From positions 2,566,501-2,630,500 of the forward strand of contig NZ_CP023548.1 of assembly GCF_002407205.1 (NCBI RefSeq): a DNA stretch of 64,000 nt, read 5' to 3'. Below the pieces are notes generated by a model that searched no databases, was not told where the DNA came from, and was given only the letters and a program-made list of their open reading frames with translations. The first letter of the stretch is position 1; each line of letters starts with the position of its first letter. The position numbers and the translations under genes were made by a program. Origin of the DNA: Rhodobacter sp. CZR27 (lineage in GTDB: Bacteria > Pseudomonadota > Alphaproteobacteria > Rhodobacterales > Rhodobacteraceae). This document shows, in pieces, positions 1 through 64,000 of the stretch.

Positions 1-1
1 C

Positions 2-1006
2 ATGGCGTTGCCGGCCCTCGCCGCCGACCCCGAGCTGATCGCCTTCGACTGGGCCGGCTTCGAGAACGAGGGCCTGATGGCCGAATACGTCAAGAAGCAC
101 GGCGAGATGCCGACCTACGCCTTCTACGGCGACGATGACGAGGCGTTCCAGAAGGTGTCCTCGGGGTTCAAGGCCGATGTGGCCCATCCCTGCTCGCAGA
201 TGGTGTCGAAATACCGCGACGCCGGCCTGATCGAGCCGTGGGACGTCAGCCGCATCCCGGAATACGCGAACATCTCGCAGCGCTTCAAGGACTCGAAGAT
301 CTTCTCGGACGATCAGGGCGTCTGGTACATCCCGACCGACTTCGCCTATACCGCGATCGCCTACAACACCGAGACCGTCCCGGTCGAAGACGTGGCCTCG
401 GTGCAGATCTTCCACGATCCGAAATACATGGGCCGCATCTCGCTGCCCGACAACACCGACGACATCTGGTCGCTCGCGCTGCTGGCAACCGGCGTCTCGG
501 ACTGGACCAACCTGACCGAGGAGCAGTTCCAGGCCGCCGCGCAGTGGCTGCGCACCGCGCATGAGAACGTCCGCGCCTACTGGGCCGACCCGTCGGAGCT
601 TGCCCAGCTGATGGCGACCGGCGAGGTGCAGATCGCCTGGACCTGGAACGACGCCATCGCGCTGATGCGGCAGGAAGGGAAGCCCGTCGGCTTCCAGCGC
701 CAGTCCAAGGAAGGCTCGGCCACCTGGTTCTGCGGCTACGTCAACTTCAAGGACGCGCCGGGCAGCGAGGACAAGGCCTATGACTTCATGAACTCGTGGC
801 TCGCCCACGGGGCGGCCAAGGCGCTGCTCGATGGTTTCGGCTATGCCCATTCGAACGAAGCCGCGATGGCCACGATCTCGGAAGAGGACCTGAAGGCCGC
901 CGACCTCAACCCGGTCGAGACCACGCTGCTCGCCCAGGTGCCGATCGACACCAAGATGCGCGACCGGATGCTTGAGGAGTTCGAGAAGATCAAGGCGGGC
1001 TTCTGA
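2..1006 (+). CDS. Extracellular solute-binding protein, polyamine (PotD/PotF) type, 5'-truncated
   Basis: Periplasmic binding protein of an ABC importer, probably for spermidine/putrescine-like substrates. The visible 334 residues begin with MALPALAADP, which reads as the end of a signal peptide with its cleavage site, so the true start is probably upstream of the window. The body has the fold typical of family-1 binding proteins, with conserved stretches such as GVWYIPTDFAYTAIAYN and the late GYAHSNEAA segment. Transport permease and ATPase genes would be expected upstream but are not visible. A strong terminator follows 55 bases after the stop. The exact substrate cannot be read from the sequence. 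Confidence 0.85.
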   Translation: MALPALAADPELIAFDWAGFENEGLMAEYVKKHGEMPTYAFYGDDDEAFQKVSSGFKADVAHPCSQMVSKYRDAGLIEPWDVSRIPEYANISQRFKDSKIFSDDQGVWYIPTDFAYTAIAYNTETVPVEDVASVQIFHDPKYMGRISLPDNTDDIWSLALLATGVSDWTNLTEEQFQAAAQWLRTAHENVRAYWADPSELAQLMATGEVQIAWTWNDAIALMRQEGKPVGFQRQSKEGSATWFCGYVNFKDAPGSEDKAYDFMNSWLAHGAAKALLDGFGYAHSNEAAMATISEEDLKAADLNPVETTLLAQVPIDTKMRDRMLEEFEKIKAGF

Positions 1007-1061
1007 TCCTGCCGGGCGCGGGAAGGACATCGTCCGCCCGCAATTCCCTGCATCACTCCGT

Positions 1062-1095
1062 CCGCCCGCGCCGCTTGCGCGGGCGGTTTCGTTTT
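1062..1095 (+). terminator. Intrinsic terminator after the binding-protein gene
   Basis: A perfect 10-bp stem (CCGCCCGCGC with GCGCGGGCGG) encloses a 5-base loop and is followed by a T-rich tract (TTTCGTTTT). It ends the transport operon before the ssrA promoter. Confidence 0.85.
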
Positions 1096-1277
1096 CATGA
1101 ACCCCTGACAGGCTGCCCTTGCTTCGCATGCCTGCGGGTCCCGTGCAGGAGGAACATTCTGCAACCGCGCGGTCAGGTGACGTTGCGTTGGCATTAGTGG
1201 CTGTCCCGACTGCCGGTGGTCGACGCCGACCCGTCCCGAACGCCGCCGAAAGGCCTCGCGTGACCCGCCGCTGCGGC

Positions 1278-1306
1278 TTGCGAAGCTTCCGCCCGCCGCC
1301 TATATT
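1278..1306 (+). promoter_or_regulatory. ssrA promoter, sigma-70 type
   Basis: A -35 TTGCGA at 1278-1283 and a -10 TATATT at 1301-1306 are separated by exactly 17 bases. The predicted start, about 1313, coincides with the first base of the 5' hairpin of the tmRNA precursor. The 1096-1277 stretch before it shows no gene. Confidence 0.7.
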
Positions 1307-1312
1307 CGGCCT

Positions 1313-1637
1313 GTCCGGAGCAATCCGGACTATGGACATAAACGCGCTCGTAATACGCGGATCGGACCCGGGGGCGGTACCCGGCGGCTCCACCAATACA
1401 CCCTCGTTGGGGGGCGGAGGGGGCCGAAACAGGATCGACGAACGTCTAAAGGGGTTGGCTTTGTCCCGGTGAGGTACCACCGTTATCGGTCCGAAAAGTA
1501 CAGTTGCCAACGACAACCGTGCTCCGATGGCTCTGGCTGCGTAAGCAGTTCGAGTGATCGAAACCTAAGTCCTTGCGCTTAGCCGTGTAAGGCGGGGCTC
1601 GCAGGTGCCTGGCAACAGAAACCTGCACTTCTTTCTT
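1313..1637 (+). ncRNA. ssrA: Transfer-messenger RNA, circularly permuted two-piece form
   Basis: tmRNA rescues stalled ribosomes and adds a degradation tag. The gene has the permuted order known in alphaproteobacteria. The acceptor piece comes first, with a T-arm stem at 1368-1372/1380-1384 and an encoded CCA at 1393-1395. A removed loop of about 24 bases follows, then the coding piece from 1420. GGGGCCG at 1420-1426 pairs over 7 bp with CGGCTCC at 1385-1391, rebuilding the acceptor stem, and the D-arm motif ACAGGATCGACG follows. The tag frame runs 1506-1544 and encodes ANDNRAPMALAA then TAA, with resume codon GCC. The precursor starts with a 7-bp hairpin (1313-1319/1324-1330). A stem at 1601-1606/1621-1626 followed by a T-rich stretch probably ends transcription. 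Exact processed ends are estimates. Confidence 0.93.
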
Positions 1638-1669
1638 GCCCTTCCGGTTGTGTCGCGCGACGCTGAGCC

Positions 1670-2320
1670 ATGCTCCGCGCGCTGCTCCTTGCCCTTGTCG
1701 TCGCTGCGCCCGCCCGGGCCTGCGATACGGCGCTTCTGCTTGCCATCGACATCTCTGGCTCCATCGACCGGGGCGAATATGCGCTTCAGACCGAAGGGCT
1801 GGCCGAGGCGCTGGCGGACGGGGCGGTGACCGACAGCCTGCTGGCCGGCCAGAGCGCGCTGGCCGTGGTGCAATGGTCGGGCGTGGGCCGGCAGGTGCTG
1901 GCGCTGCCGTGGCGACGGATGCTCGCCCCCGGCGACGTGCAGGACTTCGCCGAGGCGGTCCGCGCCCTTCCCCGCGCCTTCGTCGCCTCGGATACTGCGG
2001 TTGGCGGGGCGATCACCTTCTCGCTGTCCCGCTTCGCCGAGGTGGCGGATTGCCGCCGCCGGGTGATCGACATCTCGGGCGACGGCGCCGAGAATGCCGG
2101 GTTCACCGTGGCTTCCGCCCGACGCGAGGCCGAACGGGCCGGCGTCGAGATCAACGCCATCGCGATCGAGGACATGGGCGCCTCGAAGCCCATCACCGCC
2201 TTCTACGAGCGGTGGGCCGTCACCCGCGGCGGCTTCGTCGTCACGGCACGGGGCCTTGGCGACTATCGCCGCGCCATGCGGGCGAAGCTTCTGCGCGAAC
2301 TCGGCAAACCCGCCAGCTGA
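1670..2320 (+). CDS. DUF1194 (VWA-like) secreted protein
   Basis: A 216-residue protein with a short signal peptide (cleavage probably after ARA near residue 17) and a von Willebrand A-like core. The metal-ion-dependent adhesion motif D-x-S-x-S is at D27, S29 and S31, with a following SDTAVGG segment and DISGDG further on, as expected for DUF1194. The family is widespread in Rhodobacteraceae and has no established function; binding of a divalent cation and an extracytoplasmic partner is inferred. It lies alone between ssrA and sspB. The upstream ribosome site is weak. Confidence 0.85.
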   Translation: MLRALLLALVVAAPARACDTALLLAIDISGSIDRGEYALQTEGLAEALADGAVTDSLLAGQSALAVVQWSGVGRQVLALPWRRMLAPGDVQDFAEAVRALPRAFVASDTAVGGAITFSLSRFAEVADCRRRVIDISGDGAENAGFTVASARREAERAGVEINAIAIEDMGASKPITAFYERWAVTRGGFVVTARGLGDYRRAMRAKLLRELGKPAS

Positions 2321-2422
2321 TCGCCGCGACCCCTCGCGTGGAGGGAGAAAATCCCGCGCGCGGCCCTCTTCCCTTCCAGTCCAAATCCCCTATGCTGACC
2401 CCGAAGCCACAGAGGATCCGGC

Positions 2423-2884
2423 ATGGCGCGTTCCATCGATTACGGCAACCTCATGCACCGCGCGATGCGGAGCCTGATCCAGAGCGTGCTCGAGGACGTG
2501 TCCGAGCACGGGCTGCCGGGGGCGCATCACTTCTTCATCACCTTCGACACCACCCACCCCGAGGTGGAGATGGCCGACTGGCTCAGGGCACGCTATCCGC
2601 AGGAAATGACGGTGGTGCTGCAGCACTGGTTCGAGAACCTCAACGTCGACGACCACGGCTTCTCGGTCACGCTGAACTTCGGCAACCAGCCCGAGCCGCT
2701 GGTGATCCCCTTCGATGCCGTGCGCACCTTCGTCGACCCCTCGGTCGAATTCGGCCTGCGCTTCGAGACGCATGACGACGAGGACGAGGAAGACGAGTCC
2801 GAGGGCGAAGAGGACCCGGACGGCGACGACGAGCCTCCGCGCCACGACGCGCAGGTCGTGAGCCTCGACAAGTTCCGCAAGTAG
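2423..2884 (+). CDS. sspB: ClpXP adaptor SspB, alphaproteobacterial type
   Basis: SspB binds the ssrA tag and tethers tagged proteins to ClpX. The 153-residue protein has the folded tag-binding domain in about residues 1-115 (SIDYGNLM start, HHFFITFDT, FSVTLNF), a very acidic flexible linker of about 25 residues, and a C-terminal VVSLDKFRK that matches the ClpX-docking module. GAGG at 2412-2415 lies 7 bases before the ATG. It lies less than 900 bases downstream of ssrA, so both parts of tag-directed proteolysis are encoded together. Identification rests on the conserved core and the C-terminal docking motif. Confidence 0.93.
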   Translation: MARSIDYGNLMHRAMRSLIQSVLEDVSEHGLPGAHHFFITFDTTHPEVEMADWLRARYPQEMTVVLQHWFENLNVDDHGFSVTLNFGNQPEPLVIPFDAVRTFVDPSVEFGLRFETHDDEDEEDESEGEEDPDGDDEPPRHDAQVVSLDKFRK

Positions 2885-3027
2885 GTCGGTCTCGACACGC
2901 CTGACCGGATCTGCGGCCTTCGCCAAGCAGATGAGGGCGCGCATTTCGGTATGCGACGGCATGCCGATTGATTTTCCGTGCGTCCTTTCCTAAGAGGCAG
3001 GCGAACAGAGCATTGGAGCTTGCCGCC

Positions 3028-4422
3028 ATGACCGCAACCCGCACCGAAACCGACAGCTTTGGCCCGCTGGAGGTTCCCGCCGACAAGTATTGGGGGGCGC
3101 AGACGCAGCGCTCGATCCAGAACTTCCCCATCGGCTGGGAGAAGCAGCCCGTCGCCATCATCCGCGCGCTCGGCGTGATCAAGAAGGCCTGCGCACTGGT
3201 CAACATCGAACAGGGCGACATTTCGAAGGAACTTGGCGAGGCCATCGCGGCGGCGGCGACCGAGGTCATCGAGGGCCGGTTCGACGACAACTTCCCGCTG
3301 GTGGTCTGGCAGACCGGCTCGGGCACGCAGTCCAACATGAACGCGAACGAGGTGATCTCGAACCGCGCCATCGAGATGCTGGGCGGCGTCATGGGCTCGA
3401 AGAAGCCCGTCCACCCGAACGACCACGTGAACATGGGTCAGTCGTCGAACGACACCTTCCCCACCGCGATGCACGTGGCCATCGGCATGATGGCGCGGGA
3501 CGTGCTGCTGCCGGGGCTGGAGAAGCTGCACGCGGCGCTGCTGGCGAAGTCGGAAGAGTTCAAGGACATCATCAAGATCGGCCGCACCCACACGCAGGAC
3601 GCCACGCCCCTCACGCTGGGGCAGGAGTTCTCGGGCTACGCCAAGCAGGTGGAAAAGGGCATCGCCCGTGTGAAGGCCTGCCTGCCCGACATCTACGAAC
3701 TGGCGCAGGGCGGCACGGCAGTCGGCACCGGCCTCAACACCCGCGTGGGCTGGGACACACGTGTCGCCGGCAAGATCGCGGAGATCACCGGCCTGCCCTT
3801 CGTGACCGCCCCGAACAAGTTCGAGGCGCTGGCCGCGCATGACGCGATGGTCATGTTCTCGGGCGCGCTGAAGACGGTGGCGGCCTCGCTGTTCAAGATC
3901 GCCAACGACATGCGGCTTCTGGGCTCCGGCCCCCGCTCGGGTCTGGGCGAGCTGATCCTGCCCGAGAACGAGCCGGGCTCTTCGATCATGCCGGGCAAGG
4001 TGAACCCGACGCAGGCCGAGGCGCTGACGATGGTCTGCGCCCATGTCATGGGCAACGATGCGGCCATCGGTTTCGCGGGCTCGCAGGGCCATTTCGAGCT
4101 GAACGTCTACAACCCGATGATGTCCTACAACGTGCTGCAGTCGATGCAGCTTCTGGGCGATGCGGCGGGCAGCTTCACCGACAACATGGTGGTCGGCACG
4201 CAGGCGAACGTCGCGCGGATCGACAAGCTGATGAAGGAAAGCCTGATGCTGGTGACGGCGCTGGCGCCCACCATCGGCTACGACGCGGCGACCAAGGTCG
4301 CCAAGACCGCGCACAGGAACGGCACGACGCTGCGCGAGGAAGCCGTGGCGCTCGGCTATGTCGATGCTGAAACCTTCGACCGCATCGTGCGGCCCGAAGA
4401 CATGATCGGCCCCAAGGGCTGA
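3028..4422 (+). CDS. fumC: Class II fumarate hydratase
   Basis: Interconverts fumarate and malate in the TCA cycle, in the cytoplasm, as an iron-independent tetramer. The 464-residue product has the superfamily signature [11 protein letters not shown] with its catalytic serine loop, and [10 protein letters not shown], which forms part of the active site. I chose the ATG at 3028 ([17 protein letters not shown]), preceded by GGAG at 3015-3018; an upstream in-frame ATG at 2968 would add 20 residues unlike the family. The stop overlaps the start of the next small gene by one base (TGATG), which indicates translational coupling. Confidence 0.97.
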
Positions 4423-4622
4423 TGGCCGAGATCGTCAACCTTCGCGCAAGGCGCAAGGCGGCGGAGCGTGACGCCCGCCGCCGGAAGGGCGACGAGAATG
4501 CCGCGAAGCACGGCCGCACGAAGGCCGAGCGCGATCTGGAACAGGCCCGGGCCGAGAAGGCCCGCGCCGATCTCGACGCCCACCGGCGCGAGACGCCCGG
4601 CCCGGACGGCGAGGCGGAATGA
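4422..4622 (+). CDS. DUF4169 small basic/acidic helical protein
   Basis: A 66-residue, almost entirely charged helical protein (repeated Arg/Ala/Glu/Lys, e.g. NLRARRKAAERDARRR) matching DUF4169, a family found mainly in Rhodobacterales. No function is established. It starts within the fumC stop codon and its own stop overlaps the start of the next gene, so three genes are translated as a unit. Charge and size suggest a nucleic-acid or protein-binding role, but that is inference only. Confidence 0.75.
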   Translation: MAEIVNLRARRKAAERDARRRKGDENAAKHGRTKAERDLEQARAEKARADLDAHRRETPGPDGEAE

Positions 4623-4843
4623 GCGGGCGGCCCGAAAAGCACTCGCTGACGCTCCGCGGCCACCGGACCAGCGTCTCGCTCGAGGCTGACTTCTGGCGCG
4701 CCTTCCGCGAGATCGCCGAAAGCCGCGGTCTTGCCGTCAACGCGCTGGCGGCGGAGGTGGACGAGAGCCGCGACCCCGAGGTGGGCCTTGCCACCGCCAT
4801 GAGATTGTTCGTGCTGCACCACTACCGCAACTTGGCGCGCTGA
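4619..4843 (+). CDS. Ribbon-helix-helix domain protein
   Basis: A 74-residue protein whose N-terminal HSLTLRGHRTSVSLEADFW forms the beta strand and first helix of a ribbon-helix-helix DNA-binding fold, followed by FREIAESRGLAVNALAAEV as the rest of the fold. It overlaps the DUF4169 gene by 4 bases (ATGA). It is probably a small dimeric regulator or an antitoxin-like protein, but no toxin gene adjoins it. Targets are unknown; autoregulation of this operon is possible and untested. Confidence 0.8.
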   Translation: MSGRPEKHSLTLRGHRTSVSLEADFWRAFREIAESRGLAVNALAAEVDESRDPEVGLATAMRLFVLHHYRNLAR

Positions 4844-4860
4844 AGACCGCCGCCGCGGGA

Positions 4861-6084
4861 TCACGCACTCATCGACACATAGCCTGAGGCCGCGCGGTCG
4901 ATGCGGCTGCGCGACGGCGCGCGGCCGCGAAAGCGCTCGGCCAGCGTCAGCGGCCCGGCCGTGATGCGGAAATAGTCGTAATCCTCCGGCCGGTCGAAGG
5001 CGCAGAGATACTGGAAGTGCAGCCGGAAGAAGCGCCAGCGCAACGCCCGCCAGCGCTCGGGCGAGAGCGTCCGGCTGAAGGCCGCCGAGATCACCAGCGG
5101 CCAGCGCTTGTCCTCGGGCGCCACGCCCGAGACCGAGACGGGATCGCAGAGCGCGAAGCAGCAGGCGTCGCCGGGCGCGGTGACATCGACCCAGGTGAGT
5201 TCGTCCCGTGCCGCGAGATAGTTCAGGTCGGCGCGCAGCCGCTCGGCCCGCGGCAGGAAGGAGACCATCGGCACCACCTGGCCCAGCGTCAGCAGCGCCA
5301 ATGCAGGCCGCTTCGCCGGCAGCCCACCGCGGATCACGTCGGCCATGATCGACACCGCCAGACGGGCGCCCGTGGAATGGCCGATCACCAGGATCTCGTC
5401 GGCCTCGTCCCGCATCGCCTCGGAGATCGCGGCGCGGAAGCGGGCCATCCGCTCCTGCAACCGGGGCGGGGTGGCACCCCAGGATTGCGCGGAATGGCCG
5501 AAGTCGTGCATGAGGTCATGGGCGAGGAAGACCGCGTCGCGGCGGCGGAACCAGCGCAGCAGCGCCACCGCCAGCGCCCCGCCGGCCAGCCAGCCGAGCG
5601 GCGGCCAGACCAGCCCGCCCACGATGCCGGACAGGTGCAGTCCAAGCGCCACGGCAAGACCGAACTGCACCAGCAGCACCAGAACCGGATAGAGAGCGGC
5701 AAGGACCGGCCCCGTCCGCAGCCGCACCAGCCGGAACGCCGCCCCGGTCGCGAAGTAGATCCAGACCGTGCGCAGCAGGTGCAGGTAGGTGGAGAGAATG
5801 CCCCGCCCCGTCGAGTCGCGCACGATGTCGGACCAGGCCAGCACCGCGATGTCGGTCTCGGCAAAGCCGCCCTCCATCCCTGCCGAGACGTGCCAGCCGA
5901 AGGGGCCGGGCGTGGTGCGCGGCTTCAAGGTCAGCGCATAGCCCGAGATCTCGGCCTGCGCGGCGCCGTGCCGGCGGTAAAGCTCGCGGTAGCGGCGCGG
6001 GTGGAAGGGATCATAGCCGGGAACGTAAAAGACCCGCCGCCGGAAGGGGCGCTTCAGCTTCGGTTCCGCCAGCAGGTCCATCAT
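4861..6084 (-). CDS. Membrane-anchored alpha/beta-hydrolase-like protein
   Basis: A 407-residue protein with N-terminal basic residues (KLKRPFRRRVFYVPGYDP), two hydrophobic segments at about residues 126-148 and 152-176, and a nucleophile-elbow motif GHSTG with Ser237 preceded by ILVI, as in lipase/esterase folds. The region before it (AHDLMHDFGHSAQ) is compatible with other parts of a hydrolase core, but I could not place the acid and histidine with certainty. A substrate is not evident. It faces the RHH gene tail-to-tail and lies just downstream of ccdA on the same strand (27 bases). The first of two adjacent ATGs was taken as the start. Confidence 0.65.
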   Translation of the reverse strand: MMDLLAEPKLKRPFRRRVFYVPGYDPFHPRRYRELYRRHGAAQAEISGYALTLKPRTTPGPFGWHVSAGMEGGFAETDIAVLAWSDIVRDSTGRGILSTYLHLLRTVWIYFATGAAFRLVRLRTGPVLAALYPVLVLLVQFGLAVALGLHLSGIVGGLVWPPLGWLAGGALAVALLRWFRRRDAVFLAHDLMHDFGHSAQSWGATPPRLQERMARFRAAISEAMRDEADEILVIGHSTGARLAVSIMADVIRGGLPAKRPALALLTLGQVVPMVSFLPRAERLRADLNYLAARDELTWVDVTAPGDACCFALCDPVSVSGVAPEDKRWPLVISAAFSRTLSPERWRALRWRFFRLHFQYLCAFDRPEDYDYFRITAGPLTLAERFRGRAPSRSRIDRAASGYVSMSA

Positions 6085-6111
6085 CCGTCCTCGTTACGGG
6101 CACGAGGCAGC

Positions 6112-6858
6112 CTATCCCAGCCGGGCCAGCGCCGGGAAGGTCTCGAGCAGCCAGTAGGAGAAGCTGGAGAAGCCGCCCGTCAGCATCAGCAGCCCGATGG
6201 TCCAGAGCAGGAGGCCCATGATGCGCTCGATCCGCTCCATGTGGCGCCTCATCCAGCCCATCAGGCCCGAGAGCCGGGAGAAGAAGGCGGCCACCAGCAG
6301 GAAGGGGATGCCGAGGCCGGCGGCATAGACGGCAAGCAGCGTGGTGCCGCGGGCGATGCTGGCCTCGGAGGCCGCAAGCGTGAGGATCGCGCCCAGCTGC
6401 GGGCCGATGCAGGGCGTCCAGCCGAAGGCGAAGGCAAGGCCCAGCACGTAGGCGCCGAAGGCCGACCCGCCCCGGTCGCCCGCATCCATCCTCATCTCGC
6501 GGTCGAGGAAGCCGATGCGGTAGATCCCGATGAAATGCGCGCCGAAGGCCATGACGATCAGGCCGGCCACGGTGGCGAAGGTGTCGGCATTCGACAGGAA
6601 GAACGCTCCGAAGGCCGAGGCGGTGAAGCCGAGGAACAGGAAGACCGTGGAGAGGCCCATCACGAAGAACAGCGCGGCAAGGATCGGCCCGCGCGAGGCG
6701 CCCGCGTTCAGGTCCTTCATCGAGATCCCGCCCATGTAGGCAAGGTAGGGCGGCACGATCGGCAGGACGCAGGGGCTGAGGAACGACAGGACGCCCGCCA
6801 CCAGCGCGATCAGCATGGCCGGCAGAAGCCCCGCGTCGATCAGATCCATCCCGAACAT
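6112..6858 (-). CDS. ccdA: Cytochrome c biogenesis / thiol-disulfide transporter CcdA
   Basis: Inner-membrane protein that moves reducing equivalents from cytoplasmic thioredoxin to periplasmic thiol proteins for cytochrome c maturation. The 248-residue product has six predicted membrane segments and the two family motifs carrying the redox cysteines: FLSPCVLPIVPPYLAYMGG near residue 25-45 and GWTPCIGPQLG in the second half. Both cysteines are present. It may be co-transcribed with the downstream hydrolase-like gene. The upstream end faces tusA, with about 150 bases between. Confidence 0.93.
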   Translation of the reverse strand: MFGMDLIDAGLLPAMLIALVAGVLSFLSPCVLPIVPPYLAYMGGISMKDLNAGASRGPILAALFFVMGLSTVFLFLGFTASAFGAFFLSNADTFATVAGLIVMAFGAHFIGIYRIGFLDREMRMDAGDRGGSAFGAYVLGLAFAFGWTPCIGPQLGAILTLAASEASIARGTTLLAVYAAGLGIPFLLVAAFFSRLSGLMGWMRRHMERIERIMGLLLWTIGLLMLTGGFSSFSYWLLETFPALARLG

Positions 6859-7011
6859 CTTCGCCCTCTCTTTGCTGCTGTCCTAGCCGGTCGCCGCGTC
6901 CCCGTCACTGGGCCGCCTCTCACATTGACGTGGACCGCCCCTGCGCGTATCGCCCGGCACGCGGGCAGGCACGTTGATCCCGCGCAAGGACTCGCCAGGG
7001 CTGGGGCCGCG

Positions 7012-7242
7012 ATGCATTTCGACGAGGATCTCGACTGTGCCGGGCTGATCTGCCCCCTGCCCGTCCTGCGCGCCCGCAAGCGCCTGCTGGCGATGGCGCC
7101 CGACAGCGTCCTGCGCGTCACGGCCACCGACCCGATGGCGGTGATCGACCTGCCCCACTTCTGCTCTGGCGCCGGTCACGAGATCCTGTCCTGCGAGCGG
7201 CAGGGCAACGAGAGCGTCTGGCTGATCCGGCGCGGCAAATGA
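7012..7242 (+). CDS. TusA family sulfur-carrier protein
   Basis: A 76-residue protein with the family's CPxP motif (GLICPLPVL; Cys14), which in TusA carries the persulfide used in tRNA thiolation and other sulfur transfer. The middle has the expected ATDPMAVIDLPHFC segment and a second cysteine. The start ATG is fixed by the family N-terminus; the open frame continues far upstream but has no family sequence. A GC-rich hairpin follows the stop directly. Whether it serves tRNA modification or molybdenum/sulfur metabolism cannot be told here. Confidence 0.85.
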   Translation: MHFDEDLDCAGLICPLPVLRARKRLLAMAPDSVLRVTATDPMAVIDLPHFCSGAGHEILSCERQGNESVWLIRRGK

Positions 7243-7264
7243 AAGGGGCGCCCGAAGGCGCCCC
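7242..7264. terminator. Bidirectional hairpin between tusA and rne
   Basis: A perfect 8-bp stem (GGGGCGCC/GGCGCCCC, 7245-7264) has a 4-base loop. On the minus strand the loop reads TTCG and the stem is followed by TTTCATTT, a good rne terminator. On the plus strand it directly follows the tusA stop but lacks a T-tract. Confidence 0.7.
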
Positions 7265-7270
7265 GATGCA

Positions 7271-9844
7271 TCAGCGACCGATCGACCACCAGCCACGGCG
7301 GCGCGGCTTCGTGTCGTCCCCGGCGGGCTCGGCCTCGGCAGCCGGCTCTGCTTCGGGTGCAGGAGCCGGCGCAGCTTCCGGTGCAGGAGCCGGGGCAGCT
7401 TCCGGTGCAGGGGCCGGCGCGGCTGCCGGTGCGGCCTCGGCGATCTCCGCCGCGGCTTCCACCACGTCCACCGGCTGCTCCTCGACAGGGGCCGGAGCGG
7501 CCTCCTCGACGGGCTCGGCCTTGCGGCGGCTGCGGCTGCGGGCAGGCTTCTTCGGCGCCTCGGACTCCTCGGCGGGGGCCGCTTCCGCGGTCACCTTAGG
7601 CTTGCGCGTGCGGGTGCGCTTCTTCGGAGCGGGCTCCTCCGCGACCTCGGGCTGCGGTTCGGGCTCGGGTTCCGGTGCGGGCTCGGGCTCCACCGCCGGC
7701 AGCGCGGCCACGGCGGCCTCGGCCTCGTCGGCGCCTTCCTCGTCCTCTTCCTCGCCTTCGTCCGACTCGTCGCTTTCGACCGCATCGGCCTCGCCCTGCC
7801 CGGCGGCGGGGGCTGCACCGTTGCGACGACGCCGACGGCGACGGCGCTTCTTCTTCGGCTGGCCCTCGGACGGCGGCGCCTCGGCGGTCTCGGCCGTCGC
7901 CTCGGCTTCCTCGGCGACCTCGACCTCTTCCTCCTCGACCCAGTCATCCTCGGGCTCGTCCACCGGCGCGCCCATCAGCTCGGCGCTGCCCGAGATCACC
8001 TTGACCGTCTCGGGCACCACGCGGGTGGCGGTCTTGAACTTCTCGATCACATAGTCCGGGCTCGACAGCGTCGGGTCGGCCTCGACCCGCACCGCCATGC
8101 CATAGCGGGCCTCGATCATCGCGATGTGCTCGCGCTTCTGGTTCATCAGGAAGTTCACGACCGCGATCGGGGCGCGCAGCAGCACCTCCTTCGACCGCTT
8201 CCGCGTGCCTTCCTCTTCCAGCTGGCGCAGCACCTGCAAGGCAAGGCTGTCGTCCGAGCGGATGAGACCCGTTCCGTGGCAATGGGCACAGGGCTGCGTC
8301 GTCGATTCGAGCATCCCCGGGCGCAGGCGCTGGCGGCTCATCTCCAGAAGGCCGAAGCCCGAGATGCGGCCGACCTGGATCCGCGCGCGGTCGGTCTTCA
8401 GCTTGTCCTTCAGGCGCTTCTCGACGGCGGCGTTGTTCTTCCGCTCTTCCATGTCGATGAAGTCGATGACGATCAGGCCGGCAAGGTCACGCAGGCGCAA
8501 CTGGCGCGCCACCTCTTCGGCGGCCTCGAGGTTGGTCTTGAGCGCCGTGTCCTCGATCGAGCCTTCCTTGGTTGCCCGGCCGGAGTTCACGTCGATGGCG
8601 ACCAGCGCCTCGGTCACGCCGATGACGATGTAGCCGCCCGACTTCAGCTGCACCACCGGGTTGAACATGCCCGAGAGATAGCTTTCCACCTGATAGCGCG
8701 CGAAAAGCGGCATCGGCTCGTCATAGCGGATCACCTGCCGGGCGTGGGCCGGCATGATCATCCGCATGAAATCCTTGGCGGTGCGGTAGCCCGTCTCGCC
8801 CTCGACAAGCACTTCCTCGATCTCGCGGTTGAAGAGGTCGCGGATCGTGCGCTTGATCAGGTCGCCTTCCTCGTAGATCGGCGCAGGGGCGATCGATTTC
8901 AGCGTCAGTTCGCGGATCTGCTCCCACAGCCGCAGGAGGTATTCGTAGTCGCGCCGGATCTCCTGCTTGGTGCGCTTGGCGCCTGCCGTGCGGATGATCA
9001 GGCCCGCGCCTTCCGGCACCTCGAGTTCCGAGGCGATTTCCTTCAGCTTCTTGCGGTCGGCCGCCTGGGTGATCTTGCGGCTGATCCCGCCGCCGCGCGC
9101 CGTGTTCGGCATCAGCACGCAATAGCGGCCGGCAAGCGAGAGATAGGTCGTGAGCGCGGCACCCTTGTTGCCCCGCTCTTCCTTGACCACCTGCACCAGC
9201 ATGATCTGGCGCACCTTGATGACTTCCTGGATCTTGTAGCGACGCGAGCGCGGTTTGCGCGGCGGAGGGATCTCCTCGGCCACGTCCTCGTCGGCCACCG
9301 ACTCGATCTCGTCGTCGGTGTCGGCGGCGTGATCCACGGCCTTGTAGGGCTTCTCCGCCTCATCGATGTCGGGCTGCGCCGAATCGGAGGCATCGACCTC
9401 GTAGAGCGCGTCGGCGCCGGTCTCCTCGCCCAGGTCGACGAGATCCATGCCGGTCATCTCGCCGCTCTGCGCGGCGTCGGCCCCGGCCATCTCGGCCGCG
9501 GCCGGACGCGGCCGACGGCGCGAGCGCCCCTGCTCCTCGTCCTCCTCGGCGCGATTGTAGGCGCGCTCTTCCTCGAGCAGCGCCTTACGGTCCGCGACCG
9601 GGATCTGGTAGTAGTCGGGATGGATCTCGGCGAAGGCGAGGAAGCCGTGCCGGTTACCGCCGTAATCGACGAAGGCCGCCTGCAGCGAGGGTTCGACCCG
9701 CGTTACCTTGGCGAGATAGATGTTGCCGGCGAGCTGCCGCTTGTTGACGGTTTCAAAATCGAATTCCTCGACCTTGTTTCCGTCCACCACCACGACCCGG
9801 GTCTCCTCCGGGTGGGTGGCGTCGATGAGCATTTTCTTGGCCAT
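7271..9844 (-). CDS. rne: Ribonuclease E
   Basis: Endoribonuclease and scaffold of the degradosome, used in mRNA decay, rRNA/tRNA maturation and sRNA processing. The 857-residue product starts at MAKKMLIDATHPEE; an in-frame upstream ATG at 9904 adds 20 unlikely residues. It has an S1 domain interrupted by an acidic insertion (about residues 90-205), the catalytic DNase-like core with AIDVNSG and VIDFIDM containing both catalytic aspartates, and a zinc-link CAHCHGTG. The C-terminal third is low complexity, with an RRRRRRRRR block and Pro/Ala/Glu repeats, as expected for the RNA- and partner-binding scaffold. A 24-bp tandem repeat encodes part of the tail. A long structured leader precedes it. 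Confidence 0.97.
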   Translation of the reverse strand: MAKKMLIDATHPEETRVVVVDGNKVEEFDFETVNKRQLAGNIYLAKVTRVEPSLQAAFVDYGGNRHGFLAFAEIHPDYYQIPVADRKALLEEERAYNRAEEDEEQGRSRRRPRPAAAEMAGADAAQSGEMTGMDLVDLGEETGADALYEVDASDSAQPDIDEAEKPYKAVDHAADTDDEIESVADEDVAEEIPPPRKPRSRRYKIQEVIKVRQIMLVQVVKEERGNKGAALTTYLSLAGRYCVLMPNTARGGGISRKITQAADRKKLKEIASELEVPEGAGLIIRTAGAKRTKQEIRRDYEYLLRLWEQIRELTLKSIAPAPIYEEGDLIKRTIRDLFNREIEEVLVEGETGYRTAKDFMRMIMPAHARQVIRYDEPMPLFARYQVESYLSGMFNPVVQLKSGGYIVIGVTEALVAIDVNSGRATKEGSIEDTALKTNLEAAEEVARQLRLRDLAGLIVIDFIDMEERKNNAAVEKRLKDKLKTDRARIQVGRISGFGLLEMSRQRLRPGMLESTTQPCAHCHGTGLIRSDDSLALQVLRQLEEEGTRKRSKEVLLRAPIAVVNFLMNQKREHIAMIEARYGMAVRVEADPTLSSPDYVIEKFKTATRVVPETVKVISGSAELMGAPVDEPEDDWVEEEEVEVAEEAEATAETAEAPPSEGQPKKKRRRRRRRRNGAAPAAGQGEADAVESDESDEGEEEDEEGADEAEAAVAALPAVEPEPAPEPEPEPQPEVAEEPAPKKRTRTRKPKVTAEAAPAEESEAPKKPARSRSRRKAEPVEEAAPAPVEEQPVDVVEAAAEIAEAAPAAAPAPAPEAAPAPAPEAAPAPAPEAEPAAEAEPAGDDTKPRRRGWWSIGR
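7350..7434 (-). repeat. 24-bp tandem repeat in the RNase E tail
   Basis: Three near-identical 24-base units (7350-7373, 7374-7397, 7398-7421) plus a partial fourth encode EAAPAPAP-type repeats in the C-terminal scaffold of RNase E. Units differ by one to four bases. Confidence 0.85.
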
Positions 9845-10206
9845 TTGGTTCCATGGCACCCGGACAACGGGCTTGGGCCGGGGCAAGCCCCGGCGAAATC
9901 CCATTGTGCGTGGTGGCTTGTTCGGGCGTGGCTGCGCCGGCGACCAGAGCGCGCGGCGCCGAAGGGGCTCCTCGCACAGTCTGGCAAGCTTGTGGCGCGG
10001 CTCATCGCGGTTCTATATCCCGGGACGCCGGGGCGTCCTGATTGCAATGGCCCGTTCCGTCAGGGACTTGGCGGGCGAACTGGTGGGCCCGGAGGCCCGA
10101 CTGTCTGCGCGACGCAGCGCCCCGGTCCCGTGGCCCGGAAAGCGCGCACTGCAGTAAAACTGGCGCGCGGGATCCTGCCGGAAAGGTCAGGACCCGCGTA
10201 GGTGCG
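9845..10206 (-). promoter_or_regulatory. Long structured 5' leader of rne
   Basis: No gene is seen in 9845-10333. If transcription starts near 10200 the leader is about 355 bases. Its first bases form a 10-bp stem with one bulge (10167-10197), followed by GC-rich hairpins at 10085-10098 and 10023-10038. RNase E is known in enterobacteria to autoregulate through a leader of similar length; a similar role here is inference. The hairpins themselves are seen directly. Confidence 0.5.
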
Positions 10207-10236
10207 ACATTAGCGGCAGGGACGGGCAAAACACAA
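10207..10236 (-). promoter_or_regulatory. Candidate rne promoter
   Basis: On the minus strand TTGTGT (10231-10236) and TAATGT (10207-10212) are spaced by 18 bases. The predicted start lies just upstream of the first leader hairpin. It is the best sigma-70-like pair in this gap, but the match is moderate. Confidence 0.4.
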
Positions 10237-10333
10237 TGGCTTATTTTCCGACAGCCCCGCACAACCGCAGGTCGAGAGACCCGCGGCGGAGGCGGCAGCA
10301 GCCGCCGATCCCGGTCGGGGTGGGCTGAGCGGT

Positions 10334-11662
10334 TCAGACGTAATCGGCCCGGCTGAGCCCGTATTTCGCCATCTTCTCGTTGAGCGTGCGCCGGGGCAGG
10401 CAAAGCTCCTCCATCACGGCGACGATCGAGCCGCGGTGGCGCCGCATGGTGTTGTCGATCAGCATGCGCTCGAACGCCTCGACATAATCCTTGAGCGGCT
10501 TGCCTTCGGTGGTCAGAGCCGGCCCCGAGGCTTCGTTATCCGCCATCAGCAGCGAGGCGATGGAGCCGGAGCCGCGCCGGTTCTGCAGCACCGCGCGCTC
10601 CGCGATATTGACCAGCTGGCGGACGTTGCCGGGCCACGGAGCCTGAAGGAGTTGCGCCGCCTCCTGCGCCGTGACCTGCGGCGCCTCGCAGCCGTATTCC
10701 TCGGCGAACTGCTCGGACATGCGGGTAAAGAGGGTCAGGATGTCCTCGCCCCGGGTCCGGAGCGGCGGCAGCACGATGGTCATGGCGCCGAGCCGGTAAT
10801 AGAGGTCCGAGCGCAGCACGTTTTCCAGCGTCGTGTCCGGCGCATGCTCGTTGCAGATCGCGATGATCCGGGTTTCGGGCGGCGTCCCCTGCTCGTTGAT
10901 CACCGTCAGCAGGCGCGACTGGAGCGGATGGCTGAGCGACTCGATGTCCTCGAGGCAGAGCGTGCCACCGCGGGCTTCCTCGACCAGCGGCAGCGAGCCG
11001 TCCTCGGTCGGGCCGAAGAGCTTGGCGGACAGCTGGTCCTCGGACCAGGCGGCGCAGGAGATGGTGACGAACTTGCGCCCGGCCCGCGCGCCCACGGCAT
11101 GCAGCGCATGGGCGACCAGCGTCTTTCCGGTTCCGGTCTCGCCGTCGATCAGGACGTGGCTGTCGGCCTGGCCCAGATCAAGGATGTCCTCGCGCAGGCG
11201 CTCCATCACCGGCGAGGAGCCGATCAGCTTCTTCATCAGCACGGTGCCATCGGAAAGCTCGCGGCGCAGCGCGCGGTTGTCGAGCGTGAGCCGGCGCAAC
11301 TGGGTCGCGCGCTTGGCAAGCTCGGTCATCCGGTCGGGGTTGAATGGCTTTTCAAGGAAGTCGAAGGCGCCGACCCGCATCGCCTCGACCGCCATCGGCA
11401 CGTCGCCGTGGCCGGTGATCAGGATCACCGGCAGGCCGGAATCCATGCTCATCAGCTTCTTCAGAAAGGTCATGCCGTCCATGCCGGGCATCTTGATGTC
11501 GCTGACGACAACGCCGGGGAAATCCGCGCTCAGGCCCTTCAGCGCCTCCTCGGCGCTCGCATAGGTTTCGGTATCGAACCCCGAGAGCGCGAGCCACTGG
11601 CTGATCGACTGCCGCATGTCGGCCTCGTCGTCGACGATGGCCACCTTCATTGCACGAGCCAT
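10334..11662 (-). CDS. dctD: C4-dicarboxylate response regulator DctD, lacking the GAFTGA loop
   Basis: NtrC-family response regulator of the DctB/DctD pair that controls C4-dicarboxylate uptake. The 442-residue product has a receiver domain with Asp11/Asp12, phospho-site Asp55 and Lys105, an AAA+ domain with Walker A GETGTGKT (174-181), and a Fis-type helix-turn-helix at the end (VAVMEELCLPRRTLNEKM). The GAFTGA loop that contacts sigma-54 is absent: KLFG at about 214-217 runs on to PTEDGSLPLV and GGTLCLEDI. Activation of sigma-54 RNA polymerase is therefore doubtful. The start follows the family (MARAMKVAIVDDE) rather than an ATG 81 bases upstream. It lies 7 bases after dctB. Confidence 0.85.
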   Translation of the reverse strand: MARAMKVAIVDDEADMRQSISQWLALSGFDTETYASAEEALKGLSADFPGVVVSDIKMPGMDGMTFLKKLMSMDSGLPVILITGHGDVPMAVEAMRVGAFDFLEKPFNPDRMTELAKRATQLRRLTLDNRALRRELSDGTVLMKKLIGSSPVMERLREDILDLGQADSHVLIDGETGTGKTLVAHALHAVGARAGRKFVTISCAAWSEDQLSAKLFGPTEDGSLPLVEEARGGTLCLEDIESLSHPLQSRLLTVINEQGTPPETRIIAICNEHAPDTTLENVLRSDLYYRLGAMTIVLPPLRTRGEDILTLFTRMSEQFAEEYGCEAPQVTAQEAAQLLQAPWPGNVRQLVNIAERAVLQNRRGSGSIASLLMADNEASGPALTTEGKPLKDYVEAFERMLIDNTMRRHRGSIVAVMEELCLPRRTLNEKMAKYGLSRADYV

Positions 11663-11669
11663 GTATTCC

Positions 11670-13436
11670 TCACTCGGCTGCCTTAACATCTGCCCCCAAT
11701 ATGGGCAGCTGAACCTCGAAAACAGCACCGCCGCCTTCCGCATTCCGCGCGGTAAGACGACCCCCGAGGTCGGTCACGATGCCGGACGAGATCGCGAGCC
11801 CGAGGCCCACGCCCTCGCCCGGCTTCTTGGTGGTGTAGAAAGGCTCGAACAGGTTGTCGAGGTCCTCGATCCCGTGGCCGTTGTCGCGCACCGTCAGCGT
11901 CGCCGTCTCGCCGGCCGCCAGCATGATGTCGATCTGCGGCGAGGCGACGGTCTTCGTGGCGTCCAGCGCGTTGCGCAGGAGGTTGATGATGACCTGCTCC
12001 AGCCGCAGCCGGTCGGCCATCACCATCACCGGCTGGCGCGGCAGGGCGCGGGTGATGCGCACCACGCGGATCTTCAGCTGCGGCTCCATCATGGTCAGCG
12101 CAGAGGAGACGCAGAGCCGCATGTCCACCGGCTCGAAGGCCTCGCCGCCCTTCCGGGCATAGGATTTCAACTGCCGGGTGATCGCGCCCATCCGCTCGAT
12201 CAGGTCATCGATGCGCTGGAACGAGGCGAGCGCCTCTTCGGTCCGCCGCCGCTGCAGCAAGAGCTTCGCGCCGGCCAGATAGGTCTTCATCGCGGCGAGC
12301 GGCTGGTTCAGCTCGTGGCTCACGGCCGCCGACATCTCGCCTAGCGCGGCGAGCTTCGACGACTGCGCGAGTGTCAGCTCGGCCACGGCCAGATCCTTCT
12401 GCACCTTCTCCCGCTCGGCGATCTCGCGCTGCAAACGCGCGTTGAGCAGGCGAAGTTCCGCCGACTCGCGCTGAAGCGACATGCTCTGCGACCAGGCCCG
12501 CCGCGAGAGCAGGTAGAAGGTCAGCGCAAGCAGGATCGCGAAGCCCATGATTTCCAGCGCGAGGATGCCGTTTACCCGCTCGCGCACCGAATCGTAGGCG
12601 GTGAAGGTCACGATCCGCCAACCGCGGAACGGCACGCGGGCGTCGGTCTTCATCACGGCCTCGCCGCGCAGGTAGGCGTCGGGCGGCTGCTGCGCCCAGT
12701 CGGCCGTGGCCTGGATCGCGCGCCGGATCGCCGAGGGCGCGTCGCGCACCGCCAGCGCCTCGTCGATGGTCAGGCCGCGCCAACGCGGCTCGGTCGCCAG
12801 GATCACGGTGCCCGTGCTGTCGGTCACCATGACGGCATCCTGCAGCCCGGCCCATGCGCGCTCGTATTTCATCAGGTCGACGGCGACCACGATCACGCCC
12901 ACGAGCCGGTTGTCGGACAGCACCGCCCGGGAATAGGTGAAATCGAAGATCCCTTCCTCGCGCTTGGCCGCGGTGAAGACCGTGTCGCGATTGCGCTGCG
13001 CATCGACGAAATAGGGCGCGGCGCGGTGGCTGGTGCCGATCAGGTTGCGGTTGGTCGCGCCGACCGTGCGGCCGTCCTTGTCGAGCAGCATGATCGAGGC
13101 CGCGCCGATCTCGGTCTGGAACGAGATCAGCCGCTGGGAAGTTGCCGAATAGTCCCCCGACCCCAACGCCCCGATCAGCGCGGGATCGCGCGCGAGCAGC
13201 AACGGCACGACCGATGTGCGCTGCAACTCGGTCAGCATGTTGCCGGAGTAGAGCGCGAGGCGCAGTTCGGCGCGGGTGCGGGTGGTGTCGGTGAACCGCT
13301 CGCTCATCCAGCGGTTGGTCACCAGAACGACGACCACCGCAAGGATCACCAGCAGCACGACGGCAAGCCGCACCCGCCAGCCGTGTCCCGGCGGCGGGGG
13401 CTCGGTTTCCTCGGTCTGGAAGGCCGCGTCCTGCAT
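11670..13436 (-). CDS. dctB: C4-dicarboxylate sensor histidine kinase DctB
   Basis: Inner-membrane sensor of the DctB/DctD pair. The 588-residue protein has a first membrane segment at about 23-41, a periplasmic double-Cache sensor region to about 290, a second membrane segment at about 290-311, a coiled coil (310-360), the phospho-acceptor motif AVSHELNQP with His374, and an ATPase domain with N, G1 (DNGHGI) and G2 (GVGLGLAISSG) boxes. The next gene, dctD, follows after 7 bases. No dctPQM transporter is in the window. Confidence 0.92.
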   Translation of the reverse strand: MQDAAFQTEETEPPPPGHGWRVRLAVVLLVILAVVVVLVTNRWMSERFTDTTRTRAELRLALYSGNMLTELQRTSVVPLLLARDPALIGALGSGDYSATSQRLISFQTEIGAASIMLLDKDGRTVGATNRNLIGTSHRAAPYFVDAQRNRDTVFTAAKREEGIFDFTYSRAVLSDNRLVGVIVVAVDLMKYERAWAGLQDAVMVTDSTGTVILATEPRWRGLTIDEALAVRDAPSAIRRAIQATADWAQQPPDAYLRGEAVMKTDARVPFRGWRIVTFTAYDSVRERVNGILALEIMGFAILLALTFYLLSRRAWSQSMSLQRESAELRLLNARLQREIAEREKVQKDLAVAELTLAQSSKLAALGEMSAAVSHELNQPLAAMKTYLAGAKLLLQRRRTEEALASFQRIDDLIERMGAITRQLKSYARKGGEAFEPVDMRLCVSSALTMMEPQLKIRVVRITRALPRQPVMVMADRLRLEQVIINLLRNALDATKTVASPQIDIMLAAGETATLTVRDNGHGIEDLDNLFEPFYTTKKPGEGVGLGLAISSGIVTDLGGRLTARNAEGGGAVFEVQLPILGADVKAAE

Positions 13437-13483
13437 GGGCGCGACGTTACTGAACGGCGGTCAGGGCAACAAGCCGTGCGCGA

Positions 13484-14152
13484 TCAGGCAAGCGCCATCC
13501 TGCCCAGCAGCGAGCGGAACAGTCCCATCCCGTCGGTGCCGCCCTGCGCCTCGTCCGCCGCCCGCTCGGGGTGGGGCATCAGGCCCAGCACGCGGCGGTT
13601 GGCCGAGAGCACGCCCGCGATGTCCTGCATCGAGCCGTTGGGATTCTCGACATAGGTGAAGGCCACCCGGTCCTCGCCCCTGAGCCGCGCCAGCGTCTCG
13701 GCGTCGGCGGTGTAATTGCCGTCATGGTGGGCGATCGGGAAGCGCACCACGTCGCCCGCGGCCCAGCCCTCGGTGAAGGCGCTGTCGGCGGTCGCGACCT
13801 TCAGCTCGACCGACCGGCAGATGAACTTGAGGCCCGCGTTGCGCATCAGCGCGCCCGGCAGCAGGCCGGTCTCGGTCAGGACCTGAAAGCCGTTGCAGAT
13901 GCCGAGGACGAAGCCGCCCCGCTCGGCATGGCGGATCATCGCGCCGGCGATGGGCGAGCGCGCGGCGATCGCCCCGCAGCGCAGGTAGTCGCCGAAGGAG
14001 AAGCCGCCCGGAACGCCCACGACATCGACGCCCGCGGGCAGGTCGGTGTCCTTGTGCCAGACGCGGACCACCTCTGCGCCCGCCGCCTCGAAGGCCACGG
14101 CAAGGTCGCGGTCGCAGTTCGACCCGGGAAAGGTGATGACGGCGGCTTTCAT
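13484..14152 (-). CDS. purQ: FGAM synthase glutaminase subunit PurQ
   Basis: Supplies ammonia from glutamine for formylglycinamidine ribonucleotide synthesis in purine biosynthesis, acting with PurL and PurS. The 222-residue class I amidotransferase has the nucleophile elbow GICNGFQ with its cysteine, and a C-terminal His/Glu pair in MPHPERA. The start [14 protein letters not shown] is preceded by GGAG at 8 bases; a GTG three codons upstream is a less likely alternative. It is the last gene of purC-purS-purQ, 106 bases after purS. Confidence 0.96.
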
Positions 14153-14258
14153 CGGCGGCACTCCGGCTGGGGCTGGCGGGGGGAGGTTCCACCCCTGATA
14201 ACGCAGGCGGCCCGGCGCTGCCAGCCCCGGGCCTTCACTTCTTCAGCGGCCGCCGCCG

Positions 14259-14498
14259 TCAGACGATCTCGACCGTGTATTTCTCGATCACGGTGTTGGC
14301 GAGCAGCTTCTCGCACATGGCGCGAACCTCGGCCTCGGCGGCGGTGGCGTCGGTCGCGGTCAGGTCGAGGTCGATCACCTTGCCCTGACGGACGCCGGCG
14401 ACGCCCGAGAAGCCGAGCGTGCCGAGCGCGTGCTTCACCGCCTCGCCCTGCGGATCGAGGACGCCATCCTTCAGCATGACATGGACGCGGGCTTTCAT
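14259..14498 (-). CDS. purS: FGAM synthase small subunit PurS
   Basis: A 79-residue subunit that bridges PurQ and PurL in the formylglycinamidine synthase complex. The sequence has the family features MKARVHVMLKDGVLDPQG, GKVIDLDL and a C-terminal VIEKYTVEIV. It starts 14 bases after the purC stop, so it is probably co-transcribed. The reading frame is open far upstream but only this part has the family sequence. Confidence 0.95.
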   Translation of the reverse strand: MKARVHVMLKDGVLDPQGEAVKHALGTLGFSGVAGVRQGKVIDLDLTATDATAAEAEVRAMCEKLLANTVIEKYTVEIV

Positions 14499-14512
14499 CG
14501 CGGCAGGGCCTT

Positions 14513-15265
14513 TCAGTTGATCAGCGTGGGCTTGGTGGTGTGGGTGACGTTCGAGGGCAGCACCCCCAGACGCCGGGCGAGTTCGGAATAGACGTCCTGC
14601 AGCGGCCCGGGCTCGCGCGGGGTGCCGCCTTCGGCCTCGGCGCGCACGTCCCAGAGACGGCAGCTGTCGGGGCTGATCTCGTCGGCCACGATCAGGCGCA
14701 TGTAGTCGCCCTCCCAGATCCGGCCGACCTCGATCTGGAAATCCGCGAGCCGGATGCCCACGCCCATCATCACGCCCGACAGGAAGTCGTTCACACGCAG
14801 CGCCAGTGCCACCACGTCGTCCAGATCCTGCTGGCTGGCCCAGCCGAAGGCGATGATGTGCTCTTCGGACACCAGCGGGCAGCCGAGCTTGTCGTCCTTG
14901 AAGTAGTATTCCACGATCGGCCGCGGCAGGGGCGTCCCCTCCGGGATGCCCAGCCGCTTCGAGATGCCGCCGGCCGCGAAGTTGCGGACCACGACCTCGA
15001 GCGGGATGATCTCGGCCATGCGCACCAGCTGCTCGCGCATGTTCAGGCGGCGGATGAAATGGGTGGGAACACCGATGGAGTTGAGGCCGTTCATGAAGAA
15101 CTCGGACAGCCGGTTGTTCAGCACGCCCTTGCCTTCCAGCGCGGTCTGCGGCGGGTTCGAGGCCGCGCTGCCGTCGTCCTTGAAGTACTGGATCAGCGTC
15201 CCGGGTTCGGGCCCCTCGTAGAGGATCTTGGCCTTGCCCTCGTAGACCTTCTTGCGACGTGCCAT
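14513..15265 (-). CDS. purC: SAICAR synthase PurC
   Basis: Ligates aspartate to CAIR in purine biosynthesis using ATP. The 250-residue product starts [19 protein letters not shown], the canonical N-terminus, and has the VVRNFAAGG and [12 protein letters not shown] signatures. Earlier in-frame starts add unrelated residues. First gene of the purCSQ unit. A promoter and a GC-rich leader hairpin lie upstream. Confidence 0.97.
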
Positions 15266-15289
15266 GCACACTCCGATCGAACGACGAAG

Positions 15290-15310
15290 GGGGCGCGTCG
15301 AGCGCGCCCC
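15290..15310. other. GC hairpin in the purC leader
   Basis: A perfect 8-bp stem (GGGGCGCG/CGCGCCCC) with a 5-base loop lies 24 bases upstream of the purC ATG, between the promoter and the ribosome site. It lacks a T-tract, so it is more likely a leader structure than a terminator. Confidence 0.6.
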
Positions 15311-15326
15311 GTTCTGGTTGAAACGG

Positions 15327-15355
15327 CCTATAAGGCAAGCTGCCCGTGCTCGCAA
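15327..15355 (-). promoter_or_regulatory. purC promoter, sigma-70 type
   Basis: On the minus strand TTGCGA (15350-15355) and TATAGG (15327-15332) are separated by exactly 17 bases. The same -35 is used at ssrA. The start would be about 55 bases upstream of the purC ATG. Confidence 0.6.
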
Positions 15356-15387
15356 GGCAATCGCGCCGGACGCGGCCGCGCGACCAC

Positions 15388-15416
15388 TTGCTAGGTCGGA
15401 ACGCTGCGGGCATATC
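15388..15416 (+). promoter_or_regulatory. Candidate promoter of the DUF1476 gene
   Basis: TTGCTA (15388-15393) and CATATC (15411-15416) are spaced by 17 bases, 32 bases upstream of the DUF1476 start. The -10 matches only half of the consensus. Confidence 0.4.
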
Positions 15417-15448
15417 AGAAGAAAGGCATTGTTCGGGAGGACCTAACC

Positions 15449-15763
15449 ATGACCACCTTCGACGATCGCGAGCGCGCGTTCGAGACGAAGTTCGCCCACG
15501 ACACCGAAATGCTGTTCCGCGCCGAAGTGCGCCGCAACAAGCTGGTCGGCCTATGGGCTGCCGAGCTCCTCGGCAAGACCGGCGACGAGGCGATCAGCTA
15601 TGCGCATGAGGTGGTGCAATCGGACCTGCACGAGCCGGGTTTCGAGGATGTGGTCCGCAAGGTCGCGGCCGACCTCGGCGACAGGTCCTCGGCCGAGGCG
15701 GTGCGCGCCAAGATGCTCGAGTTCCTGCCGGTCGCGAAGGCGCAGCTGATGACGGAAAGCTGA
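15449..15763 (+). CDS. F1-ATPase inhibitor zeta subunit (DUF1476)
   Basis: A 104-residue helical protein (TTFDDRERAFETKFAHD, RRNKLVGLWAAELLG) matching DUF1476, shown in Paracoccus to be the zeta subunit that blocks ATP hydrolysis by the alphaproteobacterial F1-ATPase. The N-terminal stretch is the inhibitory segment and the rest a four-helix domain. GGGAGGA precedes the start. It is divergent from purC. No ATP synthase genes are in the window. Confidence 0.9.
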   Translation: MTTFDDRERAFETKFAHDTEMLFRAEVRRNKLVGLWAAELLGKTGDEAISYAHEVVQSDLHEPGFEDVVRKVAADLGDRSSAEAVRAKMLEFLPVAKAQLMTES

Positions 15764-15960
15764 TCACGCGGCTGCGCCCGGCGCGACCGTCTCGGGATCC
15801 GTGGCACGCGCCGCAAGGGGCGCGGCCTGTCGCATTCGCTGCGCCGCTTTCAAGATGATGATGAACAATATGGATTTGCCACGGGTCGCCCCGCGTGGCA
15901 GAGCTTCGCGCAAGCGGACCGCGTGCCTCGCGGCCCGAACCTGACCCCTGCGAGGACAAG

Positions 15961-16968
15961 ATGACCGACGCCCTCTCCCGCCTGCTCGAGGACCGCGACT
16001 GGCTCATGGCCGATGGCGCCACCGGCACGAACCTGTTCAACATGGGCCTGTCGTCCGGCGAGCCGCCGGAGCTGTGGAACATCGACCAGCCGGACAATAT
16101 CCGCAAGCTCTACCGCGCGGCGGTCGAGGCGGGATCGGACATCTTCCTGACCAACAGCTTCGGCGGCAATGCCGCCCGGCTGAAGCTGCACAACGCGCAA
16201 GGCCGCGTGGCGGAACTGAACCGGGTGGCGGCGGAACTGGGGCGCGAGATCGCCGACGCCTCGGGCCGCACGGTTGTCGTCGCCGGCTCCATGGGACCGA
16301 CCGGCGAGATCTTCGAGCCGATGGGCACGCTGACCCACAAGGTCGCGGTCGAGATCTTCCACGAACAGGCCGAGGCGCTGAAGGCCGGCGGGGCGGACGT
16401 CCTCTGGGTCGAGACGATCTCGGCGGCCGAGGAATTCAAGGCCGCGGCCGAGGCGGCCCGTCTGGCCGGGATGCCCTGGTGCGGCACGATGAGCTTCGAC
16501 ACGGCCGGGCGCACCATGATGGGGATCACCGCGGCCGCGCTGGTCGATCTGGTGAACAAGCTGCCGAACCCGCCGCTGGCCTTCGGGGCGAACTGCGGCG
16601 TCGGCGCCTCGGACCTGCTGCGCACCGTGCTTGGCTTTGCCGCGCAGGGCACCGAGCGGCCGATCATCGCCAAGGGCAATGCCGGGATCCCGAAATACCA
16701 CGACGGCCACATCCACTATGACGGCACGCCGGAGCTGATGGCGGAATATGCCGTGCTCGCCCGCGACGCCGGCGCCCGCATCATCGGCGGCTGCTGCGGC
16801 ACCATGCCCGAACACCTGAAGGCGATGCGCGCGGCGCTCGAATCGCGGCCCAAGGGTCCGCGCCCGTCGCTCGACAGCATCTCGGAACGGCTGGGCGGCT
16901 TCTCCTCGGCCAGTGACGGCTCGGACGATTCCGGCCCCTCGCGCGAGCGGCGGCGGCGGCGCGGCTGA
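15961..16968 (+). CDS. Homocysteine S-methyltransferase (betaine-homocysteine methyltransferase family)
   Basis: Transfers a methyl group to homocysteine to make methionine. The 335-residue barrel has GATGTNLF near the start, FGANCGVGA with Cys212, and IIGGCCGTMPEH with Cys278/Cys279; these three cysteines are the zinc ligands that hold homocysteine in this family. The last 35 residues are low complexity and Arg-rich. A GAGG precedes the ATG at 15961. Its proximity to a corrinoid protein (18309) and DUF1638 suggests a cobalamin-linked methyl donor, as in the split methionine synthase reported in related Rhodobacteraceae, rather than glycine betaine alone. Databases often call it BmtA. Confidence 0.88.
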   Translation: MTDALSRLLEDRDWLMADGATGTNLFNMGLSSGEPPELWNIDQPDNIRKLYRAAVEAGSDIFLTNSFGGNAARLKLHNAQGRVAELNRVAAELGREIADASGRTVVVAGSMGPTGEIFEPMGTLTHKVAVEIFHEQAEALKAGGADVLWVETISAAEEFKAAAEAARLAGMPWCGTMSFDTAGRTMMGITAAALVDLVNKLPNPPLAFGANCGVGASDLLRTVLGFAAQGTERPIIAKGNAGIPKYHDGHIHYDGTPELMAEYAVLARDAGARIIGGCCGTMPEHLKAMRAALESRPKGPRPSLDSISERLGGFSSASDGSDDSGPSRERRRRRG

Positions 16969-16975
16969 CAGGGAT

Positions 16976-16997
16976 CCGGGGGCCTCGCCTCCCCCGG
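16976..16997. terminator. Hairpin between the methyltransferase and radical SAM genes
   Basis: A 7-bp GC stem (CCGGGGG/CCCCCGG) with an 8-base loop lies 8 bases after the stop, between two convergent genes. There is no T-tract, so termination strength is uncertain. Confidence 0.4.
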
Positions 16998-17065
16998 CCC
17001 ATTCGCCAGAAATGCAGAGCAGAGGGCGCGGACTTCCGTCGCCGGGGTCGGGTCATGCCATGAGG

Positions 17066-18154
17066 TCAGAACAGCCGAAGCTGATCGCCCGGACGAGGCG
17101 GCACCGAGAACAGGTCGCAGCGCAGCGGCGGCTGGTCGCGGTCGAGGCCATGTCGCGCCGCGGCAAGACGGAACCGGCGCGAGACGAGATCGGCCCAGAT
17201 CCCCTCGCCCCGCATCCGTTTCCCCCAGGCCGGATCGTAGTCGCGCCCGCCGTGAATCTCGCGGATGCGGGCGAGGATCTTCCCCGCGCGGTCGGGATAG
17301 TGCTCCTCGGCCCAGGCCTTCACCAGCGGCGCCACCTCGAGCGGCAGTCGCAGCATGATCCAGGTCGCGGCAACGGCATTCGCGTCAGCGACGGCGGCAA
17401 GGATCGCCTCGATCTCGGGATCGGTCAGCCCCGGGATGACCGGCGCCACCATGGCCCGGACGGGGATGCCGGCCGCGGCCAGTCGCCGGATGGTCTCGAG
17501 CCGCCGTGCCGGCGGCGGCGCCCGCGGCTCCAGCCGGCGCGACAGGTCGGCGTCCAGCGTCGTGACCGACAGGCCGACGCGCAGAAGCCCCTCGGCCGCC
17601 ATCGGCGCCAGCAGGTCCAGGTCGCGCTCGATCAGCGTGCCCTTGGTGGTGATCGCGACGGGATGGCGGAAGGCCGACAGCACCTCGAGCACCTCGCGCA
17701 TCACGCGGTGGCGTGCCTCGACCGGCTGGTAGGGATCGGTGTTGGTTCCCAGCGCGACCGGCGCCACGCGGTAGGATTTCGCGCGCAACTCACGCTCCAG
17801 CACGGCGGCGATGCCGGGCCGCGCGATCAGCCGCGTCTCGAAATCCAGCCCCGGCGAGAGGTTGAGATAGGCGTGCGTCGGCCGGGCGAAGCAGTAGATG
17901 CAGCCATGCTCACACCCCCGGTAGGGATTGACCGAGCGGTCGAACGGAATGTCCGGCGAACGGTTGAAGGTCAAGGCCGAGCGTGGGCGCTCGATGCGGA
18001 CCTCGGTCCGCAGCAGATGCTCGTCCTCGGGCAGGTCCCAGCCATCGGCGAACGCCTCGCGGCGTGCAGGCTCGAACCGCCCGCTCTCGTTGCTGGCGGC
18101 GCCGCGAGCACGCAGGCGCAGGGCCGGATCGAGGCTGGAATGGGTCGACTTCAT
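17066..18154 (-). CDS. PA0069 family radical SAM protein
   Basis: A 362-residue radical S-adenosylmethionine protein. The iron-sulfur motif CEHGCIYC has Cys81, Cys85 and Cys88 in the CxxxCxxC spacing, followed by a SPL-like core (LGTNTDPYQPVE, AITTKGTLI, MVAPVIPGLTD). It resembles spore photoproduct lyase-like proteins of unknown function. It lies opposite to and between two methyl-transfer genes, but its orientation argues against an operon with them. The reaction is not known. Confidence 0.88.
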   Translation of the reverse strand: MKSTHSSLDPALRLRARGAASNESGRFEPARREAFADGWDLPEDEHLLRTEVRIERPRSALTFNRSPDIPFDRSVNPYRGCEHGCIYCFARPTHAYLNLSPGLDFETRLIARPGIAAVLERELRAKSYRVAPVALGTNTDPYQPVEARHRVMREVLEVLSAFRHPVAITTKGTLIERDLDLLAPMAAEGLLRVGLSVTTLDADLSRRLEPRAPPPARRLETIRRLAAAGIPVRAMVAPVIPGLTDPEIEAILAAVADANAVAATWIMLRLPLEVAPLVKAWAEEHYPDRAGKILARIREIHGGRDYDPAWGKRMRGEGIWADLVSRRFRLAAARHGLDRDQPPLRCDLFSVPPRPGDQLRLF

Positions 18155-18308
18155 GCCGCAAGACTAGAACGAAATGGGAACCCGCGCCACAGGAAAGCCC
18201 CGCCCTGCCCCCGCTGTCGGCTTTCATCCGCCCCATGTCGCAATTCGATGAGTGCGGCCGGACCTTTGGCCGCATTGAACCTGAAACACCTGCCCCGAGG
18301 AGCCCGCC

Positions 18309-19007
18309 ATGGCTGACGACGAAGAGATCATCCTGTCCGAACTCTCTGACGAGGAACTCGTGCTGCAGATGCACGACGACCTTTACGACGGGATGAAGGA
18401 CGAGATCGAGGAGGCCGTCCGCATCCTGATCGATCGCGGCTGGACGCCCTACGACGTGCTGACCAAGGCGTTGGTGGCGGGCATGACCATCGTCGGCAAC
18501 GACTTCCGCGACGGCATCCTGTTCGTGCCGGAAGTGCTGCTGGCCGCCAACGCCATGAAGGCGGGCATGGTGATCCTGAAGCCGCTGCTGGTCGAGACCG
18601 GCGCGCCGCGGATGGGCAAGATGGTGATCGGCACCGTCAAGGGCGACATCCACGACATCGGCAAGAACCTCGTCGCGATGATGATGGAAGGCGCGGGCTT
18701 CGAGGTGGTGGACCTCGGCATCAACAACCCGGTCGAGAAATACCTCGAGGCGCTGGAAACCGAGAAGCCCGACATCCTCGGCATGTCGGCGCTGCTGACC
18801 ACGACGATGCCATACATGAAGGTCGTGATCGACACGATGAAGGAAAAGGGCCTGCGCGACGACTATATCGTTCTGGTCGGCGGCGCACCCCTGAACGAGG
18901 AATTCGGCAAGGCGATCGGCGCCGACGCCTACTGCCGCGATGCGGCCGTCGCGGTCGAAACCGCGAAGGTCCATGTCGCGCGCCGTCACAACCGGTTGAG
19001 CGCCTGA
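18309..19007 (+). CDS. Corrinoid (B12-binding) methyltransferase protein
   Basis: A 232-residue methyl carrier. The N-terminal helical cap (about 1-100) is followed by a Rossmann B12-binding domain with the motif GDIHDIGKN (D113-x-H115-x-x-G118; His115 is the lower ligand of cobalt) and further SALLTTTM and GGAPLN. This is the architecture of the MtaC/MtgC/MetH B12 module. In Rhodobacteraceae such stand-alone proteins serve as the cobalamin part of a split methionine synthase; the neighbouring homocysteine methyltransferase fits that. A pterin-binding partner is not in the window. The start has GAGGAG 7 bases upstream. Confidence 0.92.
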   Translation: MADDEEIILSELSDEELVLQMHDDLYDGMKDEIEEAVRILIDRGWTPYDVLTKALVAGMTIVGNDFRDGILFVPEVLLAANAMKAGMVILKPLLVETGAPRMGKMVIGTVKGDIHDIGKNLVAMMMEGAGFEVVDLGINNPVEKYLEALETEKPDILGMSALLTTTMPYMKVVIDTMKEKGLRDDYIVLVGGAPLNEEFGKAIGADAYCRDAAVAVETAKVHVARRHNRLSA

Positions 19008-19059
19008 CCCCTTGGCGGGGGCACCCGCGGCGCTCATCTGTCACCGGAAGGAGACCGCC

Positions 19060-19215
19060 ATGCCCCCGAGCCTGTTCCTCATGCTGATCGCGACCGTCAT
19101 CCTCGCAGCCGGGGTGACGGTCGCGCTGTTTCACGCCGCCGGCTGGCCGGTGGCGGCGGTGGGTCTGGTCGCGCTGGTGGCGAGCCTGCTGCTGCGCGCG
19201 CGGAGGCGGCCATGA
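19060..19215 (+). CDS. Small membrane protein between the corrinoid protein and DUF1638 genes
   Basis: A 51-residue protein with two hydrophobic segments (about residues 4-22 and 27-45) separated by a short turn, ending in RARRRP, which would lie in the cytoplasm. A strong ribosome site GGAAGGAG lies 5 bases before the ATG, and its stop overlaps the DUF1638 start (ATGA), so it is translated with it. I do not recognise a family. Function unknown. Confidence 0.7.
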   Translation: MPPSLFLMLIATVILAAGVTVALFHAAGWPVAAVGLVALVASLLLRARRRP

Positions 19216-19847
19216 GCCTCGACGACGGCACGCTGTCCGAGCAGGGCCTTGCGCCTGCCGGCCGCGGGACGGTCCGGCTGATCGCCTGCGGGGCGCTGGC
19301 GCACGAGATCCTCGCGCTGAAGCGGGCGAACGGCTGGGATCACCTGGACCTGCAATGCCTGCCGGCCAAGCTGCACCTGCGGCCCGAGAAGATCGTGGAA
19401 GCGGTCGAGGCCGCCGTGATGGCCGCCGGGGACGCGCCGACCTTCGTCGTCTATGCCGATTGCGGCACCGGCGGCGCCTTGTCGCGAAAGTGCAAGGAAC
19501 TGGGCGTGGAGATGGTCGAGGGCCCGCACTGCTATTCGTTCTTCGAAGGCAACGACGCCTTCGCGGCTCATGCCGAGGACGAGTTCACCGCCTTCTACCT
19601 TACGGATTTCCTCGTCCGGCAGTTCGACGCCTTCGTGTGGCGCCCGATGGGCCTGAACCGGCACCCCGAGCTGCGGGACATGTATTTCGGCCATTACACC
19701 AAGCTGGTCTATCAGGCCCAGACCGAGGACCCTGCGCTGGATGCCAAGGCCCGCGACTGCGCCGCCCGGCTGGGCCTTGCCTACGAGCGTCGGTTCACCG
19801 GCTACGGCGACCTGGCGGGCAGCCTGCAGGAAGTGGCCCGTCGCTAG
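19212..19847 (+). CDS. DUF1638 protein
   Basis: A 211-residue protein with conserved cysteines and histidines: Cys26/His31 (IACGALAHE), Cys49, Cys84 (YADCGTGG), Cys94, His106/Cys107 (GPHCYSFFEG) and His161 (YFGHYTKLVYQ). This pattern suggests a metal or cofactor site. DUF1638 genes recur near corrinoid methyltransferase systems, and here it follows a corrinoid protein, so a role in methyl transfer or corrinoid handling is likely but not proven. Translationally coupled to the small membrane protein upstream. Confidence 0.85.
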   Translation: MSLDDGTLSEQGLAPAGRGTVRLIACGALAHEILALKRANGWDHLDLQCLPAKLHLRPEKIVEAVEAAVMAAGDAPTFVVYADCGTGGALSRKCKELGVEMVEGPHCYSFFEGNDAFAAHAEDEFTAFYLTDFLVRQFDAFVWRPMGLNRHPELRDMYFGHYTKLVYQAQTEDPALDAKARDCAARLGLAYERRFTGYGDLAGSLQEVARR

Positions 19848-20028
19848 GCGGATTGTCGAAGTCCGGCAAGCCTTCGGGGTCCCTAGGCGGCTTTCGGCCC
19901 GCGGGAAGCTGGAAAAGGACAAGGCGGTGCTGCCCCTGCCGTTCCGTGCCGAGGATGACGAAGCGTCGCGGCACTTCCAGAGCGCCTCCGCTTGGCTTAG
20001 CCTGCCTCAACGGCAGGAGGAGGACATC

Positions 20029-21402
20029 ATGCGGATCGAGGCGGCGCTGGGTGAACTAGAGGCGCTTCTGGGCGACCGGCTCGCCCGCTCGAAAGCGGTG
20101 CGCGAGCAGCATGCGCACAGCGAGACGCATCTGCACGCCCCGCCGCCGGATGCGGTGGCCTATCCCCGGACCACCGCGGAAGTCTCGGAGATCGCGGCGA
20201 TCTGCGCCCGTCATCTGGTGCCGATGGTCGGCTGGGGCGCCGGGACCTCGCTGGAAGGGCATGCGCTGGCGCTGAAGGGCGGGGTCACGATTGACTTCGG
20301 CCAGATGGCCGAAGTGATCGAGATCCGACCCGAGGACATGATCGTCCGCGTCCAGCCCGGCATCACCCGCGAGGCGCTGAACGCAAGCCTGCGCGACACC
20401 GGCCTGTTCTTCCCGGTCGATCCGGGCGCGAATGCCACGATTGGTGGCATGGCCGCCACCCGCGCCTCGGGCACCACCGCGGTGCGCTACGGCACCATGC
20501 GCGACAACGTGCTGGGGCTCGAGGTCGTGCTGGCCGACGGGCGGGTGATCCGCACCGGCACCGCCGCGCCGAAGTCCGCCGCGGGCTACGACCTGACGGC
20601 GCTCTTCGTCGGATCGGAAGGCACGCTTGGCCTGATCACCGAACTGACGCTGCGCCTTCATGGCCAGCCCGAGGCGATCTCGGCCGCCGTCTGCGCCTTC
20701 CCCGACATGTCCTCGGCCGTCAACTGCGTGATCGAGACGATCCAGCACGGCATCCCGATGGCGCGGATCGAATTCCTCGACGCGGCCTCCGTCGCCGCCT
20801 GCAACGCCTTTGCCCAGATGGAGATGCCGCTGCAGCCGCATCTGCTGGTGGAGTTCAACGGCACCGAGGCGGGCGTGGCCGAACAGGCCGAGCGCTTCGG
20901 CGAGATCGCGGCGGGACACGGGTCCGCCGGCTTCCAGTGGGCGACCCGGACCGAGGACCGCGCGCGGCTCTGGAAGATGCGCCACGCCGCCTACCGCGCC
21001 TGCCTTGCGTCGCGCCCGGGCTGCGAGGGCTGGGTCACCGACGCCTGCGTGCCGATCTCGCGGCTGGCCGAGGCGGTCGAGGAAACGCAGGCCGACATCG
21101 CGGCCTGCGGCGTGCCGGGGCCGATCGTCGGCCATGTCGGCGACGGCAACTTCCACTCGGTCCTGCTGGTCGATCCGGAAAGCGAGGTGGAGCGCGAGGC
21201 GGCCAAGCGCGTCTCGGCCCGGCTGGCCGAGCGCGCGCTGCGTCTGGGCGGCACCGTGACCGGCGAGCACGGGATCGGCTTCGGCAAGCTCGGCTACATG
21301 GCGGCCCAGCATGGCGAGGCCTGGAGCGTGATGGCCGAGATCAAGCGCGCGCTCGACCCGATGGGCCTGATGAACCCGGGCAAGATGGTGCGCCAGACAT
21401 GA
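20029..21402 (+). CDS. FAD-binding oxidoreductase, GlcD/D-lactate dehydrogenase type
   Basis: A 457-residue flavoprotein that probably oxidises D-lactate or a related 2-hydroxy acid. The PCMH FAD-binding domain covers about 35-215 (GAGTSLEGHAL, VDPGANATIGGMAATRASG, GSEGTLGLITE); the C-terminal domain has VGDGNFH and GEHGIGFGK, the metal/substrate motifs of the family, and ends in MNPGKM. The ATG at 20029 has GGAGGAGG 5 bases upstream, an unusually strong ribosome site. The stop overlaps the next start. Substrate uncertain between lactate and glycolate-like acids. Confidence 0.9.
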   Translation: MRIEAALGELEALLGDRLARSKAVREQHAHSETHLHAPPPDAVAYPRTTAEVSEIAAICARHLVPMVGWGAGTSLEGHALALKGGVTIDFGQMAEVIEIRPEDMIVRVQPGITREALNASLRDTGLFFPVDPGANATIGGMAATRASGTTAVRYGTMRDNVLGLEVVLADGRVIRTGTAAPKSAAGYDLTALFVGSEGTLGLITELTLRLHGQPEAISAAVCAFPDMSSAVNCVIETIQHGIPMARIEFLDAASVAACNAFAQMEMPLQPHLLVEFNGTEAGVAEQAERFGEIAAGHGSAGFQWATRTEDRARLWKMRHAAYRACLASRPGCEGWVTDACVPISRLAEAVEETQADIAACGVPGPIVGHVGDGNFHSVLLVDPESEVEREAAKRVSARLAERALRLGGTVTGEHGIGFGKLGYMAAQHGEAWSVMAEIKRALDPMGLMNPGKMVRQT

Positions 21403-21782
21403 CGCCGGACGAGTTTCCGCGCCGCTTCGCCGCGCTCTGGGGCGTCCGGGATGCCGAGGCCCTCGCGGACCTCGTGGCGGAAGATGGCACGATGCTCACG
21501 CTGACCGGCCTGTGGTGCGAGGGCCGGAAGGAGATCCTTGCCGCGCTGAGGGCCGAGCTTGCCGGCGCCTTCGCGCGGTCACGGCTGGTGAGCGGCAAGA
21601 CCGACGTGAAGCCCCTTGGTCCCGGCGCGACACTGCTGCAGCAGCGCTTCGTGCTCTCGGGTCTGGTGGATGCCGAGGGGCGGGATGCCGGGCGCATCGG
21701 GGCGATCCTGACGGCCGTGCTGCTGGTGCGGAAGGCGGGTGTCGAAGCCGTCACGCTGCATTTCACGGTGATCGAAGGCTGA
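21399..21782 (+). CDS. SnoaL/DUF4440-like small protein
   Basis: A 127-residue protein with an NTF2-like fold signature (FAALWGVRDAEALADLVAEDGTMLTLTGLWCEGRKEI), resembling the SgcJ/EcaC group of small proteins. It starts within the stop of the oxidoreductase gene (ATGA), so the two are coupled. No catalytic residue is conserved across the fold and the ligand is unknown. Confidence 0.75.
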   Translation: MTPDEFPRRFAALWGVRDAEALADLVAEDGTMLTLTGLWCEGRKEILAALRAELAGAFARSRLVSGKTDVKPLGPGATLLQQRFVLSGLVDAEGRDAGRIGAILTAVLLVRKAGVEAVTLHFTVIEG

Positions 21783-21843
21783 GAACGCCTGCCCGTATCC
21801 GGCAGGGGCATCATCCGCACCCTCCGGCCCCGCCCGCGTCGGT

Positions 21844-23484
21844 CTAGACGAGAAGCGCCCGTGCGGCCTCGCGCGCGGCATCCGTGATCGTGTCGCCCGC
21901 CAGCATGCGCGCAATCTCTTCCACCCGTTCGGTCGCGCCCAGCGGCGTCACGGTCGAGGTCGTCATGCCTTCGGCCATCCGCTTCTCGACCCGCCAGTGA
22001 TGCGCACCCAGCGCCGCCACCTGAGGCGAATGCGTGACCACAAGGACCTGCGCCCCTGAAGCCAGCGCCTTGAGGCGCCGCCCCACGGCATCCGCCGTCG
22101 CCCCGCCCACGCCGCGGTCGATCTCGTCGAAGATCAGTGTCAGGCCGGGGCTGTCGCCGGTCAGGCAGACCTTCAGCGCCAGGAGGAAGCGGGACAGTTC
22201 CCCGCCCGAGGCGATGCGGTTCAGCGGCCCCGACGGCGCGCCGGGGTTCGTGGCGACCGTGAAGGCCACCGCGTCGTGACCCTCCGCCCCGCCATCGGCT
22301 GCGGTCAACTCTGTCTGGAACACCGCGCGTTCCATCTTCAGCGGCGCCAGTTCGGCCGCCATTGCGGCATCGAGCCGGCCGGCCGCCTCACGCCGGGCGG
22401 CGGACAGCGCATCGGCCTCGGCGGTCCACGCGGCCTCGGCCTCGGTGACGGCACGACGGAGCTTCTCGATCTGCCGCGTGCCCCCGTCGAGGGCCGCGAG
22501 GCGCTCGCGCAATTCGCCGGCATAGGTGCCAAGTTCGTCCGGAAGGACCGAATGCTTGCGCGCCAGCGCGCGGATCGCGAACAGCCGCTCCTCCAGCGCC
22601 TCGAGGTCGCGCGGGTCGAAGTCGAGATCGGCAAGGCAGCCCGCGACGCCGTCCTGCGCCTCGCCCAGTTCGATCAGCGCGCGTGACAGGGCGGCAAGCG
22701 GCGCCTCGAGCCGGCCGCCGGCCCGCTCCGACGCCGTCTCGAGCCAGCGCAGCGCATCGACCATCAGGCTCTCGGCGCCTTCGGCTGACAGCGCCCGATG
22801 GGCGCGGGCGATGTCGTCGCGGATGCGCTCGGCGCCCTGCATCTCGCGCCGGCGGGTGTCGAGCAGCGCCTCCTCGCCCGGCTGGGGGTCGAGCTTGTCC
22901 AGCTCGGCCACGGCATGGCGCAGGAAATCCTCCTCGGCGCGCACGGCGGCCAGCGCCTCCTCGGCATCGACCAGCGCCCGCCGCGCGCCGCCGAGCGCCG
23001 ACCAGGCCTGCCGGCAGGCCGTCAGGTCGAGGCCGGCGAAGGCGTCGAGCATCTGGCGGTGGCCGCGCGGGTTCAGAAGGCCACGGTCGTCATGCTGGCC
23101 GTGCAGTTCCACCAGCGTGTCCGACAGGCCGCGCAGCACCTCGCCCGAGACGCGCCGGTCGTTGACCCACGCTGTCTTGCGGCCATCCGCGAAGTTCACC
23201 CGGCGCAGGATCAGCTCGTCCTCGGCCCCGATCCCGGCCTCGTCCAGCACGGCGCGTGCGGCGTGACCCGCCGGCAGGTCGAAGACCGCCGTCACCTCGC
23301 CCTTGTCGGCGCCCGAGCGCACGAGTTCCGCGCGCCCGCGCCATCCCAGCACGAAGCCCAGCGAGTCGAGCAGGATCGACTTGCCGGCGCCGGTTTCACC
23401 GGTCAGGACGTTCAGCCCCGGCTGGAACGCAAGCGACAGCCGGTCGATGATGAGCATGTCACGGATGTCAAGCGAGCGCAGCAT
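21844..23484 (-). CDS. recN: DNA repair protein RecN
   Basis: SMC-like ATPase that acts early at DNA double-strand breaks. The 546-residue product has Walker A GETGAGKS (29-36), a long central coiled coil (about 150-380), the ABC signature ASGGELSRFLLALK and Walker B LIFDEIDRGVGG. It follows bamD on the same strand with a 27-base gap, as in other alphaproteobacteria where recN ends the ftsZ-lpxC-bamD run. Confidence 0.97.
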   Translation of the reverse strand: MLRSLDIRDMLIIDRLSLAFQPGLNVLTGETGAGKSILLDSLGFVLGWRGRAELVRSGADKGEVTAVFDLPAGHAARAVLDEAGIGAEDELILRRVNFADGRKTAWVNDRRVSGEVLRGLSDTLVELHGQHDDRGLLNPRGHRQMLDAFAGLDLTACRQAWSALGGARRALVDAEEALAAVRAEEDFLRHAVAELDKLDPQPGEEALLDTRRREMQGAERIRDDIARAHRALSAEGAESLMVDALRWLETASERAGGRLEAPLAALSRALIELGEAQDGVAGCLADLDFDPRDLEALEERLFAIRALARKHSVLPDELGTYAGELRERLAALDGGTRQIEKLRRAVTEAEAAWTAEADALSAARREAAGRLDAAMAAELAPLKMERAVFQTELTAADGGAEGHDAVAFTVATNPGAPSGPLNRIASGGELSRFLLALKVCLTGDSPGLTLIFDEIDRGVGGATADAVGRRLKALASGAQVLVVTHSPQVAALGAHHWRVEKRMAEGMTTSTVTPLGATERVEEIARMLAGDTITDAAREAARALLV

Positions 23485-23511
23485 CGCCCTGCCCCGTTCG
23501 GTTGGCGAGGG

Positions 23512-24348
23512 TCAGAGCCACTCGCCGCGGATCATCTGCCGGTAGACCTTCGCCAGCCAGCTGTCGCCCCTCGCCTCCATCTTCAGGCCGCGGCCGGTCA
23601 GAAGCTGGTAGCTGTCGTCGTAGAACGGGCTGGAGCGATAGTTGTGGCCGAGGATCGCGCCTGCGGTCTGCGCCTCGTTCACGAGCCCGAGCGCGAGGTA
23701 GGACTCGACCAGCCGGTGCAGCGCCTCGGCCGTGTGGGTGGTGGTCTGGAAGTCCTCGACCACGGTGCGGAAGCGGTTGATCGCCGCCGTGTAGTGGCCG
23801 CGCTTCAGGTAGTAGCGGCCGATCTCCATCTCCTTGCCGGCAAGGTGATCGAAGGCGAGATCGAACTTCAGCACCGCCGATTGGGCGTATTCGCTTTCGG
23901 GATAGGTCTCGATCACGGTGCGCAGGGCCTGAAGGGCCTGGAAGGTCAGGCCCTGGTCGCGGCCGACCTCGTCGATCTGGTCGTAATAGGACAACGCGAG
24001 CAGGTATTGCGCATAGGCCGCATCCTCGTCGCCCGGGTAGAAGTCGATGAACCGCTGCGCCGCCCCGCGCGCCTCTTCATAAAGGCGGGCCTTGTGGTAG
24101 CTGTAGGCCTGCATGATCAGCGCGCGCTTGGCCCATTCGGTGTAGGGATAAAGCCGCTCGACCTCCGAGAAATAGCGGATCGCGGTATCGGGCTTGGTGC
24201 GCGCCTCGAGTTCGTATTCGCCGCGCTTGTAGATCTGCTCGGCGGTGAAGTTTTCCAGCGGAGGCTCCTTCCGGCTGCCGACGCCACAGCTGGAAACCAG
24301 CGCGACGCACAGGGCCATGCCGAGCAACCGCGTGCCAGACTTCACCAT
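23512..24348 (-). CDS. bamD: Outer membrane assembly lipoprotein BamD
   Basis: Lipoprotein of the BAM complex that inserts beta-barrel proteins in the outer membrane. The 278-residue precursor has a signal peptide and a lipobox ending at Cys21 (ALVSSC), then tetratricopeptide-like repeats (ERLYPYTEWAKRA, FIDFYPGDEDAAYAQYLLALSYYDQ). Located between lpxC and recN, the usual position in this group. Confidence 0.96.
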   Translation of the reverse strand: MVKSGTRLLGMALCVALVSSCGVGSRKEPPLENFTAEQIYKRGEYELEARTKPDTAIRYFSEVERLYPYTEWAKRALIMQAYSYHKARLYEEARGAAQRFIDFYPGDEDAAYAQYLLALSYYDQIDEVGRDQGLTFQALQALRTVIETYPESEYAQSAVLKFDLAFDHLAGKEMEIGRYYLKRGHYTAAINRFRTVVEDFQTTTHTAEALHRLVESYLALGLVNEAQTAGAILGHNYRSSPFYDDSYQLLTGRGLKMEARGDSWLAKVYRQMIRGEWL

Positions 24349-24419
24349 GTTCCGCTTACCTCTGCCCTCTGCCGCCGCCGGGACCGGGGGCCTCCCGCGG
24401 CTGTTTGCCCGGTCCTAGC

Positions 24420-24474
24420 ACAGAAAAATCCGGTGCGCAAAACGCCTTTGCAGCGGATTGCCGGATCAGCGCAG
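24420..24474 (-). terminator. Possible terminator of lpxC
   Basis: On the minus strand TCCGG at 24470-24474 pairs with CCGGA ahead of a TTTTTCTG tract, with an inner TGCAAA/TTTTGC stem. It overlaps the end of lpxC. The stem is interrupted, so strength is moderate. Confidence 0.4.
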
Positions 24475-25386
24475 GGCCGGGATGTCAGAGCGATGGACGC
24501 CGACGCCGGGAAGCTTGCAGCCCGCCATCAGCCCGCAATCGACCATGCGGAAGGCCTCGCGCCGGGCAAAGAGGGCGCGCAGCAGACGGTTCGTCAGGGC
24601 GTGGCCAGCGCGGATGCCGGTATAGCGGCCGATGATCGGCCCACCGGCAAGCGAAAGGTCGCCGAGGGCGTCAAGCATCTTGTGGCGCACCGGCTCGTCC
24701 GCGTGGCGCAGGCCGCCCGGCGAGAGGATGCGGTCGCCCTCGAACACCACGGCGTTCTCGAACGTGCCGCCAAGGGCGAGGCCATTCGCGCGCATCGCAT
24801 CCACGTCTGCCTGGCGGCAGAAGGTGCGGCTGTCGCACAGCTCGCGCACGAAGGCGCCGTTGGCCATGTTCAGCGACTTCTCCTGCCGGCCGATGGCGGC
24901 CTCGGCGAAGTCGATGGCGAAGTCGATCTCGAAATCCTCGGCCGGCTCCAGCCGGGCCACCGCCTCGCCCTCGCGCACCTCGACGGCTTCGAGGATGCGG
25001 ATGGCGCGGACGGGCTCGGCCTGCTCGCGCAGGCCGCGGGCAAGGAAGCCCTGCACGAAGGGCACGGACGAGCCGTCGAGGATCGGCACTTCCGGTCCGT
25101 CAATCTCGATCAGGGCGTTGTGGATGCCGCAGCCGGCCAGCGCCGCCATGACATGCTCGATGGTCGAGACGGTCACGCCGGAGGGGTTGGCGATCAGCGT
25201 GCAGAGGCGCGAGGGCACGACGGCATCCCAGCGCGCCGGAATCAGCGCATCCCCCGTCGTGACATCGACCCGCCGGAACCAGATCCCGTAGTCGGCCGAC
25301 GCGGGCTTGACCACCATGCGCACCGGAGCGCCGGAATGAAGCCCGACGCCGGTGAACTTCGCTGCGGATTTCAGAGTGCACTGCAC
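24466..25386 (-). CDS. lpxC: UDP-3-O-acyl-N-acetylglucosamine deacetylase LpxC
   Basis: Zinc hydrolase for the committed step of lipid A synthesis. The core has STIEHVMAALAGCGIHNA and HKMLDALGDL, containing the zinc ligands, and a C-terminal GHALTNRLLRAL. I favour the GTG at 25386 (QCTLKSAAKFTGVGLHSG), which fits the family N-terminus and has AAAGGAAA upstream, giving 306 residues. An ATG at 25470 would add 28 Arg/Lys-rich residues and lies in the loop of a leader hairpin. Between ftsZ and bamD. Confidence 0.93.
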   Translation of the reverse strand: MQCTLKSAAKFTGVGLHSGAPVRMVVKPASADYGIWFRRVDVTTGDALIPARWDAVVPSRLCTLIANPSGVTVSTIEHVMAALAGCGIHNALIEIDGPEVPILDGSSVPFVQGFLARGLREQAEPVRAIRILEAVEVREGEAVARLEPAEDFEIDFAIDFAEAAIGRQEKSLNMANGAFVRELCDSRTFCRQADVDAMRANGLALGGTFENAVVFEGDRILSPGGLRHADEPVRHKMLDALGDLSLAGGPIIGRYTGIRAGHALTNRLLRALFARREAFRMVDCGLMAGCKLPGVGVHRSDIPALR

Positions 25387-25449
25387 GGCCTGTTTCCTTT
25401 CCGGCTTGGGGTCCGGTTCACGCCGGCGGGCTGATCCCGCCTTGCCATT

Positions 25450-25485
25450 GTGAGTTAAGATGTCGCGCATTTCATCTCAACTCAC
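25450..25485. other. Long imperfect inverted repeat in the lpxC leader
   Basis: Arms GTGAGTT-A-AGATG and CATCT-C-AACTCAC form 13 positions with one A/C mismatch around a 10-base loop. It is about 65 bases upstream of the likely GTG start, in a lower-GC patch. It may be an RNA stem-loop or a dimeric operator. Confidence 0.7.
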
Positions 25486-25564
25486 TCTTTGTGACCGGAT
25501 GTAACAGACGGGCCGGACAGGGAACGAGTCGGCGGCGGCCTTTCACAAGTCACTGATTACGCCA

Positions 25565-25593
25565 ATAAAAAGGCCCGGAAGATCCGGGCCTTT
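25565..25593 (-). terminator. ftsZ intrinsic terminator
   Basis: An 11-bp perfect stem (AAAGGCCCGGA/TCCGGGCCTTT) with a 3-base loop is followed on the minus strand by TTTTTATT. It lies 22 bases after the ftsZ stop and separates ftsZ from lpxC. Confidence 0.9.
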
Positions 25594-25614
25594 CAATCGG
25601 AAGATGTGATCGAC

Positions 25615-27270
25615 TCAGTTGGCCTGACGGCGCAGGAAGGCCGGGATCTCGATGCGCTCCTGATCGGCCGAAAGCTCCGGCTCGTCGTCGTAGGAGGTCA
25701 CCGGCGGCTGCTGGCGGGCAACGGCGGCGCGCGGCTCGGGCTGCTGCTCGGCATGGCCGGCCATCCGGTTGATTAGCGAGCCGATGCCGAAGCGGGGCTT
25801 GTCGGCGGCCGCGGCGGCAGCCGACGGACGCTGCACCGGGGCAGCGGGGCGGGGCTGGGCCGCGGCCATCCCCGGCCGCGCGGCCTGGGCCGGGTTCTTG
25901 GCGACAGCCTGCTGCAGGCGGGCCAGCGCCTCGGGCGAGGGCGTCCCGGGCGCGCGCGGACGCGGCGCCACGAAGGCGGCCGCATCCTGGTCATGCGCCG
26001 CCATGGGACGCGGCTGGGGCTGCGGACGGTAGGCCGGCGGCGGAACGTCGTCCTCGTCGGCATAGCCGTCCGTCTCATAGGACTGGCTGGCGGCCGGGTC
26101 GAAACAGGCTGGCGGCCGGCTCGATCGGGGCGTGCTGCGGGGCGGCCGGCTGCGGAACCGGCTGCGGCGCCGGGCGGCGGCCACCGGCTGCGGCGCCTCG
26201 CGGCGCGGCGCGGGCGCCGGGGCCGGCTCGGGCGCCGAGAAGCTCGCGGGCAGCGGCGCCGCCATCGAGCGGCGCGGCACCGGCATTTCCTGCGCGGGCT
26301 TGGTCGCATCGATCCCGGTCGCCACGACCGAGACGCGGATCATGCCTTCCATCGAGGTGTCGAGCGTCGAGCCGACGATGATGTTCGCGTCGGGGTCCAC
26401 CTTCTCGCGGATGACGTTCGCGGCCTCGTCCAGTTCGAACAGCGTGAGGTCGTAGCCGCCGGTGATGTTGATGAGCACGCCCTTCGCGCCATGCAGGCTG
26501 ATCTCGTCGAGCAGCGGGTTGGCGATCGCCTTCTCGGCGGCCTGAAGCGCGCGGTCCTCGCCCACGGCCTCGCCGGTGCCCATCATGGCCTTGCCCATCT
26601 CGTCCATCACCGCGCGCACGTCGGCGAAGTCGAGGTTGATCAGGCCCGGACGCACCATCAGGTCGGTCACGCCCTTCACGCCCTGATACAGCACGTCATC
26701 GGCCAGAGCGAAGGCCTCGGTGAAGGTCGTGCGCTCGTTCGCCAGACGGAACAGGTTCTGGTTCGGAATGATGATGAGGGTATCGACCACCTTCTGCAGC
26801 GCGTCGATGCCGTCCTCGGCCTGACGCATGCGCTTGGCGCCCTCGAACTGGAAGGGCTTGGTCACGACGCCGACGGTCAGCACGCCCAGCTCGCGCGCCG
26901 CCTGTGCGATGATCGGGGCGGCGCCGGTGCCGGTGCCGCCGCCCATGCCGGCGGTGATGAAGCACATGTGCGCGCCGGCGAGGTGATCGACGATCTCCTC
27001 GATGGTCTCCTCGGCGGCGGCGGCGCCGACCGAGGGACGCGCGCCCGCGCCCAGACCTTCGGTAACCTTTACGCCCATCTGGATCTTGTTCGGCGCCCGG
27101 CTCTGCTGCAGCGCCTGGGCATCGGTGTTCGCCACGACGAACTCCACGCCTTCAAGCTGCTGCTCGATCATGTTGTTGACGGCGTTGCCGCCGGCCCCGC
27201 CGACGCCGAACACCGTGATGCGCGGCTTCAGCTCTTCACGCGAGTTATTCATCATGAGGTTGAGTGCCAT
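25615..27270 (-). CDS. ftsZ: Cell division protein FtsZ
   Basis: Tubulin-like GTPase that forms the division ring. The 551-residue product has [14 protein letters not shown], the tubulin signature GGGTGTG (110-116) and the T7 loop [12 protein letters not shown] long Pro/Ala/Gln linker follows from about 320, then the conserved C-terminal peptide [11 protein letters not shown] that binds FtsA. The start [18 protein letters not shown] follows the family; an in-frame ATG at 27306 is less likely. Residues about 366-390 of the linker are Arg/Ser-rich and unlike the rest, and another frame there encodes the expected Pro/Gln/Ala sequence, which indicates two compensating one-base changes (see findings). 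Confidence 0.97.
26101..26174 (-). other. Frame-shifted segment inside the FtsZ linker
   Basis: Between about 26174 and 26101 the ftsZ frame reads [15 protein letters not shown] residues, while the other frame reads [21 protein letters not shown] missing C in the C-run near 26172-26174 and one extra C at 26101 would account for it and preserve the overall length. Confidence 0.8.
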
Positions 27271-27452
27271 TGCCAATCCGCCTGCTTTTCGTTGTCCCTG
27301 GCGCATTCAGCAGCGCCCTCATTTCCGCATTATCTCGAAGTTTACCGGCAGACGCCGGGGACGTCATCAAAAAAAGCCCGTTCACCCACAAAATGTGGAT
27401 GGGGAGACCGCGCCATAGGCGGTATTTCGCTGGGGGTCGCAGGATCTGGGGG
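27271..27452 (-). promoter_or_regulatory. ftsA-ftsZ intergenic region, probable ftsZ promoter
   Basis: The gap contains a palindrome (ATCCACA-TTT-TGTGGGT, near 27380-27400) followed by seven Ts, and then several AT-rich stretches before ftsZ. ATGACG and TAAACT spaced by 17 bases form a possible promoter. The palindrome arms resemble DnaA boxes (TTATCCACA) but do not match exactly. No sure assignment. Confidence 0.4.
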
Positions 27453-28787
27453 TTACCAGTTGTCCTTGAACCATTTGATCGCCCTCCGGAGCGAGCGGGC
27501 CGGATAACGCTCTGCCGGGATGTCGAAATCCCACCACTCGTCCTGCGGATGCGCTGCAAACAGGCAGAGCCCGACCGCCGAGGAGAACGCCGGCCCCGAG
27601 ACCTGCTGCGGCAGCCCCTGCACGCGCAGCGGGCGCCCGAGGCGCACACGCTGGCCGAGGATCCGCGCGGCCAGCCCGTCAAGCCCGGGGATCTGGCTGC
27701 CGCCCCCGGTGATCACGATCTGCTGGCTCGGCAGATGCTCGAACCCGGCGGCATCGAGTCGCGCGCGGGCCTCTTCCAGGATCTCCTCGACGCGGGGGCG
27801 CATGATGCCGATCAGTTCGGTCCGGCTGACGGTGCGGCGGTCCTTGTCCCAGTCGCCGCTGTCCGCGCCGATGTCGATCATCTCGCGATCGTCCATGCCG
27901 GTCGCGACCACGCCGCCGTGGCGGGTCTTGATCTTCTCGGCGGTGGCCAGCGGCACCTGCAGGCCCTTCGAGATGTCGGAGGTGACATGGTCGCCGCCCA
28001 TCCGGACGGAGTCGGCATAGATCATGTGCTTCTTGATGAAGATCGAGATGCCGGTCGCGCCGCCGCCCATGTCGATGCAGGCGGCGCCGAGTTCCTGCTC
28101 GTCCTCGACGAGGCTGGAGACACCCGAAACATAGGCCGACGAGGCGATTCCGGCCAGTTCGAGGTCGCAGCGCTTGATGCAGTAGAGCAGGTTCTGGATG
28201 ACATCGGCCTCGACCGTCAGCAGGTGCATGTCCACCGACAGGCGGTTGCCGATCTGGCCGCGCGGGTCGCCGAGTCCGGTGCGATGGTCGAGCGCGAAGT
28301 TCACCGGTTGGGCGTGCAGCACCTCGCGGCCCGGGCCGATGTCGGGCACGTCGCAGGCGGCCAGCACGCGGGCCACGTCCTGCTCGGTCACCACCGAATC
28401 CTGCAACTCCCACTCGCCGGCAAGGCCGTAGCTGCGGGGTTCCGCCCCCGAGAAGCAGGCGATGACATGGTCCACGCGGACGTTCGCCATCTTCTGCGCG
28501 GCCTGCACGGCGGTGCGGATCGCGCGCTCGGTCTCGTTCATCACCGAGATCTCGCCGAAGTGCACCCCGCGCGAGCGGGTGGTCGCCGCGCCGATGACCC
28601 GGAACGAGGACTGGCCGGCCATCGGCCCCACCCCGTCATGCTCGCGCAGCCGGTCCGGTCCGTCGAAGCGCAGGATCAGGCAGGTGATCTTGGAGGAACC
28701 CACGTCGAGGATGGCGATCACGCCCCGCTGCATCGCGGCGCGGCGCATGTTCCTCATGGCGCGCTGGGACTGGTAAAGGTCGGTCAT
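27453..28787 (-). CDS. ftsA: Cell division protein FtsA
   Basis: Actin-like ATPase that tethers FtsZ to the membrane. The 444-residue product has the phosphate-1 motif LDVGSSKITCLIL, the DMGGGATGI phosphate-2 motif, ITGGGSQIPG and a C-terminal amphipathic helix LRRAIKWFKDNW for membrane binding. Its start overlaps the ftsQ stop by 4 bases. A 182-base gap with a T-run separates it from ftsZ. Confidence 0.97.
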   Translation of the reverse strand: MTDLYQSQRAMRNMRRAAMQRGVIAILDVGSSKITCLILRFDGPDRLREHDGVGPMAGQSSFRVIGAATTRSRGVHFGEISVMNETERAIRTAVQAAQKMANVRVDHVIACFSGAEPRSYGLAGEWELQDSVVTEQDVARVLAACDVPDIGPGREVLHAQPVNFALDHRTGLGDPRGQIGNRLSVDMHLLTVEADVIQNLLYCIKRCDLELAGIASSAYVSGVSSLVEDEQELGAACIDMGGGATGISIFIKKHMIYADSVRMGGDHVTSDISKGLQVPLATAEKIKTRHGGVVATGMDDREMIDIGADSGDWDKDRRTVSRTELIGIMRPRVEEILEEARARLDAAGFEHLPSQQIVITGGGSQIPGLDGLAARILGQRVRLGRPLRVQGLPQQVSGPAFSSAVGLCLFAAHPQDEWWDFDIPAERYPARSLRRAIKWFKDNW

Positions 28788-29668
28788 AAGTCGCTTCCAC
28801 TTGTATCAATGCCGCGGGCACGCCGGACCTCGTCCAGCGCGAACGGCGCGAGCCGCAGCACGGGACGGTCCTTGATGCGCAGGTCGACGGAAATCACGTC
28901 GCGTTCCAGAAGGTCCTGGGCCTCGTCGAGCACGATCATGCGCTCGACCGCCGCCACCGGGTCCTCGACCGGCAGCAGGATGCGCTGCCCGCGGTCGAGC
29001 ACGATGTCCCAGCGACGCTCACCCATGCGGACAAGGCCGCGCACCCGCGTCAGGATTGGCTTGGCCGCGGCAAGGATCTGCAGCGCCTCGGGCACGGCAC
29101 GCTCGGCCCCCTCGCCCGCGATCACGGCAAGGTCGGCCCGCTCTCCGCGGAAGGCGAGGTCGTCCACCCGGCGGCCGGTCTCGTCGAGCAACACGAGGCC
29201 GTCTTCGCGCCGCCAGATCACTGCCGGCTCGCGCTCGGTCACCCGCACCTCGAGCACGCCGCCCGAGCGGACGCGGACCTCGGCGGAGGCCACGGCGTCG
29301 ATGCTCTCGATCCGGGCGCGCGCTGCGGTCAGGTCGATGTCGAAGGAGCTCAGCGGCAGCTTCAGCGCCAGCGTGGCCCGGATGCGGTCGGACAGCTCCG
29401 GCGAGGCGCCGTCGATCGACAGCAGCGTCACCATGAATTCCGGCCGCTGCTGGAAGCCGTCGATCAGGCCGGTGAAGGCGCCCGCCATGGCCGCGCGCCG
29501 CTCGGCGCTGGCGAAGATCAGCGCGACGACCGCGAGGACCGCAAGGACCGGCACCCCCACCCGGAGCGAGGTGCGGAACATCGGCGTCAGCCACAGCCGC
29601 TGCGCGCGATAGGCCCAGCGCGAGGGTGCCGGATCGCGGCGCGGCGGCGGGGCGCTCAGCGATTGCAT
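28784..29668 (-). CDS. ftsQ: Cell division protein FtsQ
   Basis: Bitopic divisome protein. The 294-residue product has a cytoplasmic tail rich in Arg/Pro, one membrane segment at about 36-56 ([19 protein letters not shown]), a POTRA domain ([19 protein letters not shown]) and a beta domain. The start [12 protein letters not shown] overlaps the ddl end by 13 bases and its stop overlaps ftsA by 4, so ddl-ftsQ-ftsA are coupled. Confidence 0.94.
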
Positions 29669-30579
29669 GACGCATCCTCCACGATCCAGCTGCAGAACTC
29701 GGGGAAGGTCATGCCGCAATGCGCCGCCTGTTCGGGCGAGAGCGAGGTCGGCGTCATGCCGGGCTGGGTGTTGGTCTCGAGCAGGATCAGCCCCTCGAGC
29801 CCGCGCGATTCGTCCCAGCGCAGGTCCGTGCGCGAGATGCCCCTGCACCCGAGCGCCCGGTGCGCCCGCACGGCATGGTCGAGGCAGGCGGCGGTGACCT
29901 CTTGCGGAAGCCCCGCAGGGACGACATGGCGCGAACCGCCAGGGCGATACTTGGCGTCGTAGTCATACCAGCCGTCGGTCACGATATCCGTGACGCAAAG
30001 GGCGCGGTCGTCCATCACCGTGACGGTCAGTTCGCGGCCCGGCGCGTAGGTTTCGACCATCACGGTCTCGGGCATTTCGGGCGCCAGCTGCGGCGGCGCG
30101 TTGGCCGCCTCGTGCACGATGTAGACGCCGACCGAGGATCCCTCGTTGTTCGGCTTCACCACATAGGGCGGCGGCAGCACGTGGCGCCGGCGCACCTCGT
30201 CGGCGCTTGCCAGCCGGCTTTCCACCACCGGCAGGCCGGCCGCGGCAAAGACCTCCTTGGCGCGAGCCTTGTCCATCGCCAGCGCCGAGGCCAGCACGCC
30301 CGAATGGGTGTAGGGAATGCGCAGCCATTCCAGCAGGCCCTGGACGCAGCCATCCTCGCCCCAGCGGCCGTGGAGCGCGTTGAAGACGGCATCGGGCTTC
30401 AGGTCGGACAGCACGCAGGCGAGGTCGGGGCCGGCATCGACCTCCGTCACCTCGTATCCAGCTTCCCGCAGGGCAGCAGCGCATGCGCGCCCGGAGACCA
30501 GCGACACCTCCCGCTCCGCGGAAGGCCCACCCATCAGAACCGCAACCCTGGGGAATGCCCTGCCGGACAGTCCCGCCAT
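29656..30579 (-). CDS. ddl: D-alanine--D-alanine ligase
   Basis: ATP-grasp ligase that makes D-Ala-D-Ala for the peptidoglycan precursor. The 307-residue product has [19 protein letters not shown], the HGRWGEDG motif, [11 protein letters not shown] and the metal-binding [10 protein letters not shown]. It follows murB by 38 bases. Confidence 0.97.
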
Positions 30580-30617
30580 GTCTTCTTCCGCCTCAACCGC
30601 ATCCCGTGGACGCGTTA

Positions 30618-31544
30618 TTATTCTTTGTTAACGGAGGGTTCGCCCACCCGCATGATTTCCCATTGTAGACGTATTCCCGAGGTTTCGAAAACCCTTTTTC
30701 TGACCTCCTCGCCCAATTCTTCCAGATCGGCCGCCGTGGCGCCCCCCGCGTTGATCAGGAAGTTGGAATGCATCTCGCTCATCTGCGCACCGCCGCGGCG
30801 GGCGCCCCGCATTCCAGCGGCGTCGATCACCGCCCAGGCCTTCAGTTCATGGCTGTCGTCGGCCCGCCCGGTCGACGAATAGCCCGCCGGATTGCGGAAG
30901 GTGGAGCCTGCGCTGCGCTCCTTCGTGGGCTGGCTTGCGTCGCGTTTCGCGATCTGTTCCTGCATCCGACGCTCAAGATCCGCAGGGTCCCCGGCCGCGG
31001 TGCGAAAGGTCGCCTCGGTAATCACCCAGCCCTCGGGAAGGTTGCTCTGCCGGTAGGCGAGGTGAAGATCGGCAGCCGGAATCACCACCGACTCGCCGGC
31101 CCGCGTGACCGCCCGCACCTCGACCAGATGGTCGGCCACATAGGATCCGTAGCAACCGGCGTTCATCCGCACCGCACCCCCCACCGAGCCGGGAATCGTG
31201 CGCAGGAAGGTCAGGTCGCGCCCCGCCTCGGCCGCCCGCCGCGCGACATGGGCGTCAAGCGCGGCGGCGCCGGCGATCACCCGGTCGCCCTCGAGGCGGA
31301 TCGCGTTGAAGCCGCGGCCCAGGCGGATCACCACGGCGCGCAAGCCCCCGTCGCGCACGATCAGGTTCGAGCCAACCCCCATCGGGAAGACCGGAACCGC
31401 AGGGTCAAGCGCGGCAAGGAAGGCGCGAAGGTCGTCCTCGTCGGCGGGCTGGAACAGCCAGTCGGCAGGGCCGCCGACGCGCAGCCATGTCAGGTCGGCG
31501 AGCGGGCGGCCCGGCGTCAGCGTGCCGCGGACGGGTGGCATCAT
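30618..31544 (-). CDS. murB: UDP-N-acetylmuramate dehydrogenase MurB
   Basis: FAD enzyme that reduces the enolpyruvyl group of UDP-GlcNAc-enolpyruvate. The 308-residue product has [29 protein letters not shown] and AGSTFRNP with the catalytic serine, and [13 protein letters not shown] near the end. The first ATG overlaps the stop of the DUF2484 gene (ATGA). Confidence 0.96.
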
Positions 31545-31795
31545 TCGGCGTGCCTCGGCAGCCTGCGGCGAAGCCAGTTCCAGGCCCGGACCATCGGCCA
31601 GCGCAGCACGGCGGCGCCGGCGGCCAGCGCCAGCATCCCCCAGTAGGGGCCGTTCTGGTAGGTGACCCATCCGAGCAGCGGGATGCCCCCCGCGATCAGC
31701 AGCGCCGCCAGCAGCCAGCGCGCCCGGTCGGGAAGCAGCGCGACGGCCGAGGCCGCGATGATCCATCCGAAGGAAGCGGCGAGCGATCCGGTCAT
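31541..31795 (-). CDS. DUF2484 small membrane protein, second copy
   Basis: An 84-residue protein with two to three hydrophobic segments ([43 protein letters not shown]) and a basic C-terminus. DUF2484 is found mainly in Rhodobacteraceae within the murC-murB interval and has no known role. It is a paralogue of the preceding gene and overlaps it by 4 bases. The position suggests a part in peptidoglycan precursor handling, which is inference. Confidence 0.8.
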
Positions 31796-32025
31796 CCCTC
31801 TGCCCTCCGCACGAGCGCCCTGAGCGGGTGGCGGAACATCGACGCCACGGCGAGGCCTCCTGCCAGCGTCGCCAGCCCGCCGTGCGCGCCGCCGATCTGC
31901 CAGAGCAGCGGCCCCGCAGCCAGCAGGAGCAGAGCCCCGGGAAGGATCTGGACCCGCATCGGCAGAAGCGCCACGGCCGAGGCCGCGATGACCCAGAGGC
32001 AGGCGAGAAGGAGGGGGGTGCTCAT
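31792..32025 (-). CDS. DUF2484 small membrane protein, first copy
   Basis: A 77-residue membrane protein with the same opening motif ([15 protein letters not shown]) as the next gene. Ten bases after murC and overlapping the second copy by 4 bases, so both are cotranslated. Together they look like a tandem duplication. Function unknown. Confidence 0.8.
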
Positions 32026-32035
32026 CGCGCCCTCC

Positions 32036-33448
32036 TCACGCCGCCTTGCCCATCAGCCGGGCGGGCAGGTTGTTCGCCCAGGTCGAGATCGTGCCCGCGC
32101 CGAGGCAGACCACCATGTCGCCAGGGCGGGCCTGCTCGCGCACCAGACGCTCCAGGTCGTCCTCGCAGAGGATGGCGCGGGCGTGCCGGTGGCCATGGGC
32201 GATCAGCCCCGCCACCAGATCGTCGCGCGAGGCGCCGGGAATCGGATCCTCGCCCGCGGCATAGACCTCGGCGATGCCCACCACGTCGGCCTCGTTGAAG
32301 CAGGTGCAGAAATCGTCGAACAGGCTGTGCAGGCGGGTGTAGCGGTGCGGCTGGTGCACGGCGATCACCCGGCCTTTCGTGGCCTGGCGCGCCGCCTTCA
32401 AGACGGCCGCGATCTCGACCGGATGGTGGCCGTAGTCGTCGATGATGGTGACGCCGCCGACCTCGCCGACCTTGGTGAAGCGCCGGTTCACGCCGCCGAA
32501 ACCCGCCAGGGCCTCGCGGATCTCCTCCTTCTTCATGCCGAGGTGCCGCGCGACAGCCACCGCCGCCAGCGCGTTCGACACGTTATGGTCGCCAGGCATC
32601 GGCAGGGTCATGCCCTCGATGATCCGCCCCTCGCCCTCGTTCTGCAGCATCACGTCGAAATGCGCGGTGCCGTTCTCGTAGCGCAGGTTGATCGCCCGCA
32701 CGTCGGCCTGCGCGTTGAAGCCGAAGGTCACGATGCGCCGGTCGGTGACCTTGCCCACCAGCGCCTGCACCTCGGGGTGGTCGGTGCAGCAGACGGCGAG
32801 GCCGTAGAACGGGATGTTGGTGACGAAGTCGTAGAAGCCCTTCCTGAGCGCTTCGAACGAGCCCCAGTGCTCCATGTGCTCGGGGTCGATGTTGGTGACG
32901 ATGGCGATGGTGGCGGGCAGGCGGTTGAACGAGCCGTCGGATTCGTCGGCCTCGACCACCATCCACTCGCCGGCCCCGGCGCGGGCGTTCGAGCCATAGG
33001 CGTGGATCACGCCGCCGTTGATGACGGTCGGGTCGAACCCGCCCTTGTCCAGAAGCGTGGCGACCATCGTGGTGGTGGTCGTCTTCCCATGTGTGCCGGC
33101 GATCGCGATGTTCGAGCGCAGCCGCATCAGTTCTGCCAGCATCTCGGCGCGGCGCACGACGGGAAGGCCGCGCAGCCGCGCCTCTTCCAGTTCCGGATTG
33201 CCCTTCTTGATCGCAGACGAGATCACGACCACCGCGGCGTCACCGAGGTTTCCGGCACGCTGGCCCTCGAAGAAGGTGGCGCCAAGGCTCACCAGCCGGT
33301 CGGTGATCTTCGACGCCTTCGCGTCCGACCCCTGCACGCGGTAGCCGAGCGTCATCAGAACCTCGGCGATGCCCGACATGCCGATGCCGCCGATGCCGAC
33401 GAAATGGATGGGGCCGAGTTCCCCCGGCAGCTTGGTTGCGGCGTTCAT
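32036..33448 (-). CDS. murC: UDP-N-acetylmuramate--L-alanine ligase MurC
   Basis: Adds the first amino acid to UDP-MurNAc. The 470-residue product has the nucleotide start [15 protein letters not shown], the P-loop [19 protein letters not shown] and [10 protein letters not shown]. It overlaps murG by 4 bases. Confidence 0.97.
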
Positions 33449-34539
33449 GTCTCTTTCCTTGCCAGATGCTCGACGACCTCGACCAGACGCTCGGTGGCAT
33501 CGGGGCGGCCTCGGGCCAGCGCATTGCGCGCCATCTGCCGCGCAGCCTCGGGCTGCGACAGTACCGCGGCCATGTGCTCCGAGAGCGAGGCGGGGTCAAG
33601 CGCGGATTCAGGGATCAGGATCGCGGCCTGTGCATCCACCAGCCCGCGCGCGTTGGCGGACTGGTGGTCGGCGGTGGCCGCGGCATAGGGGATCAGGATC
33701 GCCGGGCGGCCGATGATCGAGATGTCGGCCACCGACGAGGCGCCGGAGCGCGAGATGACCAGCTGCGCCTCGGACAGGCGCCGCGGGATGTCGGTAAAGA
33801 AGGGCTGCACCTCGGCGAGGATGCCGGCCTCGTCATAGGCCCGCATGACACGGGCAAGGTCCTCCTCGCGCGCCTGATGGGCCACGCGCAGGTTCGCCCG
33901 CAGCCAGTCCGGCAGGGCGGCGACGGCGGCGGGCACCACGTCGGATAGGATCCGCGCGCCCTGGCTGCCGCCGATCACCACAAGGCTCATCGGATAGTCG
34001 CCGGGCGGGATGTAGGGCGCTGCCGCCCGGTCCAGCACCGCGGCGCGGACCGGATTGCCGGTGTGGTAGCCCTCGACGCCCTCGGGCAGGTCGGTGGGCC
34101 ATGTCCCGCAGCAGACCGCATCCACGCGCGGCGCGAACAGCCGGTTCACCCGGCCCAGAACACCGTTCTGTTCGTGGATCATCCGCGGCAGGCGCAGCAT
34201 CACGGCGGCGGACAGCGCAGGGATCGACGGATAGCCGCCGAAGCCCACCACCACTGCGGGACGGTCGCGCAGGAAGCCCGCGACGGCGGCGGCGACGCCC
34301 CCGGCGATGCGGGCTGGGACAAGAGCCTTCGCCAGAAGGCCACCGCGCGCGAAGGTGGCCGAGCTGACCTGTTCGATCTGCACCACATGGGGAAAGCCCC
34401 CGGCATAGCGGGCGCCGCGCGCGTCGGTGGAAAGCTTCACGCGCCAGCCGCGACGCACCATCGCCTCGGCCAGGGCCTGGGCAGGGAACATGTGGCCCCC
34501 CGTCCCTCCCGCCGCGATCAGGAGGAGCGGCTGGGCCAT
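33445..34539 (-). CDS. murG: Lipid II synthase MurG
   Basis: Membrane-associated glycosyltransferase that adds GlcNAc to lipid I. The 364-residue product has [38 protein letters not shown] and the C-terminal donor motif [11 protein letters not shown]. It lies one base from ftsW and overlaps murC by 4. Confidence 0.97.
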
Positions 34540-34540
34540 G

Positions 34541-35707
34541 TCAGCGTCCCCGCTTGAACAGGATGTCGCCGATCTCGCCCTGCGGCCGGTTCCGCGTCAT
34601 GGCGAGCAGCATCCCCACCGTCACCCCCGCCGCGATCACCGACGAGCCGCCGTAGCTGACGAAGGGCAGCGTCATCCCCTTGGCGGGCAGCAGACGGACG
34701 GCCACGCCCATGTTGATCATCGCCTGCACGCCGAAGATGCAGGCAAGCCCCGTGCCGGCGAGCCGGATGAACGGGTCACGTTCGCGCATCAGCCGGAACA
34801 GGCTGCGCACCGTGACCGTGCCGTAAAGTGCGATGATGATGAGCACGAGGATCAGCCCGTATTCCTCGGCCGCGACAGCGATGATGAAGTCGGTATGGGC
34901 GTCGGGCAGCGACCATTTCACCTGCCCCTCACCCACGCCGACGCCGAGGAAGCCGCCCTCCTGGATGGCGTTCGTGGCATAGCCGAGCTGGGTGCGCGGA
35001 TCGAGGTCGGGATTGAGGAAGCCGTTGATGCGGCGGGCGAAGTGCTCGGACGAGTTGTAGGCGAAGAAGCCGCCCGCGCCGACCATCCCCATGATGATCG
35101 CGATCAGCGTCATGGGCGCGCCGGCCACGAAATACATCACGCTCCAGCCGAAGAGCACCAGCGCCGCCTGCCCGAAGTCGGGCTGCAGCGCCAGAAGCAG
35201 CACGATCACCACCGTCAGCGCGAAGGAGAAGCTCTTGCCCGGTGGGCCGTTCAGCTCCTGGCTTGCGGCCATCAGCCAGGCGCCGAGGATGATGAAGCCG
35301 GGCTTGAGGAATTCCGACGGCTGCACCGAGGCGAAGCCGAAGCTGAACCAGCGCACCGCGCCCTTGCCGAAGTCGGTGCCGAAGAAGGGCAGCAGCACCA
35401 GCGCGAAGAAGGCCCCGGCGAAGCCAAGGACGCCCAGCCGTCGCACCATGTCCGGGGACATCATCGACACGGCGAACATCGCCACCACCGCCATGCCGCC
35501 GAAGAAGGCCTGCCGCTGGACGTAATAGAACGGGTCCAGCCCGTTCCGCGTCGCCAGCGGCACCGAGGCGGCAAGGCCCAGCAGCAGCCCGATGCCGAAC
35601 AGGACGAGAATCGAGGTCAGAGACCACTTGTCGATGGTGCGCCACCAACGGGGAAGAACCGGCTCGGTCGCCCGCACGGGCATGGAGCCATAGACCATCT
35701 CAGTCAT
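34541..35707 (-). CDS. ftsW: Septal glycan polymerase FtsW
   Basis: SEDS-family polytopic protein (about ten membrane segments) that polymerises lipid II at the septum with FtsI. The 388-residue product has [36 protein letters not shown] (catalytic Asp region) and [10 protein letters not shown]. It is separated from murD by the GFA gene. Confidence 0.97.
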
Positions 35708-35837
35708 GGGAAAGATCCGCCTGCACTGCCTCGTCCGCCCGTTTGCCGGGTCTGGTGAAAACTCTAGCGAAATTCACGGTGCAAGACCAGCGGAAAGGCG
35801 GCTCGGTCCTGCCGGGGACCTCGGCCCCCGTGGCGGC

Positions 35838-36308
35838 TCAGGAACCCGCCTGCTCCTTCAGCGCCTGCCAGCGGCGCAGGCTTGCCTCGGGCCAGTGGGC
35901 CTTGCGCGAGTAGTATTCCGGCAGGACCGGAACGCGCTCGTCGAGCGTGACCCAGGGCAGGCGCGTCGAGGTGAAGATGTGGATGTCGGGCGGGCAGCGG
36001 CCGGGGTCGTCGAGCGTGCCGACCCGGACGAAGGCCACGGCGCGGCCGGCGCCGGCATAGTGGCTCCAGACCGCGACACGGCAGCGGGGACAGCGCAGGA
36101 TCTCCTGCCCCTTGCCCGAGGCCGAGGGGATCACGACGCCTTCCGGCGTGCCCGCGAGCAGTTCGACATGCGCGGTCTCGATCATCGCGTTCAGCGCGAA
36201 GGCGCTGCCGGTCTCGCGCTGGCACCATGTGCAATGGCAGCAGTGAACGAACAGCGGCGCCTCGGTCAGGCGATAGCGGATCTCGCCGCAGGTGCAGCGT
36301 CCTTCCAT
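35838..36308 (-). CDS. GFA family zinc-binding protein inside the dcw cluster
   Basis: A 156-residue member of the glutathione-dependent formaldehyde-activating (GFA/DUF636) family. It has the conserved cysteines CTCGEIRY, HCCHCTWCQRETGSAFALNA and CPRCR, which bind zinc. The family fold is sure; a formaldehyde reaction is often not real for such members. It lies between murD and ftsW, one base after murD and 130 before ftsW, so it interrupts the standard dcw order. Its relation to cell-wall synthesis is unclear. Confidence 0.88.
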   Translation of the reverse strand: MEGRCTCGEIRYRLTEAPLFVHCCHCTWCQRETGSAFALNAMIETAHVELLAGTPEGVVIPSASGKGQEILRCPRCRVAVWSHYAGAGRAVAFVRVGTLDDPGRCPPDIHIFTSTRLPWVTLDERVPVLPEYYSRKAHWPEASLRRWQALKEQAGS

Positions 36309-36309
36309 C

Positions 36310-37716
36310 TCAACCTCCCTGGAGCAGCGCCCGCACCTTCTCGGTGAAGTCCTCGCCGCGTTTCTCGAAGTTCGGATACTGGTCGAAGCTCGCGGCTGCG
36401 GGGGCGAGCAGCACCACCTCTCCCGCCTGCGCCTCCTCGGCGGCGCGGGCCACCGCGCGTTCCATCGTCTCGCAGATCTCGTGGTCCGTCGTCCCGATCT
36501 GCAGCGCGAAGTCGCGGGCGGAATGGCCGATCAGGTAGGCCTTCACGACCGAGCCGAGGAAGGGCTGGAGCGCCGCGATCCCGCCGTCCTTGCCGAGGCC
36601 CCCGGCGATCCAGCGGACCTTCGGGAAGGCCTGCAGCGCCTTGGCCGCGCTGTCGACGTTGGTGGCCTTCGAATCGTTCACGAAGCGCACTCCGCCCTTC
36701 TCGCCCACCAGCTGGCTGCGGTGCGGCAGGCCCGCGAAGCTTGAAAGCGCCGCCTCGATCTGCTTCGGCGCAAGGCCGAGCGTGCGGGTGGCGGCATAGG
36801 CGGCGCAGGCGTTCTGGTGGTTGTGGGCGCCCGGCAGGCCCTGCATGGGGCGAAGGTCGATCGAGGCCATCTGCCGGCCCTTCCGCCACTCCGCAAGGAA
36901 CCCCTTGCGGGCGAAGACCGCCCAGCCGAAGCCGTCGAGCTTCTGGCCCGAGGAGATGCGGATCACCCGGTCGTCCTCGGGCGCGACGGAAAGCTGGCCG
37001 GCAAGGTGACGCCCCTCGGGCTCGTCCACGCCGATCACCGCGCGGTCCGGGCCGCCCTCGGCAAAAAGCCTCCGCTTCGCGGCGAAGTAGCCGCCCATCC
37101 CGCCATGCCGGTCGAGGTGGTCGGGCGAGAGGTTGGTGAAGACCGCCACGTCCGGAGTCAGCGCGCGGGCAAGGTCGGTCTGGTAGGAGGAAAGTTCGAG
37201 CACCACCACCTCGCCGTCCCGCGCCGGATCGAGGTCCAAGACGCCGCGGCCGATGTTGCCCGCCATCTGCGTTGGACGGCCGGCCTCGACGAGGATGTGG
37301 TGGATCAGCGCCGTGGTCGTGGACTTGCCGTTCGAGCCGGTGACGCAGACCACCCGCGGCATCTGGTCGAAGCTGTCCCAGTCCGGCGTCGCGAAGCTGC
37401 GGAAGAACAGGCCGATGTCGTTGTCGACGGGCACGCCGGCGGCAACGGCACGCGCGATCACCGGATGCGGCGCCGGGTAGAGGTGCGGAATGCCCGGGCT
37501 GGTGACGAGAAGCGAGACGCCCTCGAACGCCCGCTCGCGCGTCATGTCGGTGATGGCGAAGCCCTGCGCCTCGGCCTTGCCCCGCGCCTCGGGCGAGTCG
37601 TCCCAGAGCAGCGGTTCGGCACCGCCGGCTTCCAGCGCGCGGGCGGTGGCAAGGCCGGATCGGCCGAGGCCGAGCACGGCCACCTTGCGGCCTTCGAGGC
37701 CACGGACGGGAATCAT
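36310..37716 (-). CDS. murD: UDP-N-acetylmuramoylalanine--D-glutamate ligase MurD
   Basis: Adds D-glutamate in peptidoglycan precursor synthesis. The 468-residue product has [16 protein letters not shown], the P-loop [24 protein letters not shown] and the terminal [15 protein letters not shown]. Start at [12 protein letters not shown]; an earlier ATG is less like the family. Confidence 0.97.
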
Positions 37717-37796
37717 TCTCTCGGAACCCTTCTTCTGGACGCCGCGGAGAATGAAGAGGGACGCCGCAAGGTGCAAGGCGGCGCGCCGGGGCGCGC

Positions 37797-38366
37797 TCAG
37801 CCAGCGGAGAGTTCGTTGTCCACCATCCCGACGCCCGGCACACTGGCCGCGCGGTCGCCCGCGCGCTCGCGGTCCTCCTCGGTGGCGGCGCTGCCGCGCA
37901 GGATCACCGTCGTGCCGCGCACCTCGACCGACAGGTCGGCCACGTCGATCGCGGCATCGTCCTCGATCAGGGCAGTGACCGCCTCGGCGATGTCGGCCAC
38001 CGGTGCTTCGGCGGCGGTCCCGGCGTCCTCCTCGTCCAGATCCTCAGCCTCTTCCTCCTCCGCATCGGACGCGCCGGGATAGGGGCGGTCGCCCAGCCAC
38101 TCGCCGCGACCGTCGAACTCGCGCCAGCCCTGATGCGGGGCATCCTCGTCCGAGAGGCCGATGTCATGCGTGTGTTCGGTGCCGACCTCGGGGGGCGGCT
38201 CGACGTCATAGCCCGAGGCATCGGTCCGGCCGGTATCCTCGATGTCGAGCGCCGTCGGGCTCTCGCGGTCGGCCATGGTGGCCGAACCCGGCCGGGCCGC
38301 GTCGCCCGTGGCATAGGGATCCCGCGGATCCCCCTCGACGGGCGGTTCATGTCCGGCCTTGGCCAT
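37797..38366 (-). CDS. BON domain protein with acidic N-terminus
   Basis: A 189-residue protein with a long, low-complexity acidic region (about 1-125, with [19 protein letters not shown]) and a C-terminal BON domain (about 130-189: [27 protein letters not shown]). BON domains bind phospholipids or surfaces; no signal peptide is seen, so it may be cytoplasmic. It lies between mraY and murD with 107- and 80-base gaps. The ribosome site GAGGAGG (38373-38379) is 6 bases from the ATG. Function unknown. Confidence 0.8.
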
Positions 38367-38473
38367 GGCGTTCCTCCTCATATCCGGGAGAAGGAACGGA
38401 TGGCCGGCATGGCTGGTTCCAGTGTTCGGGACCGGCCCCGGCCGGACCGGCACGGCTGCCGTTCGGGGCCGTC

Positions 38474-39556
38474 TCAGCGCAGCTTCAGGGTGGACAGGCC
38501 GATCAGCGCAAGGATCAGCGAGATGATCCAGAACCGGATCACGATCTGCGGCTCGGCCCAGCCCTTCTTCTCGAAGTGGTGGTGGATCGGCGCCATCAGG
38601 AAGACCCGCCGCCCCGTGCGCTTGAAATAGAGCACCTGGATGATGACCGACATCGCCTCGACCACGAAGAGGCCGCCGACAATGGCCAGCACGATCTCGT
38701 GCTTGGTGCAGACCGCGATGGCGCCCAGCGCGCCGCCCAGCGCGAGCGAGCCGGTATCGCCCATGAAGACCGCCGCGGGAGGCGCATTATACCAAAGGAA
38801 CCCGAGGCCGCCGCCCACCAGCGCGGCGGTGAAGATCAGCAGTTCCCCGGTGCCGGGCACGAAATGGACGCCGAGGTAGTCGGTCAGGTTGAAGTTCCCC
38901 ACCACATAGGCGATCACGCCCAGCGAGGTGCCGGCGATCATCACCGGCATGATGGCAAGGCCATCAAGCCCGTCGGTCAGGTTCACCGCATTGGCCGCGC
39001 CCACGATCACCACCATCGCGAAGGGCACGAAGAACCAGCCGAGGTTGATCAGCGCGTCCTTGAAGAACGGCAGCGCCAGTTGCAGCGTCAGGTCCGGCGG
39101 ATGCGACCACGCCGCAGCCGCCGATGCCAGCGCCGCGATGACGAGCCCGATCAGGAACCGCACCCGGCCGGGCACGCCCTTGGTGTTCTGCTTCTTCACC
39201 TTCGCATAGTCGTCGGCAAAGCCGATCAGCCCGAAGCCGGTCGTCACCAGAAGGACGATCCAGACATAGGGATTGTCGAGCCGCGCCCAGAGGAGCGTGG
39301 CGACCAGCAGCGCCGACAGGATCAGCAGGCCGCCCATGGTGGGCGTGCCGGCCTTGGCGAAGTGGCTCGCCGGGCCGTCATCGCGGATCGGCTGGCCCTT
39401 GCCCTGCTTGCGGCGCAGGAAGTCGATCAGCGGCCGGCCGAACAGGAAGCCGAAGATCAGCGCCGAGAAGAAGGCGCCCCCGGCCCGGAAGGTCAGGTAG
39501 CGGAACAGGTTGAACACGTCGCCGCCGTCGGAGAAGGCGGTCAGGTAATAGAGCAT
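38474..39556 (-). CDS. mraY: Phospho-N-acetylmuramoyl-pentapeptide transferase MraY
   Basis: Integral membrane enzyme that makes lipid I. The 360-residue product has [18 protein letters not shown] (catalytic aspartates), [13 protein letters not shown] and [11 protein letters not shown], and ten membrane segments. Its start touches the murF stop. Confidence 0.97.
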
Positions 39557-41002
39557 CTACTCGGCCCCTCGGGTCGTGGACGGGCCGGACTGGCCCAGTT
39601 TGCGGAGCGCGTCAACCACAAGGCTGACCTTGATCCCCTTCGAGCCCTTCACCAGCACGATGTCGCCGGCATCCACCAGCAACCGCGCCCGCGGCACGAG
39701 GTCGGAGGCATGTTCCACCCATTCGCCGCGCTGGCGGCGCGGCAGCGCCTCGAACAGCGCCCGCATCCGGGGGCCGACGCAGTGGATCACCGCGATCGAG
39801 GACAGCGCCGGATGGTTGGCGATGGCGCGGTGCAGGGAAATCTCGGTCTCGCCCAGTTCCAGCATGTCGCCCAGCACGGCGATACGCCGCCCGCCCGCGA
39901 TGCGCCCCACGCCGTCGGTCGGCGCCATGGCGGCCAGCAGGTCGAGGCTCGCCTCCATCGAGGCGGGGTTGGCGTTGAAGGCATCGTCGATCAGCTCGAA
40001 GAAGGCCTCGTCCACCGTATCGAGCAGGATCCGCTCGCGCGTGCCGCGCCCCGAAGGCGGCGACCAGAGCCCGAGGTCGCAGGCCGCGATGGTGGGATCG
40101 AGCCCGAGAACCTCGGCACAGGCAAGGACGGCAAGCGCATTGGCCGCGAAATGCCGCCCCGGCGTCAGCACCTTGAACAGGAGCGGCGTGCCGGCATGGG
40201 TGGCGCGGGCGATGGTCGCCTCGGGGGTGATCTGGACATCGGAAAGGCGCCAGTCGGCCGCCGCCGAGGTGCCGAACAGCACCGTGCGCGCGCCGGCCTG
40301 CCGGGCGCGGTCGGTCAGGATCGGCGTCACCCCGAGGTCCGCGGGCAGGATCGCCGTCCCGCCGGGCTCCAGCCCCTCGACGATGGCGGCCTTCTCCTCG
40401 GCGATGGCGTCGAGACTGGCGAAAGCCTCCAGATGCGCCGGCGCCACGGTCGTGATCAGCGCGACATGCGGCCGGGCAAGCCGCGCGAGCGGCGCGATCT
40501 CACCCGGGTGGTTCATGCCGATCTCGATCACCGCGAAATCGGCGTCGGCCGGCATCCGGGCGAGCGTCAGCGGCACGCCCCAGTGGTTGTTGTAGCTGGC
40601 TTCGGCGGCGTGGACGCGGCCCTGCCCGCCCAGCGTCGCGCGCAGCATCTCCTTGGTCGAGGTCTTGCCGACCGAGCCGGTGACGGCGACGACGCGGGCT
40701 TGCGTGCGTGCCCGTGCGGCGCGGCCCATGGCCTCCAGCGCCGCCAGCACCTCCGGCACGACAAGGAGCGGCGCGTCCGCGGCCACGCCTTCGGGCACGC
40801 GCGAGACCAGCGCCGCCGCGGCGCCCTTCTCCAGCGCCTGCGCCACGAAGTCGTGGCCGTCCCGCACGTCCTTCAGCGCGACGAACAGGTCGCCGGGTCG
40901 CAGGGTGCGGGTGTCGATCGAGACGCCGTTGGCGGCGAAGGCGGCGGTGGCGCGGCCGCCGGTGGCGGCTTCGGCCTCGGCAGAGGTCCAGAGCGGGGTC
41001 AT
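39557..41002 (-). CDS. murF: UDP-MurNAc-tripeptide--D-Ala-D-Ala ligase MurF
   Basis: Adds D-Ala-D-Ala. The 481-residue product has VAVTGSVGKTSTKEML, NNHWGVPLTLAR, EIGMNHPGEI and DDAFNANPASMEASL. It follows murE by 75 bases and abuts mraY. Confidence 0.97.
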   Translation of the reverse strand: MTPLWTSAEAEAATGGRATAAFAANGVSIDTRTLRPGDLFVALKDVRDGHDFVAQALEKGAAAALVSRVPEGVAADAPLLVVPEVLAALEAMGRAARARTQARVVAVTGSVGKTSTKEMLRATLGGQGRVHAAEASYNNHWGVPLTLARMPADADFAVIEIGMNHPGEIAPLARLARPHVALITTVAPAHLEAFASLDAIAEEKAAIVEGLEPGGTAILPADLGVTPILTDRARQAGARTVLFGTSAAADWRLSDVQITPEATIARATHAGTPLLFKVLTPGRHFAANALAVLACAEVLGLDPTIAACDLGLWSPPSGRGTRERILLDTVDEAFFELIDDAFNANPASMEASLDLLAAMAPTDGVGRIAGGRRIAVLGDMLELGETEISLHRAIANHPALSSIAVIHCVGPRMRALFEALPRRQRGEWVEHASDLVPRARLLVDAGDIVLVKGSKGIKVSLVVDALRKLGQSGPSTTRGAE

Positions 41003-41077
41003 CGGATCAGTCCTTGCGCCCGGCGGACGGGACGGCGCCCGCTGCCCGGGCGTCTGCTTCGGGAATGGGACGGGGCC

Positions 41078-42565
41078 TCATATCAGCCCGTCCAGCGCGG
41101 CGGTGGCGATGCTGGCCTGCTCGGCATCGTCGAAGGGGAAGATGTCGGTGCCGATGATCTGGCCGCTCTCGTGGCCCTTGCCCGCGATCAGCAGGGCATC
41201 GCCGGGCGTCAGCGCATCGACGCCGCGCAGGATCGCCTCGGCCCGGTCGCCGACCTCATGCGCCTCGGGACAGGCCTCGAGGATCGCGGCGCGGATCACG
41301 GCCGGGTTTTCGCTGCGCGGGTTGTCGTCGGTCACGTAGAGCACGTCGGCATGTTCGGCCGCCGCGCGTCCCATCAGGGGCCGCTTGCCGCGGTCGCGGT
41401 CGCCGCCCGCGCCGAAGACCACGATGATGCGGCCCATGACATGCGGGCGCAGCGCCCTGAGCGCGGTCGCCAGCGCATCCGGCGTATGGGCGTAATCGAC
41501 GAAGACCGAAGCGCCATTGGCGCGCGTCGCGGCCAGCTGCATCCGGCCCCGGACGCCCTGAAGCTGCGGGAAGGTGGCAAAGACGCGCTCGGGCTCGGCG
41601 CCTGCGCCGATGGCGAGGCCCGCCGCCACGGCCACGTTCCAGGCCTGAAAGCCGCCGATCAGCGGCAGGCGGGTCAGGTACGGCTTGCCCTGCCACGAGA
41701 AGCGCAGGTCCTGCCCGGTGGCATCGAAGCGTTGCGACAGCAGGCGCAGTTCGGCATCCTGATGGAAGCCCGTGCCGATCACCCGCTGGCCTCGGTCGCG
41801 TGCCAGAGCCGCCACCTCCGCGCCCTTCGGATCATCGAGGTTGACAACCGCCACGGCATCATCGGGAAGGACGCGTGTGAAGAGGCCGGCCTTGGCGTCG
41901 AAATAGGCCTCGAAGGTCTCGTGATAGTCGAGGTGGTCCTGCGTGAAGTTGGTGAAGCCCGCCGCCTTCAGCTGCACCCCGTCCAGCCGGCGCTGCTCCA
42001 GCCCGTGCGACGAGGCTTCCATCGCGGCATGGGTCACGCCCGCGGCGGCGGCCTCGGACAGCAGTCGGTGCAGGGTGATCGGCTCGGGCGTGGTGTGGCT
42101 GGAGGGCGCGGCATAGGCGCCCTCGACGCCGGTGGTGCCGATGTTGATCGCGGCATGGCCTAGTGCGGTCCAGATCTGGCGGGTGAAGGTCGCGACCGAG
42201 GTCTTGCCGTTGGTGCCCGTCACCGCGACCATGGTGCCGGGCTGGCGGCCGAACCAGAGCGCGGCGGCGCCCGCCAGCGCCTGCCGCGGATCCTCGGCTA
42301 CGACGAGCGCCGCGGAGGAGCGTTCCAGCGCCTCGCGCGCAAGGGCCGCGCCCTCGGCATCGGTCAGGATCGCCCCCGCGCCGGCAGCCAGCGCCGCCGG
42401 GACGAAGCTCGCGCCGTGGGCCTGCGAGCCGGGGAGGGCGGCAAAGAGGAAGCCGGGCCGGACTTGCCGGCTGTCAACCGCCAGCCCGGTCACCGCCACG
42501 TCGGCACCGCGCCCGCCCGCGGCGGTCAGGCCCAGAGCCGAGAGTGTTCCTGCCCGATCCGCCAT
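41078..42565 (-). CDS. murE: UDP-MurNAc-Ala-Glu meso-diaminopimelate ligase MurE
   Basis: Adds meso-diaminopimelate. The 495-residue product has AVTGTNGKTSVATF, FTNFTQDHLDYHETFE, DYAHTPDAL and DNPRSENP, the motif associated with diaminopimelate as substrate. It follows ftsI by 18 bases. Confidence 0.97.
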   Translation of the reverse strand: MADRAGTLSALGLTAAGGRGADVAVTGLAVDSRQVRPGFLFAALPGSQAHGASFVPAALAAGAGAILTDAEGAALAREALERSSAALVVAEDPRQALAGAAALWFGRQPGTMVAVTGTNGKTSVATFTRQIWTALGHAAINIGTTGVEGAYAAPSSHTTPEPITLHRLLSEAAAAGVTHAAMEASSHGLEQRRLDGVQLKAAGFTNFTQDHLDYHETFEAYFDAKAGLFTRVLPDDAVAVVNLDDPKGAEVAALARDRGQRVIGTGFHQDAELRLLSQRFDATGQDLRFSWQGKPYLTRLPLIGGFQAWNVAVAAGLAIGAGAEPERVFATFPQLQGVRGRMQLAATRANGASVFVDYAHTPDALATALRALRPHVMGRIIVVFGAGGDRDRGKRPLMGRAAAEHADVLYVTDDNPRSENPAVIRAAILEACPEAHEVGDRAEAILRGVDALTPGDALLIAGKGHESGQIIGTDIFPFDDAEQASIATAALDGLI

Positions 42566-42583
42566 GGCACGCGGTCTCCCCTG

Positions 42584-44377
42584 TCAGTTGCGGACCGCTG
42601 TTACCTTATCGACGGGGGCGGCTTCAACCATGGGACGCAGGCCCAGCAGCGGCGCGGTGCGCCGGATGATCTCGGCTGCCACTGGAACGGCGGTATAGCC
42701 GGCGGTGCGGCGAGGCTCGGGACCCGAGGTCTCGACCGGCTCGTCCAGCGTGACGATCAGCACGTATTGCGGGTTCGAGGCCGGGAAGATCGAGGCGAAG
42801 GTGTTCACCACCTTGTCGTGGTGGTAGCCGCCGCGCGGGTTCGGCTTGTCGGCGGTGCCGGTCTTGCCGGCCACCTCGTAGCCGTCCACGTCTCCATAGG
42901 TGGCGGTGCCGCGCGTCACCACCTGACGCAGCATGTCCAGCGCCGCACGCGCCACCTCGGGGCGCATCACGCGCGCGGCCGGCGGGCGGTTCTCCTGGTG
43001 GACGAGCGTGGGCTTCACCGCGATGCCGCCGTTCGCGATCGCGCCATAGGCCGCGGCGAGGTGCATCGGACTGGCGGCAAGGCCATGGCCGTAGGAGGTG
43101 GTGATCGTGGTGATCTCGGGCCAGCGGGTCGGCACCAGCGGGCGGGCATAGGGCGCCTCGACCAGTTCGACCGGGGTCGGGTCGAAGAAGCCCAGCGATT
43201 TTAGGAAGGCCTGCTGGCGCAAGCCCCCGATCTGCAGCGCCAGCCGCGCCACGCCCACGTTCGAGGATTTGACGATCACGTCGGTCGCCGAGAGCATCGG
43301 GCCGTAGTTGTGGTTCTTGAACTCCTTGATCAGGAAGCGGCCCCAGCGCATCGGCGCATTGGCATCCACCAGCGTCTGCGGGTTGACGAGGCCCAGCTCC
43401 AGCGCCTGCGCCACGGTGAAGATCTTGAAGGTCGAGCCAAGTTCATAGACCCCCTGCACCGCCCGGTTGAAGAGCGGGCTATCGCCGGGATCGGCGTCCT
43501 TCACCGTCAGCGGCGCGGGCCGGTCGTTCGGGTCGAAGTCGGGCAGCGAGGCAAGCGCCACGATCTCTCCGGTCGCGGCTTCCATCAGGATCGCCGTCGC
43601 GCCCTTGGCGTTCATCATCTTCATGCCGGCGCCGAGGATCTCGGTCGTCGCCGCCTGCACCGTCAGGTCGAGCGACAGCGTCAGCGGCTCGCCCGCCATC
43701 GCCGGATCGCGCAGCCGCGCATCCAGCGCCTTCTCGATCCCGGCGGTGCCGATCACCTCGGCGGAATGCACGCCCTCGGCCCCGAAGCTGGTGCCGCCCA
43801 GCACATGCGCGGCCAGCCGGCCGTTCGGATAAAGCCGCATCTCGCGCGGGCCGAACAGCAGGCCCGGGTCGCCGATGTCGTGCACCTGCTGCATCTGCTC
43901 GGGCGAGAGCTTCTTGCGCACCCAGAGGAAGCGCCGGCCGTCGGTGAAGCGCTTCAGCAGGTCCTTCTCGTCGAGGTCGGGGAAGATCTGCGCCAGCTCG
44001 CGCGCCACCCGCACCGGGTCCACCATCTCGCGCGGGTGGGCATAGAGCGAATGGGTGAGCAGGTTCGTGGCAAGGATCCGGCCCGAGCGGTCGGTGATGT
44101 CCGCGCGCTGGTTCAGGATCTCGGCCCCGGTCGCGGCGGCGCGCGGCTCGGACGGTTCGGTCGAGGCCAGAAGGCCCATCCGCGCCCCGATCACGGAAAA
44201 GGCCACGGCGAAGCCGAGGCCCAGCAGCAGAAGCCGCCCCTCGGCCCGGTTGCGCGCCTTGTCGCGCATCGCCTCGTGCCGGAGGCGGCGGTTCTCGCGC
44301 TCGATCGAATCCGGGTTCTCGCCCTTGGCGCGGGCTTCGAGGATGCGGGCCAGCGGGCGCAGCGGCGTGCGGATCAC
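42584..44377 (-). CDS. ftsI: Septal transpeptidase FtsI (PBP3)
   Basis: Cross-links peptidoglycan at the septum, working with FtsW. The 597-residue product has a short cytoplasmic part, one membrane segment (about 50-70, LLLGLGFAVAFSVIGARMGLL), a dimerisation domain and the transpeptidase domain with GSTFKIF (Ser-x-x-Lys), KSSNVG and GKTGTAD. It overlaps ftsL by 4 bases. Confidence 0.97.
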   Translation of the reverse strand: MIRTPLRPLARILEARAKGENPDSIERENRRLRHEAMRDKARNRAEGRLLLLGLGFAVAFSVIGARMGLLASTEPSEPRAAATGAEILNQRADITDRSGRILATNLLTHSLYAHPREMVDPVRVARELAQIFPDLDEKDLLKRFTDGRRFLWVRKKLSPEQMQQVHDIGDPGLLFGPREMRLYPNGRLAAHVLGGTSFGAEGVHSAEVIGTAGIEKALDARLRDPAMAGEPLTLSLDLTVQAATTEILGAGMKMMNAKGATAILMEAATGEIVALASLPDFDPNDRPAPLTVKDADPGDSPLFNRAVQGVYELGSTFKIFTVAQALELGLVNPQTLVDANAPMRWGRFLIKEFKNHNYGPMLSATDVIVKSSNVGVARLALQIGGLRQQAFLKSLGFFDPTPVELVEAPYARPLVPTRWPEITTITTSYGHGLAASPMHLAAAYGAIANGGIAVKPTLVHQENRPPAARVMRPEVARAALDMLRQVVTRGTATYGDVDGYEVAGKTGTADKPNPRGGYHHDKVVNTFASIFPASNPQYVLIVTLDEPVETSGPEPRRTAGYTAVPVAAEIIRRTAPLLGLRPMVEAAPVDKVTAVRN

Positions 44378-44733
44378 AGCGGCTCTCCCAGCTCGCCCGA
44401 GATGTCGCCGGGCTTGAGGTCGCGCGGCTGCATCGCCATCAGCGGGTCCTGCGGATAGGAGACCTGATCCGCCGCGCCGAATTGCGCGGGTTCCAGCGGC
44501 AGCAGGCCCAGCCGGTCGAAGTTCAGCGCCGCAAGCTCACGCAGCCGGTCGGGCCGGTTCAGGTAGGCCCATTCCGCGCGCTGCACCGAGAGCGATTCGC
44601 GCAGCGCCGCGATCTGGCGGTTCAGCGCCGAGACATCCTTCAGCGCCTGCTGCGTGGCGTAGTTCTCGCGGTAGGCCCAGAAGGCCAGCCCCATGACGCC
44701 AAGAAAGGTGAGGACAAACAGCACGGGGCGCAT
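44374..44733 (-). CDS. ftsL: Cell division protein FtsL
   Basis: A 119-residue bitopic protein with one N-terminal membrane segment (RPVLFVLTFLGVMGLAFWAY) and a coiled coil (ALKDVSALNRQIAALRESLSV). Its place between rsmH and ftsI and this layout identify FtsL, which recruits the septal synthase with FtsB and FtsQ. Sequence conservation in FtsL is low, so context carries much of the call. Confidence 0.88.
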   Translation of the reverse strand: MRPVLFVLTFLGVMGLAFWAYRENYATQQALKDVSALNRQIAALRESLSVQRAEWAYLNRPDRLRELAALNFDRLGLLPLEPAQFGAADQVSYPQDPLMAMQPRDLKPGDISGELGEPL

Positions 44734-45729
44734 TCAACGACGTCCTTTCTTCGGGATCAGCGGCACCCCGAGCGCCTTGGGATCGACCGGGCCCGCGGGG
44801 GCATCCGTGCGGATGCCTACGCGCAGCTTCGCCGACCGGGCGCGCGGGTTCTCGGCCAGTTCCGCCTCGTCCGGCGCTATGGCACGGCGCAGCGGCAGGG
44901 TGAAGCGGGCAGCCTCGGCCCGGGTTTCGGGCGCGTAGCGGTTGCCCTGCCCTTCCCCGCCCGAGCGGAGCTGCAGGAAGCGCTTCACGATCCGGTCCTC
45001 GAGGCTGTGGAAGGTCACGACGGCAAGCTTGCCGCCGGGCTTCAGCGCCCGCTCGGCGGCCTCGAGCCCCTCGACCAGTTCCGAGAACTCGGCATTCACC
45101 GCGATGCGGATCGCCTGGAAGCTGCGGGTGGCGGGATGGACCTGTCCAGGCTTCGGGCGCGGCAGGCAGCGCGCGACGATCTCGGCGAGTTGCAGCGTGC
45201 CGGTAATCGGTCCTGCGGCGCGGGCCTCGACGATGGCGCGGGCGATGCGGCGCGAGGCGCGCTCCTCGCCGTAGTGATAGAGGATGTCGGCCAGTTCCTC
45301 CTCGGAGGCGGTGTTCACGAGGTCGGCGGCGCTCTCGCCCTCCTGGCTCATCCGCATGTCGAGCGGGCCGTCCTTCTGGAAGGAGAAGCCGCGTTCCGGC
45401 CGGTCAAGCTGCATCGAGGACACGCCGAGGTCGAGCACGATGCCGTCCAGCGGCTCGCCGGCATGTTCGTCGAGCTGCGAGAAGGTGCCCGCGACGAGGC
45501 GCAGGCGGTCGCCGTAGCTCCCCGCCAATTCGGCGGCCATCTGCAGCGCCAGCGGGTCGCGGTCCACGCCGATCACGCGTGCTGCGCCGGCCTCCAGCAG
45601 GCCGCGCGCGTAGCCGCCCGCGCCGAAGGTTCCGTCAAGCCAGACGCCCTCGACCGGCGCGACGGCGGCCAGCAGCGGGCGCAGCAGCACCGGGATGTGC
45701 GGCCGGCCCTCGGTTCGGATGGCGGTCAT
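44734..45729 (-). CDS. rsmH: 16S rRNA m4C1402 methyltransferase RsmH
   Basis: Methylates N4 of C1402 in 16S rRNA. The 331-residue product has [13 protein letters not shown], the SAM motif [26 protein letters not shown] and [12 protein letters not shown]. It abuts ftsL and follows mraZ by three bases. Confidence 0.97.
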
Positions 45730-45732
45730 GGC

Positions 45733-46245
45733 TCAGATCCCCGCGCCCGACAGAAGCGAGAGCATGTCGGCGCCCGGCGGCAACAGCTCCTCTTCCTCCT
45801 CCTCGGCCGCGAGTTCGGCGGCGTAGGTCTCGGCCTTCCAGATCTGGAACTTGTTGAGCGTGCCGGCAAAGACGGCCTCGAGCCCGGCCTTCAGCTCGTC
45901 GGGCGAGATCCCCAGCTTGTCGCGGCCCTTCTGCGGCAGCACGATCCGGCCGTCCTCGTCCACCTCCATGTTCAGCGCGAGCGTGATCATGTTGCGCTCA
46001 AGGTAGCGGCGATTCTTGGAGCCAAGCGGAAGCGCCGCGATCTGCTCCTCGATCCTCGCCATCTCGGCCATGGTGTAGCATTCGAGATACTGGCGGTCGC
46101 CGCCATAGACGAGCACGAAGCTGGACTTGCCGCCCGAGAACTTGGGATCGCCCGCCTCGATCACGCGACGGAACGAGGCCGGCACGGACACCCGGGCCTT
46201 TGCGTCAACCTTCTGGTTGAACTCGCCTCTGAACGCCTCCGCCAC
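45733..46245 (-). CDS. mraZ: Transcriptional regulator MraZ
   Basis: First gene of the dcw cluster. The 170-residue product has two AbrB-like halves (FNQKVDAKARVSVPASFR at the start; NMEVDEDGRIVLPQKGRDKLGI in the middle) and a C-terminal acidic extension. MraZ forms rings and binds TGGGN repeats upstream of its own gene; a matching triple repeat lies at 46525-46549. Confidence 0.95.
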   Translation of the reverse strand: MAEAFRGEFNQKVDAKARVSVPASFRRVIEAGDPKFSGGKSSFVLVYGGDRQYLECYTMAEMARIEEQIAALPLGSKNRRYLERNMITLALNMEVDEDGRIVLPQKGRDKLGISPDELKAGLEAVFAGTLNKFQIWKAETYAAELAAEEEEEELLPPGADMLSLLSGAGI

Positions 46246-46505
46246 GGCCTTTCGGCTCCTTCACTGCCCTGTCCGCACGGGGCCGGATGACCCCGAAACG
46301 AAAGCGGCGGATCGAGCGGCTGCCACTGCCCGATCCGCCGTGCCTGTCCCATCGCTGGGTGTCCAACTGCGCACACACACCTGGGGGGATGTCTGCTCGC
46401 ATGCGCGCCGGATCTATCGTTCGGGATGAAAGCGGGTGCCTGTATGAAGCCTGCTTTTTCGCCTGTTCGGGGTCTTGCGCCCCTATTCGTTGGCCCGTTC
46501 TCATC
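46246..46505 (-). ncRNA. upsM: mraZ leader with probable UpsM-type sRNA
   Basis: The 260 bases before mraZ on the minus strand hold no coding region. In R. sphaeroides the dcw leader gives rise to the sRNA UpsM of about 200 bases by partial termination. Here a stem (CGGCGGATCG/CGATCCGCCG at 46305-46340) followed by CTTTCGTTTC on the minus strand sits where that terminator would be, and transcription from just below the MraZ repeats would give an RNA of about 200 bases. The 5' end is a guess; identity is by position and structure, not by sequence alignment. Confidence 0.6.
46292..46340 (-). terminator. Leader terminator upstream of mraZ
   Basis: Perfect 10-bp stem with a 16-base loop, then CTTTCGTTTC on the minus strand. 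The T-tract is imperfect, consistent with partial read-through into mraZ. Confidence 0.65.
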
Positions 46506-46514
46506 TCGTGCTCT

Positions 46515-46549
46515 AGGGATGCCATGGGATTGCGTGGGACGCAATGGGC
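46515..46549. promoter_or_regulatory. MraZ-binding repeats
   Basis: On the plus strand TGGGA (46525-46529), TGGGA (46535-46539) and TGGGC (46545-46549) are each separated by 5 bases, the exact layout of the MraZ operator in Escherichia coli and other bacteria. AGGGA at 46515-46519 continues the 10-base register as an imperfect fourth repeat. Confidence 0.85.
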
Positions 46550-46559
46550 AGATGCGGCA

Positions 46560-46947
46560 CACTGTCAGCGACCGGCGGGATCATGCCGCGTCAAATGTGT
46601 TAACGCGCCAAGAGTTCCGGACGGCCCGATCCATATCTCGGCGGATACGGGGACAGCCTTCCGATATCTTGTGTGAATTATTAACAGACGGGGATTCCAT
46701 GCTTTCCCATCCGCGACACGCGCTGCTGCCATTTTGTCACAGGGAAGCGAAAAGGATGGACGCCGGACGACCGGCAGACCGGCCCCGAATCGCGGAGAGG
46801 TGAGGGAAATTGATTCGCACCGGGCAATCGCACCGGTTCGTCCCATGAAATCCCGGGGATCTGTCCGGGATCTCCCACGCAATCCCGGTCACGGAGCAGG
46901 GACCGGCGGGGCCGGTTGCCTCCGCCGTCCCGCGCCATCCCGGAAGG
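46560..46947. other. Intergenic region between the dcw leader and mrp
   Basis: No gene is seen. It is lower in GC near 46660-46740 and contains two GANTC sites (46694 and about 46812), a TTAAC-type sequence near 46600 and small GC hairpins near 46850-46871 and 46902-46916 after mrp. The dcw promoter probably lies at its left end, but I could not fix -35 and -10 boxes. Confidence 0.5.
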
Positions 46948-48015
46948 TCAGGCCATGCCGCCCGCGATCAGCCGGCGGGCCAGTGCGGCATAGGCGTCGG
47001 CGGTCGCGCTCTCGCCGACCGCGGCGGGCCGGCCGGCGTCGCCGGCCTCGCGCACCGCCAGCTCCAGCGGAAGCGAGCCAAGGAAGGGCACACCCAGCCG
47101 CTCGGCCTCGCGCGCCACACCGCCATGGCCGAAGATATGCGCCTCGTGCCCGCAGTTCGGACAGACATAGACGGACATGTTCTCGATCAGCCCCAGCACC
47201 GGCGTCTTCAGCTTCCGGAACATGTCGAGCGCCTTCCGGGCGTCGAGCAGCGCCACGTCCTGCGGCGTCGAGACGACGATCGCGCCGGTCAGGTGGGTGC
47301 GCTGGCAGAGGGTCAGCTGGATGTCGCCCGTCCCCGGCGGCAGGTCCACGATCAGCACGTCGAGCCGGCCCCATTCGACCTGGCCCAGCAACTGCTGCAG
47401 CGCGCCCATCAGCATCGGCCCGCGCCAGATGACCGCCTCGTCCTCCTTCAGCATCAGGCCGATCGACATCATGGTGACGCCATGCGCCACGATCGGCAGG
47501 ATGGTCTTGCCGTCGGGCGAGGCGGGACGGCGGTTCACCCCCATCATGCGCGGCTGCGACGGGCCGTAGATGTCGGCGTCGAGCAGCCCCACGCGGCGCC
47601 CCTGCCGGGCCAGCGCCACGGCAAGGTTGGACGAGACGGTGGACTTGCCGACCCCGCCCTTGCCCGAGCCCACGGCGATGATCCGGTCGACGCCCGCCAC
47701 CCTCTGCGGGCCCGCCGGCTGCGGCGCAGGATGCTGGCCGATCTTCATCGCCGGCGCCTTGGCCGCCGGCCCGTGCGCCGTGGTGACCGCGTGCACCGCC
47801 TCGACCCCCTCGAGGGCAAGCAGCGCGCGCTCGGCCTCCTCGCGCAGCGGCTCGAGCGCGCGCGCCATCTCGGGGCTCTCGGCCTCGATCACGAAGCGCA
47901 CGGTGCCGCCTTCGATGGTCAGGGCACGAATCAGATCGCGCGAAACGAGCGTGCCTCCGCCCGGCAGCGACAGCCGGTCAAGAACCGCCAGAACGGACTC
48001 ACGTGCAACCGGCAT
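46948..48015 (-). CDS. mrp: Mrp/ApbC iron-sulfur carrier ATPase
   Basis: P-loop ATPase that carries or inserts iron-sulfur clusters. The 355-residue product has an N-terminal MIP18-like domain (about 1-80), the deviant Walker A GSGKGGVGKSTV, DADIYGPSQP, and VCPNCG with the cluster-binding CxxC. The gene is divergent from ccaF1. Confidence 0.93.
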   Translation of the reverse strand: MPVARESVLAVLDRLSLPGGGTLVSRDLIRALTIEGGTVRFVIEAESPEMARALEPLREEAERALLALEGVEAVHAVTTAHGPAAKAPAMKIGQHPAPQPAGPQRVAGVDRIIAVGSGKGGVGKSTVSSNLAVALARQGRRVGLLDADIYGPSQPRMMGVNRRPASPDGKTILPIVAHGVTMMSIGLMLKEDEAVIWRGPMLMGALQQLLGQVEWGRLDVLIVDLPPGTGDIQLTLCQRTHLTGAIVVSTPQDVALLDARKALDMFRKLKTPVLGLIENMSVYVCPNCGHEAHIFGHGGVAREAERLGVPFLGSLPLELAVREAGDAGRPAAVGESATADAYAALARRLIAGGMA

Positions 48016-48182
48016 CGACTTCTCCTTCGGCCTGCGACGGCCTTACCTTGCGGGACTTGCTCGAAAGGGCAAGACCGTGTTTTCATGATGCTCAATGCGC
48101 GGGCGAAGCGCCTGCGAAACCGTAACAAATGCCCCAGTGGAGCCATGCAGATGCCGCATGGCAGCATTGAGCATGCGGTGCA

Positions 48183-48210
48183 TTGTGCAGATGCAGCAAA
48201 TGGCCCATGT
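48183..48210 (+). promoter_or_regulatory. Possible heat-shock-type promoter of ccaF1-ccsR
   Basis: CCCATGT (48204-48210) matches the -10 of sigma-32-type promoters, with TTGTGC (48183-48188) 15 bases upstream as a weak -35. In R. sphaeroides this locus is reported to depend on RpoHI/RpoHII. The match is partial. Confidence 0.35.
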
Positions 48211-48285
48211 TTGCCCTAACAGCGCGACGGCAACGTCACGGGACGGACCGGTTCGCGCAGTCTAGACGAACTTGAGGCAGATGAA

Positions 48286-48501
48286 ATGGCTTACGCAAAC
48301 ACCACCCGCATTGCGCACAACGGTCTGGGCGACCGTATGGCCGCGCTCGTGGCTTCGGTGAAGCAGTCGCTGGCCCAGCGTCGGGTCTACCGCCAGACGG
48401 TGCGGGAACTGAACTCGCTGACGACGCGCGAACTGTCCGACCTTGGCATCCATCGCTCGATGATCACCCGCGTCGCGATGGAAGCGGCTTACGGCAACTG
48501 A
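48286..48501 (+). CDS. ccaF1: DUF1127 RNA-binding protein CcaF1
   Basis: A 71-residue protein ending in a DUF1127 domain (about 25-65: VYRQTVRELNSLTTRELSDLGIHRSMI). In R. sphaeroides the homologue CcaF1 is an RNA-binding protein that promotes maturation of the co-transcribed CcsR RNAs and affects RNA turnover. The same arrangement is found here: the first CCUCCUCCC hairpin begins 11 bases after the stop. GAGG at 48274-48277 precedes the ATG. Identification as CcaF1 is from domain, size and context. Confidence 0.88.
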   Translation: MAYANTTRIAHNGLGDRMAALVASVKQSLAQRRVYRQTVRELNSLTTRELSDLGIHRSMITRVAMEAAYGN

Positions 48502-48511
48502 ATTCTTGCGA

Positions 48512-48587
48512 GGCTCCACCTCCTCCCGGGGCCTTTAGCAACAGCGGCGGCACTCCTCCTCCTCCCTGGTGCCGCCGCCTTTTCTTC
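48512..48587 (+). ncRNA. ccsR: CcsR-type sRNA unit 1
   Basis: Two hairpins. A is GGCTCC/GGGGCC (48512-48533) with loop ACCTCCTCCC. B is a 10-bp stem GCGGCGGCAC/GTGCCGCCGC (48544-48578) with a loop containing CCTCCTCCC, then CTTTTCTT, a terminator-like tail. This is the two-hairpin plan of CcsR/cuckoo RNAs. Confidence 0.85.
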
Positions 48588-48628
48588 GGAAGCGCAAGCT
48601 TCCATCAAGATCCGAAGCGCATGCTTCG
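48588..48628 (+). other. Two small hairpins between units 1 and 2
   Basis: GGAAGC-GCAA-GCTTCC (48588-48603) and CGAAGC-GCAT-GCTTCG (48613-48628) are perfect 6-bp stems with 4-base loops. They differ from all other spacers of the array and lack the CCTCCTCCC motif. Confidence 0.7.
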
Positions 48629-48642
48629 CATGACGTTCGAAA

Positions 48643-48708
48643 GGCCCCTCCTCCTCCCTGGGCCGATCGGAACCGCAGCGGCCCCCTCCTCCTCCCTGGG
48701 GTCGCTGC
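48643..48708 (+). ncRNA. ccsR: CcsR-type sRNA unit 2
   Basis: Hairpin A is GGCCC/GGGCC (48643-48664), and B is an 11-bp stem GCAGCGGCCCC/GGGGTCGCTGC (48675-48708); both loops hold CTCCTCCTCCC. No T-tract follows. Confidence 0.85.
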
Positions 48709-48755
48709 ACCAGTTCCCGGCATCGGGCCCTCGCGCCCCCTGCCACACGGGCTTC

Positions 48756-48824
48756 GGCACTGCACCTCCTCCCGCGGTGCCGATGACCAGAGCGGCGGCC
48801 CCCTCCTCCTCCCTGGGTCGCCGC
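48756..48824 (+). ncRNA. ccsR: CcsR-type sRNA unit 3
   Basis: Hairpin A has an 8-bp stem GGCACTGC/GCGGTGCC (48756-48781) with loop ACCTCCTCCC. Hairpin B is GCGGCGGCCC/GGGTCGCCGC (48792-48824) with loop CTCCTCCTCCC. It begins the run of 117-bp repeats. Confidence 0.87.
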
Positions 48825-48872
48825 ACCAGTTAACCGGCATCGGGCCCTCGCGCCCCCTGCCACACGGCCTTC

Positions 48873-48942
48873 GGCACTGCACCTCCTCCCGCGGTGCCGA
48901 TGACCAGAGCGGCGGCCCCCTCCTCCTCCCTGGGGTCGCCGC
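48873..48942 (+). ncRNA. ccsR: CcsR-type sRNA unit 4
   Basis: Nearly identical to unit 3 and exactly 117 bases downstream. Hairpin A is at 48873-48898 and B at 48909-48942 with an 11-bp stem. Confidence 0.87.
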
Positions 48943-48989
48943 ACCAGTTACCGGCATCGGGCCCTCGCGCCCCCTGCCACACGGGCTTC

Positions 48990-49068
48990 GGCGCTGCACC
49001 TCCTCCCCGCGGTGTCGATGACCAGAGCGGCGGCCCCCTCCTCCTCCCTGGGGTCGCCGCATTTTTTT
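48990..49068 (+). ncRNA. ccsR: CcsR-type sRNA unit 5 with terminator
   Basis: 117 bases after unit 4. Hairpin A is GGCGCTGC/GCGGTGTC (48990-49016), with more G-U pairs and an 11-base loop. B is the 11-bp stem at 49027-49060, followed by A and seven Ts, a strong intrinsic terminator that ends the array. Confidence 0.88.
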
Positions 49069-49101
49069 GGGCCGGACGCTCCCTCGCCGGTCGTTTGCAG
49101 A

Positions 49102-49139
49102 ACGGCGGCGCCCCTCTCCCGGGCGTCGCCGTTTTGCTT
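49102..49139 (+). terminator. Second terminator, resembling a decayed sRNA hairpin
   Basis: A 12-bp stem (ACGGCGGCGCCC/GGGCGTCGCCGT, one G-U) with loop CTCTCCC is followed by TTTTGCTT. Stem and loop resemble hairpin B of the CcsR units, with CCCCTCTCCC instead of CCTCCTCCC. It also lies at the end of the convergent pcrA gene. Confidence 0.75.
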
Positions 49140-49186
49140 GAGCGGCCCGGAAGCGGGCCAGGGAAGGGTGTGACCGGGGGCGACGG

Positions 49187-51535
49187 CTAGAACGGAACGT
49201 CGTCCGCCTCGGGTGCCGCCACGACGAAGCCCGCCACCACCTTCTTCACCCCGGTCGAGAAGCTCACGTCGAGCTTGTCGCCCTCGATGCCGGCGACGTG
49301 GCCATAGCCGAACTTCTGGTGGAACACCCGGTCACCGATCGTGAAGGCCGAGACGGCCTGAAGGTCGATGGTCACGTTCCGCGCCTCGCGCGGCTGGCTC
49401 ACGGGCCGGCTTGCCGCGCGGTCCTGCATCCGCTTCCAGCCGGGCGAGTTGTAGACATCCGCCCGCGCCGCCCGGTTCTCCAGCGAGGAGGCCATGCCCG
49501 CGGCGCCGTAGCCTCCGCCGTAGAGTCCCGGCGGCGTCAGCACCTCGACATGGGGCGAGGGCAGCTCGTCGATAAAGCGCGAGGGCAGCTGGCTTTGCCA
49601 CTGGCCATAGACCCGCCGGTTCGCCGCGAAGGAAATCGTGCAGAGCTGTTCGGCCCGGGTAATCCCGACATAGGCCAGCCGCCGCTCCTCCTCGAGCCCC
49701 TTGAGGCCTGATTCGTCCATCGAACGCTGCGAGGGGAAAAGGCCGTCTTCCCACCCGGGCAGGAAGACCACCGGGAACTCCAGCCCCTTGGCGGCGTGGA
49801 GCGTCATGACGGTGACCTTCTCGGCCGCTTCCTCGGTCTCGTTGTCCATGATGAGGGCCACGTGTTCGAGGAAACCCTGCAGGTTCTCGAACTGCTCCAG
49901 CGCCTTCACGAGTTCCTTCAGGTTCTCGAGCCGCCCCGGCGCCTCGGGCGTCTTGTCGGCCTGCCACATCGCCGTGTAGCCCGATTCGTCGAGGATCTGC
50001 TCGGCCAGCCGGATGTGGTCGTGGTCGCGCTGGAGCGTCACGCCATGCCAGCGGTCAATCCCCTCGACAAAGGCGCGCAGCTGCCCCGCGCCCTTGCCGC
50101 CGATCCCGCCGCGGGCGATCAGCCCTCGCGCGCCCTCGAGTAGCGAGACACCATGCGCGCGGGCCTCGCGCTGGATCTCCTGCTGGGCCTTGTCGCCCAG
50201 GCCGCGCTTTGGCTGGTTCACCACCCGCTCGAAGGCCAGATCGTCATCGGGCGAGACGGCGAGGCGGAAATAGGCCATCGCGTCGCGAATCTCGAGCCGC
50301 TCGTAGAAGCGCGGGCCGCCGATCACGCGATAGGGCAGGCCGATGGTCAGGAAGCGGTCCTCGAAGGCGCGCATCTGGTGGCTGGCGCGAACGAGGATCG
50401 CCATGTCGTCGAGGCCGAAGGGGCCGAGGTCCCCCCTGCCCCGCTGGAAGCTCTCGATCTCGTCGCCGATCCAGCGCGCCTCTTCCTCGCCGTCCCAGTG
50501 GCCGATCAGGCGGACCTTCTCGCCACCCTCGCGCTCGGTCCAGAGCGTCTTGCCGAGCCGGCCGGCATTGGCCGAGATGATGCCCGAGGCGGCGGCGAGG
50601 ATATGCGGGGTCGAGCGGTAGTTCTGCTCCAGCCGGATCACCTCGGCGCCGGGAAAATCCTTCTCGAACCGCAGGATGTTGCCCACCTCCGCCCCGCGCC
50701 AGCCGTAGATCGACTGGTCGTCGTCGCCGACGCAGCAGATGTTGCGGTGCGCTTGCGCCAGCAGCCTCAGCCACATGTATTGCGCCACGTTGGTGTCCTG
50801 ATACTCGTCCACCAGGATGTAGCGCAGCCAGCGCTGATACTGCTCCAGCACGTCGGGATGGGCCTGGAAGATGGTCAGCACATGCAGCAGCAGGTCGCCG
50901 AAATCGGTGGCATTCAGCTCGCGCAGGCGGGTCTGGTATTGGTCGTAAAGCTCGGTGCCGCGGTTGTTGTAGGCCGAAGCCTCCGAGGCGGGCACCTTGG
51001 CCGGCGTCCACGCCCGGTTCTTCCAGTGGTCGATGAGGCCCGCCAGCATCCGCGCGGGCCAGCGCTTCTCGTCGATGTTCGCCGCCACGATCAGCTGCTT
51101 CAGCAGCCGCAGCTGGTCGTCGGTGTCGAGGATGGTGAAGTTCGACTTCAGCCCCACCAGCTCGGCGTGCCTCCGCAGGATCTTCACGCTGATCGAGTGG
51201 AAGGTGCCCATCCAGGGCATCCCCTCGACCTGCCCCAGCATCCGCGCCACCCGGTCCTTCATCTCGCGCGCGGCCTTGTTGGTGAAGGTCACGGCGAGGA
51301 TCTCGTTCGGGCGCGCCTTTCCCGAATCGAGAAGATGCACGATCCGCGCCGTCAGCGCCTTGGTCTTCCCGGTGCCCGCGCCCGCGAGCATCAGCACCGG
51401 GCCGTCGAGCGCCATCACCGCCGCCCGCTGCGCCGGGTTCAGGTCATCCAGATAGGGCTGCGGCCGCGCCGCCATGGCGCGGCGGCTGAGCGGCACGGCC
51501 GCCTCGAAGGCATCGCTTTCGTCGAACTGGGTCAT
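49187..51535 (-). CDS. ATP-dependent DNA helicase UvrD/PcrA
   Basis: Superfamily 1A 3'-5' helicase in DNA repair and replication restart. The 782-residue product has motif I GAGTGKT, motif Ia TFTNKAAREM, motif II VDEYQDTN, motif III GDDDQSIYGWRGA, motif IV LEQNYRS, motif V TLHAAKGLEF and motif VI YVGITRA. The C-terminal FGYGHVAGIEGDKLDVSF is a Tudor-like polymerase-binding domain. The start MTQFDESDAFEA was chosen over an upstream ATG. Confidence 0.95.
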   Translation of the reverse strand: MTQFDESDAFEAAVPLSRRAMAARPQPYLDDLNPAQRAAVMALDGPVLMLAGAGTGKTKALTARIVHLLDSGKARPNEILAVTFTNKAAREMKDRVARMLGQVEGMPWMGTFHSISVKILRRHAELVGLKSNFTILDTDDQLRLLKQLIVAANIDEKRWPARMLAGLIDHWKNRAWTPAKVPASEASAYNNRGTELYDQYQTRLRELNATDFGDLLLHVLTIFQAHPDVLEQYQRWLRYILVDEYQDTNVAQYMWLRLLAQAHRNICCVGDDDQSIYGWRGAEVGNILRFEKDFPGAEVIRLEQNYRSTPHILAAASGIISANAGRLGKTLWTEREGGEKVRLIGHWDGEEEARWIGDEIESFQRGRGDLGPFGLDDMAILVRASHQMRAFEDRFLTIGLPYRVIGGPRFYERLEIRDAMAYFRLAVSPDDDLAFERVVNQPKRGLGDKAQQEIQREARAHGVSLLEGARGLIARGGIGGKGAGQLRAFVEGIDRWHGVTLQRDHDHIRLAEQILDESGYTAMWQADKTPEAPGRLENLKELVKALEQFENLQGFLEHVALIMDNETEEAAEKVTVMTLHAAKGLEFPVVFLPGWEDGLFPSQRSMDESGLKGLEEERRLAYVGITRAEQLCTISFAANRRVYGQWQSQLPSRFIDELPSPHVEVLTPPGLYGGGYGAAGMASSLENRAARADVYNSPGWKRMQDRAASRPVSQPREARNVTIDLQAVSAFTIGDRVFHQKFGYGHVAGIEGDKLDVSFSTGVKKVVAGFVVAAPEADDVPF

Positions 51536-51717
51536 GGCGCCGATCCTAGCCCGGCCGACTGCCGAGGGAAAGCAGTGTTCTTCCAATGTTCACGCACACT
51601 TCAGCCTTCCTTGCCAGATCGGTCACAAAATCTCGCCAAATGGTCGCCCTCGACTATTGCGCCGCACCGCGGCACCACTAGAGTTCGCGCACCAGCGTGC
51701 GTGCCCGGAGGAAGAAC

Positions 51718-54700
51718 ATGGCCGAATTCCGCAAGATACTAGTCGCCAACCGCGGAGAGATCGCCATCCGGGTGATGCGAGCGGCAAACGAGATGGGCAA
51801 GAAGACGGTCGCCGTCTATGCCGAGGAAGACAAGCTGTCGCTGCACCGCTTCAAGGCGGACGAGGCCTATCGCATCGGCGAGGGGCTGTCGCCGGTGGGC
51901 GCCTACCTGAGCATCCCGGAAATCATCCGGGTGGCAAAGATGTCGGGCGCCGACGCCATCCATCCGGGCTATGGCCTGCTGTCGGAAAACCCCGACTTCG
52001 TCGAGGCCTGCGATGCCGCCGGCATCACCTTCATCGGGCCGCGGGCGGAAACGATGCGCGCGCTTGGCGACAAGGCGAGCGCGCGGCGCGTCGCCATGGC
52101 CGCGGGCGTTCCCGTGATTCCGGCGACCGAGGTCCTTGGCGACGACATGGAAGAGATCAGGCGGCAGGCGACCGAGATCGGCTATCCGCTGATGCTCAAG
52201 GCCTCGTGGGGCGGCGGCGGGCGGGGCATGCGCCCGATCAACTCCGAGGAGGAACTGGCCGACAAGGTGCGCGAGGGCCGCCGCGAAGCCGAGGCGGCCT
52301 TCGGCAACGGCGAGGGTTACCTCGAGAAGATGATCCTGCGCGCGCGCCACGTCGAGGTGCAGATCCTCGGCGACAGGCACGGCAACATCTACCACCTCTA
52401 CGAACGCGACTGCACCGTGCAGCGCCGGAACCAGAAGGTGGTGGAGCGCGCGCCCGCCCCCTACCTGACCGACGAGCAGCGCGCCGAGGTCTGCGAACTG
52501 GGCCGCCGGATCTGCGCCCATGTGAACTACGAATGCGCGGGCACCGTCGAGTTCCTGATGGATATGGACTCGCAGGAATTCTATTTCATCGAGGTCAACC
52601 CCCGCGTCCAGGTCGAGCATACCGTCACCGAGGAAGTGACCGGCATCGACATCGTTCAAGCGCAGATCCGCATCGCCGAGGGCGCCTCGCTGGCCGATGC
52701 GACGGGCGTCGCGCGGCAGGAGGACATCACGCTCTCGGGTCATGCGCTGCAGTGCCGGGTGACGACGGAGGATCCGCAGAACAACTTCATCCCCGACTAC
52801 GGCCGCCTGACCGCCTACCGCAGCGCCACCGGCATGGGCATCCGGCTGGACGGCGGCACCGCCTATGCGGGCGGCGTGATCACGCGCTACTACGACTCGC
52901 TTCTGGTGAAGGTGACCGCCTGGGCGCAGACGCCGGAAAAGGCGATCTCGCGCATGGACCGCGCGCTGCGCGAGTTCCGCATCCGCGGGGTGGCCACGAA
53001 CATCGCCTTTGTCGAGAACCTGCTGAAGCACCCGAAATTCCTCGACTACAGCTATACGACGAAGTTCATCGACACGACGCCGGAGCTGTTCAACTTCAAG
53101 CCGCGGCGCGACCGGGCGACGAAGATCCTGACCTACATCGCCGACATCACCGTGAACGGCCACCCCGAGACCGCGGGGCGGTCGCGGCCCCCGGCGGACC
53201 TGCGCGATCCGAAGCCCCCCGTGCCGCGCGGCGCCCCGATCCCCGGCACGCGCAACCTGCTCGAGGACAAGGGGCCCCAGGCTGTGGCCGACTGGATGGC
53301 CGCGCAGAAGCGCGTGCTGATCACCGACACGACCATGCGCGACGGCCACCAGAGCCTGCTGGCCACGCGGATGCGCTCGATCGACATGATCAAGGCAACG
53401 CCCGCCTATGCGGCGAACCTGCCCGGCCTCTTCTCGGTGGAATGCTGGGGCGGCGCCACCTTCGACGTGGCTTACCGCTTCCTGCAGGAATGCCCGTGGC
53501 AGCGCCTGCGCGACATCCGCGAGCGGCTGCCGAACGTCATGACGCAGATGCTGCTGCGCGCCTCGAACGGGGTGGGCTACACCAACTATCCCGACAACGT
53601 GGTGCAGGAATTCGTCCGTCAGGCCGCCGAGACCGGCGTGGACGTGTTCCGCGTGTTCGACTCGCTCAACTGGGTCGAGAACATGCGCGTCGCGATGGAT
53701 GCGGTGATCGAGGCGGACAAGGTCTGCGAGGGCACGATCTGCTACACCGGCGACCTTCTGGACCCGAACCGGGCCAAGTATGACCTCGGCTACTACGTCA
53801 CCATGGGCAAGGCGCTGCAGCAGGCGGGCGCCCATGTGCTGGGGCTGAAGGACATGGCGGGGCTCCTGAAGCCCGCCGCGGCGCGCGTGCTGATCCGCGC
53901 ACTGAAGGAGGAGGTGGGCCTGCCGATCCACTTCCACACCCATGACACGAGCGGGATCGCCGCCGCGACCGTTCTTGCCGCCTGCGATGCAGGCGTGGAT
54001 GCGGTGGACGCGGCGATGGATGCCTTCTCGGGCGGCACCTCGCAGCCCTGCCTCGGCTCGATCGTCGAGGCGCTGCGCCATACCGAGCGCGACACCGGCC
54101 TCGACATCGGCGCGATCCGCGAGATCTCGGACTACTGGGAACAGGTGCGCGCGCATTACTGCGCCTTCGAGTCCGGCCTTCAGGCGCCGGCCTCCGAGGT
54201 CTACCTGCACGAGATGCCGGGTGGCCAGTTCACCAACCTGAAGGCTCAGGCCCGCGCGATGGGACTCGAGGAACGCTGGGCCGAGGTGGCACAGGCCTAT
54301 GCCGACGCCAACCGGATGTTCGGCGACATCGTGAAGGTCACGCCGTCCTCGAAGGTGGTGGGCGACATGGCGCTGATGATGGTGGCCCAGGGTCTTTCGC
54401 GCGAACAGGTCGAGGATCCGGCGGTCGAGGTCTCCTTCCCCGACTCGGTGGTGGACATGCTGAAGGGCAATCTCGGCCAGCCCCATGGCGGCTGGCCCGA
54501 GGTCATCCTGAAGAAGGTGCTGAAGGACGAGACGCCCTCGACCGACCGGCCCGGCGCGCACCTGCCCCCGGTGGACATCGAGGCAGCACGCGCCAAGCTC
54601 GTCTCCGAGATCAAGCGCGGCGACGACGACCCGCAGGACCACGCCATCGATGCCGAGGACCTGAACGGCTACCTGATGTATCCCAAGGTCTTCACCGAAT

Positions 54701-55182
54701 ACCGCGAGCGCCACAAGATCTACGGTCCCGTCCGGACCCTGCCGACGCGCACCTTCTTCTATGGCATGGAGCCGGGCGAGGAGATCTCGGCCGAGATCGA
54801 CCCCGGCAAGACGCTGGAGATCCGGCTGCAGGCCGTCGGCGAGACCTCGGACGAGGGCGACGCCAAGGTGTTCTTCGAGCTGAACGGCCAGCCGCGGGTA
54901 ATCCGGGTTCCGAATCGCGCCGTGAAGGCCAAGACCGCTGCCCGGCCGAAGGCGCAGGAGGGCAACACCTGCCATGTCGGCGCGCCGATGCCCGGCTCGG
55001 TGGCGTCCGTCGCGGTCTCGCTCGGACAGAAGGTGAAGCCCGGGGACCTGCTGCTGACCATCGAGGCGATGAAGATGGAGACGGGCCTGCATGCCGACCG
55101 GGCGGCCACGGTTAAGGCGCTGCATGTCACGCCGGGAGCCCAGATCGAGGCCAAGGACCTGCTTGTCGAACTTGAGGACTGA
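51718..55182 (+). CDS. pyc: Pyruvate carboxylase
   Basis: Makes oxaloacetate from pyruvate and bicarbonate with biotin and ATP. The single 1154-residue chain has the biotin carboxylase domain (1-450; KASWGGGGRGM, VNPRVQVEHTVTEE), the carboxyltransferase domain (about 535-830; TTMRDGHQSLLATR, HFHTHDTSG) and the biotin-carrier domain with EAMKMETG, where Lys1119 takes biotin. GGAGGAAG lies 5 bases before the ATG. It provides anaplerosis for a TCA cycle that includes fumC upstream. Confidence 0.97.
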   Translation: MAEFRKILVANRGEIAIRVMRAANEMGKKTVAVYAEEDKLSLHRFKADEAYRIGEGLSPVGAYLSIPEIIRVAKMSGADAIHPGYGLLSENPDFVEACDAAGITFIGPRAETMRALGDKASARRVAMAAGVPVIPATEVLGDDMEEIRRQATEIGYPLMLKASWGGGGRGMRPINSEEELADKVREGRREAEAAFGNGEGYLEKMILRARHVEVQILGDRHGNIYHLYERDCTVQRRNQKVVERAPAPYLTDEQRAEVCELGRRICAHVNYECAGTVEFLMDMDSQEFYFIEVNPRVQVEHTVTEEVTGIDIVQAQIRIAEGASLADATGVARQEDITLSGHALQCRVTTEDPQNNFIPDYGRLTAYRSATGMGIRLDGGTAYAGGVITRYYDSLLVKVTAWAQTPEKAISRMDRALREFRIRGVATNIAFVENLLKHPKFLDYSYTTKFIDTTPELFNFKPRRDRATKILTYIADITVNGHPETAGRSRPPADLRDPKPPVPRGAPIPGTRNLLEDKGPQAVADWMAAQKRVLITDTTMRDGHQSLLATRMRSIDMIKATPAYAANLPGLFSVECWGGATFDVAYRFLQECPWQRLRDIRERLPNVMTQMLLRASNGVGYTNYPDNVVQEFVRQAAETGVDVFRVFDSLNWVENMRVAMDAVIEADKVCEGTICYTGDLLDPNRAKYDLGYYVTMGKALQQAGAHVLGLKDMAGLLKPAAARVLIRALKEEVGLPIHFHTHDTSGIAAATVLAACDAGVDAVDAAMDAFSGGTSQPCLGSIVEALRHTERDTGLDIGAIREISDYWEQVRAHYCAFESGLQAPASEVYLHEMPGGQFTNLKAQARAMGLEERWAEVAQAYADANRMFGDIVKVTPSSKVVGDMALMMVAQGLSREQVEDPAVEVSFPDSVVDMLKGNLGQPHGGWPEVILKKVLKDETPSTDRPGAHLPPVDIEAARAKLVSEIKRGDDDPQDHAIDAEDLNGYLMYPKVFTEYRERHKIYGPVRTLPTRTFFYGMEPGEEISAEIDPGKTLEIRLQAVGETSDEGDAKVFFELNGQPRVIRVPNRAVKAKTAARPKAQEGNTCHVGAPMPGSVASVAVSLGQKVKPGDLLLTIEAMKMETGLHADRAATVKALHVTPGAQIEAKDLLVELED

Positions 55183-55192
55183 AACCGCCGTC

Positions 55193-55250
55193 GCCCCTGC
55201 CCGCCGGGCGGGGGCGGCCCTGGGGCTTTCCGCGGTCGACGGATTTTTTC
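55193..55250 (+). terminator. Terminator region after pyc
   Basis: A 10-bp GC stem (GCCCCTGCCC/GGGCGGGGGC with one G-U) is followed by TTT, then GTCGACGGATTTTTTCGAC with six Ts. Probably ends pyc transcription before tRNA-Gly. Confidence 0.55.
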
Positions 55251-55271
55251 GACGAAACCGCGATTTCCCCC

Positions 55272-55298
55272 TTGCAGCCGGTCGCGGGTCTTTATAAA
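55272..55298 (+). promoter_or_regulatory. Candidate tRNA-Gly promoter
   Basis: TTGCAG (55272-55277) and TATAAA (55293-55298) lie upstream of the tRNA with a short 15-base spacer. The -10 is strong and the spacing less than ideal. Confidence 0.5.
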
Positions 55299-55318
55299 TC
55301 ACCGCTCACCCAAAGGAC

Positions 55319-55393
55319 GCGGGCGTAGCTCAGGGGTAGAGCATTACCTTGCCAAGGTAAGGGTCGTGAGTTCGAATCTCATCGCCCGCTCCA
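55319..55393 (+). tRNA. tRNA-Gly (GCC)
   Basis: A complete cloverleaf with acceptor GCGGGCG/CGCCCGC, anticodon GCC at 55351-55353, T-arm GAGTTCGAATCTC and an encoded CCA at 55391-55393. Length 75 bases. Confidence 0.98.
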
Positions 55394-56289
55394 TAAAATC
55401 AAAGGGTCAGGCGGCGCCGATAGAGCCGCGCCCTTGACGAAGCGCGCGGAAAGCAGCCGCGCTTCCCGACTTATGCTCCGTTTCAGAATGCCAGCCGGTC
55501 CGCCAAGGCCATGCGCGGAAGGCGACGGTTTCGGATCCTCGTGCCCGTCGGATGACGCTTGCCGATCCTCACGCCATTGCCATTCAAGGCCCTGCCGGCC
55601 TCCTGCGAATGCAGCAGGCAATGCCCTGACATCGGCGCGGCGTCGAGGCCACCGCTCCTGCCGAGAACGACGTGCCGCGGCGGGTCGACGGCTGTCCCGG
55701 TGCCGCTCGCGATGCACTGAACTGCGCGCAGCGGTGACGACAGGTCCGTCTGCAGATTCATGCCGTGCTGGGCCGCCAGGGCCAGCCTCTCGTGGACCAG
55801 ATCATCCATCCACCCGAGCAGAGGCATCCTGTCGTCGTTCACCGCCCGGCGGGCCACGCGCCTCGGCTTGCGTCGGGCTCCACCGGCCGCGCGCTGCACT
55901 TCACCGAGGGTGTCGCACGCGTTCCCGCACCCGCACCACGGGTCAGGGCCACCTGCGATCCGAAGCATCGGATTGCGCCGATGCCGCCCGGTCGATGACC
56001 CGGGTTCCCGATCCGGAGCGAGCGGTAGGTGGCGTTTCGAGGGATCAGAGAGAGACGCCCCTGCTGCCCGACAGAGAAGGGTTCGACGGCCCGAGCGGGA
56101 TCATCCCGCGCAGGTGCAGTCGATCCATCCAGCGGCTTCGATAGGTCGCCCGACGATCAACCGGCAGTTCGCGCAAGACGTCGTGCATACCGCTCTCGCG
56201 GAACGCCTTCCTGACCTGACGCGCCATGGGGCGTAATGTCGAAGCCCTGAAGAAGCTGAAACTGCTTCCTGACGATAACGGAGGAGGAG
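55394..56289. other. Unassigned region between two tRNA genes
   Basis: About 900 bases with no recognisable gene. Open frames exist on both strands (for example 161 codons on the minus strand, 55483-55968, and a 60-codon minus-strand piece ending near 56045 that reads MARQVRKAFRESGMHDVLREL), but none has a family motif or a good ribosome site. The composition is less GC-rich and less codon-biased than neighbours. It may be decayed DNA. Confidence 0.5.
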
Positions 56290-56365
56290 TGGTGCCCAGA
56301 GCCGGAATCGAACCAGCGACACGCGGATTTTCAATCCGCTGCTCTACCAACTGAGCTATCTGGGC
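56290..56365 (-). tRNA. tRNA-Phe (GAA)
   Basis: On the minus strand acceptor GCCCAGA/TCTGGGC, D-arm AGCTCAGTTGGTAGAGC, anticodon GAA (plus 56330-56332), T-arm GCTGGTTCGATTCCGGC and an encoded CCA. Length 76 bases. Confidence 0.98.
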
Positions 56366-56720
56366 CTCTTTGTCCGGCAGCAGCGCCGGTGGCGTGGTCT
56401 TTAGAGGGAAGCGCCGTGGGTGTCCAGAGGCAACGCGAAAAAAATGTGGGCTTCGCGAGGCGTGACCGTTGCACCGGGCGGCACAACCATGTGCCTCGAA
56501 GCGCATCACCCCTATATGTGTTTGTTATGAAATCGGAATTCCGAAGTCACGCCGCGGTTCACCTTCTCAACGCGTCCTCAAGGCTCGATCTGGAGGCCGC
56601 TTCCCCAGCCCTGCGCGCAAGGCCGCGTGCGTCGTTCTCGTCGCTCTTGTTCATCCGCGCAGACGGGCGCGCTTCTACGGACGACCGGCAGGCCAATGCG
56701 CGCGAGTTCACGCCAGAGCC
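56366..56720. other. Non-coding stretch upstream of tRNA-Phe, decayed
   Basis: No intact gene is seen. The part nearest the tRNA probably carries its promoter. From about 56600 fragments read PRRRARF-type residues that fit the middle of an ISL3 transposase but are broken. Confidence 0.45.
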
Positions 56721-56895
56721 ACGCCTCGCGTCATCGGCATCGACGGCTGGGCCTGGAGGAAAGCGCTCCGTCACGACTCGATCCTCTGCGATCTGGAGCG
56801 GCGTGGGTGACCGACCTCCTCCCGCACCGCGAGCCGGCGACCGTCGAGGCCCTGAGGCGGCGCGCCCGGGCCTCACGCACGGCCCGCCGATGGTC
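56700..56895 (+). pseudogene. ISL3 family transposase remnant
   Basis: Two frames together read TPRVIGIDGWAWRK...ILCDLERRG (about 56721-56810) and then VTDLLPHREPATVEAL (about 56805-56860). This matches the conserved start of the ISL3 DDE domain (family form IDDWAW, then LPDR). The frame changes near 56810, the second Asp of IDD is Gly, and most N- and C-terminal parts are missing. It is a non-functional fragment. Confidence 0.75.
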
Positions 56896-56952
56896 CGGGG
56901 ATGATACCGACGGGCGGAAAGCTGAAGTGCCCGGCAGTCGGTATCATCCCCG
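56896..56952. repeat. 16-bp perfect inverted repeat at the end of the IS remnant
   Basis: CGGGGATGATACCGAC (56896-56911) and its exact reverse complement (56937-56952) flank 25 bases. It lies between the transposase remnant and the end of yacG. There is no T-tract. It may be a hairpin that ends yacG transcription, or fused ends of a lost element. Confidence 0.8.
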
Positions 56953-56970
56953 ACCACAGGCCTCACATCA

Positions 56971-57138
56971 TCAGGGACGTGAGCCGCGATCGTCGCCCTC
57001 GACGGGATCGGAGTCGTCGTCCACAGGCACGGCGTAGCGCCCGGTCAACCACCGGCCGAGGTCGACATCCGCGCAGCGGCGCGAGCAGAACGGCCGGTAT
57101 TGCGGCACGCTCTCGCGCTTGCAGATCGGGCAGCTCAC
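56971..57138 (-). CDS. yacG: DNA gyrase inhibitor YacG, zinc-finger protein
   Basis: A 55-residue protein that starts with GTG and has four zinc cysteines, Cys3/Cys6 (SCPICK) and Cys18/Cys22 (FCSRRC), then DLGRWLTGRYAVP and an acidic tail, as in YacG. In E. coli this protein binds gyrase B and inhibits it. The start overlaps the rng stop by 4 bases (GTGA), so it is translationally coupled to it. Confidence 0.93.
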   Translation of the reverse strand: MSCPICKRESVPQYRPFCSRRCADVDLGRWLTGRYAVPVDDDSDPVEGDDRGSRP

Positions 57139-58175
57139 CGCAGCGCCTCGGCCAGCGCCAGACGGTCCCGCTTGCGCACCAGCTCGTAGAGGCCGAGGGG
57201 CGTCCAGCCGGCGAGGCTCGTCTCGGCGGATTCGCCGCGGAAGGCCGCGCGCAGCACCTGTTCAAGAGCGGGCCGGTCGCGCTTCGGCATCGGCGCGAAA
57301 TCCACCACCACCTGACCGCCCAGCCCCCGCAGGCGGAGCTGGCGCGGCAGCTCGCGCGCGGCGGCCACATTGGCCTTCAGCGCCGCCGCCGGAGAGGTGT
57401 CGGCGCCCGTGTTCACATCCACCGCCACGAGCGCGCAGGTCGGCTCGATCGCCATGTGCGCACCGCCCGGCAGCGGGACACGCGGCACCAGCAGGGCGTC
57501 GCACATCTCGGCCACCCCGTGGCGGCGGAAGGCGTCCGCGCCCTCGTCCACCTCGTCGGGTGCGGGGTCCGACCAGTCGCGCCATGCCTGCTGATGCGCA
57601 CCGGGCGCATCGACCAGAAGCTCCGGTTCGCCCTGCAGGTCGGCCAGGACGGCCTCGGCAAGCGCACGGGTGGCGGCAATGTCTCCGGCGACCTCCTCAT
57701 CCCCTGCGGCCTCGCAGGCCGAGCGCAGGATGAGGCCGAGATCCTCGGCGGCGCCCGCCATCGCCTCGGCGGCAAGGGCGGTGAGCGCGTCACGCAGCTC
57801 CTCGTCGCGGATGCGGCGCGAGACGTTCAGGCCGGGCGCGCCGGGGGTGGCGATACAGAGCCTACTCTTGAACAGCAGGCGCGATGTGACCGGCACCGCC
57901 TTGCCGGCTTCGGCGGCCCCCGAGACCTGGACGAGGATGCGCTGCCCGGGGGCAAGGCCGGAGGCCTGCCGCAGGAAGCCCATGCCCTCGGGCAGGCGGA
58001 CGAACACGCCGCCCTGCCCCTTCACGGGCCGATCCACCACGGCACGGAAGATCGCCTCGGGCGCCGCGCGCGACTCGGGCGGGTCGATCAGCAGGTCCTC
58101 CAGCCGTCCGTCCACCACGAGCGCCGCGGCCTCCCGGCCGCGCAGGTGATCCAGCAGCACCACGCGCCCCTTCAT
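57135..58175 (-). CDS. rng: Ribonuclease G/E family protein, short form
   Basis: A 346-residue RNase G-like endoribonuclease. It has the catalytic core motifs [10 protein letters not shown] and VVVDFAPMP with both aspartates, and ends [19 protein letters not shown], where RNase G proteins normally continue into a CPxC zinc-link. The zinc-link is absent; the chain stops just before it and the next gene starts with SCPIC in another frame. It is shorter than E. coli RNase G (about 490). Coupled to maf upstream (ATGA overlap). Confidence 0.88.
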
Positions 58176-58750
58176 GCCGCCTCGCGGTAGAGCGGCAGGC
58201 CGGCGGCCGCCAGAAGCGCCGCCGTCTCGGCCAGGGGAAGACCGACGATGCCGGTGAACGAGCCGGAAATCCACGGGATGAAGGCCGAGGCAAGGCCCTG
58301 GATGGCGTAGCCGCCGGCCTTGCCATGCCATTCGCCGCTGGCGAGATAGGCGTTCAATTCGACATCCGACAGGCGCTTCATCTTGACCTGGCTCACCACC
58401 TCGCGCTGCCAGATCCGGTCGCCTCGCCGCACGGCGACGGCAGTGATGACCTGATGCCGGCGACCGCCGAGGGCGACGAGAAATCGGGCAGCCTCGCCGG
58501 CATCTGCGGGCTTGCCGAGGATGCGCCGGCCGAGCGCGACGGTGGTGTCGGCGCAGAGCACCACGTCATCCGGCCCGGCCTCGACCGCGGCGGCCTTTTC
58601 GGCCGCAAGACGCGCGCAATAAGGCCGCGGCAGTTCGCCGCGCCGCGGATCCTCGTCTATGTCCGGGGGCAGGATCGCGTCGGGCGTCAGCCCGAGCTGC
58701 GCGAGCAGCTCGCGCCGCCGCGGGCTGGCCGATCCGAGAATCAGCCGCAC
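58172..58750 (-). CDS. maf: Nucleotide pyrophosphatase Maf
   Basis: Hydrolyses non-canonical or methylated nucleoside triphosphates. The 192-residue product has [14 protein letters not shown], the ADTTV catalytic Asp loop, and [16 protein letters not shown]. It abuts infA and overlaps rng by 4 bases. Confidence 0.95.
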
Positions 58751-58969
58751 TTACTTGAAGCGGTAGTTGATGCGGCCCTTCGACAGGTCGTAGGGCGTCA
58801 TCTCGACCTGCACCTTGTCGCCCGCGAGGACCCGGATGCGGTTCTTGCGCATCTTGCCCGCCATCACCGCGATCAGTTCATGGCCGTTGTCCAGCTCGAC
58901 CCTGAATGTCGCGTTCGGCAGGAGTTCCTTCACGACACCGGGAAATTCGAGCGTATCTTCCTTGGCCAT
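58751..58969 (-). CDS. infA: Translation initiation factor IF-1
   Basis: A 72-residue OB-fold factor that binds the ribosomal A site during initiation ([44 protein letters not shown]). Full length. First of infA-maf-rng-yacG, a conserved alphaproteobacterial unit. Confidence 0.98.
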
Positions 58970-59060
58970 GGTCTCTCCAATGGGATTTGGCCCGCGTCCA
59001 GCGCAGGCTCGAAAGGTAAATGAGCGCTTCCGGCCGAATTATCAAGGGGAAAAGCGCAGG

Positions 59061-59936
59061 TCACGGCCCGGGGAAGGCTTGCGCCAGCCGGGCATGCTGT
59101 TCCGGCCAGTGAAGGTGGTTCAGGACATGCCCCTCGCGCCTCACCCGGGCCACGGCCCGGGGATCGAGTTCGGCCATCGCCCAGCCCGCAATGTTCAGGT
59201 CGGTCTCGGCAAGGATGCCCGATTCGGGGAAGCCGAGGTCCGGGGGGCCGTAGATCGCGGCGCGGCCCACGTTCTCGTCCACCGCCGGGCAGAAATCGCA
59301 GGGGCCGACCGTGGGCGCCTGCACCACGACACACTGGTTCTCCAGCGCGCGCGCCATCGCGCCGACCCGGACGCGGGTGAAGCCCGCGAGGCTGTCGGTG
59401 CAGGAGGGCGCCAGCAGGATCTCGGCGCCCCGCTCGACCATGGCGCGGGCGAGCAGGGGAAACTCGCTGTCATAGCAGATCACCACACCGATCCGGCCAA
59501 GCGGCGTGTCGAAGACGCGCGGCTCGCGCCCCGGCGCGACGAACCAGGTCTCGCGCTCGAACCGGGTCATGATCAGCTTGTCCTGATGGCCGACAACACC
59601 CTGCGGCCCGTAGAGCGTGGCGCGGTTGACCGGCCGCTCGCCCTCGAAGACCGGAGCGGAGGCCCCGAGGATATGGACGCCATGCCGCGCGGCAAGGCGA
59701 AGATGGGCCGCCGCGACCGCCGGACCGTGGCGGGCCACCTCATGCAGCGCGGCCTCGAGGTCGGCGGCGATGGCCCGGCCGCCGAGGCTTGCCAGTTCCA
59801 TCGAGCCGTATTCGGGAAAGACCAGCAGATCGGCCCCGTGCCCGGCCGCCTCGGCGACCCAGGTGGACAGCTTCGCCTCGAAGTCCTCGAACCGGTCGAA
59901 CCAGTCGAGCGGATAGGCGGCGGCGGCGATCTTCAT
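59061..59936 (-). CDS. Carbon-nitrogen hydrolase (nitrilase superfamily)
   Basis: A 291-residue hydrolase of amide or nitrile C-N bonds with the full Glu-Lys-Cys triad: Glu42 (LLVFPEYG), Lys120 (VGHQDKLIMTR) and Cys154 (VVICYDSEFP). The substrate is unknown; omega-amidase or a related function is possible. It is preceded by a GNAT gene with a 30-base gap and probably is part of that unit. Confidence 0.9.
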   Translation of the reverse strand: MKIAAAAYPLDWFDRFEDFEAKLSTWVAEAAGHGADLLVFPEYGSMELASLGGRAIAADLEAALHEVARHGPAVAAAHLRLAARHGVHILGASAPVFEGERPVNRATLYGPQGVVGHQDKLIMTRFERETWFVAPGREPRVFDTPLGRIGVVICYDSEFPLLARAMVERGAEILLAPSCTDSLAGFTRVRVGAMARALENQCVVVQAPTVGPCDFCPAVDENVGRAAIYGPPDLGFPESGILAETDLNIAGWAMAELDPRAVARVRREGHVLNHLHWPEQHARLAQAFPGP

Positions 59937-59966
59937 GTCATCTCCGGCTTGCGGCGGGCAGGCAGC

Positions 59967-60554
59967 TCAAAGCTCACGGATCCAGAACTGCAGCGGCTTC
60001 TTCGTTTCCCGGTCCTCGCCGACATCGGTCCAGGAAAAGCTGGCGATGATGCCGGGCATGGGCCGATAGCCGCGACCGCGCCAGAACGGCTCGTTGCTGC
60101 GCGCGCGGGCCGGGCGCAGGGGGTGGTCTTCGGAGCGGATCACCGAGCAGAAGGCCGAATAGCGCCGGCCCAGCCGGCGGGCATGGTCCTCGCGGAGGTC
60201 GAAGAAACGGTGCCCCATGCCGCGGCCGCGCCAGGCGGGCAGCAGCACCGATTCGGCGCAGTAGAAGATCTCGCGCAGCGGTATGCCGGTCGAGGCGAAG
60301 GCGGCCGCGAAATCCTCGGCATGATCCTCCATCGGCGTGCCGGTGGCGGCCCCCACCAGCCGCTCGCCGTCGAAGGCGCCGACCAGGACCGCGTCCGGGC
60401 TGGTGCGGTAGGTGGCAAGATAGGCGCGCTCGTAGTCCATCGAGCCCTCGTAGAGATAGGGCCATTCGCGGAACACGGTCATGCGCAGCGCCGCGACCTC
60501 GTCCAGCCGCGCCTCGAGCGCCGGCCCGGACAGAACCCGCGCCTCGAGCGTCAT
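59967..60554 (-). CDS. GNAT family N-acetyltransferase
   Basis: A 195-residue acetyltransferase with AALRMTVFREWPYLYEG near the start, VLVGAFDGERLVGAATGTP and the acetyl-CoA site VLLPAWRGRGMGHRFF (Q/RxxGxG/A form). The acceptor substrate is unknown. It overlaps the NTF2-like gene upstream by 4 bases, so the two are coupled, and the nitrilase-like gene follows. Confidence 0.88.
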   Translation of the reverse strand: MTLEARVLSGPALEARLDEVAALRMTVFREWPYLYEGSMDYERAYLATYRTSPDAVLVGAFDGERLVGAATGTPMEDHAEDFAAAFASTGIPLREIFYCAESVLLPAWRGRGMGHRFFDLREDHARRLGRRYSAFCSVIRSEDHPLRPARARSNEPFWRGRGYRPMPGIIASFSWTDVGEDRETKKPLQFWIREL

Positions 60555-60949
60555 GCCGAGACCTGCCGGATCCAGTCGGCAAGGTTGTAGAAGGTGGTCA
60601 CCCGGCTGATCCGGCCGTCCCTCAGGTCGAAGAACGCACCGGCCGGCAGGACGTAGCGCTGGCCCTTCGCCTCGGGCAGGCCGGGATCGGTCTTCAGGTA
60701 TTCGCCATGCACGACGAATTCCGCAGCGCCCCGGGTGCCATCCATGTTCGTGAAGATCACCATGTCGCGCAGCTCCTCGCGGTAGCTGACGCCCATGTGG
60801 CTGCAGAACTCGGCGAACTTCTCGCGGCCGTGGCGCACCTCGCCCTCGTTCACGCGATGCTCGATGTCGTCGGTGACGCAGGCGAGCATCCCCGGCGCGT
60901 CACCGGCGTTGAACGCCGCGTAATACCGTTCGATCACGTCACGAGCCAT
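60551..60949 (-). CDS. NTF2-like (ketosteroid isomerase-related) protein
   Basis: A 132-residue SnoaL/NTF2-fold protein (RDVIERYYAAFNAGDAPGMLACVTDDIEH, GAAEFVVHGEY, ISRVTTFYNLADWIRQV). The fold is clear, the ligand is not. The ATG at 60949 overlaps the end of the phosphatase gene by 11 bases and its stop overlaps the GNAT gene. Confidence 0.85.
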   Translation of the reverse strand: MARDVIERYYAAFNAGDAPGMLACVTDDIEHRVNEGEVRHGREKFAEFCSHMGVSYREELRDMVIFTNMDGTRGAAEFVVHGEYLKTDPGLPEAKGQRYVLPAGAFFDLRDGRISRVTTFYNLADWIRQVSA

Positions 60950-61421
60950 TGCCTGCCTTCTCCTGCTGCTCCGCGGGCGGGCCGAAGCGCGCCACCATCC
61001 GGTCCCGGATCTGGTCGCGCACCTGACGATAGACGGCGAGCTTCTGCTCGCGCCCCTCGCCCAGGCCCGTCGGGTCCATGATCGGCCAATACTCCACATC
61101 AAGATGATAATATCGGGTGAGTTCAAGGGCCATCCGCTGGCTGGCCGGCGAAAGCGCGACGATCAGGTCGAACCCCGACAGATCGTCCCCCCAGTCCATC
61201 ATCTCCTCGAAGCTGCGCGAGCGGTGGCGCGAAAGCTCGATCCCCAGTTCCTTGCAGACCGCCACGGTGAAGCCGTCGATCTCGCGGTCGTTCTTCACCC
61301 CGGCCGACTGCACATAGGCCTGCCGACCGTAAAGCCGCTTCATCAGGCCCTCGGCCATCGGCGAGCGCACCGCATTGTGGTCGCAGCAGAACAGCACCGA
61401 CGACGGCGGCTTTCGCGTCAC
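60939..61421 (-). CDS. Low-molecular-weight protein-tyrosine phosphatase-like protein
   Basis: A 160-residue protein with the phosphatase loop C-x5-R at Cys13-Arg19 (CCDHNAVRS) near the N-terminus and a DPTG general-acid segment near residue 116. This fold covers tyrosine phosphatases and arsenate reductases; the typical genomic place between UPF0262 and infA in alphaproteobacteria suggests the phosphatase group. Substrate unknown. Confidence 0.88.
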   Translation of the reverse strand: MTRKPPSSVLFCCDHNAVRSPMAEGLMKRLYGRQAYVQSAGVKNDREIDGFTVAVCKELGIELSRHRSRSFEEMMDWGDDLSGFDLIVALSPASQRMALELTRYYHLDVEYWPIMDPTGLGEGREQKLAVYRQVRDQIRDRMVARFGPPAEQQEKAGNGS

Positions 61422-61423
61422 TT

Positions 61424-61903
61424 TCAGCCCCAGTGCAGGACGCAGATCAGTGTAAAGAGACGCCGTGCCGTGTCGATGTCCACCTCGGCCTTGCCCTCCA
61501 GCCGTTCCTTCAGCACACGCGCGCCTTCATTGTGGATGCCGCGCCGGGCCATGTCGATGGCTTCGATCTGGCTCGGCGGCAGGCGCTTCACCGCGTCGAA
61601 ATAGCTTTCGCAGATCTGGAAGTAATCCTTCACCACCTGCCGGAACGGCCCGAGGCTCAGGTGGAACTCGCCCACCCGGTCCTCGGCCTGCGAGCGGATG
61701 TCGAAGACCAACCGGCCCTCGCGGATCGAAAGCGTCAGGCGGTAAGGGCCCTCCACGGCTGGCTTGTCGTCGCGCAGCGGCAGGGCGAAACTGTTCTCTT
61801 CGAGAAGGTCGAAGATCGCGACCTGGCGTTCCTGCTCGATCTCCGCCGTGGGGGGGATGGCGCTGTGGTGGTCGATCTCGATGTGGCAGATGCGGTTCGC
61901 CAT
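61424..61903 (-). CDS. UPF0262 family protein
   Basis: A 159-residue conserved alphaproteobacterial protein (RICHIEIDHHSAIPPTAEIEQERQVAIFDLLEENSF, GEFHLSLGPFRQVVKDYFQICESYF). It lies 3 bases after hisD and 2 before the phosphatase gene, the usual place. Function is unknown. Confidence 0.92.
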   Translation of the reverse strand: MANRICHIEIDHHSAIPPTAEIEQERQVAIFDLLEENSFALPLRDDKPAVEGPYRLTLSIREGRLVFDIRSQAEDRVGEFHLSLGPFRQVVKDYFQICESYFDAVKRLPPSQIEAIDMARRGIHNEGARVLKERLEGKAEVDIDTARRLFTLICVLHWG

Positions 61904-61906
61904 CTC

Positions 61907-63211
61907 TCAGCCCTCGTTCAGCCGGTTGAGCCGGGCGCGGACGGACAGCCCGTGCGCCTGAAGGCTCTCGGAAATCGCCAGACGCTCGGCCGCGGGGCCG
62001 ATGGCGCGCAATGCGGCCGGGGTCATCCGGGCGATGGTGGTCCGCTTCAGGAAGTCCATCACCGACAGGCCGCTGGAGAACCGGGCCGAGCGTGCGGTGG
62101 GCAGCACGTGGTTCGGCCCGCCGACATAGTCGCCGATCGCCTCGGGCGTCCAGGCGCCGAGGAAGATCGCGCCCGCATGGCTGATCTTCGCGGCCAGCGC
62201 CTCGGGGTCGGCCACGCAAAGCTCCAGATGCTCGGGTGCCGCGCGATTGGACAGCGCCGCCGCCTCGTCCAGATCCCGCGTCACGATCACCGCGCCATAG
62301 TCGCGCCACGAGGCGCCGGCGATGGCGCGCCGCTCCAGTGTCTGAAGCCGCGCCTCGACCGCCGCCGCGACCGCACGGCCGAAGTCCGCGTCCGGCGTCA
62401 CCAGGATCGACTGGGCGCTTTCGTCATGTTCCGCCTGGCTCAGCAGGTCGAGCGCCAGCCAGTCGGGATCGTTGTCGGCATCGGCGATCACCAGGATCTC
62501 GGACGGCCCAGCGATCATGTCGATGCCGACCCGGCCGAAGACCCGGCGCTTGGCCGCGGCGACATAGGCGTTCCCCGGGCCGGTGATCTTGTCCACCGGG
62601 AGGATGGTCTGGGTGCCGTAGGCCAGCGCCGCCACCGCCTGCGCCCCGCCGATGCGATAGACCGCATCGACGCCCGCGATCCGCGCGGCCAGCAGCACCA
62701 GCGGATTGACCACGCCGCCGGGCGTCGGGCAGGCGACGACCAGCCGCTCCACCCCGGCAACCTTCGCCGGGATCGCGTTCATCAGCACCGACGAGGGATA
62801 GGAGGCCAGCCCCCCCGGCACGTAGAGCCCCGCCGACGAGATCGCCCCCCAGCGCCAGCCGAGCGAGGCGCCCGCCGCATCCTCCCAGCGGGCATCCTCG
62901 GGCATCTGGCGCTCGTGATAGGCGCGGATGCGTTCGGCCGCGAGTTCCAGCGCCGCGCGTTCGTCGGCCGGCACGCGGGCGATCTCGGCCTCGATCTCGG
63001 CTTCGGAAAAGGCAAGGCGCTCCGGCGTCAGCTCCAGCCGGTCGAAGCGGGCCGTCAGCTCGATCACCGCCGCATCGCCGCGCCTGCGCACGTCGTCGAT
63101 GATCGCTGCCACGGCGGCATCGACGTCGGGCGCATCCTCGCGTTTCATGCCCAACAGCGCGGTGAAGGCGGCCTCGAAGCCGGACTCACTGGTATCGAGA
63201 AACTGGGGCAT
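61907..63211 (-). CDS. hisD: Histidinol dehydrogenase HisD
   Basis: Catalyses the last two steps of histidine synthesis with zinc and NAD. The 434-residue product has GGLASYPSSVLMNAIPAKVAGV, AGPSEILVIAD, and the zinc-site region DLLSQAEHDESAQ. All core motifs are intact. It leads the unit with UPF0262 and the phosphatase. Confidence 0.97.
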   Translation of the reverse strand: MPQFLDTSESGFEAAFTALLGMKREDAPDVDAAVAAIIDDVRRRGDAAVIELTARFDRLELTPERLAFSEAEIEAEIARVPADERAALELAAERIRAYHERQMPEDARWEDAAGASLGWRWGAISSAGLYVPGGLASYPSSVLMNAIPAKVAGVERLVVACPTPGGVVNPLVLLAARIAGVDAVYRIGGAQAVAALAYGTQTILPVDKITGPGNAYVAAAKRRVFGRVGIDMIAGPSEILVIADADNDPDWLALDLLSQAEHDESAQSILVTPDADFGRAVAAAVEARLQTLERRAIAGASWRDYGAVIVTRDLDEAAALSNRAAPEHLELCVADPEALAAKISHAGAIFLGAWTPEAIGDYVGGPNHVLPTARSARFSSGLSVMDFLKRTTIARMTPAALRAIGPAAERLAISESLQAHGLSVRARLNRLNEG

Positions 63212-63319
63212 GGCGGAACTCCTTGGCTCCGCCTCCCTTAGCGCGCATCCCCCCTCGTCTCAAGCGGCGCACCGCGCGGGGGCGGTGACACTTTCGCACG
63301 AGACGAAGGCGCGGCCGCG

Positions 63320-63798
63320 TCAGTCCCGATGGTCCGGGACCCGGCCGGAGGGTGCCTCGTAGGGCTTCGTCACATCCTTCAGCGTGACATCGAGCGCCTC
63401 GACCTCGAGCGCCAGCGCGCCATCGCCGGCCAGCACCAGCACCAGACGCCCGCCGCCATCCTCGCCCGGCTCGAACTCCAGCGCGAGAACCGACAGCACC
63501 AGATCCTTGTCATGCCGGTCGAAGCCCTGCGACTTCACCGCGAGCACGCCATCGATCGCCAGCACCGACTGCACACGCTCGTAGGGGCGGCGGTCGCGTT
63601 CAGCCGCCTCGCGATCCTCCCAGCGGAAGCGGTTCACCAGCACCGCAAAGCGCCGGCGGCGCGGCAGATAGCTCATCTCGCCGGCTGGAAAGACCGCATC
63701 CTGAACGAGGGCCGAAATGACGGGCAGGTCGTCGGGCTCCTGCGCACCGAGATAGAGCGGCGACTCGCCCGCCACATCCTCGAACCGGGCATCCACCA

Positions 63799-63799
<1 letters not shown>
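63320..63799 (-). CDS. DUF2948 family protein
   Basis: A 159-residue protein with the family motifs LPVISALVQDAVFPAGEMSY and RRRRFAVLVNRFRWED. It overlaps the murA stop by one base (TGATG), so it is coupled to murA. Function unknown. Confidence 0.88.

Positions 63800-64000
<201 letters not shown>

Follow-up and report, generated by a model that had tools for sequence, protein, structure and literature searches.

The window analysed here, a stretch of 64,000 nucleotides from Rhodobacter sp. CZR27, carries a ccaF1-CcsR (cuckoo RNA) locus, a family already known. What is new is one more species in this family of stress RNAs, and the separation of a fixed part of the array (units 1 and 2) from a variable part (the type-3 units). 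We consider it very likely that the locus as a whole is an operon of this kind: five two-hairpin units under an RpoH-type promoter, cleavage by RNase E and CcaF1, pairing with ribosome-binding sites, and a division into fixed and expandable parts. Its features, in window coordinates, are the following.

48142..48162, no strand: inverted repeat GCCATGC-N7-GCATGGC, a possible regulator site upstream of the promoter motif
48183..48210, + strand: putative RpoH-like promoter motif TTGTGC-N15-CCCATGT, a conserved upstream motif
48286..48501, + strand: ccaF1 homologue of 71 aa, DUF1127 (Pfam PF06568, 52.1 bits, cut-off 23.3)
48506..48578, + strand: CcsR unit 1, hairpins 48506-48541 and 48544-48578 (RF02791 89.9 bits, cut-off 65.3; covariation)
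48584..48635, + strand: spacer 1-2, two small stem-loops, GGAAGC-GCAA-GCUUCC and CGAAGC-GCAU-GCUUCG
48636..48708, + strand: CcsR unit 2, hairpins 48636-48671 and 48675-48708 (RF02791 47.1 bits, below cut-off; fold)
48662..49012, + strand: three tandem 117-bp repeats starting at 48662, 48779 and 48896, with a partial fourth copy from 49013
48754..48824, + strand: CcsR unit 3, type 3, hairpins 48754-48783 and 48792-48824 (RF02791 39.4 bits, below cut-off; fold)
48871..48942, + strand: CcsR unit 4, type 3, hairpins 48871-48900 and 48909-48942 (RF02791 45.2 bits, below cut-off; fold)
48988..49068, + strand: CcsR unit 5, type 3, hairpins 48988-49018 and 49027-49060, then seven T at 49062-49068 (RF02791 46.4 bits, below cut-off)
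49098..49136, + strand: terminator-like hairpin closing the array, with the loop CUCUCCC, a degraded CcsR motif (z -6.1, 0 of 200 shuffles)

The + strand contains ten exact copies of CCTCCTCCC, at 48519, 48558, 48650, 48688, 48765, 48805, 48882, 48922, 48999 and 49040, the first of which begins 17 bases past the stop codon of the DUF1127 gene. This density is unmatched anywhere else on either strand of the genome (4 contigs, 4.44 Mb, completeness 100), which holds 58 copies in total, 48 of them outside the array; the same pattern read backwards, used as a control, occurs 77 times. Excised and folded singly, each of the five units forms a pair of hairpins whose loops display the motif (z -2.9 to -4.7), and for each unit none of 200 shuffles was as stable as the native sequence. 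Both stem-loops of every unit present CCUCCUCCC in the loop. The initial annotation of this DNA had described ten motif hairpins in five pairs behind a DUF1127 gene, which these copies and folds confirm, and the 117-bp periodicity that it assigned to units 3-5, spacer included, is correct. It had placed the array at 48512-49068; the five pairs of hairpins actually span 48506-49060, the seven T come at 49062-49068, and the further hairpin at 49098-49136 had been omitted.

Folding of the whole 639-nt strand recovers eight of the ten hairpins in the minimum-energy structure, and hairpins 1A and 2A pair elsewhere. According to this model, the two may be held in a competing pairing until the transcript is cleaved. 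The spacers were folded as well. Spacer 1-2 reaches a z-score of -2.2, with 5 of 200 shuffles equally stable, and look-alikes of its stem-loops with GCAA and GCAU loops are found in several relatives. As a structured element, spacer 2-3 is no better than shuffled sequence (z -0.6; 51 of 200 shuffles equally stable).

The identification as CcsR/cuckoo RNA, also put forward at the outset, is borne out by the Rfam model RF02791 (CcsR1) on unit 1, by the four sub-threshold neighbours, by the DUF1127 gene and by covarying stems. The covariance-model search that had been suggested as a check places unit 1 above the gathering cut-off, but finds units 2-5 only below it (39.4-47.1 bits). Across the whole genome this search recovered the four other units sub-threshold and nothing else of comparable score. 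A second array in the genome was considered and rejected on score: the four other RF02791 places have E-values of 0.1-0.9 and 15-19 bits, all below the scores of the array. In the five genus genomes the cut-off is likewise passed by first units only.

Evidence for selection on structure comes from the alignments. Among the unit-1 sequences (12 of 14 rows, representing 12 genomes and 10 distinct rows, excluding G006 and the duplicate G002 contig), 97.4% of the cells are paired and 12 of 23 pairs have changed on both sides. Neither value is reached by any of 500 shuffles, and slid controls give at most 2 pairs. The type-3 units (15 of 18, the three omitted copies being identical to kept ones) are 98.2% paired, with 6 of 21 pairs changed on both sides (3 of 500 shuffles); one of five measures, that of further pair types, was matched by 217 of 500 shuffles and is no better than shuffles. 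Judged by these alignments, the array is an RNA under selection for structure, in which the loop is constant and the stems covary between genera.

The gene directly before the array had been called DUF1127, and its Pfam score (52.1 bits vs 23.3) bears this out; a comparison of the protein with NCBIfam gave no match. The product is likely an RNA-binding protein. Seven DUF1127 genes are present in the genome, and only the array-adjacent one lies near the array. No arrays were found beside the other six, as all CCTCCTCCC positions are far from those loci.

The putative promoter motif lies 76 bases ahead of the ccaF1 start codon. In an alignment that took in 9 of 14 upstream regions, TTGTGC is present in all nine and CCCATGT in seven. 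The pattern matches once in the window vs 0.07 expected, a post hoc comparison, as the pattern was derived from that same site; with 8 matches in the CZR27 genome it is not specific alone, and ahead of G001 ccaF1 it has no match. The motif resembles the sigma-32 consensus. We predict an RpoH-type promoter from this conservation, consistent with the RpoHI/RpoHII promoter reported in R. sphaeroides 2.4.1. A promoter scan upstream of ccaF1 found no sigma-70-type promoter. The inverted repeat is present in eight of the nine aligned upstream regions and at this locus in all five genus genomes; in the CZR27 genome it occurs at three places.

The transcript would end at one of two places, the T run behind unit 5 and the conserved hairpin at 49098-49136. 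A terminator scan reported nothing in or after the array, neither the T run nor this hairpin. Counterparts of the closing hairpin follow the array in all four genus relatives (G001, G002, G003 and G004), none of which has a T run as long as 49062-49068 after its last unit. In G125 (L159), the hairpin at the same place carries the whole of CCTCCTCCC, and because the complete motif stands in this closing hairpin, the terminator and the CcsR units may share an origin.

We then asked how the array is composed. Five genus genomes were compared, that of CZR27 included, and the unit tree and identity comparison covered six genomes, one of them an outgroup. By motif count the arrays contain four units in G001, G002 and G003, five in CZR27 and seven in G004, with 2, 2, 2, 3 and 5 type-3 copies, respectively. 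In G002, ccaF1 and the array are present on two contigs, C155 and C247, with a differing spacer, and its four-unit count is uncertain. In the tree of 30 units, the first units group together with support of 86/84, the second units with 99/97 and all later units with 93/87. Because each type forms one group across six genomes, the array is, on the evidence of this tree, built of three old unit types of which only type 3 multiplies. Types 1 and 2, whose order is kept through the genus, appear as the fixed part, and type 3, with 2 to 5 copies, as the expandable part. Units 1 and 2 had been described as diverged from the repeat. They are indeed distinct from type 3, but they are not worn copies of it; they are separate types, each grouping across the six genomes.

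Within the CZR27 array, units 3 and 4 are 97% identical and paired in the tree (support 89/84). Unit 5 is 90-91% identical to units 3 and 4, and 92% identical to unit 3 of G003. The units are spaced by 131, 115, 117 and 117 bases, and those of G004 by 104, 113, 114, 115, 114 and 114. From unit 2 to unit 5, the three intervening spacers have their last 33 bases in common and are 85-98% alike mutually, vs at most 83% to any spacer of other genus members; G003 spacers are 90% alike within the array vs 51% to others. In G001, G002 and G004, spacer 2-3 resembles its counterpart in another species more closely than it does the adjacent spacer of its own array, so homogenising does not reach this spacer there. 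From these comparisons, a single recent duplication of the 117-bp repeat probably gave rise to units 3 and 4, and the spacers were probably homogenised through unequal exchange or gene conversion. The history of the array, as read from these identities, is one of local homogenising and duplication that differs by lineage. The proposal that it grew by recent unequal recombination is thus partly upheld: the spacers and the pairing of units 3 and 4 speak for it, but unit 5 is about as near to the G003 unit as to its neighbours, and this split is not clearly recent.

Five units had been set against the four described for the known locus, but among the relatives five is not exceptional. The other genus members have four, four, four and seven. 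At 53 loci beside ccaF1 relatives (54 of 80 loci, L017-L070, minus the truncated L026), the largest motif-hairpin cluster per locus contains 0-16 hairpins with a median of 9, and ten is the commonest count (15 of 53). Variation of hairpin number in the cuckoo/CIN1 family was stated in 2011 (PMC3927594, section 2.7). Since ten hairpins are the commonest count and such variation is known for the family, the five-unit copy number is ordinary. Twelve of the remaining 26 loci (L071-L096, Rhizobiales by label where named) are without a motif hairpin, and the others have 2-6. In a sample of 296 genomes of the family, the CcsR1 model matches 255 at E 0.01 and exceeds the cut-off in 11, with up to 11 matches per genome, scattered places counted in. 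Thirteen of 57 arrays contain internal repeats that are 80 nt or longer and 90% or more identical. Judged by spacing, the hairpins of other genera are not strictly paired.

These numbers bear on what copy number means. We see an even chance that it is neutral, such that repeats slip both ways, any number over a small minimum suffices and no dose information is carried. The spread of counts over the 53 loci, the range of four to seven units within one genus and the internal repeats in 13 of 57 arrays all favor this explanation. On the other hand, the loop is exact in all ten hairpins and the order of units 1 and 2 is kept, so that each copy looks retained; this argues that the units are used, but not that their number matters.

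A second explanation draws on G004, which contains seven CcsR units (C4:691706-692456, L153). This genome has seven replicons of 3188524, 943018, 114179, 114045, 105284, 100827 and 37100 bases, which agree with the replicon sizes of R. sphaeroides 2.4.1. Three 2-kb stretches were taken from three of these replicons: the first was 99.8% and the second 100% identical to plasmids of C. sphaeroides 2.4.1, and the third had no match. A study of 2.4.1 maps reads to seven accessions, the same number as the replicons of G004 (PMC10253847, available sections). Four CcsR RNAs are given for R. sphaeroides in the accessible text of PMC10253847 and PMC8307010, and the designation CcsR1-4 is used in the portions seen of PMC7866481, PMC8625941, PMC11354728 and PMC5036791. 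A literature search, with the founding papers outside its reach, found no report of five or seven CcsR units. Strain drift, an assembly change or counting practice may explain why four are described and seven counted. Across the 84 bases compared, units 4, 5 and 6 of G004 do not differ, so that neither probes nor mapped reads can distinguish between these three. If the seven units of G004 hold, published work on CcsR1-4 may cover more copies than it names, and the confirmed count would make copy number a testable variable. The array might act as a two-part dial, an idea that we regard as rather unlikely: units 1 and 2 would be fixed, and a contingency-like third cassette of 113-117 bp would change in number rapidly enough to differ between strains, perhaps even within 2.4.1 (four described, seven in G004), and so set the dose of anti-Shine-Dalgarno RNA and the depth of the stress response.

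How the operon may work can be outlined by analogy. In 2.4.1, four CcsRs are co-transcribed with ccaF1 from an RpoHI/RpoHII promoter, and their transcript is processed by RNase E and has a 3' terminator (PMC10253847, in the sections available), and flhR as a target and Hfq binding are described for R. sphaeroides CcsR in the accessible part of PMC8307010. By this precedent, ccaF1 and the five units, with their ten CCUCCUCCC, would be co-transcribed from the RpoH-type promoter, and the transcript would be cleaved by RNase E, aided by CcaF1. Stress induction, Hfq dependence and the flhR target would carry over from the R. sphaeroides papers. The CcsR loops would likely pair with ribosome-binding sites of target messages and shut them off; under stress, the units are predicted to block the start sites of other mRNAs. 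Since the loop is the same in all units, the simplest effect of additional copies would be a larger yield of one and the same sRNA from each transcript.

An improbable alternative is that the array remains uncut and serves as a long sponge for GGAGG sites of the ribosome or another partner, so that the string of loops matters and not separate sRNAs. Ten equal loops on one transcript would suit such a function, as would the not strictly paired hairpins of other genera, but mature CcsR1 and RNase E processing have been reported in 2.4.1 (available parts of PMC7866481 and PMC10253847).

We looked for complementary sites before start codons. GGGAGGAGG occurs 3-9 bases ahead of an ATG at 34 places in the five genus genomes, vs 6 for the backwards pattern. 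Because the motif itself is a strong ribosome site, this excess is no proof of targeting. Five of these places are in the CZR27 genome, four before open reading frames matching acyl-CoA synthetase, formate dehydrogenase gamma, a CBS protein and PCMT, and the fifth inside a long open frame. The ribosome site of the acyl-CoA synthetase gene (G000:C1:1002927, L184) shows full complementarity to the CcsR loop and recurs in all five genus genomes (N-termini compared by eye). That of fdsG, encoding formate dehydrogenase gamma (G000:C1:2924958, L192), is also fully complementary, the exact site being listed for the CZR27 genome only; three relatives examined upstream of fdsG have other purine-rich sites instead. 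Both sites agree with the reported C1 role and can serve as leads, but they do not demonstrate targeting.

There is only a slim chance that the repeat number is wrong owing to an assembly artefact. Repeats of 117 bp are beyond short-read certainty, and the G002 array does lie on two contigs, between which a spacer differs. However, units 3, 4 and 5 are mutually distinct (97, 90 and 91% identity), the genome is in 4 contigs with completeness 100, and other genera have similar counts. That the repeat encodes a repetitive peptide, a thought raised by the divisibility of 117 by three and by a 150-codon open reading frame running through the repeats (48569-49021, + strand), can be rejected with near certainty, as the unit spacings of both CZR27 and G004 keep no frame and the stems covary.

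The closest known system is the CcsR1-4 locus of Rhodobacter sphaeroides 2.4.1 (RF02791; ccaF1 = RSP_6037). Both loci share the gene order with a DUF1127 gene immediately upstream, two hairpins per unit, CCUCCUCCC loops, unit types 1, 2 and 3 and a similar upstream motif. In contrast to the four units described for 2.4.1 in the available text of PMC10253847, the present array has five, and seven T follow its last unit. More distantly, the array resembles the cuckoo RNA family or CIN1 locus of Rhizobiales (SmelA075, SmelA099) in its anti-Shine-Dalgarno CCUCCUCCC loops, variable hairpin number and the small DUF1127 genes that are often adjacent (PMC10253847, parts available; PMC3927594, section 2.7). 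Three and four hairpins have been described for these Rhizobiales RNAs, whereas the present array has ten. It joins this family as a further set of CCUCCUCCC hairpins, variable in number, near a small DUF1127 gene.
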